A stretch of 64,000 bases of DNA from Argopecten irradians. Taxonomy: Eukaryota; Mollusca; Bivalvia; Pectinida; Pectinidae. The position numbers and the translations under genes are program-made. Where the stretch lies: the NCBI RefSeq assembly GCF_041381155.1, contig NC_091134.1, positions 1,050,001 to 1,114,000 of the forward strand. The letters run 5' to 3'. The notes under the pieces are model-generated. The model worked only from the letters and a program-made list of their open reading frames with translations. It had not been told where the DNA came from and did no database searches. Below, piece by piece: positions 1 to 64,000 of this stretch. The first letter of the stretch is position 1; the number at the start of each line of letters is the position of its first letter.

Positions 1-402
1 AAGTCATAGAAGCCTTGAACATTTATTTGTTTTCAAAGTTTATACAGTGTGCTCATGACGTGTAAAAATACTTATTTTTTGTTTTGCCTTAATTAACTTC
101 GCCTGTTTACGCTGACTAGATGCACCTTGATGTTTGCCACCGAAATCGCATTCTATTCTCCAATGATTGATGCCTTCCCAACTGTTTCGGCCTATGTATG
201 TGGTGTGTTGCGTGTCTGAAGTGCGTGGTGCAAGTTTTGGGAGTGTTGCGTGTTGTGTCTTGTTGTATAGCAGCAACACTGCCTACACTGTCTGCCAATG
301 GTGACTGTCTTGTGTATGAAAGCCCACTTTGTATGGTAAATCAATATAGGGAATAAAACCTACTGATATACACTGTCAACTGGTAGAGTGCATTGTGGCA
401 AC

Positions 403-422
403 ATGGAGGCGGCCAATTCCAG
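403..422 (+). CDS. lectin-like gene, candidate first coding exon
   Basis: An ATG followed by codons for MEAANS ends in AG before a strong donor (gtaagt at 423). The two leftover bases join the G at 7493 to make an Arg codon and continue into the hydrophobic exon 2, giving a signal peptide that begins MEAANSRLLCLFWWWLGL. The intron would be about 7.1 kb and holds the 105-bp array. Phase and signal-peptide logic support the join; a different first exon is possible. Confidence 0.5.
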
Positions 423-3400
423 GTAAGTTTTTTAACATTAGAGTTAATACATAAATAGCAAATCACTATTTTTTCAATGTAGTTGTCAACACATTATTTT
501 CCGTAGTGTTTTTTTTCGTTAGTTTTAATACAAATTTGCGATTTGCATTATGGTATAGAGACATGTAAAGTAACCGGAATGGTTTAACACTTTTATTATC
601 AGAACCATGCAGGGCTGATACTGTAGAACTTGTCTTCGTGGTTGGGAGTAATTTCGTGGGTACTTGTCTTCGTGGTTGGGAGTTATTTTGTGGGTACTTG
701 TCTTCGTGGGTGGGAGTTATTTTGTGGGTACTTGTCTTCGTGGTAAAATATTTGTGGTTCGCCGATAGAACAATGTTAACAATATTAAAGTTACGTGCCA
801 TAACTGGGCAAACTTTTGGTTCTTCAGTAATCTTTTGACAATCTTTACGGTTGATGTATTTATCTGTGAAAAGGCATTCAAAGCCACAGAATAAAAAGTA
901 TGATGCCTTTAAACATTGTTTCAACACATTACATATTTGCATTATAAAGTTCTTGTTTTATGCTTTACGTAGGTGTATATAAAAATATATCTGCAGAAGT
1001 CTCTTTAAAGATGCTCCACCGCCGACAGAGCATGAATGACATTCATCATTTGAACAAAAATTGGTACTAAATCGTGTATATTTATGTCTAATTGACACAA
1101 AAAAAAATAATATAAAATAATTTATTTTGTCTTTGGTGCATGCGCAATTAGTACTTGATTCAATATAGGATATAGTGCCATGGAATTTTTTCGGGATGCA
1201 ATTAATTATTTTTTGTAATTTTAACTTGAAATAAAATTGGAAGCTCAAACTTTTCAATGGTGTTAAAAGTGTAAATTAAGTTACTTTTGTAACCGAAGAA
1301 AAATACTAAATCGTCTGCGCCTGTTTTTGATGGTAAAAAAATACTATTTGTCAGCGTTGGAGCATCTTTAAAATTGTTAATTGCACTGTTAAAATGTGAA
1401 TTGAAATTGTAGACCACAACTTCATTTTCAGATCATATGCACTTCTTAAAATTCTAAAAATGTTGATAATCTTTGAGAGTGAACAACATATGAAAAAATC
1501 TTATTGATTCGTCAGTATTAAAGTTACGGAACATGTAACTTTACATAAACTGTGATGAGTTTTTACATTTTGTTTCATATCAACGACAGAAACAACGAAC
1601 ATGTCATGTTATCCACTATACTACAGTACACAATTTCTAATTTACAAAAAAAATTCACATTGACGACAAATTAACACTACTAAACCACCACTACCGATCA
1701 AATAAGATTCGTCATGGACTTATTTCTCAATGGAGATGAGACTAAAGAACCCGTTGCAGGTTCAAGATTTAATTTTCGCAGTGTAAAATCCCCATTGAGG
1801 AATTATTATATTACAATATTAACGAAATTAAATTTACTGAGACTTTGGTGAAAATTTGGGCACCCATAGAAATATACAGATTTTGTATTGGGGAATTGAA
1901 TACACATATCACTATCTGACAATAACAATGATAAATAAGCAATTAAGTGCGGATTTATATATTGACAGCCGTCATTGTGATTGACACACGTCACATGGCC
2001 AAAATATTACAAAACTTATTATAGATATATTTATATATAAACGGTCGAGTGGTCCCCAGCTGTGTTAAATTATCTATTATCAACAAAAAGAATGAAAGTT
2101 AAAATCATTGAATGAAATAAACTTCAGACTCGTTATTATGCCATTTGTAAGAGACATGCTAATATATCTTATAGAGAAGAAAACAGATTGGTTTGCTTGT
2201 CGATGATATTATTAAATATGATTACATGTGAATATGACATTTTCTTTGTAAACGTTTTTGTCGGAGAGGAAATAACCTAGCTACTACACAAATACATTTA
2301 TTTAACGGAAAGGACATTAATTCATATAGGTTTTAAACTTGTTCTCAAATCATATTTCTTTTTTATTATACTTGACACTCCTTTTGTAAATCATTGTATA
2401 CAAAAAGAAACGAAATGAATTAAAGTTATAATTAAATTTTATTTTATTTTTCCTAAATATATTTTTTATCCTTTAAAAATATGTTTTTTCTCAATTAGTT
2501 TGGAACGAATGGTTATTTGCTTAGTCTTATGGATACAAAAATGGTAAAAATCAATAAGTTACTAATTACTTGTTTTCATAGAACTATCCAAGATCTTTCA
2601 GCGCTTAAAACCATTAGGGGATGAATGGTAGATTTCTTAATGTGCCATTTCATTGTTTCACCTGTATTTCCAGTTCATAAAGGTAAGTACATACAACTAG
2701 TACTGAGAACTATCTCGGGGTTAGCGTGGCGATAAAATATGTAAATGATAGGTATATTAATAAGTGTTAGTGACTTGAAAATAACACACCATTTTATTGC
2801 ACACTTTTATTTGAGACTGCATTCTCTATAATAATAATGATATTGTTTCCAATCAGCACTAAACATCACATAAAACGTTACTAAAACTTTAGATGTAGGC
2901 TCAGGATAAAAAACTTTGAGACTGCATTCTCTATAATAATAATGATATTGTTTCCAATCAGCACTAAACATCACATAAAACGTTACTAAAACTTTAGATG
3001 TAGGCTCAGGATAAAAAACTTTGAGACTGCATTCTCTATGATAATAATGATATTGTTTCCAATCAGCACTAAACATCACATAAAACGTTACTAAAACTTT
3101 AGATGTAGGCTCAGGATAAAAAACTTTGAGACTGCATTCTCTATAATAATAATGATATTGTTTCCAATCAGCACTAAACATCACATAAAACGTTACTACA
3201 ACTTTAGATGTAGGCTCAGGATAAAAAACTTTGAGACTGCATTCTCTATAATAATAATGATATTGTTTCCAATCAGCACTAAACATCACATAAAACGTTA
3301 CTAAAACTATAGATGTAGGCTCAGGATAAAAAACTTTGAGACTGCATTCTCTATAATAATAATGATATTGTTTCCAATCAGCACTAAACATCATATAAAA

Positions 3401-6400
3401 CGTTACTAAAACTTTAGATGTAGGCTCAGGATAAAAAACTTTGAGACTGCATTCTCTATAATAATAATGATATTGTTTCCAATCAGCACTAAACATCACA
3501 TAAAACGTTACTAAAACTTTAGATGTAGGCTCAGGATAAAAAACTTTGAGACTGCATTCTCTATAATAATAATGATATTGTTTCCAATCAGCACTAAACA
3601 TCACATAAAACGTTACTAAAACTTTAGATGTAGGCTCAGGATAAAAAACTTTGAGACTGCATTCTCTATAATAATAATGATATTGTTTCCAATCAGCACT
3701 AAACATCACATAAAACGTTACTAAAACTTTAGATGTAGGCTCAGGATAAAAAACTTTGAGACTGCATTCTCTATAATAATAATGATATTGTTTCCAATCA
3801 GCACTAAACATCACATAAAACGTTACTAAAACTTTAGATGTAGGCTCAGGATAAAAAACTTTGAGACTGCATTCTCTATAATAATAATGATATTGTTTCC
3901 AATCAGCACTAAACATCACATAAAACGTTACTAAAACTTTAGATGTAGGCTCAGGATAAAAAACACTTTATCTCTATATACATTATAAATTATATGGATT
4001 TTTTTTTTTTTTGGTTTTTTTAGCTCAATCTTTCTCATTTATTCGTTATCCATTCCTGTCCTTTTCAATTTCTATAATGTCCGATACTTTACTTACATGA
4101 CTATTGGCGTAACATTGATTATGACCTAGCAATGAGGAAACAACGACGTTAGATATTTACTGTACCTGTAATGGACGAACAATAGTAATGAACAGCTTAC
4201 CGAGCCAAAGAATACCATCTTCAGCTATCAAATATCAGTCAAGATGAAATAAACATTTATTCTATTTTCGCATTATTGACAGCCTTACTTGTGTGTTTGT
4301 TAGGAATACGATATACCTGTCTCTTACACGATAAGGTCCACCTTTATACCTGGTTATTAGAGTTAATTTAGCCCTTGTAAAGTTTTTGATCAGTCGATAA
4401 CAGGCCTGTCTTGTGCTTACATTTTTTTGTTTTCAGTTCATGTATCTTTAATGATGTAAGGGAATAACGTATGATCATTAATTCATTTGTCATTACCACG
4501 ACGCCTTTCATGTTTAAAGTGAATAGTCGGGCAAAGAAAACCAGTCTAAATGCGTTCATTGGCCTTCCAAAAGTTCTCACATATTAATACGACGGTCAAG
4601 TTCTGCTTAGTTTCCCAGTTCTGACCCTTAAAGTAAAGAAAAGTTGAAAGCATTGAAAGCGAGGCTGTGTGGAAATGTAACCACGGACATAGTGAGCCGG
4701 GAGGACGTTTTAGAATTCCCATACTTTAAATTAATTTCTTCGTACGCAGACAGATTTTGACGAGAGATTTTTATTTTTCAATTTCATAAGAAATTATTGG
4801 ATTCACACCATTTTTACCGACTTTAGCCAATCCTTGCCCGACTTTACGTCAACAACTTAAATAAACAACGATGACAGTGCAGTGAAATCGCTGTGTTTAC
4901 GTTATAGAGAAAAATATTCATTATTAATCCCGGTAGACATAATCGTCGAATCGGAGCTACATCTATTTGTTATTATCGATGTAACTCTTCTTCCGGTACC
5001 ATGTTTACTGATGCATGCTAGTTAATGTTCTGTATCCCCTCTTAGATCTAAAACATCGTATTTATTACTTGTGTGCACTGTACCATCCCAAAACAAGACT
5101 AAGACCATAGTGCCCTCAAAAGAAGGTAATAAGGTTTTTAGTACATAACGGACTGAAGAAAATAATTAAATGATATTAGAATTATGTATGATCACTGTGT
5201 AAATTCGTCGACATTCAAGTTCCCAAACCGTGACATCATCGTTTAGTTGTTGTTTTTTTTGTTTTTTTTTGGTTTTTTTTTGCGAAACGTCGTCCGCAAA
5301 CAGTTTGTTTGCCAGTGAACAGCGCAAATGGCGACAGTGACGTCATTTCTGTCAATGTGACGTACGTAACAAAACGCGCACTAAACCACAGTTCCGCGAG
5401 AAAACATAGTCTCGTGGGTATGGCTTAATAGTGCCTGGGGACTAAACCAATTAAAATGCGAGAAAAAGTCATGTTATGTACTCATAAGTAAATGTACTTG
5501 AGTTCCTTTGTGAAAGTTTGTTTATGTTGCAATTACAAATTCACGTAGTTCCGGGCCAAGTTCTAAGGCTAATAATAGTTTGGCGATAATATTTAAATCA
5601 AGACAAAATGATTTCTCTATAACTATAAAATAGATAGAGCATATTCCTTGTTTCTTGATAAATGCTTGTTATATCTCATCTAATGAGGTAAACAATTTGA
5701 TATTTTCACGCTTCTATTTACCGAAGACCATAACTAATAATTCCGACAAAGGTTATTCCGCCATTTTATTGTACAGAGTTATTTGCCCTGGCGATTATTA
5801 CGTCGTATTTTTTATCATAAAGTCATATCTCTAAACAAATATATGAAGCTTTTTGTGCACAAACTAATGACGTTAAAATAAAAAATGATATTTTTACAGT
5901 CAATGCTGCATTCCGATTGGTCAAAAACGAAAGAAAATTTTCACTGGAGTGAAGTATATCGCTTTAATGTTCACTGTTAAACTTTATATTTATCGTATTG
6001 CGAAAATTGTAATAAATTATTATACCTGATGCTGTTATAAACTTATATTATACAATATTTTCTGTCATACCTACACGTGTAATACTGACTGGTCTAGGGC
6101 AATACACTCATATCGCCTGAAGCTGTATTACATGGCTACAAATACAATTAAGCCTAGTTACGTCACAGCGTCAACAAAGGACTAAATGCACTATTGTCCG
6201 TTTTTGTCCCCATCAGAGATACAGATGATATTTACACAAAATACATTAAAACGACATTAGGCAAGAGAAAAAAACACTACAACAAAATCACAGTTGTCTT
6301 ATGTGAATATGGTATCAATGATGAAAAATCGCATTTTGGTGGGGCCAGATATGGGCAAAAGTGCATATAATCCTTTACTCTTTCCTCGATACAATTTTAA

Positions 6401-9400
6401 CATTGTTTAGAAACTAAGCAAGATTTACTTTAAGAGATCCAAACAACGGAATGTGCGTTGAAAACATCACACAAGTTTCGAATTTATTTCAAAATGGCAG
6501 AAATTAAAAGTTATGAAATTGCAATAAACGTAATAAATAAGAGCAAAAATACTTTTCACATGTGGATATGAAGGATAGGAATATTCTGCCCTCGAGATCA
6601 TAAAACGTTTACAACATTTTGTGACCCTCGGGCAGAAGATCCCTATCCTTCATATCCTCAGTATTGTTTTTTGCAAGTTGATATTCGAACCTTTAACTGA
6701 ATCACTACTTGCACATATTGGATACGGTCTTCAGATGAACCCATCTCCCATCTCACTATGTTTACATTTTCGTTTTGTCTTTACTATACAACCTTACCAA
6801 CTGGGAATACATACACCGGAACACTGTCTCCGCAATTAATGTTCATGCGCATCAAATTTGACTTGTATTGTTTCTGTATTTTTAATTCCATCATTAAACA
6901 ATATGAATGTAATGAATATCTTAAATTATAATTCGAAAAATAAAATAGTTGAGAAATATTGCATCAATGGATTGAAAAAGATAGTATTATTGTGGAACTA
7001 TATGTTTAGTACTTTCAGAACTTGATAACATTTACCGCCAAATTGGAGCTAGTGTTACGGGATTCCATCAATTAACCGGCTGTTACGCCAATCATATAAA
7101 GTTTTATTTTATCGGAACATTAAGTTTAAAAGAAATAGTCGGTTGGAATGTAAAGATAAGAAATGATTTTTATTTTTTCTGATGTGTAAACTGCAATTGT
7201 TGGACAGATATTTCTACATGACGCGCGTCATTTAAAGCATTGCTGTCCAACAAATGCAGTTTACACACCAGTAAACAACAAAACATAAAAATTATTCCAT
7301 AAATATACATACACTCTACAGTTATAGAAACTTTTATTATGCTACATCCACTAAGCCTCCGAGCAAATCTTACTATATAAGTTGATTGTGGGTTTCTGCT
7401 CTAACACATGACCTAAACGTCAAACCGAAAAATAAAATAATATTTCATGCTGAACGGCTGAAACTATATTAATTATATTTATTGTTTTACAGGCTCCTAT
7501 GTCTTTTTTGGTGGTGGCTGGGTTTAGAAATTTGTAAGTACATAATGTTTATTGTGTTGTCAAGAGCGAGGACAAAATCAATCTCAGAGGACATCTCAAT
7601 GATGCGTATTCTATATTAATTATGTACGTGAGACATTGTCAAACGATGATACAGAATACACGTTATGTCATTGTTTATTAACATGTAATTCTATGCGGGA
7701 ATTTAACACTTTATTCAATAAGTGTTCGTGCAAGTAATAAATGACGTAGGATAATTCATTCCTCGGTCTCGTTAAAGCCATTTCGTTATCACATTGTAAC
7801 CGATTACCTCCCGACCTTGTATTCAACATAACTAACTTAATTAACGCTGATTACCATACCTAGTAGAATAATGCTTCTTCCAGGTTTTTTCGATGAATTA
7901 GGAAAAAAATTATTTTTTAGCTCTGTATAAATATGTAGAAATTAGCTTTGGTACCAACTGTATAACGCTGAAACAAACACCTGATGACTGACACATTTCC
8001 TTTTAAACGTTCCGATTTTTTCTTAACAGGTTTTGCCATATCTGCTAAAACAAGATTTACGTTACTGAAAACTCCGATGTCGTGGAATGCCGCCAAGTTG
8101 ACTTGCGAGGGCCTTGGTATGCATCTCGCTAAGTTGGACACCTCATTGAAACAGACATATGTACAGCAGTACATCAATAATGATTGGAGCGCCGACGTGT
8201 GAGTGGACCTTTCTATTCTTGATTCGTTTGTGCAACTAAATTAGCGTATACTTTTTTATGTTGTAAGAGGCACATTGGTCAAAGTTTGATAAAACACGTT
8301 TACTCTTGATGATAAAACTAATTTTCCTACTTGTTTTTTTCCCTTTGAAATTGGAAATCTAACGTCGATTCTGACATATTACGAAACTAAAACAAACACC
8401 ACTGTAATCTCATTATAAATAGACTGACAGTCTATTCAGAGGATATTCTGAAATGTATGAATATGTCCATAACAGAAAAGTCATATCCAATTCATTTCAA
8501 TGATTCATTACTAAGATATAGTTTAGGTACTTGTGATCAGGCTTATAATAGTTTCGAAAGTAACCTATCTAACTTAACAGACAAGTTATACCTCTCTTCT
8601 ATAAAACTTGTGAGATTTTACCAAATATGTGTTCAATAATCCTATACATGTTTTAAATGGTATTCTTATAATGACAGCGTATGAGAAAATAAAGAATGGG
8701 GATTGAATTTGGGGTCAAAAGGTCAACTACAAAGGTCACTGTTACTAGTAACTAAGTGATGGATTGTTTCACAAGTTTCTGTACGATAACTTAAGAAAAC
8801 ATCAACGGAATTTGTTCAAACTTCACACAATGATAGCATAACTACCAACAATAACTTCACATAGATTAGAAAATGTTACTGATGGAAGGGAACATGTGTT
8901 GTTTGCACCACTTACTGTAAGTTTTTTGTACACTGCTGTTTACAGGACCGGGGAGCTCTGGATCGGCCTCCATAAGTTTGATATAGCAACACCAGAATTA
9001 ACAAGGTGGTATGATTGTACCATTGTTGGAGGACCGGATAGTTTTGATGATGGAGAACCTAGCACAACCACAGACGATTTGTGTTTCACGTTATCGGGAG
9101 GGACGAACTGGAGATCGTCTCTGTGTAATGACACGCTACAGGCGGTCTGTGAATCCTCCCCAGGTACTTAGCGCTTAAACTTTACTGAAAATTTAAAAAA
9201 GGGCATTGTCATGGCTCTTCATTTCAACGCTAATGCTAGGTGATGGAGAAGGATTCTGGTTTGGGCGTACAGTTATACATTTAATTAATCCCCTGTCATT
9301 TTGTTTTATATAATGGCTTGTATTAAATCCAAGCGCAATGTTGTAGGGACGTTGTCGTTGTGAAAGCACATCCTTTTTAGAACAAAATGAAGGTGCTATG

Positions 9401-11394
9401 GAAAATCATTGATGACTTTCGCTTCTAAAAATAACAAAAAAAGTAAATCTGTCCCATCAAATTTTGTATTTCGGTTTTTATTTGTGATTATCATCCCTTC
9501 AGGTGACTGTACGTTTGATACTTACCCTGGTAACGGATGCAGTCATAATCTGAAGGCGAGCGCAGAGTTACCATGGGCGGAATGTATCGCTGACTGTCTG
9601 ACTGATACCTTGGCAACAGGAGAGCAGTGTTGGGGTGTGGGACACCTGGATGGATTCTCGGGGGATGACTGCTGGAAGTTTTTTGCAGCTGACGACCCCA
9701 ATATCTGCATCGCTGGCATGTACCCATCCGCGTCCATTGATGTAGGAATAAAGATCTGCTTTGAATGTAAGCAATGTGATCAACAGCGGTGATATTATAC
9801 AAAGTTCATAACCGTCTTTTTTTTCTTTCTCCAATAATTAATAATACTAGTAATTTCCATCGCGGTGGTTGTTGGGCATTTCCAAACATAAACATAGTAA
9901 ATGTATAACACTCATCGTAATATAGTGGTTTGAACTTTCAAAACATCTGATTTCATACAAGTAAGTAAGCACTTTTTGAATACCGATAATCAGGTGATTC
10001 TATTAACAAAAATGAATTTACTTATTCACCTGACACATTACATACGCTTGTAAAGTATAAATCATAAATATTGATAAGCTGACCATGTAGCCTCAGACAC
10101 GAACTTTAATGACTTTGTGTTGTCTGTCTTTATTTTAAAGCTTCTGTGGAAATCCCTGATGTTCCTGATGTGTCTAGCGTCAATCCAGATACGCCATGCT
10201 TTGTGATATACACAACACCAGACACTGAAACAACACTTGGTCTTACCACAACAATAGCGGAAACAACAACAACTACTACCATGACTGCAACATCACCAAC
10301 GACAGACGCCTCAAAAGAACCCACGGCCTTGACATTTACCACGGAACAGGTCACCGCTGTAACATCATCATCAAATGGTAAAAATCAGTCGGAGTCTTAG
10401 TGTTGTCATGAAAAATAGTGAGATTATGTAACACTTTTCATGTTTACGGCAGTTTGGAAAATATTATTATGTCTTTTTATAGTTGATTGGGTAATATAAA
10501 ATGTAAGTATACGTTGCTATCCTCGATGGTAGTTTCTGTGATATCTAAACCTAAATGTCAAATTTTCCATAAGATCTTTTTATCCCCTGTACATTTGGCG
10601 GTCTATTTCAAAGTTACCCAACGCTGCCGCTTTGGAACTCTGATATTACTTTCATTCGGGATAATTAAAATACATTTACTTCCTAACCCCGGTATATTTG
10701 GGGTGGCCACTCTAAAAGTATCGAGAAAAAAAAAAGATTCTTTGCTACTCTTTGAGATTGAGTATGATAATTGGGGAATCCATAAAATAGTTTCCTGTCG
10801 CAATTTACATATGTAGCTATAACATTGAACAAGCATTTTGATTGTGATTATCTAACGTTTTCAGTTCTAAAGTGGACATCAGCGACGTCATAAAGTTTAT
10901 CGTCCACAGCCTGATTTACACCATTTCTACTTGGTTTATATATAGAGTAAATATAAAAGGAAATCTTGAATATAAAATCATATTTTGAACATACAGCGTT
11001 AAACATGTATTGATTAGCATCAGACCTAAGGCGTCGAGGTGTCAGACACTCACTCAGGTATTAATATTGTTTTGTTACAGTTACGTCACTTCCGAATCTC
11101 GGCGTATGTCGCTGCACATGCACCATGATCAACACATCTTTACTCAATTTACAGGAGGAAATAGAAAAACTCAGAGTTCTATTGACTGTAAAGAAATCTT
11201 CCACTTCGTTATACAAACGTAAGTTTATCAGCGTTCAGGACGAGAGGATATCCGCCAAGTCCATTGGTTATGTGGGCGCCACACTGCTGATGTTGACTTT
11301 CGGTACCATTGTCTTCCTCGACTTCCCGGTCCTTATACAGCAAGTAAAACGGCTATGTCCGGGTAACACAAAACATCGTGTTACATCTGTTTAG
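403..11394 (+). CDS. C-type-lectin-like single-pass membrane protein (whole gene, 7 exons)
   Basis: Proposed exons are 403-422, 7493-7533, 8030-8198, 8946-9163, 9503-9766, 10141-10377 and 11081-11394. All junctions are GT-AG and every phase joins (1263 nt, 420 aa plus stop). Order: signal peptide (1-20), one C-type lectin-like domain (about 21-147), an eight-cysteine domain (150-237), a Thr/Ser-rich stalk (238-316), then a Cys-rich hinge, a short helical segment, a membrane span (about 378-402) and a short tail. Family knowledge suggests a cell-surface recognition receptor, as in the expanded molluscan lectin-like repertoires; the ligand is unknown. The calcium-site motifs are degenerate (EPS rather than EPN, WRS rather than WND), so sugar binding is doubtful. 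The five downstream exons are firm; exons 1 and 2 rest on splice sites, phase and the signal peptide they create. Confidence 0.8.
627..742. repeat. 34-bp tandem repeat, about 3.4 copies
   Basis: The unit is tacttgtcttcgtggttggg plus agttattttgtggg, repeated with a few substitutions. It lies inside the proposed first intron of the lectin-like gene. Confidence 0.85.
1004..1373 (-). mobile_element. MITE copy 1 of a three-copy family
   Basis: Terminal inverted repeats of about 20-24 bp (consensus TTTAAAGATGCTCCACCGC) bound a 370-bp AT-rich body with no coding capacity. The body matches, in reverse orientation, the copies at 43494-43858 and 59513-59824. It is a non-autonomous DNA transposon by structure; the superfamily is not determined. 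Confidence 0.85.
2811..3964. repeat. 105-bp tandem array, 11 copies
   Basis: A highly homogeneous array whose 105-bp unit starts tttgagactgcattctctat. Because 105 is divisible by three, the minus strand shows an open frame of about 370 codons across the array, but there is no gene-like context. Units differ by only one or two bases, so expansion or homogenisation is recent. Confidence 0.95.
6564..6658. mobile_element. foldback (hairpin) element
   Basis: Arms of about 35 bp, ggatatgaaggataggaata at left and its near complement tatccttcatatcc at right, enclose a short loop. No coding capacity. It looks like a hairpin-type MITE or foldback remnant. Confidence 0.7.
7179..7271. mobile_element. 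foldback (hairpin) element
   Basis: About 28-bp arms (ctgatgtgtaaactgc... and ...gcagtttacacaccag, both with ttggacag/ctgtccaa) flank an inner perfect palindrome atgacgcgcgtcat at 7218-7231. It lies 220 bp upstream of the proposed signal-peptide exon. Confidence 0.75.
7493..7533 (+). CDS. lectin-like gene, signal-peptide exon
   Basis: A 41-nt exon between a pyrimidine-rich acceptor (ttattgttttacag) and a consensus donor (gtaagt). In the only frame that joins the CTLD exon at 8030 it encodes LLCLFWWWLGLEI, a typical hydrophobic secretion core. It has no ATG in this frame, so a preceding exon is required. Confidence 0.6.
8030..8198 (+). CDS. lectin-like gene, CTLD N-terminal exon
   Basis: Acceptor cttaacag and donor gtgagt. 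It encodes the first half of a C-type lectin-like fold: SWNAAKLTCEGLGMHLAKLD matches the family pattern of a WxxAxxxC helix followed by the G-x-HLAxLxS strand, then an alpha-2 helix (TSLKQTYVQQYI). It ends phase 2 and joins 8946. Confidence 0.85.
8946..9163 (+). CDS. lectin-like gene, CTLD C-terminal exon
   Basis: It encodes the second half of the CTLD: the hallmark WIGL, then RWYDC, a long loop with GEPS, and the closing pair LC...WRSSLCND...AVCE. These correspond to the family WIGL, EPN/QPD and WND...C...C landmarks. The EPN and WND residues that bind calcium are changed to EPS and WRS. The acceptor follows tgtttacag; the donor is gtactt. Phase 1 exit. Confidence 0.9.
9503..9766 (+). CDS. 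lectin-like gene, eight-cysteine extracellular domain exon
   Basis: One exon encodes about 88 residues with eight cysteines (CTF, GCS, AEC, ADC, EQC, DDC, NIC, KIC) and a CWGVGHLDGFSGDDCWKF core. The spacing recalls PAN/apple-type or WSC-type Cys-rich modules, but I cannot assign it firmly. Both splice sites are good (cccttcag, gtaagc), and symmetrical phase 1-1 makes it a shuffling-compatible module. Confidence 0.8.
10141..10377 (+). CDS. lectin-like gene, Thr/Ser-rich stalk exon
   Basis: It encodes a low-complexity segment rich in Thr, Ser and Pro (ETTTTTTMTATSPTT and similar), as expected of an O-glycosylated stalk between the ectodomain and the membrane. The exon is symmetrical (phase 1-1), like its neighbour, with acceptor tattttaaag and donor gtaaaa. 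Confidence 0.75.
11081..11394 (+). CDS. lectin-like gene, terminal transmembrane exon
   Basis: After acceptor ttttgttacag the exon opens with a CRCTC hinge, then a short amphipathic stretch (NLQEEIEKLRVLL), a basic patch with YKRKFISVQDERISAKS, a hydrophobic span starting IGYVGATLLMLTFGTIVFLD, and a short tail ending at TAG (11392-11394). The basic-patch-plus-GYVG-span layout resembles a C-terminal module I recall from many predicted mollusc membrane proteins; that resemblance is from memory. Confidence 0.85.
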
Positions 11395-11468
11395 ACCGTG
11401 AACCACCAATATTGCCGTTAAACCTAGTTCATTTGAAGGTCATGGAGCAGTTATGATTGGTGTTCGAA

Positions 11469-11474
11469 AATAAA
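11469..11474 (+). terminator. polyadenylation signal of the lectin-like gene
   Basis: AATAAA lies 75 bases after the stop codon of the lectin-like gene, a plausible distance for a short 3' UTR. Confidence 0.5.
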
Positions 11475-12480
11475 CTGGTGTCAGAGTTAGATACCAATTA
11501 TCAGTCCGACATCGTTTTCAAATTGCGACTTCCAGACTGACCTGGCCATTGTCTTTCGCTCGGGTATCGCCCACGGAAAGCAAAACAAGGCATTTTCTAG
11601 GATCTTTAAAAGGAATTCCATATGACACGTATTGGCAGATATCCATCGATATAAACTTGGAAAGTGCAAACAAAGTGTGCACAAATAATGACATGTAAGT
11701 CTATTATGATGTAGTATTTTCATTTGAAAAATGACAGGTGTATGTTTAGTGTGAGTTTTGTGTGCTTGGTGTCTTTGGCAGCATGTTTCAGTGATGAATA
11801 TACCGCAGTCTCTCAAAACTCGCACAGTACACTACATACACGCTACACACTGCATTCATGGGAGGTCGTCCTTACATGACCCTGGCTGTTAATAGGACGT
11901 TAATTAATCAATCAAACAAACAGAAGTTCTGATTATCATATTGTTTTGTAAAAAAGACTACAAATACAAGAAAATCTGCTCATATCATTTCTTTTAAAAA
12001 TTACTTGATAATAGTTTCGACAGATAGCTCGTATAAGGTATCTTCTGATGTAACATCGTATAGCCCGCTCAAAATGCTGCTTAAAAGACTACTAGAAATA
12101 TAATAGTGTCGTCTTTAGAGCTACAATTGGTGCCTATTAATGCTAATGGAGCAAAGTAATGGTTATGGAAACTATCATTATGACGTTTATATGCATTTCA
12201 TCGTACTTGTGTTATGTCTGTTACCTCCTAGCCAATAAATCTGAACCATGAGCGGTACGTTTGTTTTGGGTTTTGGCAAAATTAACATATAAATGCATTA
12301 ATACAAATAAAATAATTGGAAAACTACAAAAAAAGTACACAAATTGTGCCCGAGTGATTCTCTGTGGCAGTGCTCCACTAGAACACATTTTGTACCCGGC
12401 CGAATGGTAGACCGTTTACATAGTATATTCGTTATAATGTTAATGAATCCTATCACGTATAACACATATAAAGCAGTAAC
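11475..12480. other. intergenic stretch after the lectin-like gene
   Basis: It holds the 3' part of a dispersed repeat (about 11730-11925), ending in a run of atcaatcaaacaaaca. Nothing else is recognised. Confidence 0.5.
11730..11925 (+). mobile_element. dispersed repeat, 3' fragment
   Basis: It shares the segment ggtgtctttggcagcatg, a middle part, then gaggtcgtccttacatgacc, a variant of ctgttaataggacgttaa and an ATCAAACA-type tail with the copies at 44300-44575, 45295-45690 and 47930-48425. The simple-repeat tail and constant 3' end suggest a retroposed non-autonomous element; class not established. Confidence 0.65.
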
Positions 12481-12489
12481 AGTTAATGT

Positions 12490-13545
12490 TTCCGTGGATC
12501 GCCCTTGTAAAGAAGGCTCAGGGTTCTGCCCTGGCCGTGTAACGTCATAGTCTATTAAAGTGGTCGTTTTTGCCGTTGCTTTGCCCATTATAAGTAGTAT
12601 ATGAACGGGTTTGGCTGTTGTCGTCGGCAACAGTCATCGGCAGAACGTTTTATTTGGATAGCGCTTTACACATGACAACGTTTCCTCAATTACAAGAATA
12701 CTAATATACCACAGCCTCCCAAAACAAACACCACACACTATACAAATAACAACAGTTCCTCAATTACAAGATCACGAATATACCACAGCCTCGTAAAACA
12801 AACACCACACACTATACAAATAACAACAGTTCCTCAATTACAAGAACACGAATATACCACAGCCTCCTAAAACAAACACCTCACACTATACAAATAACAA
12901 CAGTTCCTCAATTACAAGAACACGAATATACCACAGCCTCCTAAAACAAACACCTCACACTATACAAATATTAACAGTTCCTCAATTACAAGAACACGAA
13001 TATACCACAGCCTCCTAAAACAAACACCTCACACTATACAAATATTAACAGTTCCTCAATTACAAGAACACGAATATACCACAGCCTCCTAAAACAAACA
13101 CCTCACACTTTACAAATAATAACAGTTCCTCAATTACAAGAACACGAATATACCACAGCCTCCCAAAACAAACACCTCACACTTTACAAATATTAACAGT
13201 TCCTCAATTACAAGAACACGAATATACCACAGCCTCCTAAAACAAACACCTCACACTATACAAATATTAACAGTTCCTCAATTACAAGAACACGAATATA
13301 CCACAGCCTCCTAAAACAAACACCTCACACTTTACAAATATTAACAGTTCCTCAATTACAAGAACACGAATATACCACAGCCTCCCAAAACAAACACCTC
13401 ACACTTTACAAATAATAACAGGACCTCAATTACAAGAACACGAATATACCACAGCCTCCCAAAACAAACACCTCACACTTTACAAATCTTAACAGGACCT
13501 CAATTACAAGAATACGAATATACCACAGACTTCCAAAACAAACAT
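12490..13545 (+). mobile_element. dispersed repeat copy with an internally expanded 74-bp array
   Basis: 12490-12590 aligns with the middle of the 47930-48425 element (aaggctcagggttctgccct). Downstream, 12680-13545 is a 74-bp tandem array whose unit (acaagaacacgaatatacca, then cagcctcctaaaacaaacacc) matches the next part of the same element (acaagaagacacaatatgaa, then tataccacagtttcccaaaac). Confidence 0.65.
12680..13545. repeat. 74-bp tandem array, about 11.5 copies
   Basis: Successive cctcaattacaag landmarks lie 74 bases apart (12684, 12758, 12832 and so on). Units vary by a few bases. The array appears to have grown from the interior of a dispersed mobile element. Confidence 0.95.
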
Positions 13546-14494
13546 CTCGCATTATCTGTTCTGATTATTTTATTAGTATATTTTGTATTCATATGTGTGC
13601 TTAAGATGTGCGTTTGGAGATGTGGCATGTGTTTTTATCGACATTGCAATCTTTCCATGACATGATTAGTTCGACCTCTATGTTACATTAGGTGTTTTCG
13701 GTGCGACGCGGTTACTGCAACATAGCACCAATGACCGCCATTGATCAGTTGTAAAGAGGAACCAAGGTCCTTTATACAGTTCCGTTTTATCTGACAAGAT
13801 ATGTTCTTCTTACTCTGATAAACACATCTAATCATTTGACAAATTAATGAAATTGACATTTTAAAGAACTGCTGTTTTTGTTTTCAAAAGACCCTATGGC
13901 TATTTCTATAAGTAAAAAAAGGATTAAATGTAATCTATTAAAATATAATGGTATGCAACACTGATTCTTGTGAACAATGTCTGATTCAAAATAATAGCCA
14001 TACCTCACATAGAACAAGGCAATAGGACCTTTCTTTTTAATTGATAAGTCCTACACAACGCCGCCTTGGCTTTGGTTATATGTATTGTAGGTCGTGGAGA
14101 AAGGCCATTGACCGTTGAGAAAAAACAACTGTATTGAATGTAGACGAGTCTACGTATGTTGTTTTGTAATCAACATACACACAAAATTTAACAATGTAAC
14201 ATAAGTAAGTAAGTAAACAAAAATAGATACACATATCTGTTGAATATGATTTTAATTTAAAAACATGAATTTTGGACGTTCCTATGATCACGATATCCAT
14301 AGAAAGCGTGTGAATATAAATCTCCGGTCACGGATTATACAACATTGATAGGCTATGCATTCTTAATATATTACCGTGAAATATTACTTAAAGGTCAACA
14401 TGATTTAATACCGAATAATCTGTGGACTTTGATTTTTCTACGCCAGTGTTTGTCCCATTGTCCGAAACAACCAATGAAGCACACGATGTCTTTT
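13546..14494. other. intergenic, nothing recognised
   Basis: AT-rich sequence with no supported exon, RNA gene or repeat. Confidence 0.5.
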
Positions 14495-15112
14495 TTATAT
14501 TTCGGGATCGTTAGCAGTGTCTGTGTCACCAGTGTCCCTTTCTACGATAGGCAAGGCACTTTCCGGTTTCCATAAGAATTCTGGTCCATTTGTCCTTGTG
14601 TATGACAACTTTGAGATGCTTGTTCCTCTCGAGGCGACATCAGTTGGATTTTCTTTGGTGTTGATATAATGCCAGTCATCTTCTATGGCAGCTTCATGGA
14701 AAAGAGTTATGCAGTTAGCTACAAACGTTTGAAAGCGCAGATTCTTGTTGGCAATAAATTTCAAGACATATGTACTGTCTGTCCAAAAGAAGAATCGGTA
14801 TATGCTGTAGTTCAGCTGTTCTTTCAACATCCTGCACAACTTCACCAGAGAATACGCAGCTGTAAGTTCCATTCGGGGTATTGTCACTGCCTTTAGTGGA
14901 GCAACTTTCGCCTTCCCGAACAAGAACGAACATTGAATTCGTCCATTTCCCTCCAACAAGTCGTAGATAAAATACCATGCCATATCCAACGTCACTAGTA
15001 TCTACAAATCCGTGAAGCTGACAAGAGGCTAAGTTACCGAATTCCTTTCTCTTGTAGCACCGATCGATTTTAACATACTCAAGTTCAGGTAGCGGAGTTA
15101 GCCAATTAGTAC
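14495..15112 (-). mobile_element. BEL/Pao-type retroelement fossil (pol fragment)
   Basis: The minus strand shows a fragment of pol around the RNase H region, with IPRMELTAA and FWTDSTYVL motifs and the IEDDWHYINTKENPTDVASRG segment that is characteristic of BEL/Pao elements. It is truncated on both sides and broken; no LTRs were seen next to it. It is treated as a degraded relic. Confidence 0.85.
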
Positions 15113-15920
15113 ATCAGGCCGCATTAACAAAATTCAGAGTAAAGGTAGTTCCACAGCATTGTTCACTTTCTAATCATTAGCTAAATCGTCATATGATTAT
15201 TGATATATACCCAACCATCTTCCTTGAAACGCCTCGAATATTTCTCTAATTAATCGATTACAATAATCAGACGGTATCTTAGGTATGTTTAGTCTTACGA
15301 TAAAAGAGTTCTCTCATCTAATCTGACTGAATTGATTCAAAACATTTGAAATAAATGAATTCTTTCTTTATCTAGATGAAACAAACAGATCGCGTGTCCT
15401 ATACGTGTTCTGTTGTTAATGTCAGCACAGTATCAAAACTGATATAATCTATATTATTTGTCAAACAGTGACAAGGTTTCTTTTATAGTGAAATTATATT
15501 GGAAGGTATGGCTCACAGCAAACCAACCTTGTGCTTCGAAAAATTGACACATGAAAATATGAGCTCAAGTACAACATGAAAGAGTTGTCTGACAAGGGAA
15601 AAAGAACATGGGGTGGCTTTCCTTTTAACGAAGCACCAGGATAATGATTTTATACACCTTAAGTTGGCTTGGTGTATCTGCTTTCACGTGATGATTCCTT
15701 TTGTGAGAAAGAAAAAGAAAAGAAAGAAATACTTTATATGAATTAAACGAAAGTCAAATGACCTTATCCAACGGGGAATTGATTTTGTACATATCATGCA
15801 ACCATGGTTTTCATTTTGCTTTCAATTCAGTATTTGATATCTTTTCTTTGGTTGCTTACCTGCAGTTTCCGCTCTCTAAATCTCTCACCAATACAATAAA
15901 CATCATAAAAGCATGATCTC
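15113..15920. other. intergenic, nothing recognised
   Basis: No exon or repeat could be supported between the retroelement fossil and the 50-bp satellite. Confidence 0.45.
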
Positions 15921-15924
15921 AAAT

Positions 15925-18900
15925 CAATGTCTCCTTTTAATTTCCACCCGATTATTCCTTACATGTTGTCAATGTCATATCTCCTTTTAATTTCCTCCCG
16001 ATTGTTCCTTACCTGTTGTCAATGTCATGTCTCCTTTTAATTTCCACCCGATTGTTCCTTACCTGTTGTCAATGTCATGTCTCCTTTTAATTTCCTCTCG
16101 ATTGTTCCTTACCTGTTGTCAATGTCATGTCTCCTTTTAATTTCCATCCGATTGTTCCTTACCTGTTGTCAATGTCATGTCTCCTTTTAATTTCCACCCG
16201 ATTGTTCCTTACCTGTTGTCAATGTCATGTCTCCTTTTAATTTCCACCCGATTGTTCCTTACCTGTTGTCAATGTCATGTCTCCTTTTAATTTCCACCCG
16301 ATTGTTCCTTACCTGTTGTCAATGTCATGTCTCCTTTTAATTTCCACCCGATTGTTCCTTACCTGTTGTCAATGTCATGTCTCCTTTTAATTTCCATCCC
16401 GATTGTTCCTTACCTGTTGTCAATGTCATGTCTCCTTTTAATTTCCACCCGATTATTCCTTACCTGTTGTCAATGTCATGTCTCCTTTTAATTTCCACCC
16501 GATTATTCCTTACCTGTTGTCAATGTCATGTCTCCTTTTAATTTCCACCCGATTGTTCCTTACCTGTTGTCAATGTCATGTCTCCTTTTAATTTCCTACC
16601 GATTATTCCTTACCTGTTGTCAATGTCATGTCTCCTTTTAATTTCCACCCGATTATTCCTTACCTGTTGTCAATGTCATGTCTCCTTTTAATTTCCATCC
16701 GATTGTTCCTTACCTGTTGTCAATGTCATGTCTCCTTTTAATTTCCATCCGATTATTCCTTACCTGTTGTCAATGTCATGTCTCCTTTTAATTTCCACCC
16801 GATTATTCCTTACCTGTTGTCAATGTCATGTCTCCTTTTAATTTCCACCCGATTGTTCCTTACCTGTTGTCAATGTCATGTCTCCTTTTAATTTCCATCC
16901 GATTATTCCTTACCTGTTGTCAATGTCATGTCTCCTTTTAATTTCCACCCGATTGTTCCTTACCTGTTGTCAATGTCATGTCCTCCTTTTAATTTCCACC
17001 CGATTATTCCTTACTTGTTGTCAATGTCATGTCTCCTTTTAATTTCCTACCGATTGTTCCTTACCTGTTGTCAATGTCATGTCTCCTTTTAATTTCCACC
17101 CGATTATTCCTTACCTGTTGTCAATGTCATGTCTCCTTTTAATTTCCATCCGATTATTCCTTACCTGTTGTCAATGTCATGTCTCCTTTTAATTTCCCCC
17201 GATTATTCCTTACCTGTTGTCAATGTCATGTCTCCTTTTAATTTCCACCCGATTGTTCCTTACCTGTTGTCAATGTCATGTCTCCTTTTAATTTCCACCC
17301 GATTGTTCCTTACCTGTTGTCAATGTCATGTCTCCTTTTAATTTCCACCCGATTGTTCCTTACCTGTTGTCAATGTCATGTCTCCTTTTAATTTCCACCC
17401 GATTATTCCTTACCTGTTGTCAATGTCATGTCTCCTTTTAATTTCCACCCGATTGTTCCTTACCTGTTGTCAATGTCATGTCTCCTTTTAATTTCCACCC
17501 GATTGTTCCTTACCTGTTGTCAATGTCATGTCTCCTTTTAATTTCCACCCGATTGTTCCTTACCTGTTGTCATGTCATGTCTCCTTTTAATTTTTCATGT
17601 TGTCTCTTTAATTTCCACCGATTGTTCCTTACCTGTTGTCAATGTCATGTCTCCTTTTAATTTCCACCCGATTGTTCCTTACCTGTTGTCAATGTCATGT
17701 CTCCTTTTAATTTCCATCCGATTGTTCCTTACCTGTTGTCAATGTCATGTCTCCTTTTAATTTCCACCCGATTTATTCCTTACCTGTTGTCAATGTCATG
17801 TCTCCTTTTAATTTCCACCCGATTGTTCCTTACCTGTTGTCAATGTCATGTCTCCTTTTAATTTCCACCCGATTATTCCTTACCGTTGTCAATGTCATGT
17901 CAATGTCATGTCATTCCTTTTAATTTCCACCGATTATTCCCTTACCTGTTGTCAATGTCATGTCTCCTTTTAATTTCCACCCGATTGTTCCTTACCTGTT
18001 GTCAATGTCAAGTCTCCTTTTAATTTCCACCCGATTATTCCTTACCTGTTGTCAATGTCATGTCTCCTTTTAATTTCCACCCGATTGTTCCTTACCTGTT
18101 GTCAATGTCATGTCTCCTTTTAATTTCCACCCGATTATTCCTTACCTGTTGTCAATGTCATGTCTCCTTTTAATTTCCACCCGATTATTCCTTACCTGTT
18201 GTCAATGTCATGTCTCCTTTTAATTTCCATCCGATTGTTCCTTACCTGTTGTCAATGTCATGTCTCCTTTTAATTTCCATCCGATTATTCCTTACCTGTT
18301 GTCAATGTCATGTCTCCTTTTAATTTCCATCCGATTATTCCTTACCTGTTGTCAATGTCATGTCTCCTTTTAATTTCCACCCGATTGTTCCTTACCTGTT
18401 GTCAATGTCATGTCTCCTTTTAATTTCCACCCGATTGTTCCTTACCTGTTGTCAATGTCATGTCTCCTTTTAATTTCCACCCGATTGTTCCTTACCTGTT
18501 GTCAATGTCATGTCTCCTTTTAATTTCCACCCGATTGTTCCTTACCTGTTGTCAATGTCATGTCTCCTTTTAATTTCCACCCGATTGTTCCTTACCTGTT
18601 GTCAATGTCATGTCTCCTTTTAATTTCCACCCGATTATTCCTTACCTGTTGTCAATGTCATGTCTCCTTTTAATTTCCATCCGATTGTTCCTTACCTGTT
18701 GTCAATGTCATGTCTCCTTTTAATTTCCACCCGATTGTTCCTTACCTGTTGTCAATGTCATGTCTCCTTTTAATTTCCACCCGATTGTTCCTTACCTGTT
18801 GTCAATGTCATGTCTCCTTTTAATTTCCACCCGATTGTTCCTTACCTGTTGTCAATGTCATGTCTCCTTTTAATTTCCATCCGATTGTTCCTTACCTGTT

Positions 18901-20815
18901 GTCAATGTCATGTCTCCTTTTAATTTCCACCCGATTGTTCCTTACTGTTGTCAATGTCATGTCTCCTTTTAATTTCCACCCGATTGTTCCTTACCTGTTG
19001 TCAATGTCATGTCTCCTTTTAATTTCCACCCGATTGTTCCTTACCTGTTGTCAATGTCATGTCTCCTTTTAATTTCCACCCGATTATTCCTTACCTGTTG
19101 TCATTGTCATATCTCCTTTTAATTTCCATCCGATTGTTCCTTACCTGTTGTCAATGTCATGTCTCCTTTTAATTTCCATCCGATTGTTCCTTACCTGTTG
19201 TCAATGTCATGTCTCCTTTTAATTTCCACCCGATTATTCCTTACCTGTTGTCAATGTCATGTCTCCTTTTAATTTCCACCCGATTATTCCTTACCTGTTG
19301 TCAATGTCATGTCTCCTTTTAATTTCCACCCGATTGTTCCTTACCTGTTGTCAATGTCATGTCTCCTTTTAATTTCCACCCGATTGTTCCTTACCTGTTG
19401 TCAATGTCATGTCTCCTTTTAATTTCCACCCGATTGTTCCTTACCTGTTGTCAATGTCATGTCTCCTTTTAATTTCCACCCGATTATTCCTTACCTGTTG
19501 TCAATGTCATGTCTCCTTTTAATTTCCACCCGATTGTTCCTTACCTGTTGTCAATGTCATGTCTCCTTTTAATTTCCACCGATTGTTCCTTACCTGTTGT
19601 CAATGTCATGTCTCCTTTTAATTTCCACCCGATTATTCCTTACCTGTTGTCAATGTCATGTCTCCTTTTAATTTCCACCCGATTATTCCTTACCTGTTGT
19701 CAATGTCATGTCTCCTTTTAATTTCCACCCGATTATTCCTTACCTGTTGTCAATGTCATGTCTCCTTTTAATTTCCATCCGATTATTCCTTACCTGTTGT
19801 CAATGTCATGTCTCCTTTTAATTTCCATCCGATTGTTCCTTACCTGTTGTCAATGTCATGTCTCCTTTTAATTTCCATCCGATTGTTCCTTACCTGTTGT
19901 CAATGTCATGTCTCCTTTTAATTTCCATCCGATTGTTCCTTACCTGTTGTCAATGTCATGTCTCCTTTTAATTTCCACCCGATTGTTCCTTACCTGTTGT
20001 CAATGTCATGTCTCCTTTTAATTTCCACCCGATTTTCCTTACCTGTTGTCAATGTCATGTCTCCTTTTAATTTCCACCCGATTGTTCCTTACCTGTTGTC
20101 AATGTCAAGTCTCCTTTTAATTTCCACCTGATTATTCCTTACCTGTTGTCAATGTCATGTCTCCTTTTAATTTCCACCCGATTGTTCCTTACCTGTTGTC
20201 AATGTCATGTCTCCTTTTAATTTCCACCCGATTGTTCCTTACCTGTTGTCAATGTCATGTCTCCTTTTAATTTCCACCCGATTGTTCCTTAGCTGTTGTC
20301 AATGTCAAGTCTCCTTTTAATTTCCACCCGATTGTTCCTTACCTGTTGTCAATATCATGTCTCCTTTTAATTTCCACCCGATTGTTCCTTACCTGTTGTC
20401 AATGTCATGTCTCCTTTTAATTTCCACCCGATTGTTCCTTACCTGTTGTCAATATCATATCTCCTTTAAATTTCCTCATGATTTTACTTACCTGTTGTCA
20501 TTGTCATGTCTCCTTTTAATTTCCACCCGATTGTTCCTTACCTGTTGTCAATGTCATGTCTCCTTTTAATTTCCACCCGATTGTTCCTTACCTGTTGTCA
20601 ATGTCATGTCTCCTTTTAATTTCCACCCGATTGTTCCTTACCTGTTGTCAATGTCATGTCTCCTTTTAATTTCCTCCCGATTGCTCCTTACCTGTTGTCA
20701 ATGTCATGTCTCCTTTTAATTTCCACCCGATTGTTCCTTACCTGTTGTCAATATCATGTCTCCTTTTAATTTCCACCCGATTATTCCTTACCTGATGTCA
20801 ATGTCATGTCTCCAG
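15925..20815. repeat. 50-bp satellite array, about 98 copies
   Basis: The unit on the plus strand is tgtctccttttaatttccac followed by ccgattgttccttacctgtt and gtcaatgtca. Most variation sits at two places (CCACCC/CCATCC and ATTG/ATTA), with a few single-base indels near 17570-17620 and 17880-17940. Read on the minus strand, most units contain CAACAG|GTAAGG, a near-perfect 5' splice site. The array ends at 20792, where the donor of a candidate exon lies. Confidence 0.97.
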
Positions 20816-20843
20816 TTCCGAGTGGTCCGTTTAATGAAATTCT
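20792..20843 (-). CDS. candidate exon at the edge of the 50-bp satellite
   Basis: A 52-nt stretch lies between a weak acceptor (ctaaaatggtag) and a strong donor (CATCAG|gtaagg). It is open in two frames, for example ISLNGPLGTGDMTLTS. Its last bases, GGAGACATGACATTGACATCAG in two parts (GGAGACATGAC, ATTGACATCAG), are nearly identical to the exon-like part of every satellite unit. No partner exons were identified, so this is a weak candidate. Confidence 0.3.
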
Positions 20844-21661
20844 CTACCATTTTAGATAAAAGCAGTCAATGTGCTTTGGAAATCTATTAGAAATATTACC
20901 TATTGGCTTTTTAATGGATTAATATTGCTAAATCCACTTAAGTTTAGTTTTCGATCAACTCCCATTTCCATTATTATGTACTTTGTCTTGAGAACAAATT
21001 GTCTAAGGTGCATGTAATTCTTGAGGTCTATTAACATCTGACATTTCAGAAATATTATCAACTATATCTACAAATTCGGGAAGATTTGCAGTTCTACTAT
21101 TAGAATATCCCATAAGACATACACAATTAACATCATTACTGAGGGTAAATAAAAAATTTCCGATCTCTTCAAAAATAATGTAGTGTGCAATATTTCGAAT
21201 TTGCCAGAGGTAAATAATTTATATCAAATAATATATTACCATCATTATTGAGAACAGAACTTTTCACTTTGATCCATGGCCAATGGCTGAATTTTGTTTT
21301 TATATGGGATACATATTTTATATATTCATTTTTAATGTATACGACAATTCCACTAGATTTAGTAACCGACAGCGACTTTCTATGTTTACAAAAAAAGTGT
21401 TATATCCCTCGATGTCTTTTAAATCTGCGTCATTGGTCTTGGATTATGTAATACATATCATGACTTATTGCAAAATGTATTCTAGAAATTCAGGACATCT
21501 CAATTTACTACTGAGACCATTTACATTAATTCTTGAAATTTTGAATGTAGAGTCTTTTGATTAGCACATTTCGATGTGTCTCCCTGCGCGTGTCCCCATA
21601 CTGATTTAACAAATGTTTCCTCGTCGTCGGATTGGTCAGTAGTGTAACCGGCTTTGTAGCT

Positions 21662-21789
21662 TGTGACAAATAAGAAGGAAGAGAAAAGGGAGGGGGGGAG
21701 TAAGTTTCTTAATTACGTGACAAATGACAATAAAAAGGAGAGAAAAGAGAGGGAGAGAAAGGGAGGGGGGGAGTAAGTTTCTTAATTAC
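21662..21789. repeat. purine-rich direct duplication
   Basis: Two copies of a roughly 60-bp segment ending gggagggggggagtaagttt cttaattac, each preceded by gtgacaaat. Confidence 0.75.
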
Positions 21790-22346
21790 ACACGTAGGCA
21801 TATTGTAGTTTTAGAAATAATTATTGTATGATAAAATTTGGGCTAATAAGAAATCATTGGCTAGTCAGCGATACAAACTACAACAATCAGAATAACAAAA
21901 GATAAAAGAAAATTTAAGTAATTTAACCGTAATAAACTGTAATAGATTAAGTGAAAGACTACGATAAAGGTATAGACTCAAAGATCTAATAAGGGTTTCC
22001 ACTACCTTGAGCCTAATCTAAATTGCTTTTTAAAATCGTCACTTTAACTGTTAAACATGTATTTTTGTACTACAAAATGATCCTTAATTACATTAATAAG
22101 AGCATTGATATTCAAAGAGTGGCTAAGACATCTGGTTTTATATTGTACGTAATGTTTCGTGATAATTAAAATTTCATTGTCAACAGAGCTACAATTTTGT
22201 AAAACTATTCCAAAAAGAAATTAATCTTTATTACATGCTACGACTGAAATACAACGATATATTACTGTATATTATATACATATATATAATTTCGACTTAA
22301 GTTTATCGACATCACATCTAAATCGACTTTCTGTATCTCGATATTT

Positions 22347-22352
22347 TTTATT
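22347..22352 (-). terminator. possible polyadenylation signal of alkaline phosphatase
   Basis: AATAAA on the minus strand about 330 bases after the stop codon. Other signals are possible. Confidence 0.3.
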
Positions 22353-22683
22353 ACGACTTATAATAATGACGACAAGTAGTGATATTATCTAAACAAGTCG
22401 ACATTTACATGACGATGTGTTAAGTTCAATGGTGTCAAGTCGGCATAAGATATGTCGACAAAATGACATTTAACACAACAAGTAGAGGTCCATATAGGTT
22501 TCCGTAGTTACATTCGGGTTTTCGCAGTTTAAGACCGCGACAACTCGTCGAGGGAAGATCACGCCAACACGAGATGGCCGACTTTTATATCTCCGAATAA
22601 GGATTGAAATCTAATATGAAGAGAAGAAGAGCAATTATTATTTCGAAATCTTCTCAGAAAAGTTATAACGAAAGTGATACTAA

Positions 22684-22997
22684 TTACAGCCATAACGATA
22701 ACCACACGTGTAAAACAAACAGCACAGGAAAATATATTTGTCGGTAAACTGAAATATTTGAAACCCCATGTGTCCCTTCGCAGCCGGAAGTGGGTGCCCC
22801 GGGTGGTGCTTGTTTACAGTTGTCTTTGTTGATACCAACGCATGAAGCGAACGCCATCACGTGCGGAATATAACTTTGTTCATGGGTTCCTGTAAGGAGG
22901 TGCGCCATTGGTCCATTAGCATAAACCGGAACATCCTCTCCACTGTGTGTCTCCGAGTACAAGGGCACAGCGCTTCCCTGCTGAAAGTCGAAGTCGG
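22684..22997 (-). CDS. alkaline phosphatase exon 9 (GPI tail)
   Basis: It encodes [20 protein letters not shown] with the last zinc His, [20 protein letters not shown], a Cys-containing spacer and the hydrophobic GPI signal. Stop TAA at 22684-22686. Confidence 0.95.
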
Positions 22998-25900
22998 CTG
23001 GAATATAAAGTAAACGATAGTTGATATAGATACATCACCTGGATAAGATATCTTCTGTAATCCAAACACAATATTTCACTGGGAATTAACTAGTCCCGCA
23101 AAAAAATCATCAGACACATTGTATTATGTCACTCTGTACCTACATGTATCTACGTCAGTGAGGTTTTCCCGCCCGACAGGTCCGTTACCATAAACCAGTG
23201 TAGTGTAAGGCATACCGTCATCACTGACGTCATCATCTACTAGCCCTAGAAAATAAATAAACGTCGACTATAGCACTATCTCACTGGAGCACATAGTCAA
23301 TGACACTAACAGGATACTCCACCCGGACTATCATACCGACAACTGGCGAGCGATACGTCTTACTCTCCCGAGAGTACAAAGCAGGAGTCGATTAGAACAT
23401 ATATAATAGTTTGTCACCACTACAGAGTAAATAAAGTTGGATGATTTATCACGATTAAACATAAGCTACTGTAAATTTCTTGGTGTTTTTGATCATAGGT
23501 GTTTTATGGTGTCCTTTTTATGTTCACACATGTACGTTACCAAGGATACTGTTGCCACGACTGGGGTATCCGGCCATCATGAACACGTGCGAGTGGTCAG
23601 CCGTGACAACTAACAATGTCTCCTCCTCATTGGTCAGATTCAGCGCCATCTGTATTGCTTCCTCGAATGCAAACGTCTCGTGCAGCGCACGTGCACCGTA
23701 TGTCCCATGATGGGCATGATCTATTCTCCCACCTGGTAAAATCATCAAATTAACAACAGGATACATAGCACTTTAGACACGAAAGTAAGAATAAATTGTT
23801 ATTGCTTTTGGATTTGACACAATGTCCCAAATACTGACAATAACAAGGCACTGATCCTATTGGGCAAATGAGTTTCTATTTAAGAACGCGGAGTATACAA
23901 AATATATAACAATTTATTATTAAGTTCAAAGGTTAATTTTAATTCCTTTCGATCACAATACACACTATTACAATCAGAAATAAGTAAGCTATCAATACCA
24001 GAGATGATAGTACCAATACAGAAATCAACAATGATTACACTGGTAAAACAACTAAAGGATTTACCATTCACAAAGATCAGCATCATTTTATGTTTCAAGG
24101 GAAGTGTTAACTACTACCAACTAGACTGATTCGCATATCATTAACAAGAAAGCGTAGCTTCAGATGTATTACCAAATTAACTAACCTTCAACCAATAAGC
24201 TTCACGTGTATCGCCAAATTAACTCACCTTCAACCAATAAGCTTCACATGTATTGCCAAATTAACTCACCTTCAACCAATAAGCTTCACATGTATTGCCA
24301 AATTAACTTACCTTCAACCAATAAGCTTCACATGTATTGCCAAATTAACCTACCTTCAACCAATAAGCTTCACACTTCACATGTATTGCCAAATTAACCT
24401 ACCTTTTAACCAATAAGCTTCACATGTATTGCCAAATTAACCTACCTTTAACCAATAAGCTTCACATGTATTGCCAAATTAACCTACCTTCAACAATAAG
24501 CTTCACATGTATTGCCAAATTAACCTACCTTCAAACAATAACTTCACATGTATTGCCAAATTAACCTCCTTTTAACCAAAAGCTTCACATGTATTGCCAA
24601 ATTAACCTACCTTCAAACAATAAGCTTCACATGTATTGCCAAATTAACCTACCATCAATCAATAAGCTTTATATGTATTGCCAAATATACCAACCTTCAA
24701 CCAATAAGAAGAACCCCATTGGATTGTTGTCTAGGATTTGTATAGCCTTTCTTGTCATTTCCGCTAGAGAAGGTTCACCTTCCGGTCCTGTATTTCGCCT
24801 ATGTTCATAATCCATATGAGAAGACTCAAACAAACCTGGAAAAAAGATCAAACCCGAATAAGACAGACGTTGGCAGTCGAAGGAAGTACAATGCATTATA
24901 TTCGAACAAAACTCTGTGGATTTTGATGCATTCAATCAGATACAAATTCGATATTTACAATATTACAGTGTGGGACTCCATTATATATTTTGATTTGTAC
25001 TATTGAAGTCTTTAGTTCGTTAGAACAGAAGACTAAGCCATCGAATCCGATCAGCAAATCCATTATTGCATTATAAGAACATCTTTACTGCTAAAACAAC
25101 CAGGAAAGTGAACATGGCTATGATGGCTGTCTTGATCTTGAGAATCGCTCCACTAACCCAGAAGGTGGTCCGTCGTCTCCGGATCGACAGCACCAAACTG
25201 CGCATTGTTCCATACGTAACTGTGACTTCTGTTTCTGTCCGTCTTATCCTTGATCCATTCCTGAAACACGTACAGGTCAATCCAAAAACGTCAAATACAA
25301 CCGTGCTAACGTTCTAAAAATAGAGTTATGGCAAGTGAGAAATTAATATGTGTGACACATTCCATTAACCCGACAGACCAACGTCGAACAGTTGTAAGGC
25401 AGTTTTCTCTATGTCTAACTACTTAAATGGTCACAATTGTTTTGTGTATAATGCACTTGTGTGTAGATTGCACTTCCATTTTAATCTTTTCATCGAAAAT
25501 TCACTCCATAAAAGGTCCATACCCAATCAACGCTTTTCATACTTACGTCGACGAGATCGATGTCTGCTCTCTGATACCGACTGGTGGAGTTCAATTCAGG
25601 ATCTGTCTTGTTTTCAGACAGGAAGTATCGTCTCCCACCTCCCAGGATTACCTGTCGTGAAAAAACACGTGTTTAGGTTTTAGAAGGAATTGCTTATATA
25701 GGTTTTACATGAACCGAAAAGTCAGATACGGACAATTATTTTCGCAGCCTGCCATAATATACAATTCGATACCAATGCCAGAAAACAAGACCAAAGAAAT
25801 ACTATTTATAATTAAAAAGCGCTTTTTGAGGGAAACGACACATTTGAATAAGAAACACATCTGCTATGTGGATGATTTGGGTTTAATGTTTAGAATGTAC

Positions 25901-26874
25901 AGAGGTTACATACAAAGTAATATTTTGAGGAAAGCACGTGAGATGACTTTTTATTTCAAGATTCCAGCTTACATTGATTTCACTGTTATTCATCACTAGT
26001 TGATAGGCTATATCCCTACATCCACCCTCGATTTCCTCAGCATCAAGTTCTGTGTCTCCTTCCCATCCTCTAGCGGCCGCATGCGCATAAGCTGCTGCCG
26101 GTGTCGCGTGTGTCACGCGCGTGGTGGTCACAATCCCCGTAGATTTACCTGCAGAAATGTTGAGGATATATCACACATTTATGAAACTGATTTTAAAAGA
26201 GCACTGTTTTTACTGGCAAATAACATTTACCTTCTTGTTTGCTCCAGTCCAAAATTGACGTCACTTCCGTTCCATGCTGTGTCGTACAATTTCCATATGC
26301 CACTCTATCATCTAATCCCAGCGTCCCAGCCTTGGCTTTGACCCCGCACAAAAAGGCTGTCCCAGTGCCTGCAGAGTCAGGAACTTGTTGGTCGGTGTTG
26401 TACGTCTAAAATTGAAATAATTGGCCCAGTTACTGACAAACAACTATTATCTTAAATAAGGGATGAACAACAAGTATGTGCCTGTAATGGCGTAAAAAAA
26501 TAAGTGATTGTTTATCTATAGTTGTACAAATCATTCATGTAGGAAATAATTAATGTCTTATTTCTCTAAACGGTAGATACCAGAAGTAATACCTTGATAA
26601 AACCTGTGTATGCGAACTTTTCATACGCCATTATGTTTTCCTCTCCTGTCTCTCCCCGGAGCTGTCCTCTGTAGATCCGGGCTGCGGTAACCGTGGATAT
26701 TCCAAGTCCGTCTCCAAGGAACAGAATGACATTCTTAGCAACGTTAGTGTTGTGCTTCTGTGTCATCATCCTCTTTAGCGTATCCTGCGCATGCGTATTC
26801 CAATATGCTGCATCTTTGAAAAGCCAAGATGCGAACAATGTTAAAGCAATTACAGGATAAACAGTGCAGGGCAT
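22684..26874 (-). CDS. alkaline phosphatase, GPI-anchored (whole gene, 9 exons)
   Basis: A zinc/magnesium phosphomonoesterase of the animal tissue-nonspecific type. Exons in order: 26874-26593, 26405-26231, 26148-25973, 25651-25547, 25260-25158, 24835-24695, 23732-23541, 23245-23144, 22997-22684. All junctions are GT-AG and all phases join, giving 1590 nt and 529 aa, close to the roughly 524 aa of vertebrate forms. Visible landmarks: signal peptide, first metal Asp in LFLGDGLG, nucleophile Ser in [29 protein letters not shown], Glu/Asp/His in [19 protein letters not shown] and SETHSGEDV. The hydrophobic C-terminus ([16 protein letters not shown]) is a GPI-attachment signal, so the enzyme should sit on the outer cell surface. 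Likely intact and active. In molluscs such enzymes are linked to mineralisation and gut phosphate handling; that role is inference here. Confidence 0.96.
23144..23245 (-). CDS. alkaline phosphatase exon 8
   Basis: It encodes [33 protein letters not shown], matching the family FTAILYGNGPG...RENVS segment. Acceptor ttatttattttctag; donor gtaggt; phase 1-1. Confidence 0.92.
23541..23732 (-). CDS. alkaline phosphatase exon 7
   Basis: It encodes [47 protein letters not shown] and ends ILG. The Asp and His zinc ligands are present. The end at 23541 was chosen because only that donor (gtaacg) gives phase 1 for exon 8. Confidence 0.94.
24130..24710 (-). repeat. 42-bp tandem array copied from the exon 6 5' splice junction
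   Basis: About 13 units counting the genuine junction. On the minus strand each unit reads cttattggttgaag|gt.., which is the last bases of alkaline phosphatase exon 6 plus the start of the intron, then taatttggcaatacatgtga. Donor variants across copies include gtgagt (two), gtaagt (one), gtaggt (several) and gttagt; the genuine site is gttggt. Copies at the far end are the most uniform; those near the exon carry more changes. Confidence 0.93.
24695..24835 (-). CDS. alkaline phosphatase exon 6
   Basis: It encodes [29 protein letters not shown] and [11 protein letters not shown] with the metal-binding Glu. Its last 13 or so bases and its donor (GAAG|gttggt) form the first unit of the 42-bp array that follows in the intron. 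The donor itself is a poorer match to consensus than many array copies. Confidence 0.95.
25158..25260 (-). CDS. alkaline phosphatase exon 5
   Basis: It encodes [10 protein letters not shown], then [20 protein letters not shown], matching the family FIWNRTEL...DYLLG region. Acceptor cgtgtttcag, donor gttagt, phase 1 exit. Confidence 0.92.
25547..25651 (-). CDS. alkaline phosphatase exon 4
   Basis: Exactly 35 codons: [10 protein letters not shown], a KTDPE segment and RADIDLVD, matching the family VIMGGGRKYM ... DLVD block. Donor gtaagt, phase 0. Confidence 0.93.
25973..26148 (-). CDS. alkaline phosphatase exon 3
   Basis: It encodes [20 protein letters not shown] and [11 protein letters not shown], holding the Mg-site His/Thr and the phosphate-contacting Arg, then [11 protein letters not shown]. 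Donor gtaagc, phase 0. Confidence 0.95.
26231..26405 (-). CDS. alkaline phosphatase exon 2 (catalytic serine)
   Basis: It encodes [20 protein letters not shown] with the nucleophile Ser in the D-S-A-G-T motif, then [11 protein letters not shown]. Enters phase 0 and leaves phase 1 with donor gtaaat. Confidence 0.95.
26593..26874 (-). CDS. alkaline phosphatase exon 1
   Basis: It encodes the signal peptide ([19 protein letters not shown]) and [19 protein letters not shown] with the first metal-binding Asp. Start chosen as the ATG opening the hydrophobic leader. Donor AAG|gtatta, phase 0. Confidence 0.95.
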
Positions 26875-27000
26875 GATCTAGGGAGTTTTCAGACAACAAG
26901 AACACCCATCACTACATTGTCCATCGTTGATTTTACGAATATAATTATTTATGCGCATTGCTTACATGTGATGTAAGTAAACTGCAGTTACTAAGTATCG
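26875..27000 (-). promoter_or_regulatory. 5' flank of alkaline phosphatase
   Basis: The start codon at 26874 is preceded by 5' UTR and promoter sequence, but no TATA box or other site could be recognised with confidence. Confidence 0.25.
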
Positions 27001-27039
27001 TCAGGTTATGGTGAATATATTAAACGCTCTGTCACTGGC

Positions 27040-27185
27040 AAAACTGGCGATACCCATAGGCGCAAAACTGGCGATACACATAGGCGCAAAACTGGCGATA
27101 CCCATAGGCGCAAAACTGGCGATACCCATAGGCGCAAAACTGGCGATACCCATAGGCGCAAAACTGGCGATACCCATAGGCACCA
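27040..27185. repeat. 24-bp tandem repeat, about 6 copies
   Basis: The unit cataggcgcaaaactggcga tacc repeats nearly perfectly, 170-310 bp upstream of the alkaline phosphatase start codon. Both strands are open across it because 24 is divisible by three. Confidence 0.95.
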
Positions 27186-27518
27186 ACCTGGAATCAGGGC
27201 AGTTCAAGGCTTACATTGATTTAGAATAACTGTTGTACTTGATAAATCATCCTGGTAACAATTTACAGGTGATACATGCAGTTTAAGTGCAATCATAAGG
27301 TTGACGTTTAACTGTTTCATGTGTTCAGGTCGCATAGTGTTTGAGAGTTTATTTATTGATGACATCTAGTGATATAACGGGTGAAACGTAATGTTAGTAC
27401 CAAGTTGTAAATTACCTTGAGCAAGAGAGCATGCTACCAAGGACATCAAACAGGATAAGAAAACCACCTAAAACAAAAATTTCAAATATTATAAATATGC
27501 ATCCGTGTCCAGCAAATT

Positions 27519-27740
27519 GCACCTTTGTCAATTACGTATCTAGAAGTTACAAATACTTATCTAATATAAATTACACCTTTGTCAATTACGTAACTAGAAG
27601 TTACAAATGCTTATCTAATATAAATTAAACCATTGTCTATTACGTATCTATAAGTTACAAATGTTTATCTAATATAAATTACACCTTTGTCAATTACGTA
27701 TCTAGAAGTTACAAATGTTTATCTAATATAAATTACAATT
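27519..27740. repeat. 54-bp tandem repeat, about 4 copies
   Basis: The unit ttacacctttgtcaattacg, taactagaagttacaaatgc, ttatctaatataaa repeats with minor changes. Confidence 0.9.
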
Positions 27741-27745
27741 ACTGT

Positions 27746-28585
27746 AAATGTACTTATCTAAGCACAACGAAATATTTTCACGCATTTACAATCATTGTTT
27801 AAGTACCAACGATCAGAATACCTTTTAAATCATAATACCTTTAAAATCATATTCTTCAAACCATCGACAAAACGATAACTTGCTTGCTTATCAAAAATAT
27901 CAAATTGCGATACGGATAAAATGCTATTTTACATCAAAACACACAAAAACTGTACCAGCATGTATGTTTTTATGAATTTTTGCATAATAATGAATTGTCT
28001 AATAAAACCAAACAGCACAAATGATTACATACCCGCTTCCGTACAGGGGACATGCTACCAGTCCAGGCTCCGTTAGTTTTCTTATCATGGCTTTATAGAC
28101 GATAGTAAACACAATGGTCCTACCGAATAGAGGTCAAAGGTCATATCGGAACAGGTATGGTTACCTGGCCGGAGCATTAACTTACTAATCAAATACCTGA
28201 TAATAATTAAGTGGTACCCGTCGAGTCGTTAAAATGCATGACAATCTACCATGTAGGCGAGAAACCAGTACCCGAGTAAAACAAACCACCTACCTACCGG
28301 TAGTGAGGTGGATGTGAGCTCTTGTACTGGTTGTGTTCTGTGCAACCGGTGTTCATGAGTATCCATAATATCAGTAAACTTTGAAAAAATGCAGTTTATT
28401 GGCGAGGTAGCAATAAAATTGGAGTACGTGTAGACACGGCTGATATATGGCTGCTATAACCACTTTACACAGCATTATGTGTACAACTTGTATACCTACA
28501 TCTACCTAAGTACCATCGGACTAATCTGCTGAGATTAGTTTAACCATTATAGCCGATGACATGTCGGTTTTTGTTTTAGTCGACT
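27746..28585. other. intergenic, nothing recognised
   Basis: No exon, RNA or repeat could be supported between the 54-bp and 27-bp arrays. Confidence 0.45.
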
Positions 28586-28589
28586 ATGA

Positions 28590-31075
28590 GATATTTAATA
28601 CCATTGCCGGTAAATTAAAACTGAATACCATAGCCGGTAAATTAAAACTGAATAAAATCGCCGGTGAAATGAAACTGAATACCATAGCCGGTGAATTAAA
28701 ACTGAATACCACAGCCGGTAAATTAAAACTAAATACCATAGCCGGTAAATTAAAACTGAATACCATAGCCGGTAAATAAAACTAATACCATAGCCATTAA
28801 ATTAAAACTAAATACCATAGCCTGTAAAATAAAACTAAATACCATAGCCGGTAAAATAAAACTGAATACCATAGCCGGTAAATTAAAACTGAATACCATA
28901 GCCAGTGAAATAAAACTAAATACCATAGCCAGTAAATTAAAACTGAATACCATAGCCGGTAAATTAAAACTGAATACCATAGCCTGTGAAATAAAACTAA
29001 ATACCATAGCCGGTAAATTAAAACTAAATACCATAGCCGGTAAATAAAACAAATACCATAGCCGGTAAATTAAAACTGAATACCATAGCCAGTGAAATAA
29101 AACTAAATACCATAGCCGGTAAATTAAAACTGAATACCATAGCCTGTGAAATAAAACTAAATACCATAGCCGGTAAATTAAAACTGAATACCATAGCCGG
29201 TAAATAAAATAAATACCATAGCCGGTAAATTAAAACTGAATACCATAGCCAGTGAAAAAAACTAAATATCAAAGCCGGCAAATTAAAACTGAATACCATA
29301 GCCTGTGAAATAAAACTGAATACCATAGCCGGTAAATTAAAACTAAATACCATAGCCGGTAAATAAAACTGAATACCATAGCCGGTAAATTAAAAGCCTA
29401 ATAAAAATACCATAGCCGGTGAAATAAAACTGAATACCATAGCCGGTAAATTAAAACTGAATACCATAGCCTGTGAAATAAAACTGAATACCATAGCCGG
29501 TAAATTAAAACTGAATACCATAGCCGGTAAATTAAAACTGAATACCATAGCCGGTGAAATAAAACTGAATACCATAGCCGGTAAATTAAAACTGAATACC
29601 ATAGCCGGTGAAATAAAACTGAATACCATAGCCGGTAAATTAAAACTGAATACCATAGCCGGTAAATTAAAACTGAATACCATAGCCGGTGAAATAAAAC
29701 TGAATACCATAGCCGGTATAATTAAACCATAGCCTGTGAAATAAAACTGAATACCATAGCCGGTAAATTAAAACTGAATACCATAGCCGGTAAATTAAAA
29801 CTGAATACCATAGCCTGTGAAATAAAACTGAATACCATAGCCGGTAAATTAAAACTGAATACCATAGCCGGTAAATTAAAACTGAATACCATAGCCGGTA
29901 AATTAAAACTGAATACCATAGCCGGTGAAATAAAACTGAATACCATAGCCGGTAAATTAAAACTGAATACCATAGCCTGTGAAATAAAACTAAATACCAT
30001 AGCCGGTAAATTAAAACTAAATACCATAGCCGGTAAATAAAACTAAATACCATAGCCGGTAAATTAAAACTGAATACCATAGCCAGTGAAATAAAACTGA
30101 ATACCATAGCCGGTAAATTAAAACTGAATACCATAGCCTGTGAAATAAAACTGAATACCATAGCCGGTAAATTAAAACTGAATACCATAGCCTGTGAAAT
30201 AAAACTGAATACCATAGCCGGTAAATTAAAACTGAATACCATGGCCTGTAAAATAAAACTGAATACCATAGCCGGTAAATTAAAACTGAATACCATAGCC
30301 GGTGAAATAAAACTGAATACCATAGCCGGTGAATTAAAACTGAATACCATAGCCGGTAAATTAAAACTGAATACCATAGCCGGTAAATTAAAACTGAATA
30401 CCATAGCCGGTGAAATTAAAACTGAATACCATAGCCATGAAATAAAACTGAAACCATAGCCGTGTAAATAAAAAAGCTGAATACAATACCAGGTAAATTA
30501 AAACTGAATACCATAGCCGGTGAAATAAAACTGAATACCATAGCCGGTAAATTAAAACTGAATACCATAGCCGTGAAATAAAACTGAATACCATAGCCGG
30601 TAAATTAAAACTGAATACCATAGCCGTGAAATAAACTAATACATGCCGTAATAAAACTGAATACCATAGCCGGTAAATTAAAACTGAATACCATAGCCGG
30701 TAAATTAAAACTGAATACCATAGCCGTGAATAAAACTAATACCATAGCGGTGAATTAAAACAATACCATACCGGTAATAAACTAACCTAGCCGGTAAATT
30801 AAAACTGAATACCATAGCGGTAAATAAAACTGAATACCATAGCCGGTGAATTAAAACTAAATACCATAGCCGGTTAAATTAAAACTGAATACCATAGCCG
30901 GTAAATTAAAACTAAATACCATAGCCGGTAAATTAAAACTAATACCATAGCCGGAAATTAAAACTAATACCATAGCCGGTAAATTAAAACTAAATACCAT
31001 AGCCGGTGAATTAAAACTTACTACCATTGCCGGTGAATTAAAACTAAATACCATAGCCGGTGAATTAAAACTCAA
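28590..31075. repeat. 27-bp minisatellite, about 90 copies
   Basis: The unit ataccatagccggtaaatta aaactga recurs with GGTAAA/GGTGAA/TGTGAA/AGTGAA variants. The variants are mixed through the array in short runs. Unit decay and small indels concentrate between 30420 and 30970. Long open frames on both strands simply reflect the 9-codon period. Confidence 0.96.
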
Positions 31076-31079
31076 CTTC

Positions 31080-31740
31080 TGAAAGGGAAACTTCCATTGC
31101 CATTCTATTTCCGGGACTATCTAGACCGTTTTTTCTGTCAGTTTCATAATGCACAAAGTCGTCTAACTCACGGCAACTCTCTAGAGTCTTGACCATTTCA
31201 CACGAGACTATATCACCAGTGATTACAAGTCAATAAAATACATTGGTATGACTTGTTATCAGACCCTTTAGTCCAGTGTAGTTATCTAAGGGTCAATATA
31301 ATATAACAATCACTATACCGATTTATCGATGCACACACAAATTAATCAGTGTTTTCCTCTTATACACAACATTAACAAAATCGTGTCGGATGGAGTCAGA
31401 TAATCCCAAATGTTTATGATATATGACTAACAAAAAAATAAAATTGAAAGTTTTCACATTTAGTTATTGTTATTGGCTAAGTGCCTTCTGTTGTAAAATT
31501 CAAATGTCTCTCATACCGCCAAGCTTTTCTTTCAGGAAAGGAAATGTTGCCATTTTTATGTCGCCAAAGCAAGATGTCAAGGCGTTAAGTTCCTTAGAAA
31601 CCAATACATTATTAAAAGACCAAGGTGACACTGAGCTTCATCAAAATCTACTTGTGTCAATAAATATAAAATTGTTTACACGGTTGCAATCTCCAAAAAA
31701 CCACAAGCAATCACAATATATTGCACTCCAAAATATGGCA
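31080..31740. other. intergenic, nothing recognised
   Basis: Unique-looking sequence with no supported exon. Confidence 0.4.
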
Positions 31741-32015
31741 GTTGGTGTGTGTTCTGGGGGACTGCAGTATATTCGTGTTGTAATAGCAGAGCTTTTATTC
31801 AAAGGAGAAAAAATAACCAGCATTTCGTCGCCTTTTTACGACCACCTTCATTAGATGCAGCAGCTATAACTCCTCACACACAAGGTCATGTTATAGGTCA
31901 TTCAGCTTATCAACCAACAGATCTATGGGAGGCCATCATTAAATGCCTTCTAGATCTGCTGTCAATAGAACCTTAAGCCCAACACATCTATGGGAGGCCG
32001 TCCTTAAATGACTTC

Positions 32016-32123
32016 TGGGCCCGGCACCATAAAACTTTCTCAGACAAATTCTTTACTCAAGTCTATGTAAAACCATATACATGAGTGAAAATCTGTCTGC
32101 GAAAGTTTTATGCTGCTGGGCCC
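32016..32123. mobile_element. foldback (hairpin) element
   Basis: Arms gggcccggcaccataaaact and agttttatgctgctgggccc are inverted and enclose a further pairing stem (cagacaaattctttactc / gagtgaaaatctgtctg). Confidence 0.75.
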
Positions 32124-32135
32124 TGCTGTCAATAG

Positions 32136-32574
32136 GACCTTAAGCCCAACCTAATCGGAATATAAGTAGCGGTTGCTGTAAACTTGACTATAGGAACAAA
32201 GTATGTTCATGTGTTATAGTTAATGTTTAAAGAGACTCAGAATATTGTCTAAAGGTAAAGATGTCGACGAGACTGAAACTTGACCTTAAGCACAACCTAA
32301 TCAGAATATAAGTAGCGGTTATATAAACTTGACTATAGGAACAAAGTATGTTCATGTGTGTTATAGTTAATGTTTAAAGAGACTCAGAATATTGTCAAAA
32401 GGTAAAGAGGTCGACGAGACTGAAACTTGACCTTAAGCCAACCCAATCAGAATATAAGTAGCGGTTATGAACACTTGACTATAGGAACAAAGTATGTTCA
32501 TGTGTTATAGTTGATGTTTAAAGAGACTCAGAATCTTATCTAAAGGTAAAGAGGTCGACGAGACTGAAACTTGT
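32136..32574. repeat. 146-bp tandem triplication
   Basis: Three copies start at 32136, 32282 and 32429 (gaccttaagcccaacctaat) and end at gacgagactgaaactt. The copies are about 95 percent alike by eye. Confidence 0.9.
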
Positions 32575-33049
32575 AAACAGCGCCAAAAATACAAATATGA
32601 CAAATTAGTCCACTGTACAATTCATAACAACTGGTATGTTATGGATGATTACATTAAACGGCCACGACTGAAGGAATTGGTTGAATACATGTTTTGGTAC
32701 GGTATGCGTTCGGAATACCAGGGAGTCACTAGACACTTTATTTGTCGTTGTTTCCGACTAAAATTCTAACATGACACTGTGTGTGAATGATAAGAGAAGT
32801 TCCCAGAGCAAATCCTCCGATCTTGTATCGACATCGATTCTGAAAAGTCCTATAATTCGCAGAAACGAAATGTCTGACCTTTGAACTCTTGGCCATGACG
32901 AGATGGATGATGGGGACTACAGTATATTCGTGTTGTAATAGCAGAGCTTTTATTCAAAGGAGAAAAAAATCCAGCATCGTCGCCTTTTTACGACCCCCTT
33001 CATTAGATGCAGCAGGTATAACTCCTCACACACAAGGCAATTCGTAGAA

Positions 33050-34390
33050 ACGAAATGTCTGACCTTTGAACTCATGGCCATGACGAAATTGATGATCCAT
33101 AATAGAATGAACTAGTGATGAAATAACTTGTCATTAAAGCAAAATCCCTGGTCCATTTTACATGCTATCTGTTGTAGTGGTGTGTTTTACTGCTAGAACC
33201 CTGTTTTAAATTAATCGATGCATGATGTATCATGTCATGATCAGTCTACATCAACCCGTATTAGTTCTTGTTGTTTTGTTCATAATTTAGTTATTAGCTA
33301 ACAACTAAAAAATAATATTTTATTTTTGCAAACATGTAATTTCCTCATTAATGCATGCATCTATTTCTTTCAACCACCATGTTACTGAATAGGAAAGATA
33401 AAGGATCGCTCCCCATCCCCAACCTTGCTGTATCCCATAATCCTATAAAATGTTTGTTATACTTTACGAAAGGAAAATAATGAATGGAAAATAATTTTGA
33501 AAGACTTTGGAAACTTGTAATTTTAAAAAAGTTTGACCTGTGTGAATGTGTGTGAATGTTTATGTTATGTTTTGAAATCATAATAATAATGAATAAAACG
33601 AAAATGACAACAGTGAAGACATTTAGAATTGAAATGTTATTTTATTAAAAAGTAAGTCACACAAAAAAGTGGTTTATAGTATTGTAAACTACCTAAATAA
33701 ATCATTGAGCAATAGAGTAAGACTAGACTGGAGGGAATGATTATTATGCCATGTTTATTAAAAATGTATCATTGAATTAACGTTATAGGCATAGCATTTA
33801 TATTATAATTAACAGGAAGAGAAAGGACGTTTTCTCCGTCAGCTGAAACGTTTGTCTAATACACGACATATCAGTAACCCTTAAGGAGTAAGTACTGCTG
33901 AACAATACTTATTTTATACACGAGTTCTCTAGTAATAAACTACACTTTAATGACCTGGTACATAGACTAATGCTTTATGACTGATAACTCTCAAACTTTC
34001 GCAATATTGCCTTTATAGGAGATCAAAAAATGAAAACGCATAAACTATTTGTTCGTTTATAAAAATGATACAATCGCATGGCAGGAATAAAGGCGAGACA
34101 GTTAATACATGTACATTATGGTCAGAGACAGACTCAAGGATTTCCAATAAATATATTTTCATACTGATTTGACATTGATTTGAATTTTGGCACTTTTCTT
34201 TAAAAAATCGTTTTTGTTTCGGAATAACATGTATTTACTTGGTACATATACAATATATCTTAAGTAAAATGTAGACAATTGATTTGCTTTAGATAAAATA
34301 TATATGTATTCTAAATTGTAACAGAAATAATACAAAAATAAATTATTTAATAGATAACATCATGTTTTAAATTATAGCGACTAGCGAATT
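33050..34390. other. intergenic, nothing recognised
   Basis: AT-rich sequence without supported exons or repeats. Confidence 0.45.
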
Positions 34391-34391
34391 C

Positions 34392-34640
34392 TGTAAACCA
34401 ACTTTCTTTCACGAAAGTAAATCACATGCGTAAGACAGTTGGTTTACGTTATTCCGAATTTGCATATTACAGTGTTATCTGCACTTGCGGGTAGGTATTG
34501 ATTGTGACGTCATGTGTTTGGGAGCGTAACGTCATACGTTTCGGAGAAAACGACGTGAATTGTGCTCACAAAATAATGACGTAACAATCGATACCTACCC
34601 GCAAGGAAGCTAACTCTGTAATATGCAGAGACGGAATATA
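34392..34640. mobile_element. nested foldback elements
   Basis: A small hairpin at 34396-34449 (gtaaaccaact / agttggtttac) is followed by a larger inverted repeat, 34450-34640, with arms of about 60 bp (gcatattacag..ttgcgggtaggtat and its complement). The inner part carries several TGACGT words. No coding capacity. Confidence 0.75.
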
Positions 34641-35568
34641 TACAGTATCAAATCTCGATGTCGGAATGCGGTCAACTCACCCCGAGTCATCGTGTTTTAG
34701 TAAAATAAGCTTAAATGTCTTATGTGATATTTAGCTGGAATTGGCAAATTATAGGATCTTTTAGTTTAGTTTTATGAGTTGGAGGTAACTAAAATAATTC
34801 GATAAAAACTATTCTAAATCAAGTTATTGCCAAATCTACATGAAAGGATAGAATGCCCTTTTAAAGAATACCTACATAATAATAACTTGATATCCAAAAG
34901 ATGTGGTTATTAGTTAACCCGAAAACGTAAATGATAATCCTTACTTTGAAGTAAATGAAAATTTATACAAAACTTAAGTGTTGTATAATGCCGTTAAGTT
35001 TGCCCTTTTTTGGACCACAATCAAGCAATTGAGGTAGAAATTGAGATTTTTTTTAAATAATAAGCTATATACGGTACGCTATTTCTTACTGAGAAGTGTA
35101 TCTGGTAATATAACCATCTCGCTTTAGCAGATATCTATCTCGGTATTACAAGATGATTCAATTCGTAATTTCTTATAACAAAATACAAAGGTATTTATCT
35201 CGCGTTACAATAATTCGATCGCATTAATATTCATTTCGTAATAGGAAGATATGAAGAGATTCAAGATGACATCAAATGTGTCTGTTGTCGCGTTATAAAT
35301 TTAGTTTCTTTTATCTTGTGCTCCTGTCGCTTCCATGCTTTAGGTAAGACGTGATACAGACAATGCGACCTTACCCTAGGGATGTGAGTATATGTCCGGG
35401 ATGACATGATTGGTAACAACAGATCAATTTCCTACCCCGTTCCATAGAGGCTATGAAACGAAATAAGAATAGGGATCTGTATTCTGAATCGCCATAAACG
35501 GGATTACAGGGTAAAAATAAGCTCAACAAGGTGAGATTTCTTCATTTCCTGATGATAAAACTGAATTC

Positions 35569-35584
35569 TCATCCTTCATCGTCT
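35569..35584 (-). CDS. coiled-coil gene, possible terminal exon
   Basis: A strong acceptor (tttttttaccctttcag) is followed by 16 nt that, in the phase left by the previous exon, encode GDDEG and TGA. The total becomes 939 nt, divisible by three. The frame fits but so short a terminal piece is weak evidence. Confidence 0.3.
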
Positions 35585-36111
35585 CTGAAAGGGTAAAAAA
35601 ACATCGTGAATAGTAAATACAATAGTATATGCTTTAAAACACTAAAATAGTTAATGATATATACTTCATTTCTTAGTTTAGATGTACAGTATAGCAAGGA
35701 TTAGTCACTGACAAAATAATTGATTCGCTGAGAAAATAACACGGTATCACATCTGATCCCATACACATTAAGAAAATAAAAAATATACGAATTATTTTCG
35801 TTGGTGGGTTGAATTTCGAGATAATTAATTATTCAATTATTTCTTCCTACCTATTCACGCCCCCTCAAATGGCCTAAATATAACCTAATCACAAAGTTTG
35901 TTGAATGTCTATACAAAACTGTTACATTACTGGATATATCGATACAGCATTCATTTATAACTTTTACTCTAGACCAAAAAGTTCGATTACGTGTTGGTAC
36001 AACTCGGAACTAAAACATGAAATAAAAGGCCTAAACCTATGAAGGTGGGAAATAACTGAAGATGTGAAAAGCCCGAGGGACTTAAAATCTACCAGTAGCA
36101 TGTGATATACC

Positions 36112-36215
36112 ACGTATCAGTTACCTCCAAACACATATCAGTACCTCTACACACATATCAGTACCTCTAAACACACAGTACCTCTAAACACATATATTCA
36201 GTACCTCTAAACACA
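36112..36215. repeat. short tandem repeat of about 20 bp, 5 copies
   Basis: Irregular units of cagtacctctaaacacatat with length variation. Confidence 0.8.
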
Positions 36216-36229
36216 TATAATTCAATTTT

Positions 36230-36560
36230 GATTGTAACGAGCATTTTCATTAGCTTTAAAATTCACTTTATCAGCCCATAAAGGGAAAAAATGGCGTCGC
36301 CGTTTGTGACAGCGTAATGATTTCATGGACAAAAGAGTCCCAAATGAATTTTTGATATTGAAGAGATGGTCTTAAGTAAATCGAATTAAAAGGTTAATTT
36401 GAAAAGATTATTTTATATCATGGAGATATATAACACAAAAATCTGAGTGTACCCTCATCATAAACCACTTCGCGGTTTACCTAGAGTACACTCAGATTTT
36501 TGTGTTATATCTCCATAACATAGAAATTCTATTCAAATTAATCCTTAATACAAAATAATC
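36230..36560 (+). mobile_element. dispersed non-autonomous element with hairpin core, copy 1
   Basis: The 5' part (about 36275-36345: aaaatggcgtcgccgtttg .. aaaagagtcc) matches 44700-44780. The core, 36390-36545, is an inverted repeat: atggagatatataacacaaa and tttgtgttatatctccat, with an inner taaaccacttcgcggttta hairpin. The copy at 44670-44945 has the same layout. Confidence 0.7.
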
Positions 36561-36866
36561 CCAACTATTTTACTGTTTAACGTAAATATTCTGTACTCTG
36601 CCTTATTTTCACATTATACCTCAGATCAGTATCTCGAAACACATATACAACGCCTTATTTTCGTGCATACAAAATTTTGCGTCATCGTTATATTTTTTAA
36701 CAAATTCACGAATACATCAATTCGCGATTAAAGATTTTTATTGACAATCGTACATTGATGTTTTATACAATTATTCACGTAATATTTATTTAAAAAATTC
36801 GCGTTCGAACTCTCCCAAAATTACGCAAAAATGGGCTTCTAGCGAAAATAAATAATATATACAAAC

Positions 36867-37053
36867 CCGACAGTGCTGACCAGCCTATCCAGATCGCCCA
36901 GCTCTCTGAGTAAGACATCCGCTGTATTTTCTGGATTTTTCCGCACCCATCCCACCAGCCAACGAGCCACCGTGTTGTTAAATGTGTCGGGAAAATCGTA
37001 GTATCCCTTGGAATTGGACGTGAAAAGTATTTCCAATTCTACAGGGATTTTAC
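36867..37053 (-). CDS. coiled-coil gene, third coding exon
   Basis: Acceptor gatttctttcaaag; encodes GKIPVELEILFTSNSKGYYD, FPDTFNNTVARWLVGWV and DLDRLVSTVG, then donor gtttgt with phase 2 out. Confidence 0.75.
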
Positions 37054-40000
37054 CTTTGAAAGAAATCAATTACAAACATATGATGTATTTAGTGTTTTAA
37101 TGGTAAACCCTTTATATTTAGATAGAAAATTATTAATTATGCATGGATAAAAACAAATCCTTGTTGAAGTGGTCATTTAAAAAGTTGTTAATATTTGTCA
37201 TAAAACTCCGATCTTAATCTGAATGAATAGACATAATGACTAATCCGTAAATTCAATGACAACAACAACAATAATAAGAACTCTTCTGATTCTCCCTCAT
37301 TAACATGGTTCGGAATATCAGTTAGACATTGTTTATATATTTTGTGAAATTAATTTAAAAAAGAATACCATATTTCTCTGTGAGCATTTTGTTGAGTTTT
37401 CTGGCGGGTATTGGTAGTCTTGAGGCTGTGATTTCCGCCGTCTCGCCCACCATATCCTTGATAGCCCTGATGCCACCTTCAACTGTCCTACTCTCATTCC
37501 CCTCCCAAGTCTCGATCATCCGGGTACTTTGGACCTTGTCGAATAGAGTTCTCAGGTTCTTGAACTGCTCAGCAATATCGAGATTGTGTTGTGTCAGCTT
37601 TATGGCAACCTTGCTGAAGTCTCGGGTCAGTGTTGCGTTCAGGTCACTAAAGTGTGCTTCCATCAAGTTAACCTTGTTCTCCATGTTGTCAATGGTTTCC
37701 TACAACCAAACACAAAACAGGGGATCATATTGTCAATGGTTACGACCAAACACAAAAGAGGGAATCATATTGTCAATGGTTACGACCAAACACAAAAGAG
37801 GGGATCATATTGTCAATGGTTACGACCAAACACAAAATAGAGGATCATATTGTCAATGGTATCCTACAAACACAAAATAGGGGCTCATATTGTCAATGGT
37901 TTCCTTCAACCAAACACACAAAAAATGTATCATATTGTTAATAGTTTCCTACAACCAAACACAAAACAGGGGATCATATTATCAATGGTTACAACAAAAC
38001 ACAAAATAGAGGATCATATTGTCAATGGTTTCCTACAACAAACACAAACAGGGGTTCATATTGTCAATGGTTACAACCAAACACAAAATAGGGGATCACA
38101 TTGTCAATGGTTACAATAAAACAAACAAAAAAAACATAGGGGTTCATGTTGTCAATGGTTACAACCAAACACAAAACAGGGGATCATATTGTCAATGGTT
38201 ACACCAAACACAAAACAGGGGATCATATTGTCAATCGTTACAACAAAACACATAATAGAGGATCTTATTGTCAATGGTATCCTACAAACACAAAATAGGG
38301 GCTCATATTGTCAATGGTTTCCTCAAACAAACACACAAAAAAGGGGATCATATTGTCAATGGTTTCCTACAACCAAACACAAAACAGGGGATCATATTGT
38401 CAATGGTTTCCTACAACCAAACACAAAACAGGGGTTCATATTGTCAATGGTTACAAACCAAACACAAATAGGGGATCACAGTGTCAATGGTTACAACAAA
38501 ACAAAAAAACATAGGGGTTCATGTTGTCAATGGTTACAACCAAACACAAAACATGGGGATCATATTGTCAATGGTTACATCAAAACACAAAACATGAGAT
38601 CATGTTGTCAATGGTTACAACCAAACACAAAACAGGGGATCACATTGTCAATGGTTACTACCAAACACAAAACAGGAGATCTTGTTATCAATGGTTACAA
38701 CAAAACACAAAACAGGGGATCATATTGTCAATGGTTACTACCAAACACAAAACAGGGGATCATGTTGTCAATGGTTACAACCAAACACAAACAGGAGATT
38801 ATATTGTCAATGGTATTCTACAACCAAATACAAAACAGGGGATCATATTGTCAATGGTATCCTACGACCGGACACAAAATAGGGGTTCATATTGTCAATT
38901 GTTCCTATGACCAAGAACAAAACAGGGGATCATATTATCAATGGTTACTACCAAACACAAAACCGGGGATCATATTGTCAATGGTTTTACAACCAAACAC
39001 AAAACAGGGGATCATGTTGTCAATGGTTACAACCAAACACAAAACAGGGGATCATATTGTCAATGGTTACTAACCAAACACAAAACAGGGGATCATATTA
39101 TCAATGGTTACTACCAAACACAAAACCGGGGATCATATTGTCAATGGTTTCCTACAACCAAACACAAAGTAGAGGATCATATTGTCAATGGTTACAACCA
39201 AACACAAAAAAACACAGAGGGTTCATGTTATCAATGGTTACAACTAAACACAAAACAGTGACTCATATTGTCAATAGTTACGACCAAACACAAAACAGGG
39301 GATCATATTGTCAATAGTTTTCTACAACCAAACTCAAAACAGCGATCATATTGTCAATGGTTACATCAAAACACAAAACAGAGGATCATATTGTCAATGG
39401 TATCCTACAAACAAACACAAAATAGAGGTTCATATTGTCAATGGTTACAACCAAACACGAAACAGAGGATCATATTGTCAATAATTTCCTACAACCAAAC
39501 ACAAGACAGGGGATCATATTGTCAATGGTTACAACAAAACACAAAACAGGGGAACTTGTTTCAATGGTTACAGCCAAACACAAAACAGGGGATCATGTTG
39601 TCAATGGTTACAACCAAACACAAAACAGGGGATCATATTGTCAATGGTTACTACCAAACACAAAACAGGGGATCTTACAACCAAACATTAAATAGGGGAT
39701 AATATCATATCTCCGTCCAAATGTTACTCTCTGTTTCAGATATTACATTCAAGATTAATTTCACATTTTTTACAATATAACAATTTTATTTCTTTCAATG
39801 GGGCTTTGCAGAGTCCACTGTTTAATATATATCAAGTTCAGCCAAGTTTGAACATTTGTAATGCATGATATAAATGACACAATGTGTAATTATAGAACGG
39901 TAACGTATACAATGTGCATATATACATGTAGAACAGTGGCGTATCTAAATACGGAGGTATGTCGAGGCGTCTTATATAGTCAGAGTTCAAGCAAGGCTTA

Positions 40001-41876
40001 TAGGTTGTAAAACCCTAAAATGAAGATTTCATACGTTCAATAAATAGAGAAAAATCTGCTTTGGAAAATTCCAACTATTTTTAAACAAAATAATTAACAC
40101 TCATTAACATATCAATGAGGAGGAAAATTAGGTATTTGTCATTTATTTATCTTTGGATGAAAACTACTCTAGCATATCGTTATTTTTATTGGACGAGATA
40201 TAACGTATATGGAAGGGTAGTGCAAAAACATTATCCAGGTCATGTATTTTATAATGACGTCACGTCACAATGTCCCAGCAGCCAAAAGATAAAAAGATAG
40301 CCAAACGTATTACTAAAATGAGTTATTGACCAATCAGCTGAACTGGATTTCCAATATCCCCATGGAAACAAAATGTTCCTGAGCCATGGACCATGCATGT
40401 ATACATCATGTAGTGTTTTGTTTCAATCTGATAACAGAGGACTTATCTAAAAGGTTCAAACATATTTGAAATGTCATTCGCTGACACTTGGGATTCTTAT
40501 CTAAGTAGATCAAGGCTTTAAATGGAATTGTCATAACATAAATAATTGAGTCATTTTGCCAATGAGAACATAATTAGTAAATACTCTCAGAGTCATATGG
40601 TCATGGTGTATTGGTATCACATTGATCAGAGCTAATTAATTACCTTTAGCGGTTATTTTCATCTTTGATAATGTTAAATGTATATAAAGGTAATCGGAAT
40701 CCAGTATTGCTCAATTAGGTTCAATTAGCATCTTATTAAAAGAAGAATGTAAGATAAAGTGTTTAGCTGAGTATGAGACTACAATACTAATTGAATGTAA
40801 TATCGCCACCACCGTGTTAGAACATTAAACAAAAAGACGTATCATGTTACAGTTATATATATAAATATTACATGAAACTGTAAAATACAACATATGTACA
40901 GCTAAAATGCATTTCATAAAAATTGTGATGCTGGTTGTTACAAACTCACGGTCAATCTACAAGGTTGCATCTCACAAAGACCGCAATAGCGTGTAGCAAA
41001 TAATTAATTTTAGACGCGTCCATGGATTAACTAAATGATTCTAATTAAATATCATTTTAATATCAGAATTGTAATTGAAATGTTTTGCGTGATAAAGATA
41101 GAATACGTCTTGTGTCTATCGCTCAAAGAATGATTCTTTAGCGCCAGACATACTGTGTCAATAGTGGTTAACCCATGTCCATACACAGTCGGGGGATCTG
41201 ACCTCCATACACAGTACCTATATACCTATCGTTGGGTAAATATTTCCCTTAGTGACATGAATTTGGCGATATATATATAGCCCATCTGAAATTATGTTTA
41301 AAAATAGATTTGGAAATTTTAAAACCTTTTAAGGGGTGGTCTCAAAACTACTTCTTAAAATCAATTTGAAGAGTAATCTTTAATGATGAAATGTTTATTT
41401 GCCAAATGACATTAAATCATTTTTATATAACTATTCTTATGATATTTACCTCAAGCCGTCGTGATGTTAGTTCTGCCGATCTGTGCTCCTCTGCTGCCTC
41501 ATTCAAAGCTTTTATCACGGTCTCCATGTACTCATCTAGTTTCTCTTTGTCCACACTTTTTTCTACTATATTCATGTCTCCACAGATGGCATATTTACAA
41601 TTCTTTAATATGAAAGTTTTTTTCATTTGTTCAATCATAGATGCAAATATTTCCTCTAATTCTCTCTTCTCCTGTTTCAATTTACCATTTTCTAATGTTT
41701 TTAACCTCAACTGATGTTCCAGAGAGTCCACTAAAGAGGTGTCGTCCCTTTCCCCTCTTGTACAACTGAACAGACTACCTCCAGTAGATCTGCTCTTGTC
41801 TTTCTTCAAGACTGACTTACTTCTCGAAATGCTTCTCCTTTGACCTGGTTCCATCGCCGACGTTTCTACTGCTGGG
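36867..41876 (-). CDS. coiled-coil protein of unknown function (gene, at least 3 coding exons)
   Basis: Exons 41876-41450 (start ATG at 41854-41852), 37699-37369 and 37053-36867 join with matched phases (0, then 1, then 2 out). The N-terminus is basic and Ser-rich (RRSISRSKSVLKKDKSRS), then heptad-rich helices (LEHQLRLKTLENGKLKQEK, RRLE|ETIDNMENKVNLMEAH) and a more globular C-terminal part (PVELEILFTSNSKGYYDFP, VARWLVGWVRKNPENTADVL). I recognise no catalytic or named domain. A possible terminal exon at 35584 would end the protein at about 312 aa. The intron between the first two exons is almost filled with a 40-bp array built from the acceptor. No function is assigned. Confidence 0.75.
37369..37699 (-). 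CDS. coiled-coil gene, second coding exon
   Basis: Acceptor tttggttgtag is followed by GAAACCATTGACAACATGG, encoding ETIDNMENKVNLMEAHFSDL and a helical region to LTEKYG. Phase 0 in, phase 1 out (gtattc). The acceptor and first exon bases are the template of the neighbouring 40-bp array. Confidence 0.8.
37690..39695 (-). repeat. 40-bp tandem array copied from a 3' splice junction
   Basis: About 50 units. On the minus strand a unit reads ttttgtgtttggttgtaa/g, then ccattgacaa, tatgatcccc. The unit at the exon edge is the genuine acceptor plus the first 15-20 bases of the coiled-coil gene's second exon. Roughly a dozen units keep an AG|GAAACC or AG|GATACC acceptor; most have changed it to taacc. 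Confidence 0.93.
39700..41449 (-). other. remaining intron of the coiled-coil gene
   Basis: AT-rich sequence with no exon or repeat recognised beyond the array. Confidence 0.5.
41450..41876 (-). CDS. coiled-coil gene, first coding exon
   Basis: Acceptor ttttatacattgcag at 41876; ATG at 41854 starts MEPGQRRSISRSK. It contains charged heptads and ends RRLE before donor gtaaat, phase 0. The acceptor upstream implies a 5' UTR exon; a donor-like AACAAAG|gtaggt at 42690 is one candidate. Confidence 0.75.
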
Positions 41877-43493
41877 CTGCAATGTATAAAATACAAAGAT
41901 GAAGTTTCATCATATTCTTTTACAACGTAAAAAGCATATTACAATGTAGTAGTTTACATGGCGATACGCATGTCTCACTGTAGTGCTCCAACCAACATGT
42001 TCGTCGATAAACTTTTACCTCAGCAAACAAACAATGAAAGTACAAAAAAAAATATAATTTGACAATAAAAATATTTAGAAAATAATTTAAAATAAAATTG
42101 CGTCAGAAATTCAAAATTTGATGTTGACTTAGAATGATTAATTGTCGTTGGAATGACTCACTACTTTCTGGTGTGTTTTACATGAAGGACGTTGGGTGAC
42201 AGTCTCTACAGCATCTGTTCGATCCTTTACAATAATCATATTCTCTTTGATTCTCTATGGTGAGAAAGCTCAGCATCGTTTCTGGGGTTAGACATTTAGC
42301 CACTTACAAGTACATAAACTTCTCTGTCTTTACTAGTATTTAAACAAGTGAGTATTTCATATTTTAATTGTTAGAAAACCTGCTGCAAAAACACCTTTCA
42401 AATGATTTCCACATCTACCATTAATTATATTCTCATGTTATAGGAAACGAAAATATTTCCTTTGTGGATATTGTTGATTCCTATATGACTTTCGACACTG
42501 TTAGATATGATCTGTAACGGCATGTTTATGATAGAATGACTAATCCACGTATACGTGGACAGGTATATGCCTTTCTCGTCAACTCCAATCCAGCTCATTC
42601 AGTGTTAATCGTTGAATGCAAAATGTTATCAACAAATAATTCTATGCAGAAAACATAAAATGAAAACATTTTATAAGAATGGCACCTACCTTTGTTTATC
42701 CCTGACCCTTTCTAACAGTCACTGTCTTTACAATACGATTTTTAAAGCTGTCATTTTGGCAGACAGCCAGTAAAGGTTATGCGTGTAAATTTTCACGTGT
42801 ATTGGGTATATATTTATATTGGGTCTCGTCTCGATAACTAATTCCTTCTCGTTTAATCTCACTTCTGAAGACGGTCAGATATTTGAACTGTAAATGTACT
42901 GGCAGTCCGTTTCTAACTGGACACAAATCAAACTACGACTGTTAGAGCTCATTGTACAACAGTACACAGTACCGCTGATTCGCTATCTAGGAAAAAGGAA
43001 GTCATATAGATATAGAGAACAACCAACTAAATAATTTTACATGGACCACAGTGTTAAACTTTGTTAAAGTTTTGTACTGTATAATTAAAACAAAGGAATA
43101 TTAGTTAGCTATTGTGTTCTATAATTAAAGTCTAGGTTCTCATATAACACTAGGAAGAAAAAGAAGTTTGGGTACTTCTGCTCAAACTCCAACCAGGGTT
43201 TCTTCATTGAAATCAGGCGCATTTTGCACTAAAAAAATCCTGAAATTCTAATATTTTTACTTATTCATTATCAAAATTGATATTTTGAACCTAAATCTCA
43301 ATATGAATTTCCAAATTCAAAATTCATATTATGGTTATTTAGGAATAATTACCTGTCAGAAAACATTTTTACTTTTGAAATTCATAATTAGACAGCCAAT
43401 TAGCGGCCGGGTTAAAATTATATCCTGGGCTCAATCTTGGGGGCCATCACAGGGGCATTTCGAAGGTCTTTTTTTATTTAGTTGGTTGTTCCC
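41877..43493. other. 5' flank of the coiled-coil gene
   Basis: It probably holds the untranslated first exon and promoter. A donor-like site lies at 42690; no core promoter element was identified. Confidence 0.3.
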
Positions 43494-43858
43494 TTAAAGA
43501 TGCTCTACCGCTGACAAATGGTATTTTTTTCGCTATCAAAAACAGGAGCAGACGATTTTGTATTTTTCTTCAGTTCCAAAAGTTACTTATTTTACACCAT
43601 TACCACCATTGAAAAATGTGAGCTTCTAATTTTACTTCAAGTTAAAAATATTAGAAATAATTAATTGCATCCCGGAAAAAATCCGTGGCACTATATCTTA
43701 TATAGAATGAAGTAATGATTGCGCATGCACCAAAGGCGAAATAAATTATTTTATGTTATTTTTTGTGTTAATTAGGCATATATATACACGATTAAACACC
43801 AATTATTGTTCAAATGATGAATATTGTTTATGCTCTGTCGGCGGTGGAGCATCTTGAA
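43494..43858 (+). mobile_element. MITE copy 2 of the three-copy family
   Basis: ttaaagatgctctaccgctg at the left and gtcggcggtggagcatctt at the right form inverted ends. The body matches 59513-59824 closely and 1004-1373 in reverse. Confidence 0.85.
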
Positions 43859-44299
43859 AATATGTCAATAATACATATTTCTGAAAGTTAAAATTTGTTT
43901 AAAAATGTGAAAATAGACGATGAACGTGTTAATGAATAGGAGGGAAGTTATAACACATTGCAGTGAGATTTTGTATTATTTTTTATTATTGTTTTTTTTT
44001 TGGTTTTTTTTTTTTTTACCATAAAAGAGACACAAATAACAAACACATAGAATATTTAAACTACTCCTATGGTAATCAGACGTATCTAAATGAAATTAAA
44101 GATCCGATTCTTATGACATGTTTTACACAGCAAACGGCCAACGAACTAGGGACACTTCCAATTGTATACCATATATAGATATGACGTTCTGAATGTGTAA
44201 ACAGTAAACACACAAAATGTCACGAGACAAATACGCTATGGTGTGTTATATCACCATTTTCGTACTAAATGGCTTCATGTAGATCTAATGATTTTTTGT

Positions 44300-44575
44300 T
44301 TGTTTGTTTGATTAATTAACGTCCTATTAACAGCTATGGTCATGTAAGGACGGCCTCCCATGTATGCTTCCTGTATATCACTGAAGCATGCCGCCGAAGA
44401 CACCAAGCTACATACCCCACCCGGTCACATTATACTGACAACGGGCAAAGCAGTCGTCCCACTCCCAGTTTGCTGAGCGCTAGGTAGGAGCAGAAAATGC
44501 CACTTTTATTGACTTTGTTGTGTCTCGGCCAGGGGACAGACCCCAGAGCCTTCCTCACAGACAATGCTGTTTTGT
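44300..44575 (-). mobile_element. dispersed repeat, copy in reverse orientation
   Basis: It reads in reverse the tail (attaattaacgtcctattaa, catgtaaggacggcctccca), the cactgaagcatgccgccgaa segment and the ccggtcacattatactgaca segment of the 47930-48425 element, then the cggccaggggacagaccc part. Confidence 0.75.
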
Positions 44576-44669
44576 ATGAAGAAAAAAAAATTCGGGTCAA
44601 AGATTATTGGAACTGCATCTTTTTACTGTAGTCCATTCATAATAATTTGATCTTGCTTGCAGCAATCAT

Positions 44670-44945
44670 TTTATTAGCGTAAAATTATCAGCCCCTAACG
44701 TAAAAAATGACGACGCCGTTTATAATGTCGCATTTGATTGCTTTATACGACGACGTTATAATTTCTTAGAGAAAAGAGTCCATCGATAAAAGTGGGATTC
44801 CAGGTAAAACATTAAAGCTGTAATATCAATTTGAATATAGTTTATGGTATGCTAACCATAAAGCACTTGGCGGTTTATATAGAGTATGCTAAAAATTTGG
44901 TGTTAGATAACATAAATAATACATTCAAATTAATCCTAAAATAAT
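44670..44945 (+). mobile_element. dispersed non-autonomous element with hairpin core, copy 2
   Basis: It matches the layout of 36230-36560: a gacgacgccgtttataatg segment, an aaaagagtcc segment, then a core with accataaagcacttggcggt and ttcaaattaatccta. More diverged, with weaker arms. Confidence 0.6.
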
Positions 44946-45059
44946 GGGCTATGATAAGTTGATTGGCACTGCAGTATTTGATTTAGCAATTTGACATTCT
45001 AAATACGTTTTGAGACGTGGTGTTATATTCGAAACTTTTTTAGCGCTATAATACTACAG

Positions 45060-45690
45060 CAAACCCAACCCGACAACATTGCACTGACAACGGGCAAACC
45101 AGTCGTCCCACTCCCGTTGGCTAGCCAGGAGCAAAAACTACAGCTTTTTATAAACTATAGAAACCAGAATCCAGAAACTACAGAACACAGAGATTTTCTC
45201 ATAGGGGCGACGACTAGCGTAGGGCGTTAGAATTGTACCATCATCGATGCTCCAGGGGTTACTATCACATTGTATGATAGTAAAATTAAGGCGACTAAAT
45301 TTAGGATAATATTTTTCACTTCTTCCTATGATCTGACTGTATTCTTCCTAACGTCTCCCATGACACCGCCTCACTTACGCCTTAAGTTGATCACTCGTCC
45401 CTGTGAGGAAGGCTTCCTGGTCGAGACAAACCATAGTCTATAATACTGGTAGTTTTTGCTACTGCTTAGCGCTAAGAAAAAAGGAAGTAGGACGACTGGT
45501 TTGCCGATTGTCAGTAAAATGTGACCGGGTTGATGTGTTACTTGGTGTCTTTGGTGACTTGCTGCAGTGAGATAGTGAGAGGGCAAGAAATCCAGTACAA
45601 GGAGACACAATACGAGTATACTGCAGCCTCCCAAACAGGTATCCACACACCCTACACGCCGCATTTACGGGATGACCCTGGCTGTGATCG
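45060..45690. mobile_element. dispersed repeat, two adjoining pieces in opposite orientation
   Basis: 45060-45135 is a reverse fragment (acaacgggcaaaccagtcgt). 45295-45690 is a forward copy running from aaggcgactaaatttaggat through ctgtgaggaaggctt, the gtaggacgactggtttgcc segment and gcagcctcccaaaca to gaccctggctgtgat. Confidence 0.7.
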
Positions 45691-45829
45691 AACCAAATCA
45701 CGTGGCTCAACTGTAGACCAAAAGTGAGTTGGTGTCAAGGGTGTTAGGAGGAAGAGAGTCGATCGACAGGAAGAAAAAAAAAGTTAAATCCCAAATTTAG
45801 TCGCCTTTTAACGCTACCAATAGAGCAGT

Positions 45830-47925
45830 TTTATTTCATTAAAACATCAATTTAAAAAAAAAAGATAAGATGAGAAATAATGAAATAGGTAAAATAATGT
45901 AAAATAGTTCTAATATGTCTTTATGGTACACATTTTGGCAACTTCGTTAGCCAAGCTAGGGGAGTTGACATCTTGGTGACCTTGACAATGAATTAAGCAT
46001 AACCAATAATACATTTTTTGTGAAAACGATTACAAGATTTTACAATTGTACAATTATGATATCGCCATTTTGAAATAAGTTCGAAGAAAATCGCGACTGC
46101 AAGTCAAATTCCTGTATATATGAAAATTGCGTGTTATTTTTAACGAAAATTCCGTTGTTTGAGTTCTTTATAGTAAAACCAGCCCAGTCTCTCGTTAATA
46201 TTTCACCGAGGAAATAATGATCTTGTTGACGACATGGGGTCGTATTGCACTGACTGCGAGTAACCGTGAATATGAATCGAGGAAAGCAGTTCTACAACCG
46301 TAGGTATGAAAGAAAACTTAAAGCATTTCCCGTGATATTCAGTGCTATTGAAGTGTCTGGTATACTTTGAGTGATATGAAGATTTGATCGCCAAAGAAAA
46401 AAAAACTATTCCACGATGTTTTTATTTCAAAATCATAATAAAATACCTCGTCATTTTTAAATCGGCAGCAATTACTTCTAAGAAAGCCGCGGCTTTCATT
46501 CTCTACACGTAAAAATTGCGTGCTGTAACGCAAATCAAATTGTTTACCTCCTTTTCAGTATATTCAGTCTGTTTTCTAGAAATCAAGCTAAAATTCTACC
46601 GGGAAGTCGCGATGAACTTGTATTGTGTGGGTAAAGGTGTATAGTACAATGTAAAGTATGGTTTTAGCGATTTTATTTTTATCTTAACCCCTTAGACGTC
46701 TACAAATGATCTATTGGCATTCTGGTGGATCTATATTGATATAAACTGTAACTAATTCTCAGATCCCCTCGAGATAAACACGAGCCCGAGATAAACCAGT
46801 ACCGTAAGTATATGAGAGATATCTACAAAGACTTGTGAAACAGAAGAAATAATTCCAGATTTTCCGGAAGAGATAACGCGCAAAGCTGCATAGGTACAAC
46901 TGCCAGTCAAACTCGGGAGACGGCTGTCACAACTTGATATTCCAGGGGTTCCGATCACTTACGATCTCTATACCCATGGGCTATCACAGGCCAGCAAAAA
47001 ATTTCCTTTGAAGACTACAGAGAGAGTGATGCCCAACTTCATAGCCACACAGTCAACCACAGTGTACCGTTATATGGCTCTTTTGATGTACATCAAACGA
47101 CTAAATTACCTGTTCTATTCTGTTGCCTCCACTTTTACTATAAGATAGTCCAGGGGTGAAGAAATGATAACTGATCGGAAACCCTGGAATATCGAGGATG
47201 AACTTCATCAAAGCTCTATTGCGTTAAAAGCATACACTTCCAGTGTAAACCGATATGATTTTTAGATACAGCAGGTTAAACTCTTCCTTCGAAGAGCAAT
47301 GGAAAACTTTCAATGTCATCTTAAACCATCTAAATCAGCCAAAAACCGAAACTTACCGATTTTTTTTTACTGGCATCCATCTTTGATGACCGTAGTATAT
47401 ATTACGGTAACCAATACGTCCGAACTCCGGTCGGGTCACAATTAATCTCAAATGATAATAGGGCGTAACTTAGCTAGCTAATGTCATTCAGTACGTTACT
47501 CTTCCTAAAATTCAGTATCGTACTGAATACACTTGGCTAGCGATAACAGCTAACTTTGAACATATTAACAAACAAAATGTTAACTCCGATGACCCTAGTT
47601 TTGCATTGCAGTTTTGGACCAACAAATCAACAAGATGGCCGACAGGATACAATCTTGCCTTTGATATTTGAAGTTTGTTATATCTATTCATCAGAAAGGA
47701 CTGAAGGAATCTTTCTCAAATTCATATCGCATTTTAGGACCAAACGACCAACACTAGCCTTTTGATAGCTGAAATTTGTTACATCTACTTATCAAAAAGG
47801 ACTGATGGAATCACGTGCCTATGTTCCCCATGGCAACCCTTTGTTTGTCTGGGACAGTAAACTAACATACTGCAGCAGAGGACATGGTCTCATCATCATG
47901 TTGGTACATTTATCATTCAACTTTG
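45830..47925. other. intergenic, nothing recognised
   Basis: No exon, RNA gene or tandem repeat could be supported. Confidence 0.45.
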
Positions 47926-47929
47926 TCCC

Positions 47930-48425
47930 TCCAGGTAGGGCGGAAAAATTGTACTTGCTGCCCCTATTGCATGATCATAAAAGGCGACTAAATTTAGGAG
48001 CTTATCTTTTCTTTCTTCCTAACATCTCCCTTGACACCACCTCACTTCTGTTGAGCGCTCTCCCCTGTGAGGTAGGCTCTGGGTTCTGTCCCCCGGCCAA
48101 GACACGCCATAATTCATAAAAGTGGCAGTTTCTGCTCCTACTTAGCGCTCAGCACACAGGGAGTAGGACGACTGGTTCGTCCGTTGTCAGTATAATGTGA
48201 CCGGGTGAGGTGGGTTGTTTGGTGTCTTCGGCGGCATGCTTCAGTGATATAGCACTATAAAAAGGGCAGCAGTTCCACTATACAAGAAGACACAATATGA
48301 ATATATACCACAGTTTCCCAAAACACGTACCTTGCACTTCACAAAAGCTACAGACTGTATAAGGCCGTCCTTACATGAACCTGGCTGTGAATAGGACGTT
48401 AAAATAATCAAACAAGCAAACAAAA
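47930..48425 (+). mobile_element. dispersed repeat, longest copy (about 490 bp)
   Basis: Order: gtagggcggaaaaattgtac, aaggcgactaaatttaggag, a gaggtaggctctgggttctg segment, taggacgactggttcgtccg, ttggtgtcttcggcggcatg, a middle region homologous to the 74-bp array at 12.7 kb, then ggccgtccttacatgaacct, ctgtgaataggacgttaaaa and a tcaaacaagcaaacaaaa tail. No coding capacity; it is best described as an unclassified, probably retroposed, non-autonomous family. Confidence 0.7.
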
Positions 48426-48570
48426 TCATTCGAAAGTAAAAATAACAAGAATACAACAACATTTTTAGCGTTTTTATTTTATGCATGTGTAGAGGTTGTA
48501 TTCTATTTAGTATACAATCTTCTTAATACAAACAGCAAGATAAAAATGCAGCTTGTGGCGGTTTTAATAC

Positions 48571-48800
48571 GGTAGAGAATCAAAGGTCTTGGAAATAATA
48601 CATGTACATAGGCAGAGAATCAAAGGTCTAGGAAATAATACATGTACATAGGCAGAGAATCAAAATCCTAGGAAATAATACATGTACATAGGCAGAGAAT
48701 CAAAATCCTAGGAAATAATACATGTACATAGGCAGAGAATCAAAATCCTAGGAAATAATACATGTACATAGGCAGAGAATCAAAGATCTAGGAAATGCTA
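48571..48800. repeat. 40-bp tandem repeat, 6 copies
   Basis: The unit ggcagagaatcaaaatccta ggaaataatacatgtacata repeats with only one or two changes per copy. Confidence 0.95.
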
Positions 48801-48931
48801 TTGATAGACATGTAAATATATGTTGTACATACCTGCCTATTGTACAAAGCAACTCTACAACGAGTTCATGTTACCATAACAACCAACCATACGTAACAAT
48901 AGCATTACACAGTATTTTGATAAACGGACAA

Positions 48932-51595
48932 TATAATGTGCCTTTTTGTTGATAGACCTAACTAATATACTGTATTAGGTTAGTGTCTGTGGTTTTTCAA
49001 AAATAGACCTAACTAATACACTGTATTAGGTAAGTGTCTGTGATTTGTTGATAGACCTAACTAATACACTGTATTAGGTTAGTGTCTGTGATTTGTTGAT
49101 AGACCTAACTAATACACTGTATTAGGTAAGTGTCTGTGATTTGTTGATAGACCTAACTTATACACTGTATTAGGTTAGTGTCTGTGATTTGTTGATAGAC
49201 CTAACTAATACACTGTATTAGGTAAGTGTCTGTGATTTGTTGATAGACCTAACTAATACACTGTATTAGGTAAGTGTCTGTGATTTGTTGATAGACCTAA
49301 CTAATACACTGTATTAGGTAAGTGTCTGTGATTTGTTGATAGACCTAACTAATACACTGTATTAGGTAAGTGTCTGTGATTTGTTGATAGACCTAACTAA
49401 TACACTGTATTAGGTTAGTGTCTGTGATTTGTTGATAGACCTAACTAATACACTGTATTAGGTAAGTGTCTGTGATTTGTTGATAGACCTAACTAATACA
49501 CTGTATTAGGTTAGTGTCTGTGATTTGTTGATAGACCTAACTAATACACTGTATTAGGTAAGTGTCTGTGATTTGTTGATAGACCTAACTAATACACTGT
49601 ATTAGGTTAGTGTCTGTGATTTGTTGATAGACCTAACTAATACACTGTATTAGGTTAGTGTCTGTGATTTGTTGATAGACCTAACTAATACACTGTATTA
49701 GGTTAGTGTCTGTGATTTGTTGATAGACCTAACTAATACACTGTATTAGGTTAGTGTCTGTGATTTGTTGATAGACCTAACTAATACACTGTATTAGGTT
49801 AGTGTCTGTGATTTGTTGATAGACCTAAGTAATACACTGTATTAGGTAAGTGTCTGTGATTTGTTGATAGACCTAATTAATACACTGTATTAGGTAAGTG
49901 TCTGTGATTTGTTGATAGATCTAACTAATACACTGTATTAGGTTAGTGTCTGTGATTTGTTGATAGACCTAACTAATACACTGTATTAGGTTAGTGTCTG
50001 TGGTTTGTTGGTAGACCTAACTAATACACTGTATTAGGTAAGTGTCTGTGATTTGTTGACCTAACTAATACACTGTATTAGGTAAGTGTCTGTGATTTGT
50101 TGATAGACCTAACTAATACACTGTATTAGGTAAGTGTCTGTGATTTGTTGATAGACCTAACTAATACACTGTATTAGGTTAGTGTCAGTGATTTGTTGAT
50201 AGACCTAACTGATACACTGTATTAGGTTAGTGTCTGTGATTTGTTGATAGACCTAACTGATACACTGTATTAGGTTAGTGTCTGTGATTTGTTGATAGAC
50301 CTAACTAATACACTGTATTAGGTTAGTGTCAGTGATTTGTTGATAGACCTAACTAATACACTGTATTAGGTTAGTGTCTGTGATTTGTTGATAGACCTAA
50401 CTAATACACTGTATTAGGTAAGTGTCTGTGATTTGTTGATAGACCTAACTAATACACTGTATTAGGTTAGTGTCTGTGATTTGTTGATAGACCTAACTAA
50501 TACACTGTATTAGGTAAGTGTCTGTGATTTGTTGATAGACCTAACTAATACACTGTATTAGGTTAGTGTCTGTGATTTGTTGATAGACCTAACTAATACA
50601 CTGTATTAGGTAAGTGTCTGTGATTTGTAAATAGACCTAACTAATACACTGTATTAGGTTAGTGTCTGTGATTTGTTGATAGACCTAACTAATACACTGT
50701 ATTAGGTAAGTGTCTGTGATTTGTTGATAGACCTAACTAATACACTGTATTAGGTTAGTGTCTGTGATTTGTTGATAGACCTAACTAATACACTGTATTA
50801 GGTTAGTGTCTGTGATTTGTTGATAGACCTAACTAACACACTGTATTAGGTTAGTGTCTGTGATTTGTTGATAGACCTAACTAAACACACTGTATTAGGT
50901 TAGTGTCTGTGATTTGTTGATAGACCTAACTAATACACTGTATTAGGTAAGTGTCTGTGATTTGTTGATAGACCTAACTAATACACTGTATTAGGTAAGT
51001 GTCAGTGATTTGTTGATAGACCTAACTAATACACTGTATTAGGTTAGTGTCTGTGATTTGTTGATAGACCTAACTAATACACTGTATTAGGTTAGTGTCT
51101 GTGATTTGTTGATAGACCTAACTAACACACTGTATTAGGTTAGTGTCTGTGATTTGTTGATAGACCTAACTAACACACTGTATTAGGTTAGTGTCTGTGA
51201 TTTGTTGATAGACCTAACTAACACACTGTATTAGGTAAGTGTCTGTGATTTGTTGATAGACCTAACTAATACACTGTATTAGGTTAGTGTCAGTGATTTG
51301 TTGATAGATCTAACTAATACACTGTATTAGGTAAGTGTCAGTGATTTGTTGATAGATCTAACTTACACTGTATTAGGTTAGTGTCTGTGATTTGTTGATA
51401 GACCTAACTAATACACTGTATTAGGTTAGTGTCTGTGGTTTGTTGATAGACCTAACTAATACACTGTATTAGGTTAGTGTCTGTGATTTGTTGATAGACC
51501 TAACTAATACACTGTATTAGGTTAGTATAATGTGCCTTTTTGTTGATAGACCTAACTAATATACTGTATTAGGTTAGTGTCTGTGGTTTTTCAAA
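48932..51595. repeat. 48-bp palindromic satellite, about 55 copies
   Basis: The unit gacctaactaatacactgta ttaggttagtgtctgtgatt tgttgata has an internal dyad, TAATACA-C-TGTATTA, extended by CTAAC/GTTAG. Two main variants (ggttagtgtc and ggtaagtgtc) are interspersed. The two edges of the array are almost identical 70-bp sequences beginning tataatgtgcctttttgttg and carrying the otherwise rare atatactgt and gtggttttt variants. Confidence 0.96.
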
Positions 51596-51599
51596 TAAA

Positions 51600-54500
51600 A
51601 ACAGCTAATTCATCCCTGAATTTTTTTAATAATGAACTGTTCAAGAAATACAATAAAAGTTCAAGGTGTATTTTTGGGCGAATGCCTTAGCACTAAGAAT
51701 TGGCCATCTTATGTTTATTCATACAGATTTACATACTCATTGATACTTGCTATGTATACGTATTTGGATTAAACGATGGTTTAATGATACATTCGTACTA
51801 GATTACAACTGGCAAGAAAATTGTTTTTAACATTAAATTGAATAAACTCAATGTTAGTGAGCTTGCCGTATTCTCTTTCTAAGGTGTCTGTGTACAAGGA
51901 ATGGTGTGACAGAAGACTAAAATCACTTACACTATTCAATTTAAAATGTTTGATCACATAGATGTTATTACATTATTATGTATCTCCATTATTGTAGATG
52001 ACATATGAAAACGAATCATTTATTTTCTAACGGCACATCTCGACAGAGAAAAATTGTAATGATAAATACTTATATTTGTATAAGTCAGGTTGGTATATAT
52101 ATAATAAGGTTAAAACTACTTCGTTAAAATGGGAAACAGTTTTCACCGACAGTTCGAAATTATCTAAACTAAATAAGATTTTATACGAAAATAATGCTAA
52201 TGATAAGATGCTGGCTGACATGATATGCTCCATTTTGTTATATACGATCAATATCTACCATATCTACACCATAAATTATCCAACAAACCCATGCATTATA
52301 TAACATTATCTACAATTAAATAAGTTAAAACATAAATACAAAATAAAGCCCTCTTCGTTGAAATCTGACTGGGAACTAAAACTAATCATGAAACACATTA
52401 GGGTAAGGTATAGAATTAACTTCATTTTAAGTTTTGTTCATCGTGTTGATTGACAGGCCAGCTGTATCTTAATGAGGTGGTAAATTTGATCTATCCTTTT
52501 AGTACTCAACATGGCTGGCAGCGCCATTATTTTACTTTCGGTGTATCAAATTTACTCAACATACATTAAGTACGGTTGATAAGAAATATAAAATAACAAT
52601 CAAGTGAATTAAAAATTAAGCCTTCATTCACAAACTAATTAACCAGATTCCATTCTGTTAAACTATGTTACCATAGTATGCCCATATTAGGAATATTGTT
52701 TTATTCCTTTGCAATATTCTTGAAAATTACTAAACCTTGATTTGTTTCATGCCATTAGGTAGAAGAAAAGAACTGTATGATGCAAGTTACATCTCTTTGT
52801 TATAGAAGCTTTTAGTTTATCATACTGTGTGTTTTTCTGTAAATAATTTATCTTTTTTGCACAGAAATAGCCACCAGAGAGGTAAATAACCTATGTAGAT
52901 TAAAACTAAATAATCACTTTCCCATTTCTACATTTCAATCTGAATCCCTTTTCTATAAACATGTACATATTTCTTAGGTAGAATATTCCCTTAATGACTC
53001 TTTTTTTTTTTTTGCACACAATATGCAAACCTCCTATCTGTCAACCTTTAAACAGTTAATTAATAAACAACAAAATACAGAGACCATAACTCTTGCCTAT
53101 TTCACAAAGCCATGGGACAATCTGACCAGCAAAGGGACATAACTCCATTATATTGCTAACACTGCTAAGAGAAATTATTCCATTATTTCTGTCGCAACAC
53201 CATGGAACAAACTCAACTAAGCCATATGATACAGCAAGGGGAACAACTCCACTTTAACACTAAATTACAACAGACAAACTCGGTCTTACAGGAACATTCA
53301 ATATCACCAACATCTAAGGCCACAGGATCCTGGGGAGATAATGCACACCGTCAAGGGGGAATAACTAGTCAAGGGGAATAACTAGTATTGTTATAGATGG
53401 CTTTGGCTATAAACATTTTACACACTGGTATTATGTTTGTACAAATAGTTATTTACAATTTAATTGTAAATCACAAAGAGTGCTAGTGCAGGAATTAACA
53501 ATGCATACATAAAAAGACTGAAATGCGTATATAGAAGATGCAAATGTTAATTTACCCTGTTGAATTACACTGAAAATAACAGATAATTAGAAATTATTGT
53601 CAATTACTAGTGTGTTCAAAGTAAAAATTCTTAGTCTCCAAGTCTCAATCTTGCTAAAACCAGGAGTACTAAATGGCAAAGATCTAGTTAGATCAACCGT
53701 AGGGCTAAAGCAATTCGTAATAAAAATAAATTGCCTCACATGACAAAGTGAGGTGCACTAGTATTTTAAAGTTATTTACAATATTTACATACAAAGGATA
53801 TATTAAAATTAAAAACTGGCAAGGGAGGTAATTCTTCTATGATGACATTACATTCATTTATTAAATATATATATACAACATTTTTGTCCGCATTAAACCT
53901 GTTCAATTTAAATGTTTAATTTAACCTACTCCTTTAACACCGGTATAGTGCTGATTAATAGCATACAGTACACAATGTACTTAATTCATTTCTTTGATTA
54001 ATTTTCTTTCCAGGAAAGATAACAACAGTATTAAAACAGACTGTGTTTCTGAACACAATCCCATGTTAATGACACTTTGACCTAATGGCATCAACATTGT
54101 TCTTTTAAACAGTATTTTTTCATTAATCCACAGCTATGGCAGACAAAATACAAAAATAAACTTTCTTATCAAAACTTATCTCGTACAACATTTCAAATGT
54201 AATGCAAATTTCTAACCCATTTTTATAATAGATTAAACATTAAACTGTCCGTGTATCCTGCTAGACTAGTGACTAATGTCTTAAACAATAAGGTAAAAGT
54301 AGTTTTACAAACTTGTATCTTTTTATAGACTTCCACAATACAAACACTGCAACTGTCAAGCTTTTAAAGTCATCATATCTAAAATAAATCTGTATCACTG
54401 CGCTTTCTCAACAATATCACATAATTTCTGCATGTGTTCTGGAGTACATATATAGCAACAACTTACAACAACAAATCTAAAAGTAGCAAACAGACTGAAG

Positions 54501-54650
54501 TCGATACAACCCAAACTGGTCTTAAAAGTCGAAAACTGTGACTCAAGCTTCAATAGATAAACAGTGTGCCCAATTTTCTGAATTTTGAAGGTATGTTTAT
54601 GAAAAAGCAAAAATATTATTATAATAACATTCCATAATCAAAGAACAAGA
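51600..54650. other. intergenic, nothing firmly recognised
   Basis: AT-rich sequence. 53100-53400 contains mollusc-style words such as aaagggacataactcc and ggggaataactagt, probably an old interspersed repeat. No exon supported. Confidence 0.4.
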
Positions 54651-54655
54651 CTAAT

Positions 54656-54788
54656 AGAATCTTACATGGGCCTGTCTGGTGGACAGCGATATCTCAACCC
54701 GAGTGAAAGATTTTGGCTGGTTGGCGGCCAAAATCTTTCACAAGGGTTGAGATATCCCTGTCCACCTGACAGACTCATCTAAGATTCT
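54656..54788. mobile_element. foldback (hairpin) element
   Basis: About 60-bp arms, for example gatatctcaacccgagtgaa and ttcacaagggttgagatatc, run almost to the centre (ttggctggttggcggccaa) and end in agaatctta / taagattct. Confidence 0.85.
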
Positions 54789-54789
54789 T

Positions 54790-56044
54790 TATCTCACATA
54801 CTTAAAGGAAAAATTATGAAAATACAGTTATATAGAACCATTTCCATAGCGCCGCCATCATAGGAACGTCGCAATGCGTCAAAATCAATGAAGTCGTCGA
54901 CAATAGACACCGCATGTAATGATGACGTCACGTCATTGTCTAGTGTGTGTGAGCTATCTTTTCCTTACCCTGGTAAAAGACAGAGTTATCTTTCCCTAGC
55001 AAATGCGGGATAACCCTGTCAAGTATGGGCGAAAATCAAGTTCACATTACCACTATGGAATTTGACAATTACCGTATATTTGGAAAACTGTAACCTGATT
55101 TCTTTCCATATTCAACAGCTACATTTGTTCCAAGAAGTGCACCGCGTGTACCATTCCCATGCCCCGCGGTGTACCATTCCCATGCCCCATCCTTATTTTA
55201 TCAATAAGAAAGCATGTATGATAGGAAACAAATAATACATTTGATTATAACCTTAAGCAGACACATGTGGATTTTTTCCCCATCTAGCTCTTTTCATGCT
55301 ATTAAATTTAAGTTCAGAGATTTGGCATATATTTCAAGTAATCATACACTTACATATTAAAATCTTCAATGAATATTATTATTACTAATCATACCAAAAG
55401 TTGACATTTATATTCTTTATCATTTATTTCAAATTCAAAATTTCTCAAGAATCCAGTAGTTTAAAATAACTTGACAGAATCTCTTTGTTTATTTGTAAAA
55501 CATTTGGGCTTTTATATAATCATTTATAAAAATTAAGATAAAAATTGAAATTGATTTTTCACATTTGGTCTACATAAAGGAGATATTTCCATTGCAAAGT
55601 TAAGTCTTTTGTTATTAAAATACAACATTCAAGAGACTTTGTCCAGTCACACAAACATGGATGTTCAACTCTTTATCAGTTAGACTACCTCAGTCATAAT
55701 GTAAAAGGATACTTTGGTGGTACACAGGTTAACAGCTTTAACTGTGACTTATAATGTGGTTCATTTACCTGTAGTCAGTTTTCGTGGTTGGCTTGCAGCA
55801 GTTAATTAATCTGTAATTATTCATTTTCTTGGTCATTATTGTGTAATATTAAAATGTTCACAAAACTGTAGTTTGTATTTTTACTGATTGACTTAAAATG
55901 CAATACATCAATTATTTCCAATTACTATTTTTTATGAATGGTTCAGGGAACACATAGTTAAATGTTACACAGTAATTGTTTTGTCAGTTGGCTAGTAAAC
56001 TGTAAATAGAATTTTTGGTGATTGGTCTGTGATACGTTGTAACT
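54790..56044. other. downstream flank of mib2
   Basis: Probably includes the mib2 3' UTR. Several AATAAA-like words occur on the minus strand; none could be singled out. Confidence 0.35.
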
Positions 56045-56280
56045 TTAGCTGTAGATAGTAATTTTTTTGGTGATTGGCTTGCGACACATGTGACAGATTT
56101 TGAGTGCCTCTCCACACTTGTTACAGACACTGTGTCCACACAGGAATACCATATCTCGTCGCCGCTCCATACAAATCGTACACAGAATGTTTTCCTCCAT
56201 TTCCTGAAGACGGCGCTGCAGTACATTTGAATCTGAGTCAGTTGGCCGTGAATTACTATGTATTTGTAGTTTTGATCCAT
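56045..56280 (-). CDS. mib2: mib2 last exon, terminal RING finger
   Basis: It starts after cattacag, encodes DGSKLQIHSNSRPTDSD, a short helix (VLQRRLQEMEE) and the RING ENILCTICMERRRDMVFLCG, HSVCNKCGEALKICHMCRKP, ending KKITIYS and TAA at 56045-56047. The frame was chosen because it alone joins the previous exon in phase 1. Confidence 0.95.
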
Positions 56281-59200
56281 CTGTAATGAATGTTACATAG
56301 TATATTTATCTATAGTTACAGAGTAGGGAAGTATATTTATCTATAGTTACAAAGTAGGGAGGTATATTTATCTATAGTTACAAAGTAGGGAGGTATATTT
56401 ATCTATAGTTACAAAGTAGGGAAGTATATTTATCTATAGTTACAAAGTAGGGAAGTATATTTACTATAGTTACAAAGTAGGGAAGTATATTTATCTATAT
56501 TACAAAGTTATCAAAGTAGGGAAGTATATTTATCTATAGTTACAAAGTAGGGAAGTATATTTATCTATAGTTATCAAAGTAGGGAGTAATATCTATAGTT
56601 ACAAAGGTATATTTATCTATAGTTACAAAGTAGGGAGTATATTTATCTATAGTTACAAAGTAGGGAGGTATATTATCTATAGTTACAAAGTAGGGAGGTA
56701 TATTTATCTATAGTTACAAAGTAGGGAGGTATATTTATCTATAGTTACAAAGTAGGGAGGTATATTTATCTATAGTTACAAAGTAGGGAGGTATATTTAT
56801 CTATAGTTACAAAGTAGGGAGGTATATTTATCTATAGTTACAAAGTAGGGAGGTATATTTATCTATAGTTACAAAGTAGGGAGGTATATTTATCTATAGT
56901 TACAAAGTAGGGAGGTATATTTATCTATAGTTACAAAGTAGGGAGGTATATTTATCTATAGTTACAAAGTAGGGAAGTATATTTATCTATAGTTACAAAG
57001 TAGGGAAGTATATTTATCTATAGTTACAAAGTAGGGAGGTATATTTATCTATAGTTACAAAGTAGGGAGGTATATTTATCTATAGTTACAAAGTAGGGAA
57101 GTATATTTATCTATAGTTACAAAGTAGGGAAGTATATTTATCTATAGTTACAAAGTAGGGAAGTATATTTATCTATAGTTACAAAGTAGGGAGGTATATT
57201 TATCTATAGTTACAAAGTAGGGAAGTATATTTATCTATAGTTACAAAGTAGGGAAGTATATTAATCTATAGTTACAAAGTAGGGAGGTATATTTATCTAT
57301 AGTTACAAAGTAGGGAGGTATATTTATCTATAGTTACAAAGTAGGAGGTATATTTATTATATAGTTACAAAGTAGGGAAGTATATTTATCTATAGTTACA
57401 AAGTAGGGAGTATATTTATCTATAGTTACAAAGTAGGGAGGTATATTTATCTATAGTTACAAAGTAGGGAGTATATTTATCTATAGTTACAAAGTAGGGA
57501 GGTATATTTATCTATAGTTACAAGAGGGAGTATATTATCTATAGTTACAAAGTAGGGAATATATTTATCTATAGTTACAAAGTACAAAGGGAAGTTATTA
57601 TCTATAGTTACAAAGTAGGGAAGTATATTTATCTATAGTTACAAAGTAGGGAAGTATATTTATCTATAGTTACAAAGTAGGGAAGTATATTTATCTATAG
57701 TTCAAAGTAGGGAGGGAGTAGTAGTATATTTATCTATAGTTACAAAGTAGGGAGGTATATTTATCTATAGTTACAAAGTAGGGAAGTATATTTATCTATA
57801 GTTACAAAGTAGGGAAGTATATTTATCTATAGTTACAAAGTAGGGAGGTATATTTATCTATAGTTACAAAGTAGGGAGGTATATTTATCTATAGTTACAA
57901 AGTAGGGAAGTATATTTATCTATAGTTACAAAGTAGGGAAGTATATTTATCTATAGTTACAAAGTAGGGAAGTATATTTATCTATAGTTACAAAGTAGGG
58001 AAGTATATTTATCTATAGTTACAAAGTAGGGAAGTTATTATCATATTACAAGTAGGAAGTATTTTAATTTATACAATGTAGGGAAGTATATTAATCTTAG
58101 TTTCAGTAGTAGGGAAGTCTTTTTTATTGGGATCAACATACAGATGATGAATGGTGTAAATCATCCTCAATATCCCAGGGATTACTATCACTGTTGAAAC
58201 TTAATGCTTTGATCCAAAACATAATCAGTACCGGTTTTATTTACAATTTTATTCTTTATATATTACCGCAGTTCCCTCTGGAATTATGTAACTTTAGACA
58301 ATATCTTTTAACATCAATAACTAGAGTTACTCCTGAAAACCATGAATTTTTTTAAACATCTTCAAATATTTTATATCCAAGAACATCACAGGAAAATTAC
58401 CTTTAGAAACTTTGGCCTCAATGTTGACTTTGCATGTGAGACATCGTTTTGGTTTTACGCTGCATTCCTGACATGTGACCACATGCTCACACGGCAGAAA
58501 CTTGATAACAGCAATTTGCTCGGAGCAAACCACACATTCTATATCACCAGGCTGGGTCATCTCGGATCTTGTACCAGAGGCACTACAAATAATAATGTTC
58601 AGAAAATCACTGATAATTTGCTAGGTTTATAAATGCAATATGTATTATCGCTAACAAACATTTTTGATGTTTTAGAGGCAATTTTTATTAAAATATCAAA
58701 ATCTGCATTTGTGACATCTACAAAAATCCAAGTTTTCATTTATTTTATTCCCATTACACATCTAGCCTACCCCAGGGTTTTGTTTATAATAATAACCTGC
58801 ATATCAGACCAAACTACAACCATTGCCAGAGTAGGCGACTTATACCCCCGCTGCACAAATTAAGCAATAACTCCATTAAAAGGGAACCATTTGTGACGTT
58901 AACTTTTTTCATAGCTAGTCCTTTAGACTAGTAAACCCCCAAATTTTACTAGTCTGGCTATTTTAATATTAGTCCAAAATAACTATACAGCCGTTTTGCT
59001 TCAGCATTTTGGTCATCATCAGTTTACAATTTTTGACCCAAAGTACAGTCTGGATGCGTTTGTGAATAATGCATCTGGATTGAAATAATTGCAAAAAGAA
59101 TGCACTCAAAATGTGTTGAAAATGCAATTGACCACTTGAGATATAGTATTCTATAATGATTTTAATTGGGTGGGAAGCCACTAGTCCAATCCAATCCCAA

Positions 59201-62200
59201 TCGGGGTCCAATCGGACTAGTTCATTACAATTAGTACTAGTCCGACCGCTAAAATTACTCGTCATGGGCATCGGACTAATGCTGAAAGTTGCAGACTTGG
59301 GGACATTACAGAACCCTATATAGTTTACTTAACTCCCTTTCTGTCATAACTCCCTTTTATGTCAGAGTTCTGTGTACTAAATTTTATTAAAATCTGTCAA
59401 GCAGTTTAGGAGGAGTTTGCCAGACAAGGTTGTGTCTACCGACAGACAAGCAGTCCAATTCTAGTATTAAAACACACACACCACCAACTTAATTTCTTTC
59501 CAGAGGGTATAATTAAAGATGCTCCACCGCTGACAAATGGTAATTTTTCACTATCAAAAACAGGAGCATTACCACCATTGAAAAGTTTGAGCTTCTAATT
59601 TTACTTCAAGTTAAAAACATAGAATAGAAGTAATTGCATCCCGAAAAAAATCCATGCCACTATATCCTATATGGAATGAAGTACTGATTGCACATGCACC
59701 AAAGGCGAAATAAATTATTTTATATAATTTTTTGTGTTAATTAGACATATATACATGATTAAACACCAATTATTGTTCAAATGATGAATATCATTTATGC
59801 TCTGTCCGCAGTGGAGCATCTTTAAGCATTTTAGATATTTTAAATGAAAATAGTACTTTGAAGTAGCAAATTGCTTGATGAGCTCTTCGGTGCGTGGGTC
59901 ACTGATAACATCCATTGGCGTTTTGCCCTGGTGATTTTTCTGAGTGAGTTTAGCTCCCTGTTGAGCGAGGTAACAAGCAATGGCAGGTCCCATTTGTTCA
60001 TCACCCTCGGTCATACCAAGCTGGACACGGATCTAGTAAGAATGAGAAATAAACATCTGATAATAGACTACGTAGACTGGGATATCTACAGCAGATTGCA
60101 GGCACAATGTCCAAGATTATTAGAATTTTGATATAGACTATCATAGACTTAGGTTAATGAAAAAGAGGAAAGACTTTCACAAAGACTTCTTTGGAATAGG
60201 ATAGAGTATAGACAGTGATTTTCAAAAATAAAAAAATGTGACTTTGACATAAAACAAGAAATTAAACTTTCAACTTATTAAATTATTGCTATCAGCTTTA
60301 AAAAGTGTATATCATTTACCATTTTGTAACAAACTCTTTTGTGGATCAAATTTTTTGCAACCATAAAATTGTACATGTACCAAGTACCATAAAATCCCAG
60401 AAATATAAATGCAAACTTTCAAATTCTTAAGAAAATTGCTGTACTCACAGCATCTAGCATGGGACTATTTTCCTTCTCTGTGGCGACAGTTTGTCTCATG
60501 AGAGCGAGATGGAGGCAGGTATCGCCATCTTCATCCATCACATTGACATCTGCCCCACAGACTACGAGCAGCTCAATGATAGAGGTATGGCCCTGGGACA
60601 CGGCCAGTAGTAATGGAGTCTGCTGTCGGTTGTTACGATTCTCTATATCGGCATGACCCTGTAAAACATTTGATGTTCAGTTACAAACACATGAAATAAT
60701 ATAATGATGTTGTATAAAATTGAACAGAAAACACAATTCACTATAGACCAGAAAATTCATCAATAGTACTCCAAACCATGTACTCAGATGGATGTTTTAA
60801 AGAACATCCTTATGAACCATAAACTTTATGTGTTTGCATTAACTCCAAAACAAGTTGTATAAAACCCTTTTGATGTCTGAATTAAAGCATGTGAGGGGTC
60901 TTAGCGTGGGAGGAACCCAATCATTGACTCCCAAATTGTTCACGCCTGTGCCAACTACCAAGAACCAAACTCCCAATAGTTTGGGTTTGGTTTTATTATT
61001 CTAGCATCCTGTTAAGAGCCAGGGTCATGTACAGATGTGCCAGGTTTGTTGGTGGAGGAAAGCCAGAGTACTGGAGAAAGACCACCGACTAGTGGTCAGT
61101 ACCTGACAACTGCCAAACATGGGATTCTAACCGCATCCCAGAGGTGGAGGGCTTGTGGTAATATGTCAGGACATCTTAGCCACTCGGCCACCGCATCTCA
61201 GAGGTGGAGGGCCTGTGGTAATATGTCGAGACATCTTAACCACTCGGCCACCGCATCCCAGAGGTGGAGGGCCTGTGGTAATATGTCGAGACATCTTAAC
61301 CACTCGGCCACCGCATCCCAGAGGTGGAGGGCCTGTGGTAATATGTCGAGACATCTTAACCACTCGGCCACCGCATGCCAGAGGTGGAGGGCTTGTGGTA
61401 ATATGTCGAGACATCTTAACCACTCAGCCACCGCATCCCAGAGGTGGAGGGCCTGTGGTAATATGTCGAGACATCTTAACCACTCGGCCACTGCGTCCCA
61501 GAGGTGGAGGGCCTGTGTTGATATGTCCAGACATCTTAACCACTCGGCCACCACATCCCAGAGGTGGAGGGCCTGTGGTGATATATCGAGACATCTTAAC
61601 CACTCGGCCACCACGGCCCAGAGGAGGAGGGCTTGTGGTGATATGTCAGGACATCTTAACCACTTGGCCACCACGGCCCAGAGGAGGAGGGCTTGTGGTG
61701 ATATGTCAGGACATCTTAACCACTTGGCTGCCCGGGCCAAGGGGTGGAGGGCTTGTGGTGATATGTCCAGACATGTTAACCACTTGGCCACCAGGGCCCA
61801 GAGGTGGAGGGCCTGTGGTAATATGTCGAGACATCTTGACCACTTGGCCGCCCGGGCCAAGGGGTGGAGGGCTTGTGGTGATATGTCCAGACATCTTAAC
61901 CACTTGGCCACCAGGGCCCAGAGGTGGAGGGCCTGTGGTAATATGTCGAGACATCTTGACCACTCGGCCACCGCGGCCCAGAGGTGGAGGGCCTGTGGGT
62001 ATATGTCGAGACATCTTAACCACTCGGCCACAGTGACCCCTCAAATAGACAGGTGAAAGACGATTCGTATAAAAACTATACAAGGCACTTTCTTATCCTG
62101 TTCTTCAGCTTCCCTTTAAATGGCACTTGGGAGATTTCTGCTGTATCGTTTGTAAGTTGACATTTCCCCCCTGTGTATTACCTGTGTAATCAGTGTGTTT

Positions 62201-64000
62201 GTCACTTCTTTATGTCCATTCAGAGCAGCAAGATGGAGGGCAGAAAATCCATCATCCTTCTTTATATCTACGATTTGTCGACATTTAGCAAGAATCTTTT
62301 CTGTTGCACTGTAATGTAACTTATTCCATTATATACAGGGAAAAACTACAGAATTTTTGATAGACAACAGAAGTGAGCAAAGTTTGATCCGATTACAATT
62401 TGCTGTTGACAAATACCATAATTGACACAAGAAGTCTCCATGTCTGTATGATAAAACGCAATTATATAAGTTTATCATATTAAATGGTATACCAGGTAGC
62501 TTTGGGGTACAAATCAAAATCATCACTTACAAGACCCTGGACTAAAAATATTATACAACATGAAAATTTTGTTGACGATGATGAGAGAGAACAAAATATG
62601 GGTATTTTAATAAAAAATATGCAATTGCCGTGAGAATAAATTATATTCATTTACGTGAAAAAATGTAAATATAAGGAATAGATATTTATTTTGTTGAGGT
62701 TATGAGGGTATAATGATAATGGAGCATGTAACCCCGGGAAAATATCTATTCCTTAAATATTAATAACTAGTTATCAAATGTTATCAAAAACCGACAACTA
62801 TGAAAAAAGGCCTTGCTCCCCGCTGAGTTGACCATTAGTTACAGTTAACGTGGCATACTGGCTCAAGCAGCCATTTTTCATTCTCGAACCCAATGGAAAC
62901 CATCTTACCAGTGACCCAATATCATTTTCATTGATATCAGATGATTTAAAGAAGTTTGACCCCTTAAGAGGTTGTTTGCAGCCATTGTGGATTTAAATGA
63001 TAAGACCTCTTCAAAACTATGACCATGATATTCAGTGTCTCCAAAAGCCCCTGTAAACCACTTTCATTAAAATGAATATCTATATATTTTGATGCCCTAG
63101 AATAACACATCAAATAGATTTAGTATTCCTTACAAGTTGTTTCCCTTCAGGGCAGCGTGGTGTAGAACGTTGAATCCCCGTTTGTTCCGCAGTGTGAAGT
63201 CGATGACATTTACATTCACCAACAGTTCTATTATCTCACGATTCTCTTTACCAATGGCGTCATGCAGGGCGGTGTCTTCATACGAATCCTGTATATAAAC
63301 AAACAGTTAAAACTTGTAGTGAGTCAGAATACCACCCAGACAAATCAGAGCACCACCATCTAAAGCAGACGTTACTCCACTGTTTATTATTTAGTTTATT
63401 ATCTTGTCTCATGCTTCTACTACTCATCTGGCAATTATTACATATACATAGAGGATCTTATGTAGGTTGGTTATGGTTTTTTTTTTAATTTTTAAGTTTT
63501 ATAATTGAAATGGAAGACAAATCATTCAATAAGTTTCAAAATTTTGATGTTTTTTTTAATTTTTATCCAAGAGTGCAAGATTCTATTTATCACAAAACTT
63601 TTATCAATGAAATTTTAAGTAAAACTTTAAATAGTAGAAATCAGACTCAGATGTGACATTTCTGTTAACCAATTGTGACTATGAACACATTTATTTATTA
63701 CAATATCACAACTACCTATGAGGTTATAATAGTGTTATTACACATATGTCTTACGATATTTATGACGTGAACATACATGGCTCTACAGGCCACTTATATG
63801 ATAAAGTTTCTTCTGCCGCGAAATTCATTCAACACATAAAAAGACCTGTACCTGTATATTGACATTGCACTGATCGTGTGCGAGGAGGATCTTGACACAG
63901 TCGACATGTTGTTTATTGACAGCCACATGTAGTGTACTACAGCCGCCATTATTTAGTGAGTTTATATGGACATTCTGTCTCAGCAGGAGACGCATCACCT
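56045..64000 (-). CDS. mib2: mind bomb 2 E3 ubiquitin ligase, 3' portion (8 exons, incomplete at the window edge)
   Basis: Exons: beyond 64000-63852, 63288-63134, 62308-62182, 60658-60449, 60032-59857, 58582-58401 and 56280-56045 (seven exons visible in full or in part). All phases join. The product carries ankyrin repeats and two C-terminal RING fingers. The ankyrin block (DTALHDAIGKENREIIELL, GFNVLHHAALKGNN, DDGFSALHLAALNGHKEV, DEDGDTCLHLAL), the ECVVCSEQIAVIKFLPCEHV RING and the last RING ending CHMCRKPITKKITI align by memory to vertebrate MIB2 better than MIB1. MIB proteins ubiquitinate Delta/Jagged ligands to drive endocytosis in Notch signalling. The N-terminal MIB/HERC2 and ZZ domains lie outside the window. 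It looks intact. Confidence 0.93.
56292..58090. repeat. 31-bp tandem array filling the last mib2 intron, about 57 copies
   Basis: The unit gtatatttatctatagttac aaagtaggga(a/g) repeats with many single-base deletions around 56470-56600 and 57340-57720. The array starts about 12 bases upstream (minus strand) of the last-exon acceptor and takes up most of the 2.1-kb intron. On the minus strand each unit has a pyrimidine-containing cctactttgtaactatag, an acceptor-like sequence. Confidence 0.95.
58401..58582 (-). CDS. mib2: mib2 first RING finger exon
   Basis: It encodes GDIECVVCSEQIAVIKFLPC, EHVVTCQECSVKPKRCLTCK, a complete C3HC4-type RING (C-x2-C ... CxH ... CxxC ... CxxC). Acceptor atttgtag; donor gtaatt; phase 1 out. 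Confidence 0.95.
59513..59824 (+). mobile_element. MITE copy 3 of the three-copy family, inside a mib2 intron
   Basis: Left end ttaaagatgctccaccgctg, right end gtccgcagtggagcatcttt. About 50 bp shorter than the other copies, missing a segment near the left end. Confidence 0.85.
59857..60032 (-). CDS. mib2: mib2 exon after the ankyrin block
   Basis: It encodes IRVQLGMTEGDEQMGPAIAC, YLAQQGAKLTQKNHQGKTPM and DVISDPRTEELIKQFATS: the last degenerate ankyrin repeat. Donor gtacta, phase 2 out. A MITE (59513-59824) sits just 33 bp inside the next intron. Confidence 0.92.
60449..60658 (-). CDS. mib2: mib2 ankyrin exon
   Basis: Exactly 70 codons: GHADIENRNNRQQTPLLLAV, SQGHTSIIELLVVCGADVNV, DEDGDTCLHLALMRQ. 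Donor gtgagt. Confidence 0.95.
60950..62040 (-). mobile_element. tRNA-derived SINE with an amplified head, in a mib2 intron
   Basis: On the minus strand the head reads gtggccgagtggttaagatg; TGGCCGAGTGG is a perfect Pol III A box and resembles tRNA-Leu/Ser. After the head array comes one B-box-like GGTTAGAATCC (61122-61132, one mismatch to GGTTCGANNCC), the SINE body (ggcagttgtcaggtactgac, then tctggctttcctccacc, then cctggcacatctgtacatg) and a tail through ccctggctcttaacaggatg to about 60950. Confidence 0.8.
61134..62035. repeat. 60-bp tandem array of the SINE head, about 15 copies
   Basis: The plus-strand unit cgcatcccagaggtggaggg cctgtggtaatatgtcgaga catcttaaccactcggccac is repeated in exact 60-bp register. 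A more diverged subgroup (CAAGGGGTGG, CACTTGG) alternates at 61720-61920, suggesting a small higher-order unit. Open frames on both strands reflect the period of 60. Confidence 0.95.
62182..62308 (-). CDS. mib2: mib2 ankyrin exon
   Basis: It encodes ATEKILAKCRQIVDIKKDDG and FSALHLAALNGHKEVTNTLI, matching the MIB2 region RQLVDAKKEDGFTALHLAA. Acceptor cattacag; donor gtaata; phase 0 out. Confidence 0.95.
62669..62757. mobile_element. foldback (hairpin) element in a mib2 intron
   Basis: taaggaatagatatttattt and its complement-like aaaatatctattcctta are inverted around a short, less paired centre. Confidence 0.65.
63134..63288 (-). CDS. mib2: mib2 ankyrin exon
   Basis: It encodes DSYEDTALHDAIGKENREII and RGFNVLHHAALKGNN. 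Acceptor gtttatatacag; donor gtaagg; phase 2 out. Confidence 0.94.
63852..64000 (-). CDS. mib2: mib2 ankyrin exon, running off the window
   Basis: It encodes VMRLLLRQNVHINSLNNGGC, STLHVAVNNKQHVDCVKILL and ends CNVNIQ before donor gtacag, phase 0. Typical ankyrin repeat spacing. The 5' end is not in the window. Confidence 0.9.

Follow-up and report, generated by a model that had tools for sequence, protein, structure and literature searches.

A 42-bp minisatellite across an exon-intron junction sets eleven predicted decoy donors behind the true donor of a scallop alkaline phosphatase gene

Minisatellites that include a true splice donor are already known, as those of the human genes F7 (intron 7) and ABCA7 (intron 18) also do so. 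The primary paper on the F7 repeats is said to be Borensztajn 2006. As described in excerpts of PMC6627357, splicing within the 37-bp repeats of F7 intron 7 normally uses the most upstream 5' splice site alone, and a downstream cryptic site is activated when that site is mutated; the excerpted part of PMC3778950 contains no description of the F7 repeat. In ABCA7, according to passages of PMC5954066, a 25-bp VNTR of intron 18 immediately flanks exon 18, with the true GT as its first two bases and alleles of about 12 to 427 units, and use of the donor of the next unit retains one unit and introduces a premature stop. The same passages (PMC5954066) report that in 90% of BA10 samples the canonical isoform is outnumbered by the abnormal ones combined, and arrays of this type are therefore not harmless in every case. 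A single element of a related kind is described in an excerpt of PMC5933811, where a U1 snRNP site downstream of the natural donor of PAH enhances exon 11 and is lost in the +17 and +20 variants. Our search of the literature on tandem-duplication intron gain, donor-site minisatellites, decoy or tandem donors, and minisatellites in mollusc introns turned up nothing that we judged relevant.

The array reported here lies in the alkaline phosphatase gene of a scallop, in a 64-kb window at contig positions 1050001-1114000 (Table 1). The gene is intact, with a single spliced frame of 529 codons, and is predicted from homology to encode an animal-type alkaline phosphatase. The 529-aa model matches profile PF00245 with 488.3 bits (curated cut-off 24.4) over profile positions 1-422 of 423, and its best solved relative is tissue-nonspecific alkaline phosphatase (TNAP, 7yiv; 540 bits). 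The putative catalytic serine context and the metal-site Asp/His motifs, including ETHSGED, align with TNAP 7yiv. Spliced reading and homology bear out the original prediction that exon 6 ends at 24695, with intron 6 starting (+1) at 24694 on the minus strand. Downstream of the gene, 1.9 kb beyond its stop codon, a 50-bp array of ~97 units (15927-20813, minus strand) has a minus-strand consensus unit with the strong donor-like sequence CAGGTAAGG; no seeding exon was seen at the edges of this array. A fragment of a Pao retrotransposon peptidase lies at 14495-15113 on the minus strand (PF05380, frame 14495-15001).

Table 1. Coordinates of the phosphatase gene, the 42-bp array and its donor sites (positions in the window)
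Feature	Position	Strand	Basis or score
Alkaline phosphatase gene with a 529-aa model over nine coding exons	22684..26874	-	Spliced reading and introns placed by homology
Exon 6 acceptor tttgatcttttttccag, likely anchor for exon definition	24836..24855	-	Score 13.81, top of 78
Exon 6 (phase 1; 141 nt), ending in ...FFLLVE-G	24695..24835	-	Spliced reading and homology
42-bp minisatellite, 13 units, unit 1 across the exon 6/intron 6 junction	24156..24708	-	Tandem Repeats Finder; one genome match
True donor of intron 6, AAG+gttggt	24689..24694	-	PWM 6.72, 40th percentile of 77; U1 duplex -6.0 kcal/mol
Decoy donor 1, ATG+gtaggt, exon +42 nt	24647..24652	-	PWM 8.69, lowest of 11
Decoy donor 2, AAG+gtaggt, exon +84 nt	24605..24610	-	PWM 10.29
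Copy 3, donor place without GT, reads AAAAGGAGGT	24564..24569	-	Reading of the units
Decoy donors 4-8, AAG+gtaggt each, +1 at 24528, 24487, 24445, 24402, 24353	24348..24528	-	PWM 10.29 each
Decoy donor 9, AAG+gtaagt, top PWM	24306..24311	-	PWM 12.53; U1 -10.1
Decoy donors 10 and 11, AAG+gtgagt, +1 at 24269, 24227	24222..24269	-	PWM 10.28; U1 -10.2 each
Decoy donor 12, AAG+gttagt, last unit	24180..24185	-	PWM 8.95; U1 -6.2
Exon 7, begins GTGGGAGAATAGATCATGCC (GGRIDHAHH)	23541..23732	-	Spliced reading and homology

Tandem Repeats Finder reported the array with a period of 42, 13.0 copies, 90% matches and a score of 838, overlapping exon 6 by 14 bp. The unit begins at the exon's TTATTGGTTGAAG and consists of the last 13-14 bases of exon 6, the donor and ~28 intron bases, so that the composition proposed earlier (exon end, donor and intron start) is confirmed and the true donor of intron 6 sits inside the first unit. 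The 13 end bases of exon 6 are copied without mismatch in units 8-12, while the exon-like part of units 1-7 carries at least one change in each. About 12 extra donors had been predicted: there are indeed 12 extra copies, but copy 3 has lost its GT, leaving 11 extra donors in register (11 of 12 units). These comprise seven gtaggt, one gtaagt and two gtgagt sites, in line with the several, one and two expected, together with one gttagt.

The genome searched (845.8 Mb in 1508 contigs) returned a single match to the 553-bp array, namely itself, in a search that may skip very common words. The 14-mer TTATTGGTTGAAGG occurs six times in the window (the exon 6 end and units 8-12) and three times elsewhere in the genome, against six occurrences of the reversed pattern and ~11 expected from composition. 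The sequence was read at two of these three, and at neither does it go on as the repeat (agreement at 6 and at 9 of the next 28 bases). These searches exclude chance.

The relatives of the gene in the same genome bear on which came first, the exon end or the repeat. Besides the present gene there are nine models that hold both exons, together with a fragment (J) and a lone match to the first exon; fragment J is a partial copy with stops in its reading that resembles phosphatase gene I, ~40 kb away. Intron 6, between exons 6 and 7, lies at the identical residue and in the same phase (phase 1, after FL[LM]VE) in all nine paralogues, and thus in ten of ten models with the present gene. Without the 12 extra copies the intron would measure ~450 bp, and the same intron is 244-573 bp long in seven of the nine paralogues and 2675 and 4879 bp in the other two. 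Since intron position and phase are common to the nine paralogues and the genome search gave the array just once, the earlier proposal that the exon seeded the repeat gains strong support, and the exon end appears to predate the array. It is highly improbable that the exon end instead converged on an older repeat, or that the array is an assembly error. Convergence is opposed by the LLVE/LMVE residues, which are common to the paralogues but encoded by differing codons, by the presence of LLVEG in TNAP 7yiv, and by the genome search, which found no second copy of the repeat; the differences among units argue against a simple duplication in the assembly. With strong support from the sequence, we conclude that the array arose by tandem duplication of a 42-bp stretch across the exon 6/intron 6 junction and grew to 13 units within the intron, the exon end and the true donor being kept in unit 1 by selection on the LLVEG motif. 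The last unit passes into intron sequence starting CTACG and the unit starts CTTAT, so a 2-base CT homology may have served the first duplication.

The setting in which this would have occurred is rich in minisatellites. Across the window and the paralogue loci, arrays cover 22,669 of 176,810 bases, and within the introns of the ten genes 5,101 of 82,648. Units with a donor scoring at least 8.69 on either strand are present in three of the 24 arrays in these 176.8 kb, or two of 23 without the 42-bp one. Seven array rows come within 60 bp of an edge (78 introns, 156 edges), and entry into an exon is seen for the 42-bp array (14 bp) and for a 13-bp doublet at an acceptor of paralogue G (8 bp; score 45, noise level). 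Within 1 kb of each donor, copies of its final 12 exon bases and the GT (at most two mismatches) number nine at exon 6, against a single one over the remaining 77 donors. An enrichment of arrays near splice sites was considered and rejected: counting arrays of period at least 20 and score at least 100 that lie no more than 30 bp from a donor or 40 bp from an acceptor, and including the 42-bp array, 3 of 156 edges were hit versus 2.93 expected by circular shifts (P 0.62). The frequency of arrays near edges is that expected of random placement. In a setting so rich in minisatellites, chance seeding across the junction is enough to account for the origin.

Several other arrays were observed in these loci. 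Paralogue G has a 38-bp array of four units starting at donor +5 in its intron after residue 280, and in paralogue F a 21-bp array of 31 units in the intron after residue 391 ends 27 bp short of the acceptor. Intron 6 of paralogue D (4879 bp) holds several arrays with periods from 39 to 182 that are unrelated to the 42-bp unit, as judged by the genome search. Elsewhere in the window, a 31-bp array of ~59 units (56299-58118, minus strand) separates two RING-finger exons and stops 18 bp short of the next acceptor (exon start 56280); 50 of its 57 inner AGs have scores no lower than the 5th percentile of real acceptors, but all fall below the true acceptor. It is a possible acceptor-side counterpart of the phosphatase array. 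An ankyrin exon and two C3HC4 RING exons lie on one strand at 55984-60676 (minus), perhaps in one gene, and look like parts of a ubiquitin ligase of the mind-bomb type. A 60-bp GC-rich array of 15 copies occupies 61130-62031; its minus strand (GGCCGAGTGGTTAAG) resembles a tRNA D-arm region, and the 64-kb window contains no tRNA gene by ARAGORN and no Rfam family at the gathering score.

The strength of the true donor was compared with that of its copies on a position weight matrix (PWM) built from 77 donors placed by homology in ten gene models, real sites being scored leave-one-out. Nine introns were kept out of the matrix, namely the array intron, all four of fragment J, and those after residue 18 in E, after 20 and 153 in G and after 252 in I; the counts based on 78 introns drop the same rows except the array intron, which is kept. 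The true donor is ordinary for its family, neither weak nor crippled, and its U1 pairing (energies computed in fixed register) equals or beats that of 65% of the 77 real family donors. It therefore demands no special protection or rescue. All 11 decoys nevertheless outscore it, as had been claimed from the consensus, with PWM scores of 8.69-12.53 versus 6.72 (74th-100th percentile); eight lie at the 92nd percentile and one exceeds all 77 real donors. Pairing with U1 is likewise stronger at the decoys, from -6.2 to -10.2 kcal/mol for the decoys versus -6.0 for the true donor. Between the start of exon 6 and the acceptor, 13 GT sites score at least as high as the true donor, these being the true donor itself, the 11 decoys and a site at 24064 beyond the array. 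A choice made by strength would thus favour the decoys.

The cost of such a choice can be read from the frame. As anticipated, use of any of the 11 decoys is predicted to read from VEG into WYIWQYI and a stop, which precedes the first decoy, is common to all extensions, and is the first in-frame stop of the intron, so that any extension would meet it. The stop also precedes GRIDHAHH of exon 7, consistent with the expectation that the enzyme would be truncated before its zinc-site Asp/His; the part lost includes this motif and ETHSGED, which are aligned with TNAP 7yiv. Full-length enzyme requires the upstream donor, by homology. Decoys 9-12 would give exons of 524-650 nt. A stop with exon junctions downstream is expected to elicit nonsense-mediated decay, and because junctions 7/8 and 8/9 lie 3' of this stop, decay of decoy-spliced transcripts would be expected.

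A shared early stop with junctions downstream means that decoy use should lower expression, and the number of units might then act as a rheostat that sets the amount of productive mRNA through decoy use and decay or by making an adjacent exon skip, along the lines suggested for ABCA7. There, in passages of PMC5954066, array length shows an association with reduced expression and increased skipping of exon 19, and one isoform keeps a single unit. The single-unit retention is, however, independent of length, and the authors state that differing proportions of the exon 18 and unit-retention transcripts are not the cause of the lower expression (PMC5954066, same passages). With one array seen in one assembly, and a sequence that fits load as well as regulation, we regard this function as unlikely for the scallop gene. 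A regulated poison extension, in which the near decoys (+42 and +84) would switch the gene off in some tissue or state, is considerably harder to credit. All 11 extensions do end at one common stop, but that stop would end any extension, the nearest decoy has the lowest score of the 11 (8.69), and copy 3 is without a GT. Nor is a purging of near decoys by selection claimed, damaged copies (by our own labelling) making up two of three proximal versus one of nine distal units, a difference short of significance (Fisher P 0.13).

Exon definition with upstream-first choice is the favoured and simplest account of how the first donor would be selected, because the acceptor of exon 6 (13.81) is the highest-scoring of 78. 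Of the two alternatives put forward originally, protection of the true donor by exon definition or a tuning of expression by copy number, the first is thereby favoured in its mechanism, although an ordinary donor has no need of special protection. A protective RNA fold was rejected, local folding giving the decoys no special occlusion. The probability of being unpaired over 9 nt is 0.0068 at the true donor, where the median of the region is 0.016. Over the 12 extra copies it ranges from 0.0021 to 0.099 and exceeds the value of the true donor at 10 of them, so structure does not favour the true donor. Retrocopies gave no view of natural splicing, as none of the 64 PF00245 matches listed runs unbroken from exon 6 (profile position at most 230) to exon 7 (at least 300).

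The decoys might also not compete at all, and instead recruit U1 snRNP as a tandem platform that aids the true donor or guards the intron from early polyadenylation. Eleven sites with U1 duplex energies between -6.2 and -10.2 kcal/mol would be suited to this, and exon 11 of PAH is enhanced by U1 snRNP binding downstream of its natural donor, as described in the excerpt of PMC5933811. The nearest decoy is nonetheless 42 nt away, farther than the PAH site, and the true donor is too strong to need help, which makes such a platform improbable.

The combined results suggest a model in which exon definition leaves the array largely without effect. Exon 6 would be defined from its very strong upstream acceptor and would end at the closest donor downstream, in the way reported for F7; exon 7 would still be joined to this first donor, and the 11 downstream decoys would be mostly silent. 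A minor share of transcripts would probably arise from a near decoy (+42 or +84 nt), carry the one common stop and be degraded, after the example of ABCA7. To this reading, which joins a junction-spanning duplication, first-donor use through exon definition, mostly silent decoys and degraded products of minor near-decoy use, we assign a probability of roughly 0.75 on the sequence and its analysis. A stronger proposition starts from a coding gene that tolerates 11 donors better than its own, on the family matrix and in U1 pairing. Either the place of a donor with respect to a strong acceptor would then outweigh its strength almost wholly, or the length of the array would set enzyme level as an inherited dial; we hold this to be tentative and rather unlikely.

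With in-register copies that all outscore the first donor, the locus offers one natural substrate that separates position from strength in donor choice, and any variation in array length among individuals would supply a genetic dial ready for testing. Finding the arrangement of human F7 and ABCA7 in another genome suggests that arrays of this type can form in any genome with abundant minisatellites. The scallop array is like both in that the true donor lies within the minisatellite. The F7 unit is 37 bp and belongs to an unrelated gene, whereas the scallop unit is 42 bp; donor use in F7 was measured, while the scallop array is read from sequence. The ABCA7 repeat starts at the GT, and that of the scallop takes in the last 13-14 bases of the exon; alleles of ABCA7 range over ~12-427 units, as opposed to the 13 units of one scallop assembly. 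The scallop decoys outscore the first donor, a comparison made here for the scallop copies. PAH intron 11 shares with the scallop intron a U1-binding sequence downstream of the natural donor, but as a single element near the donor, shown to enhance splicing, and with no array.
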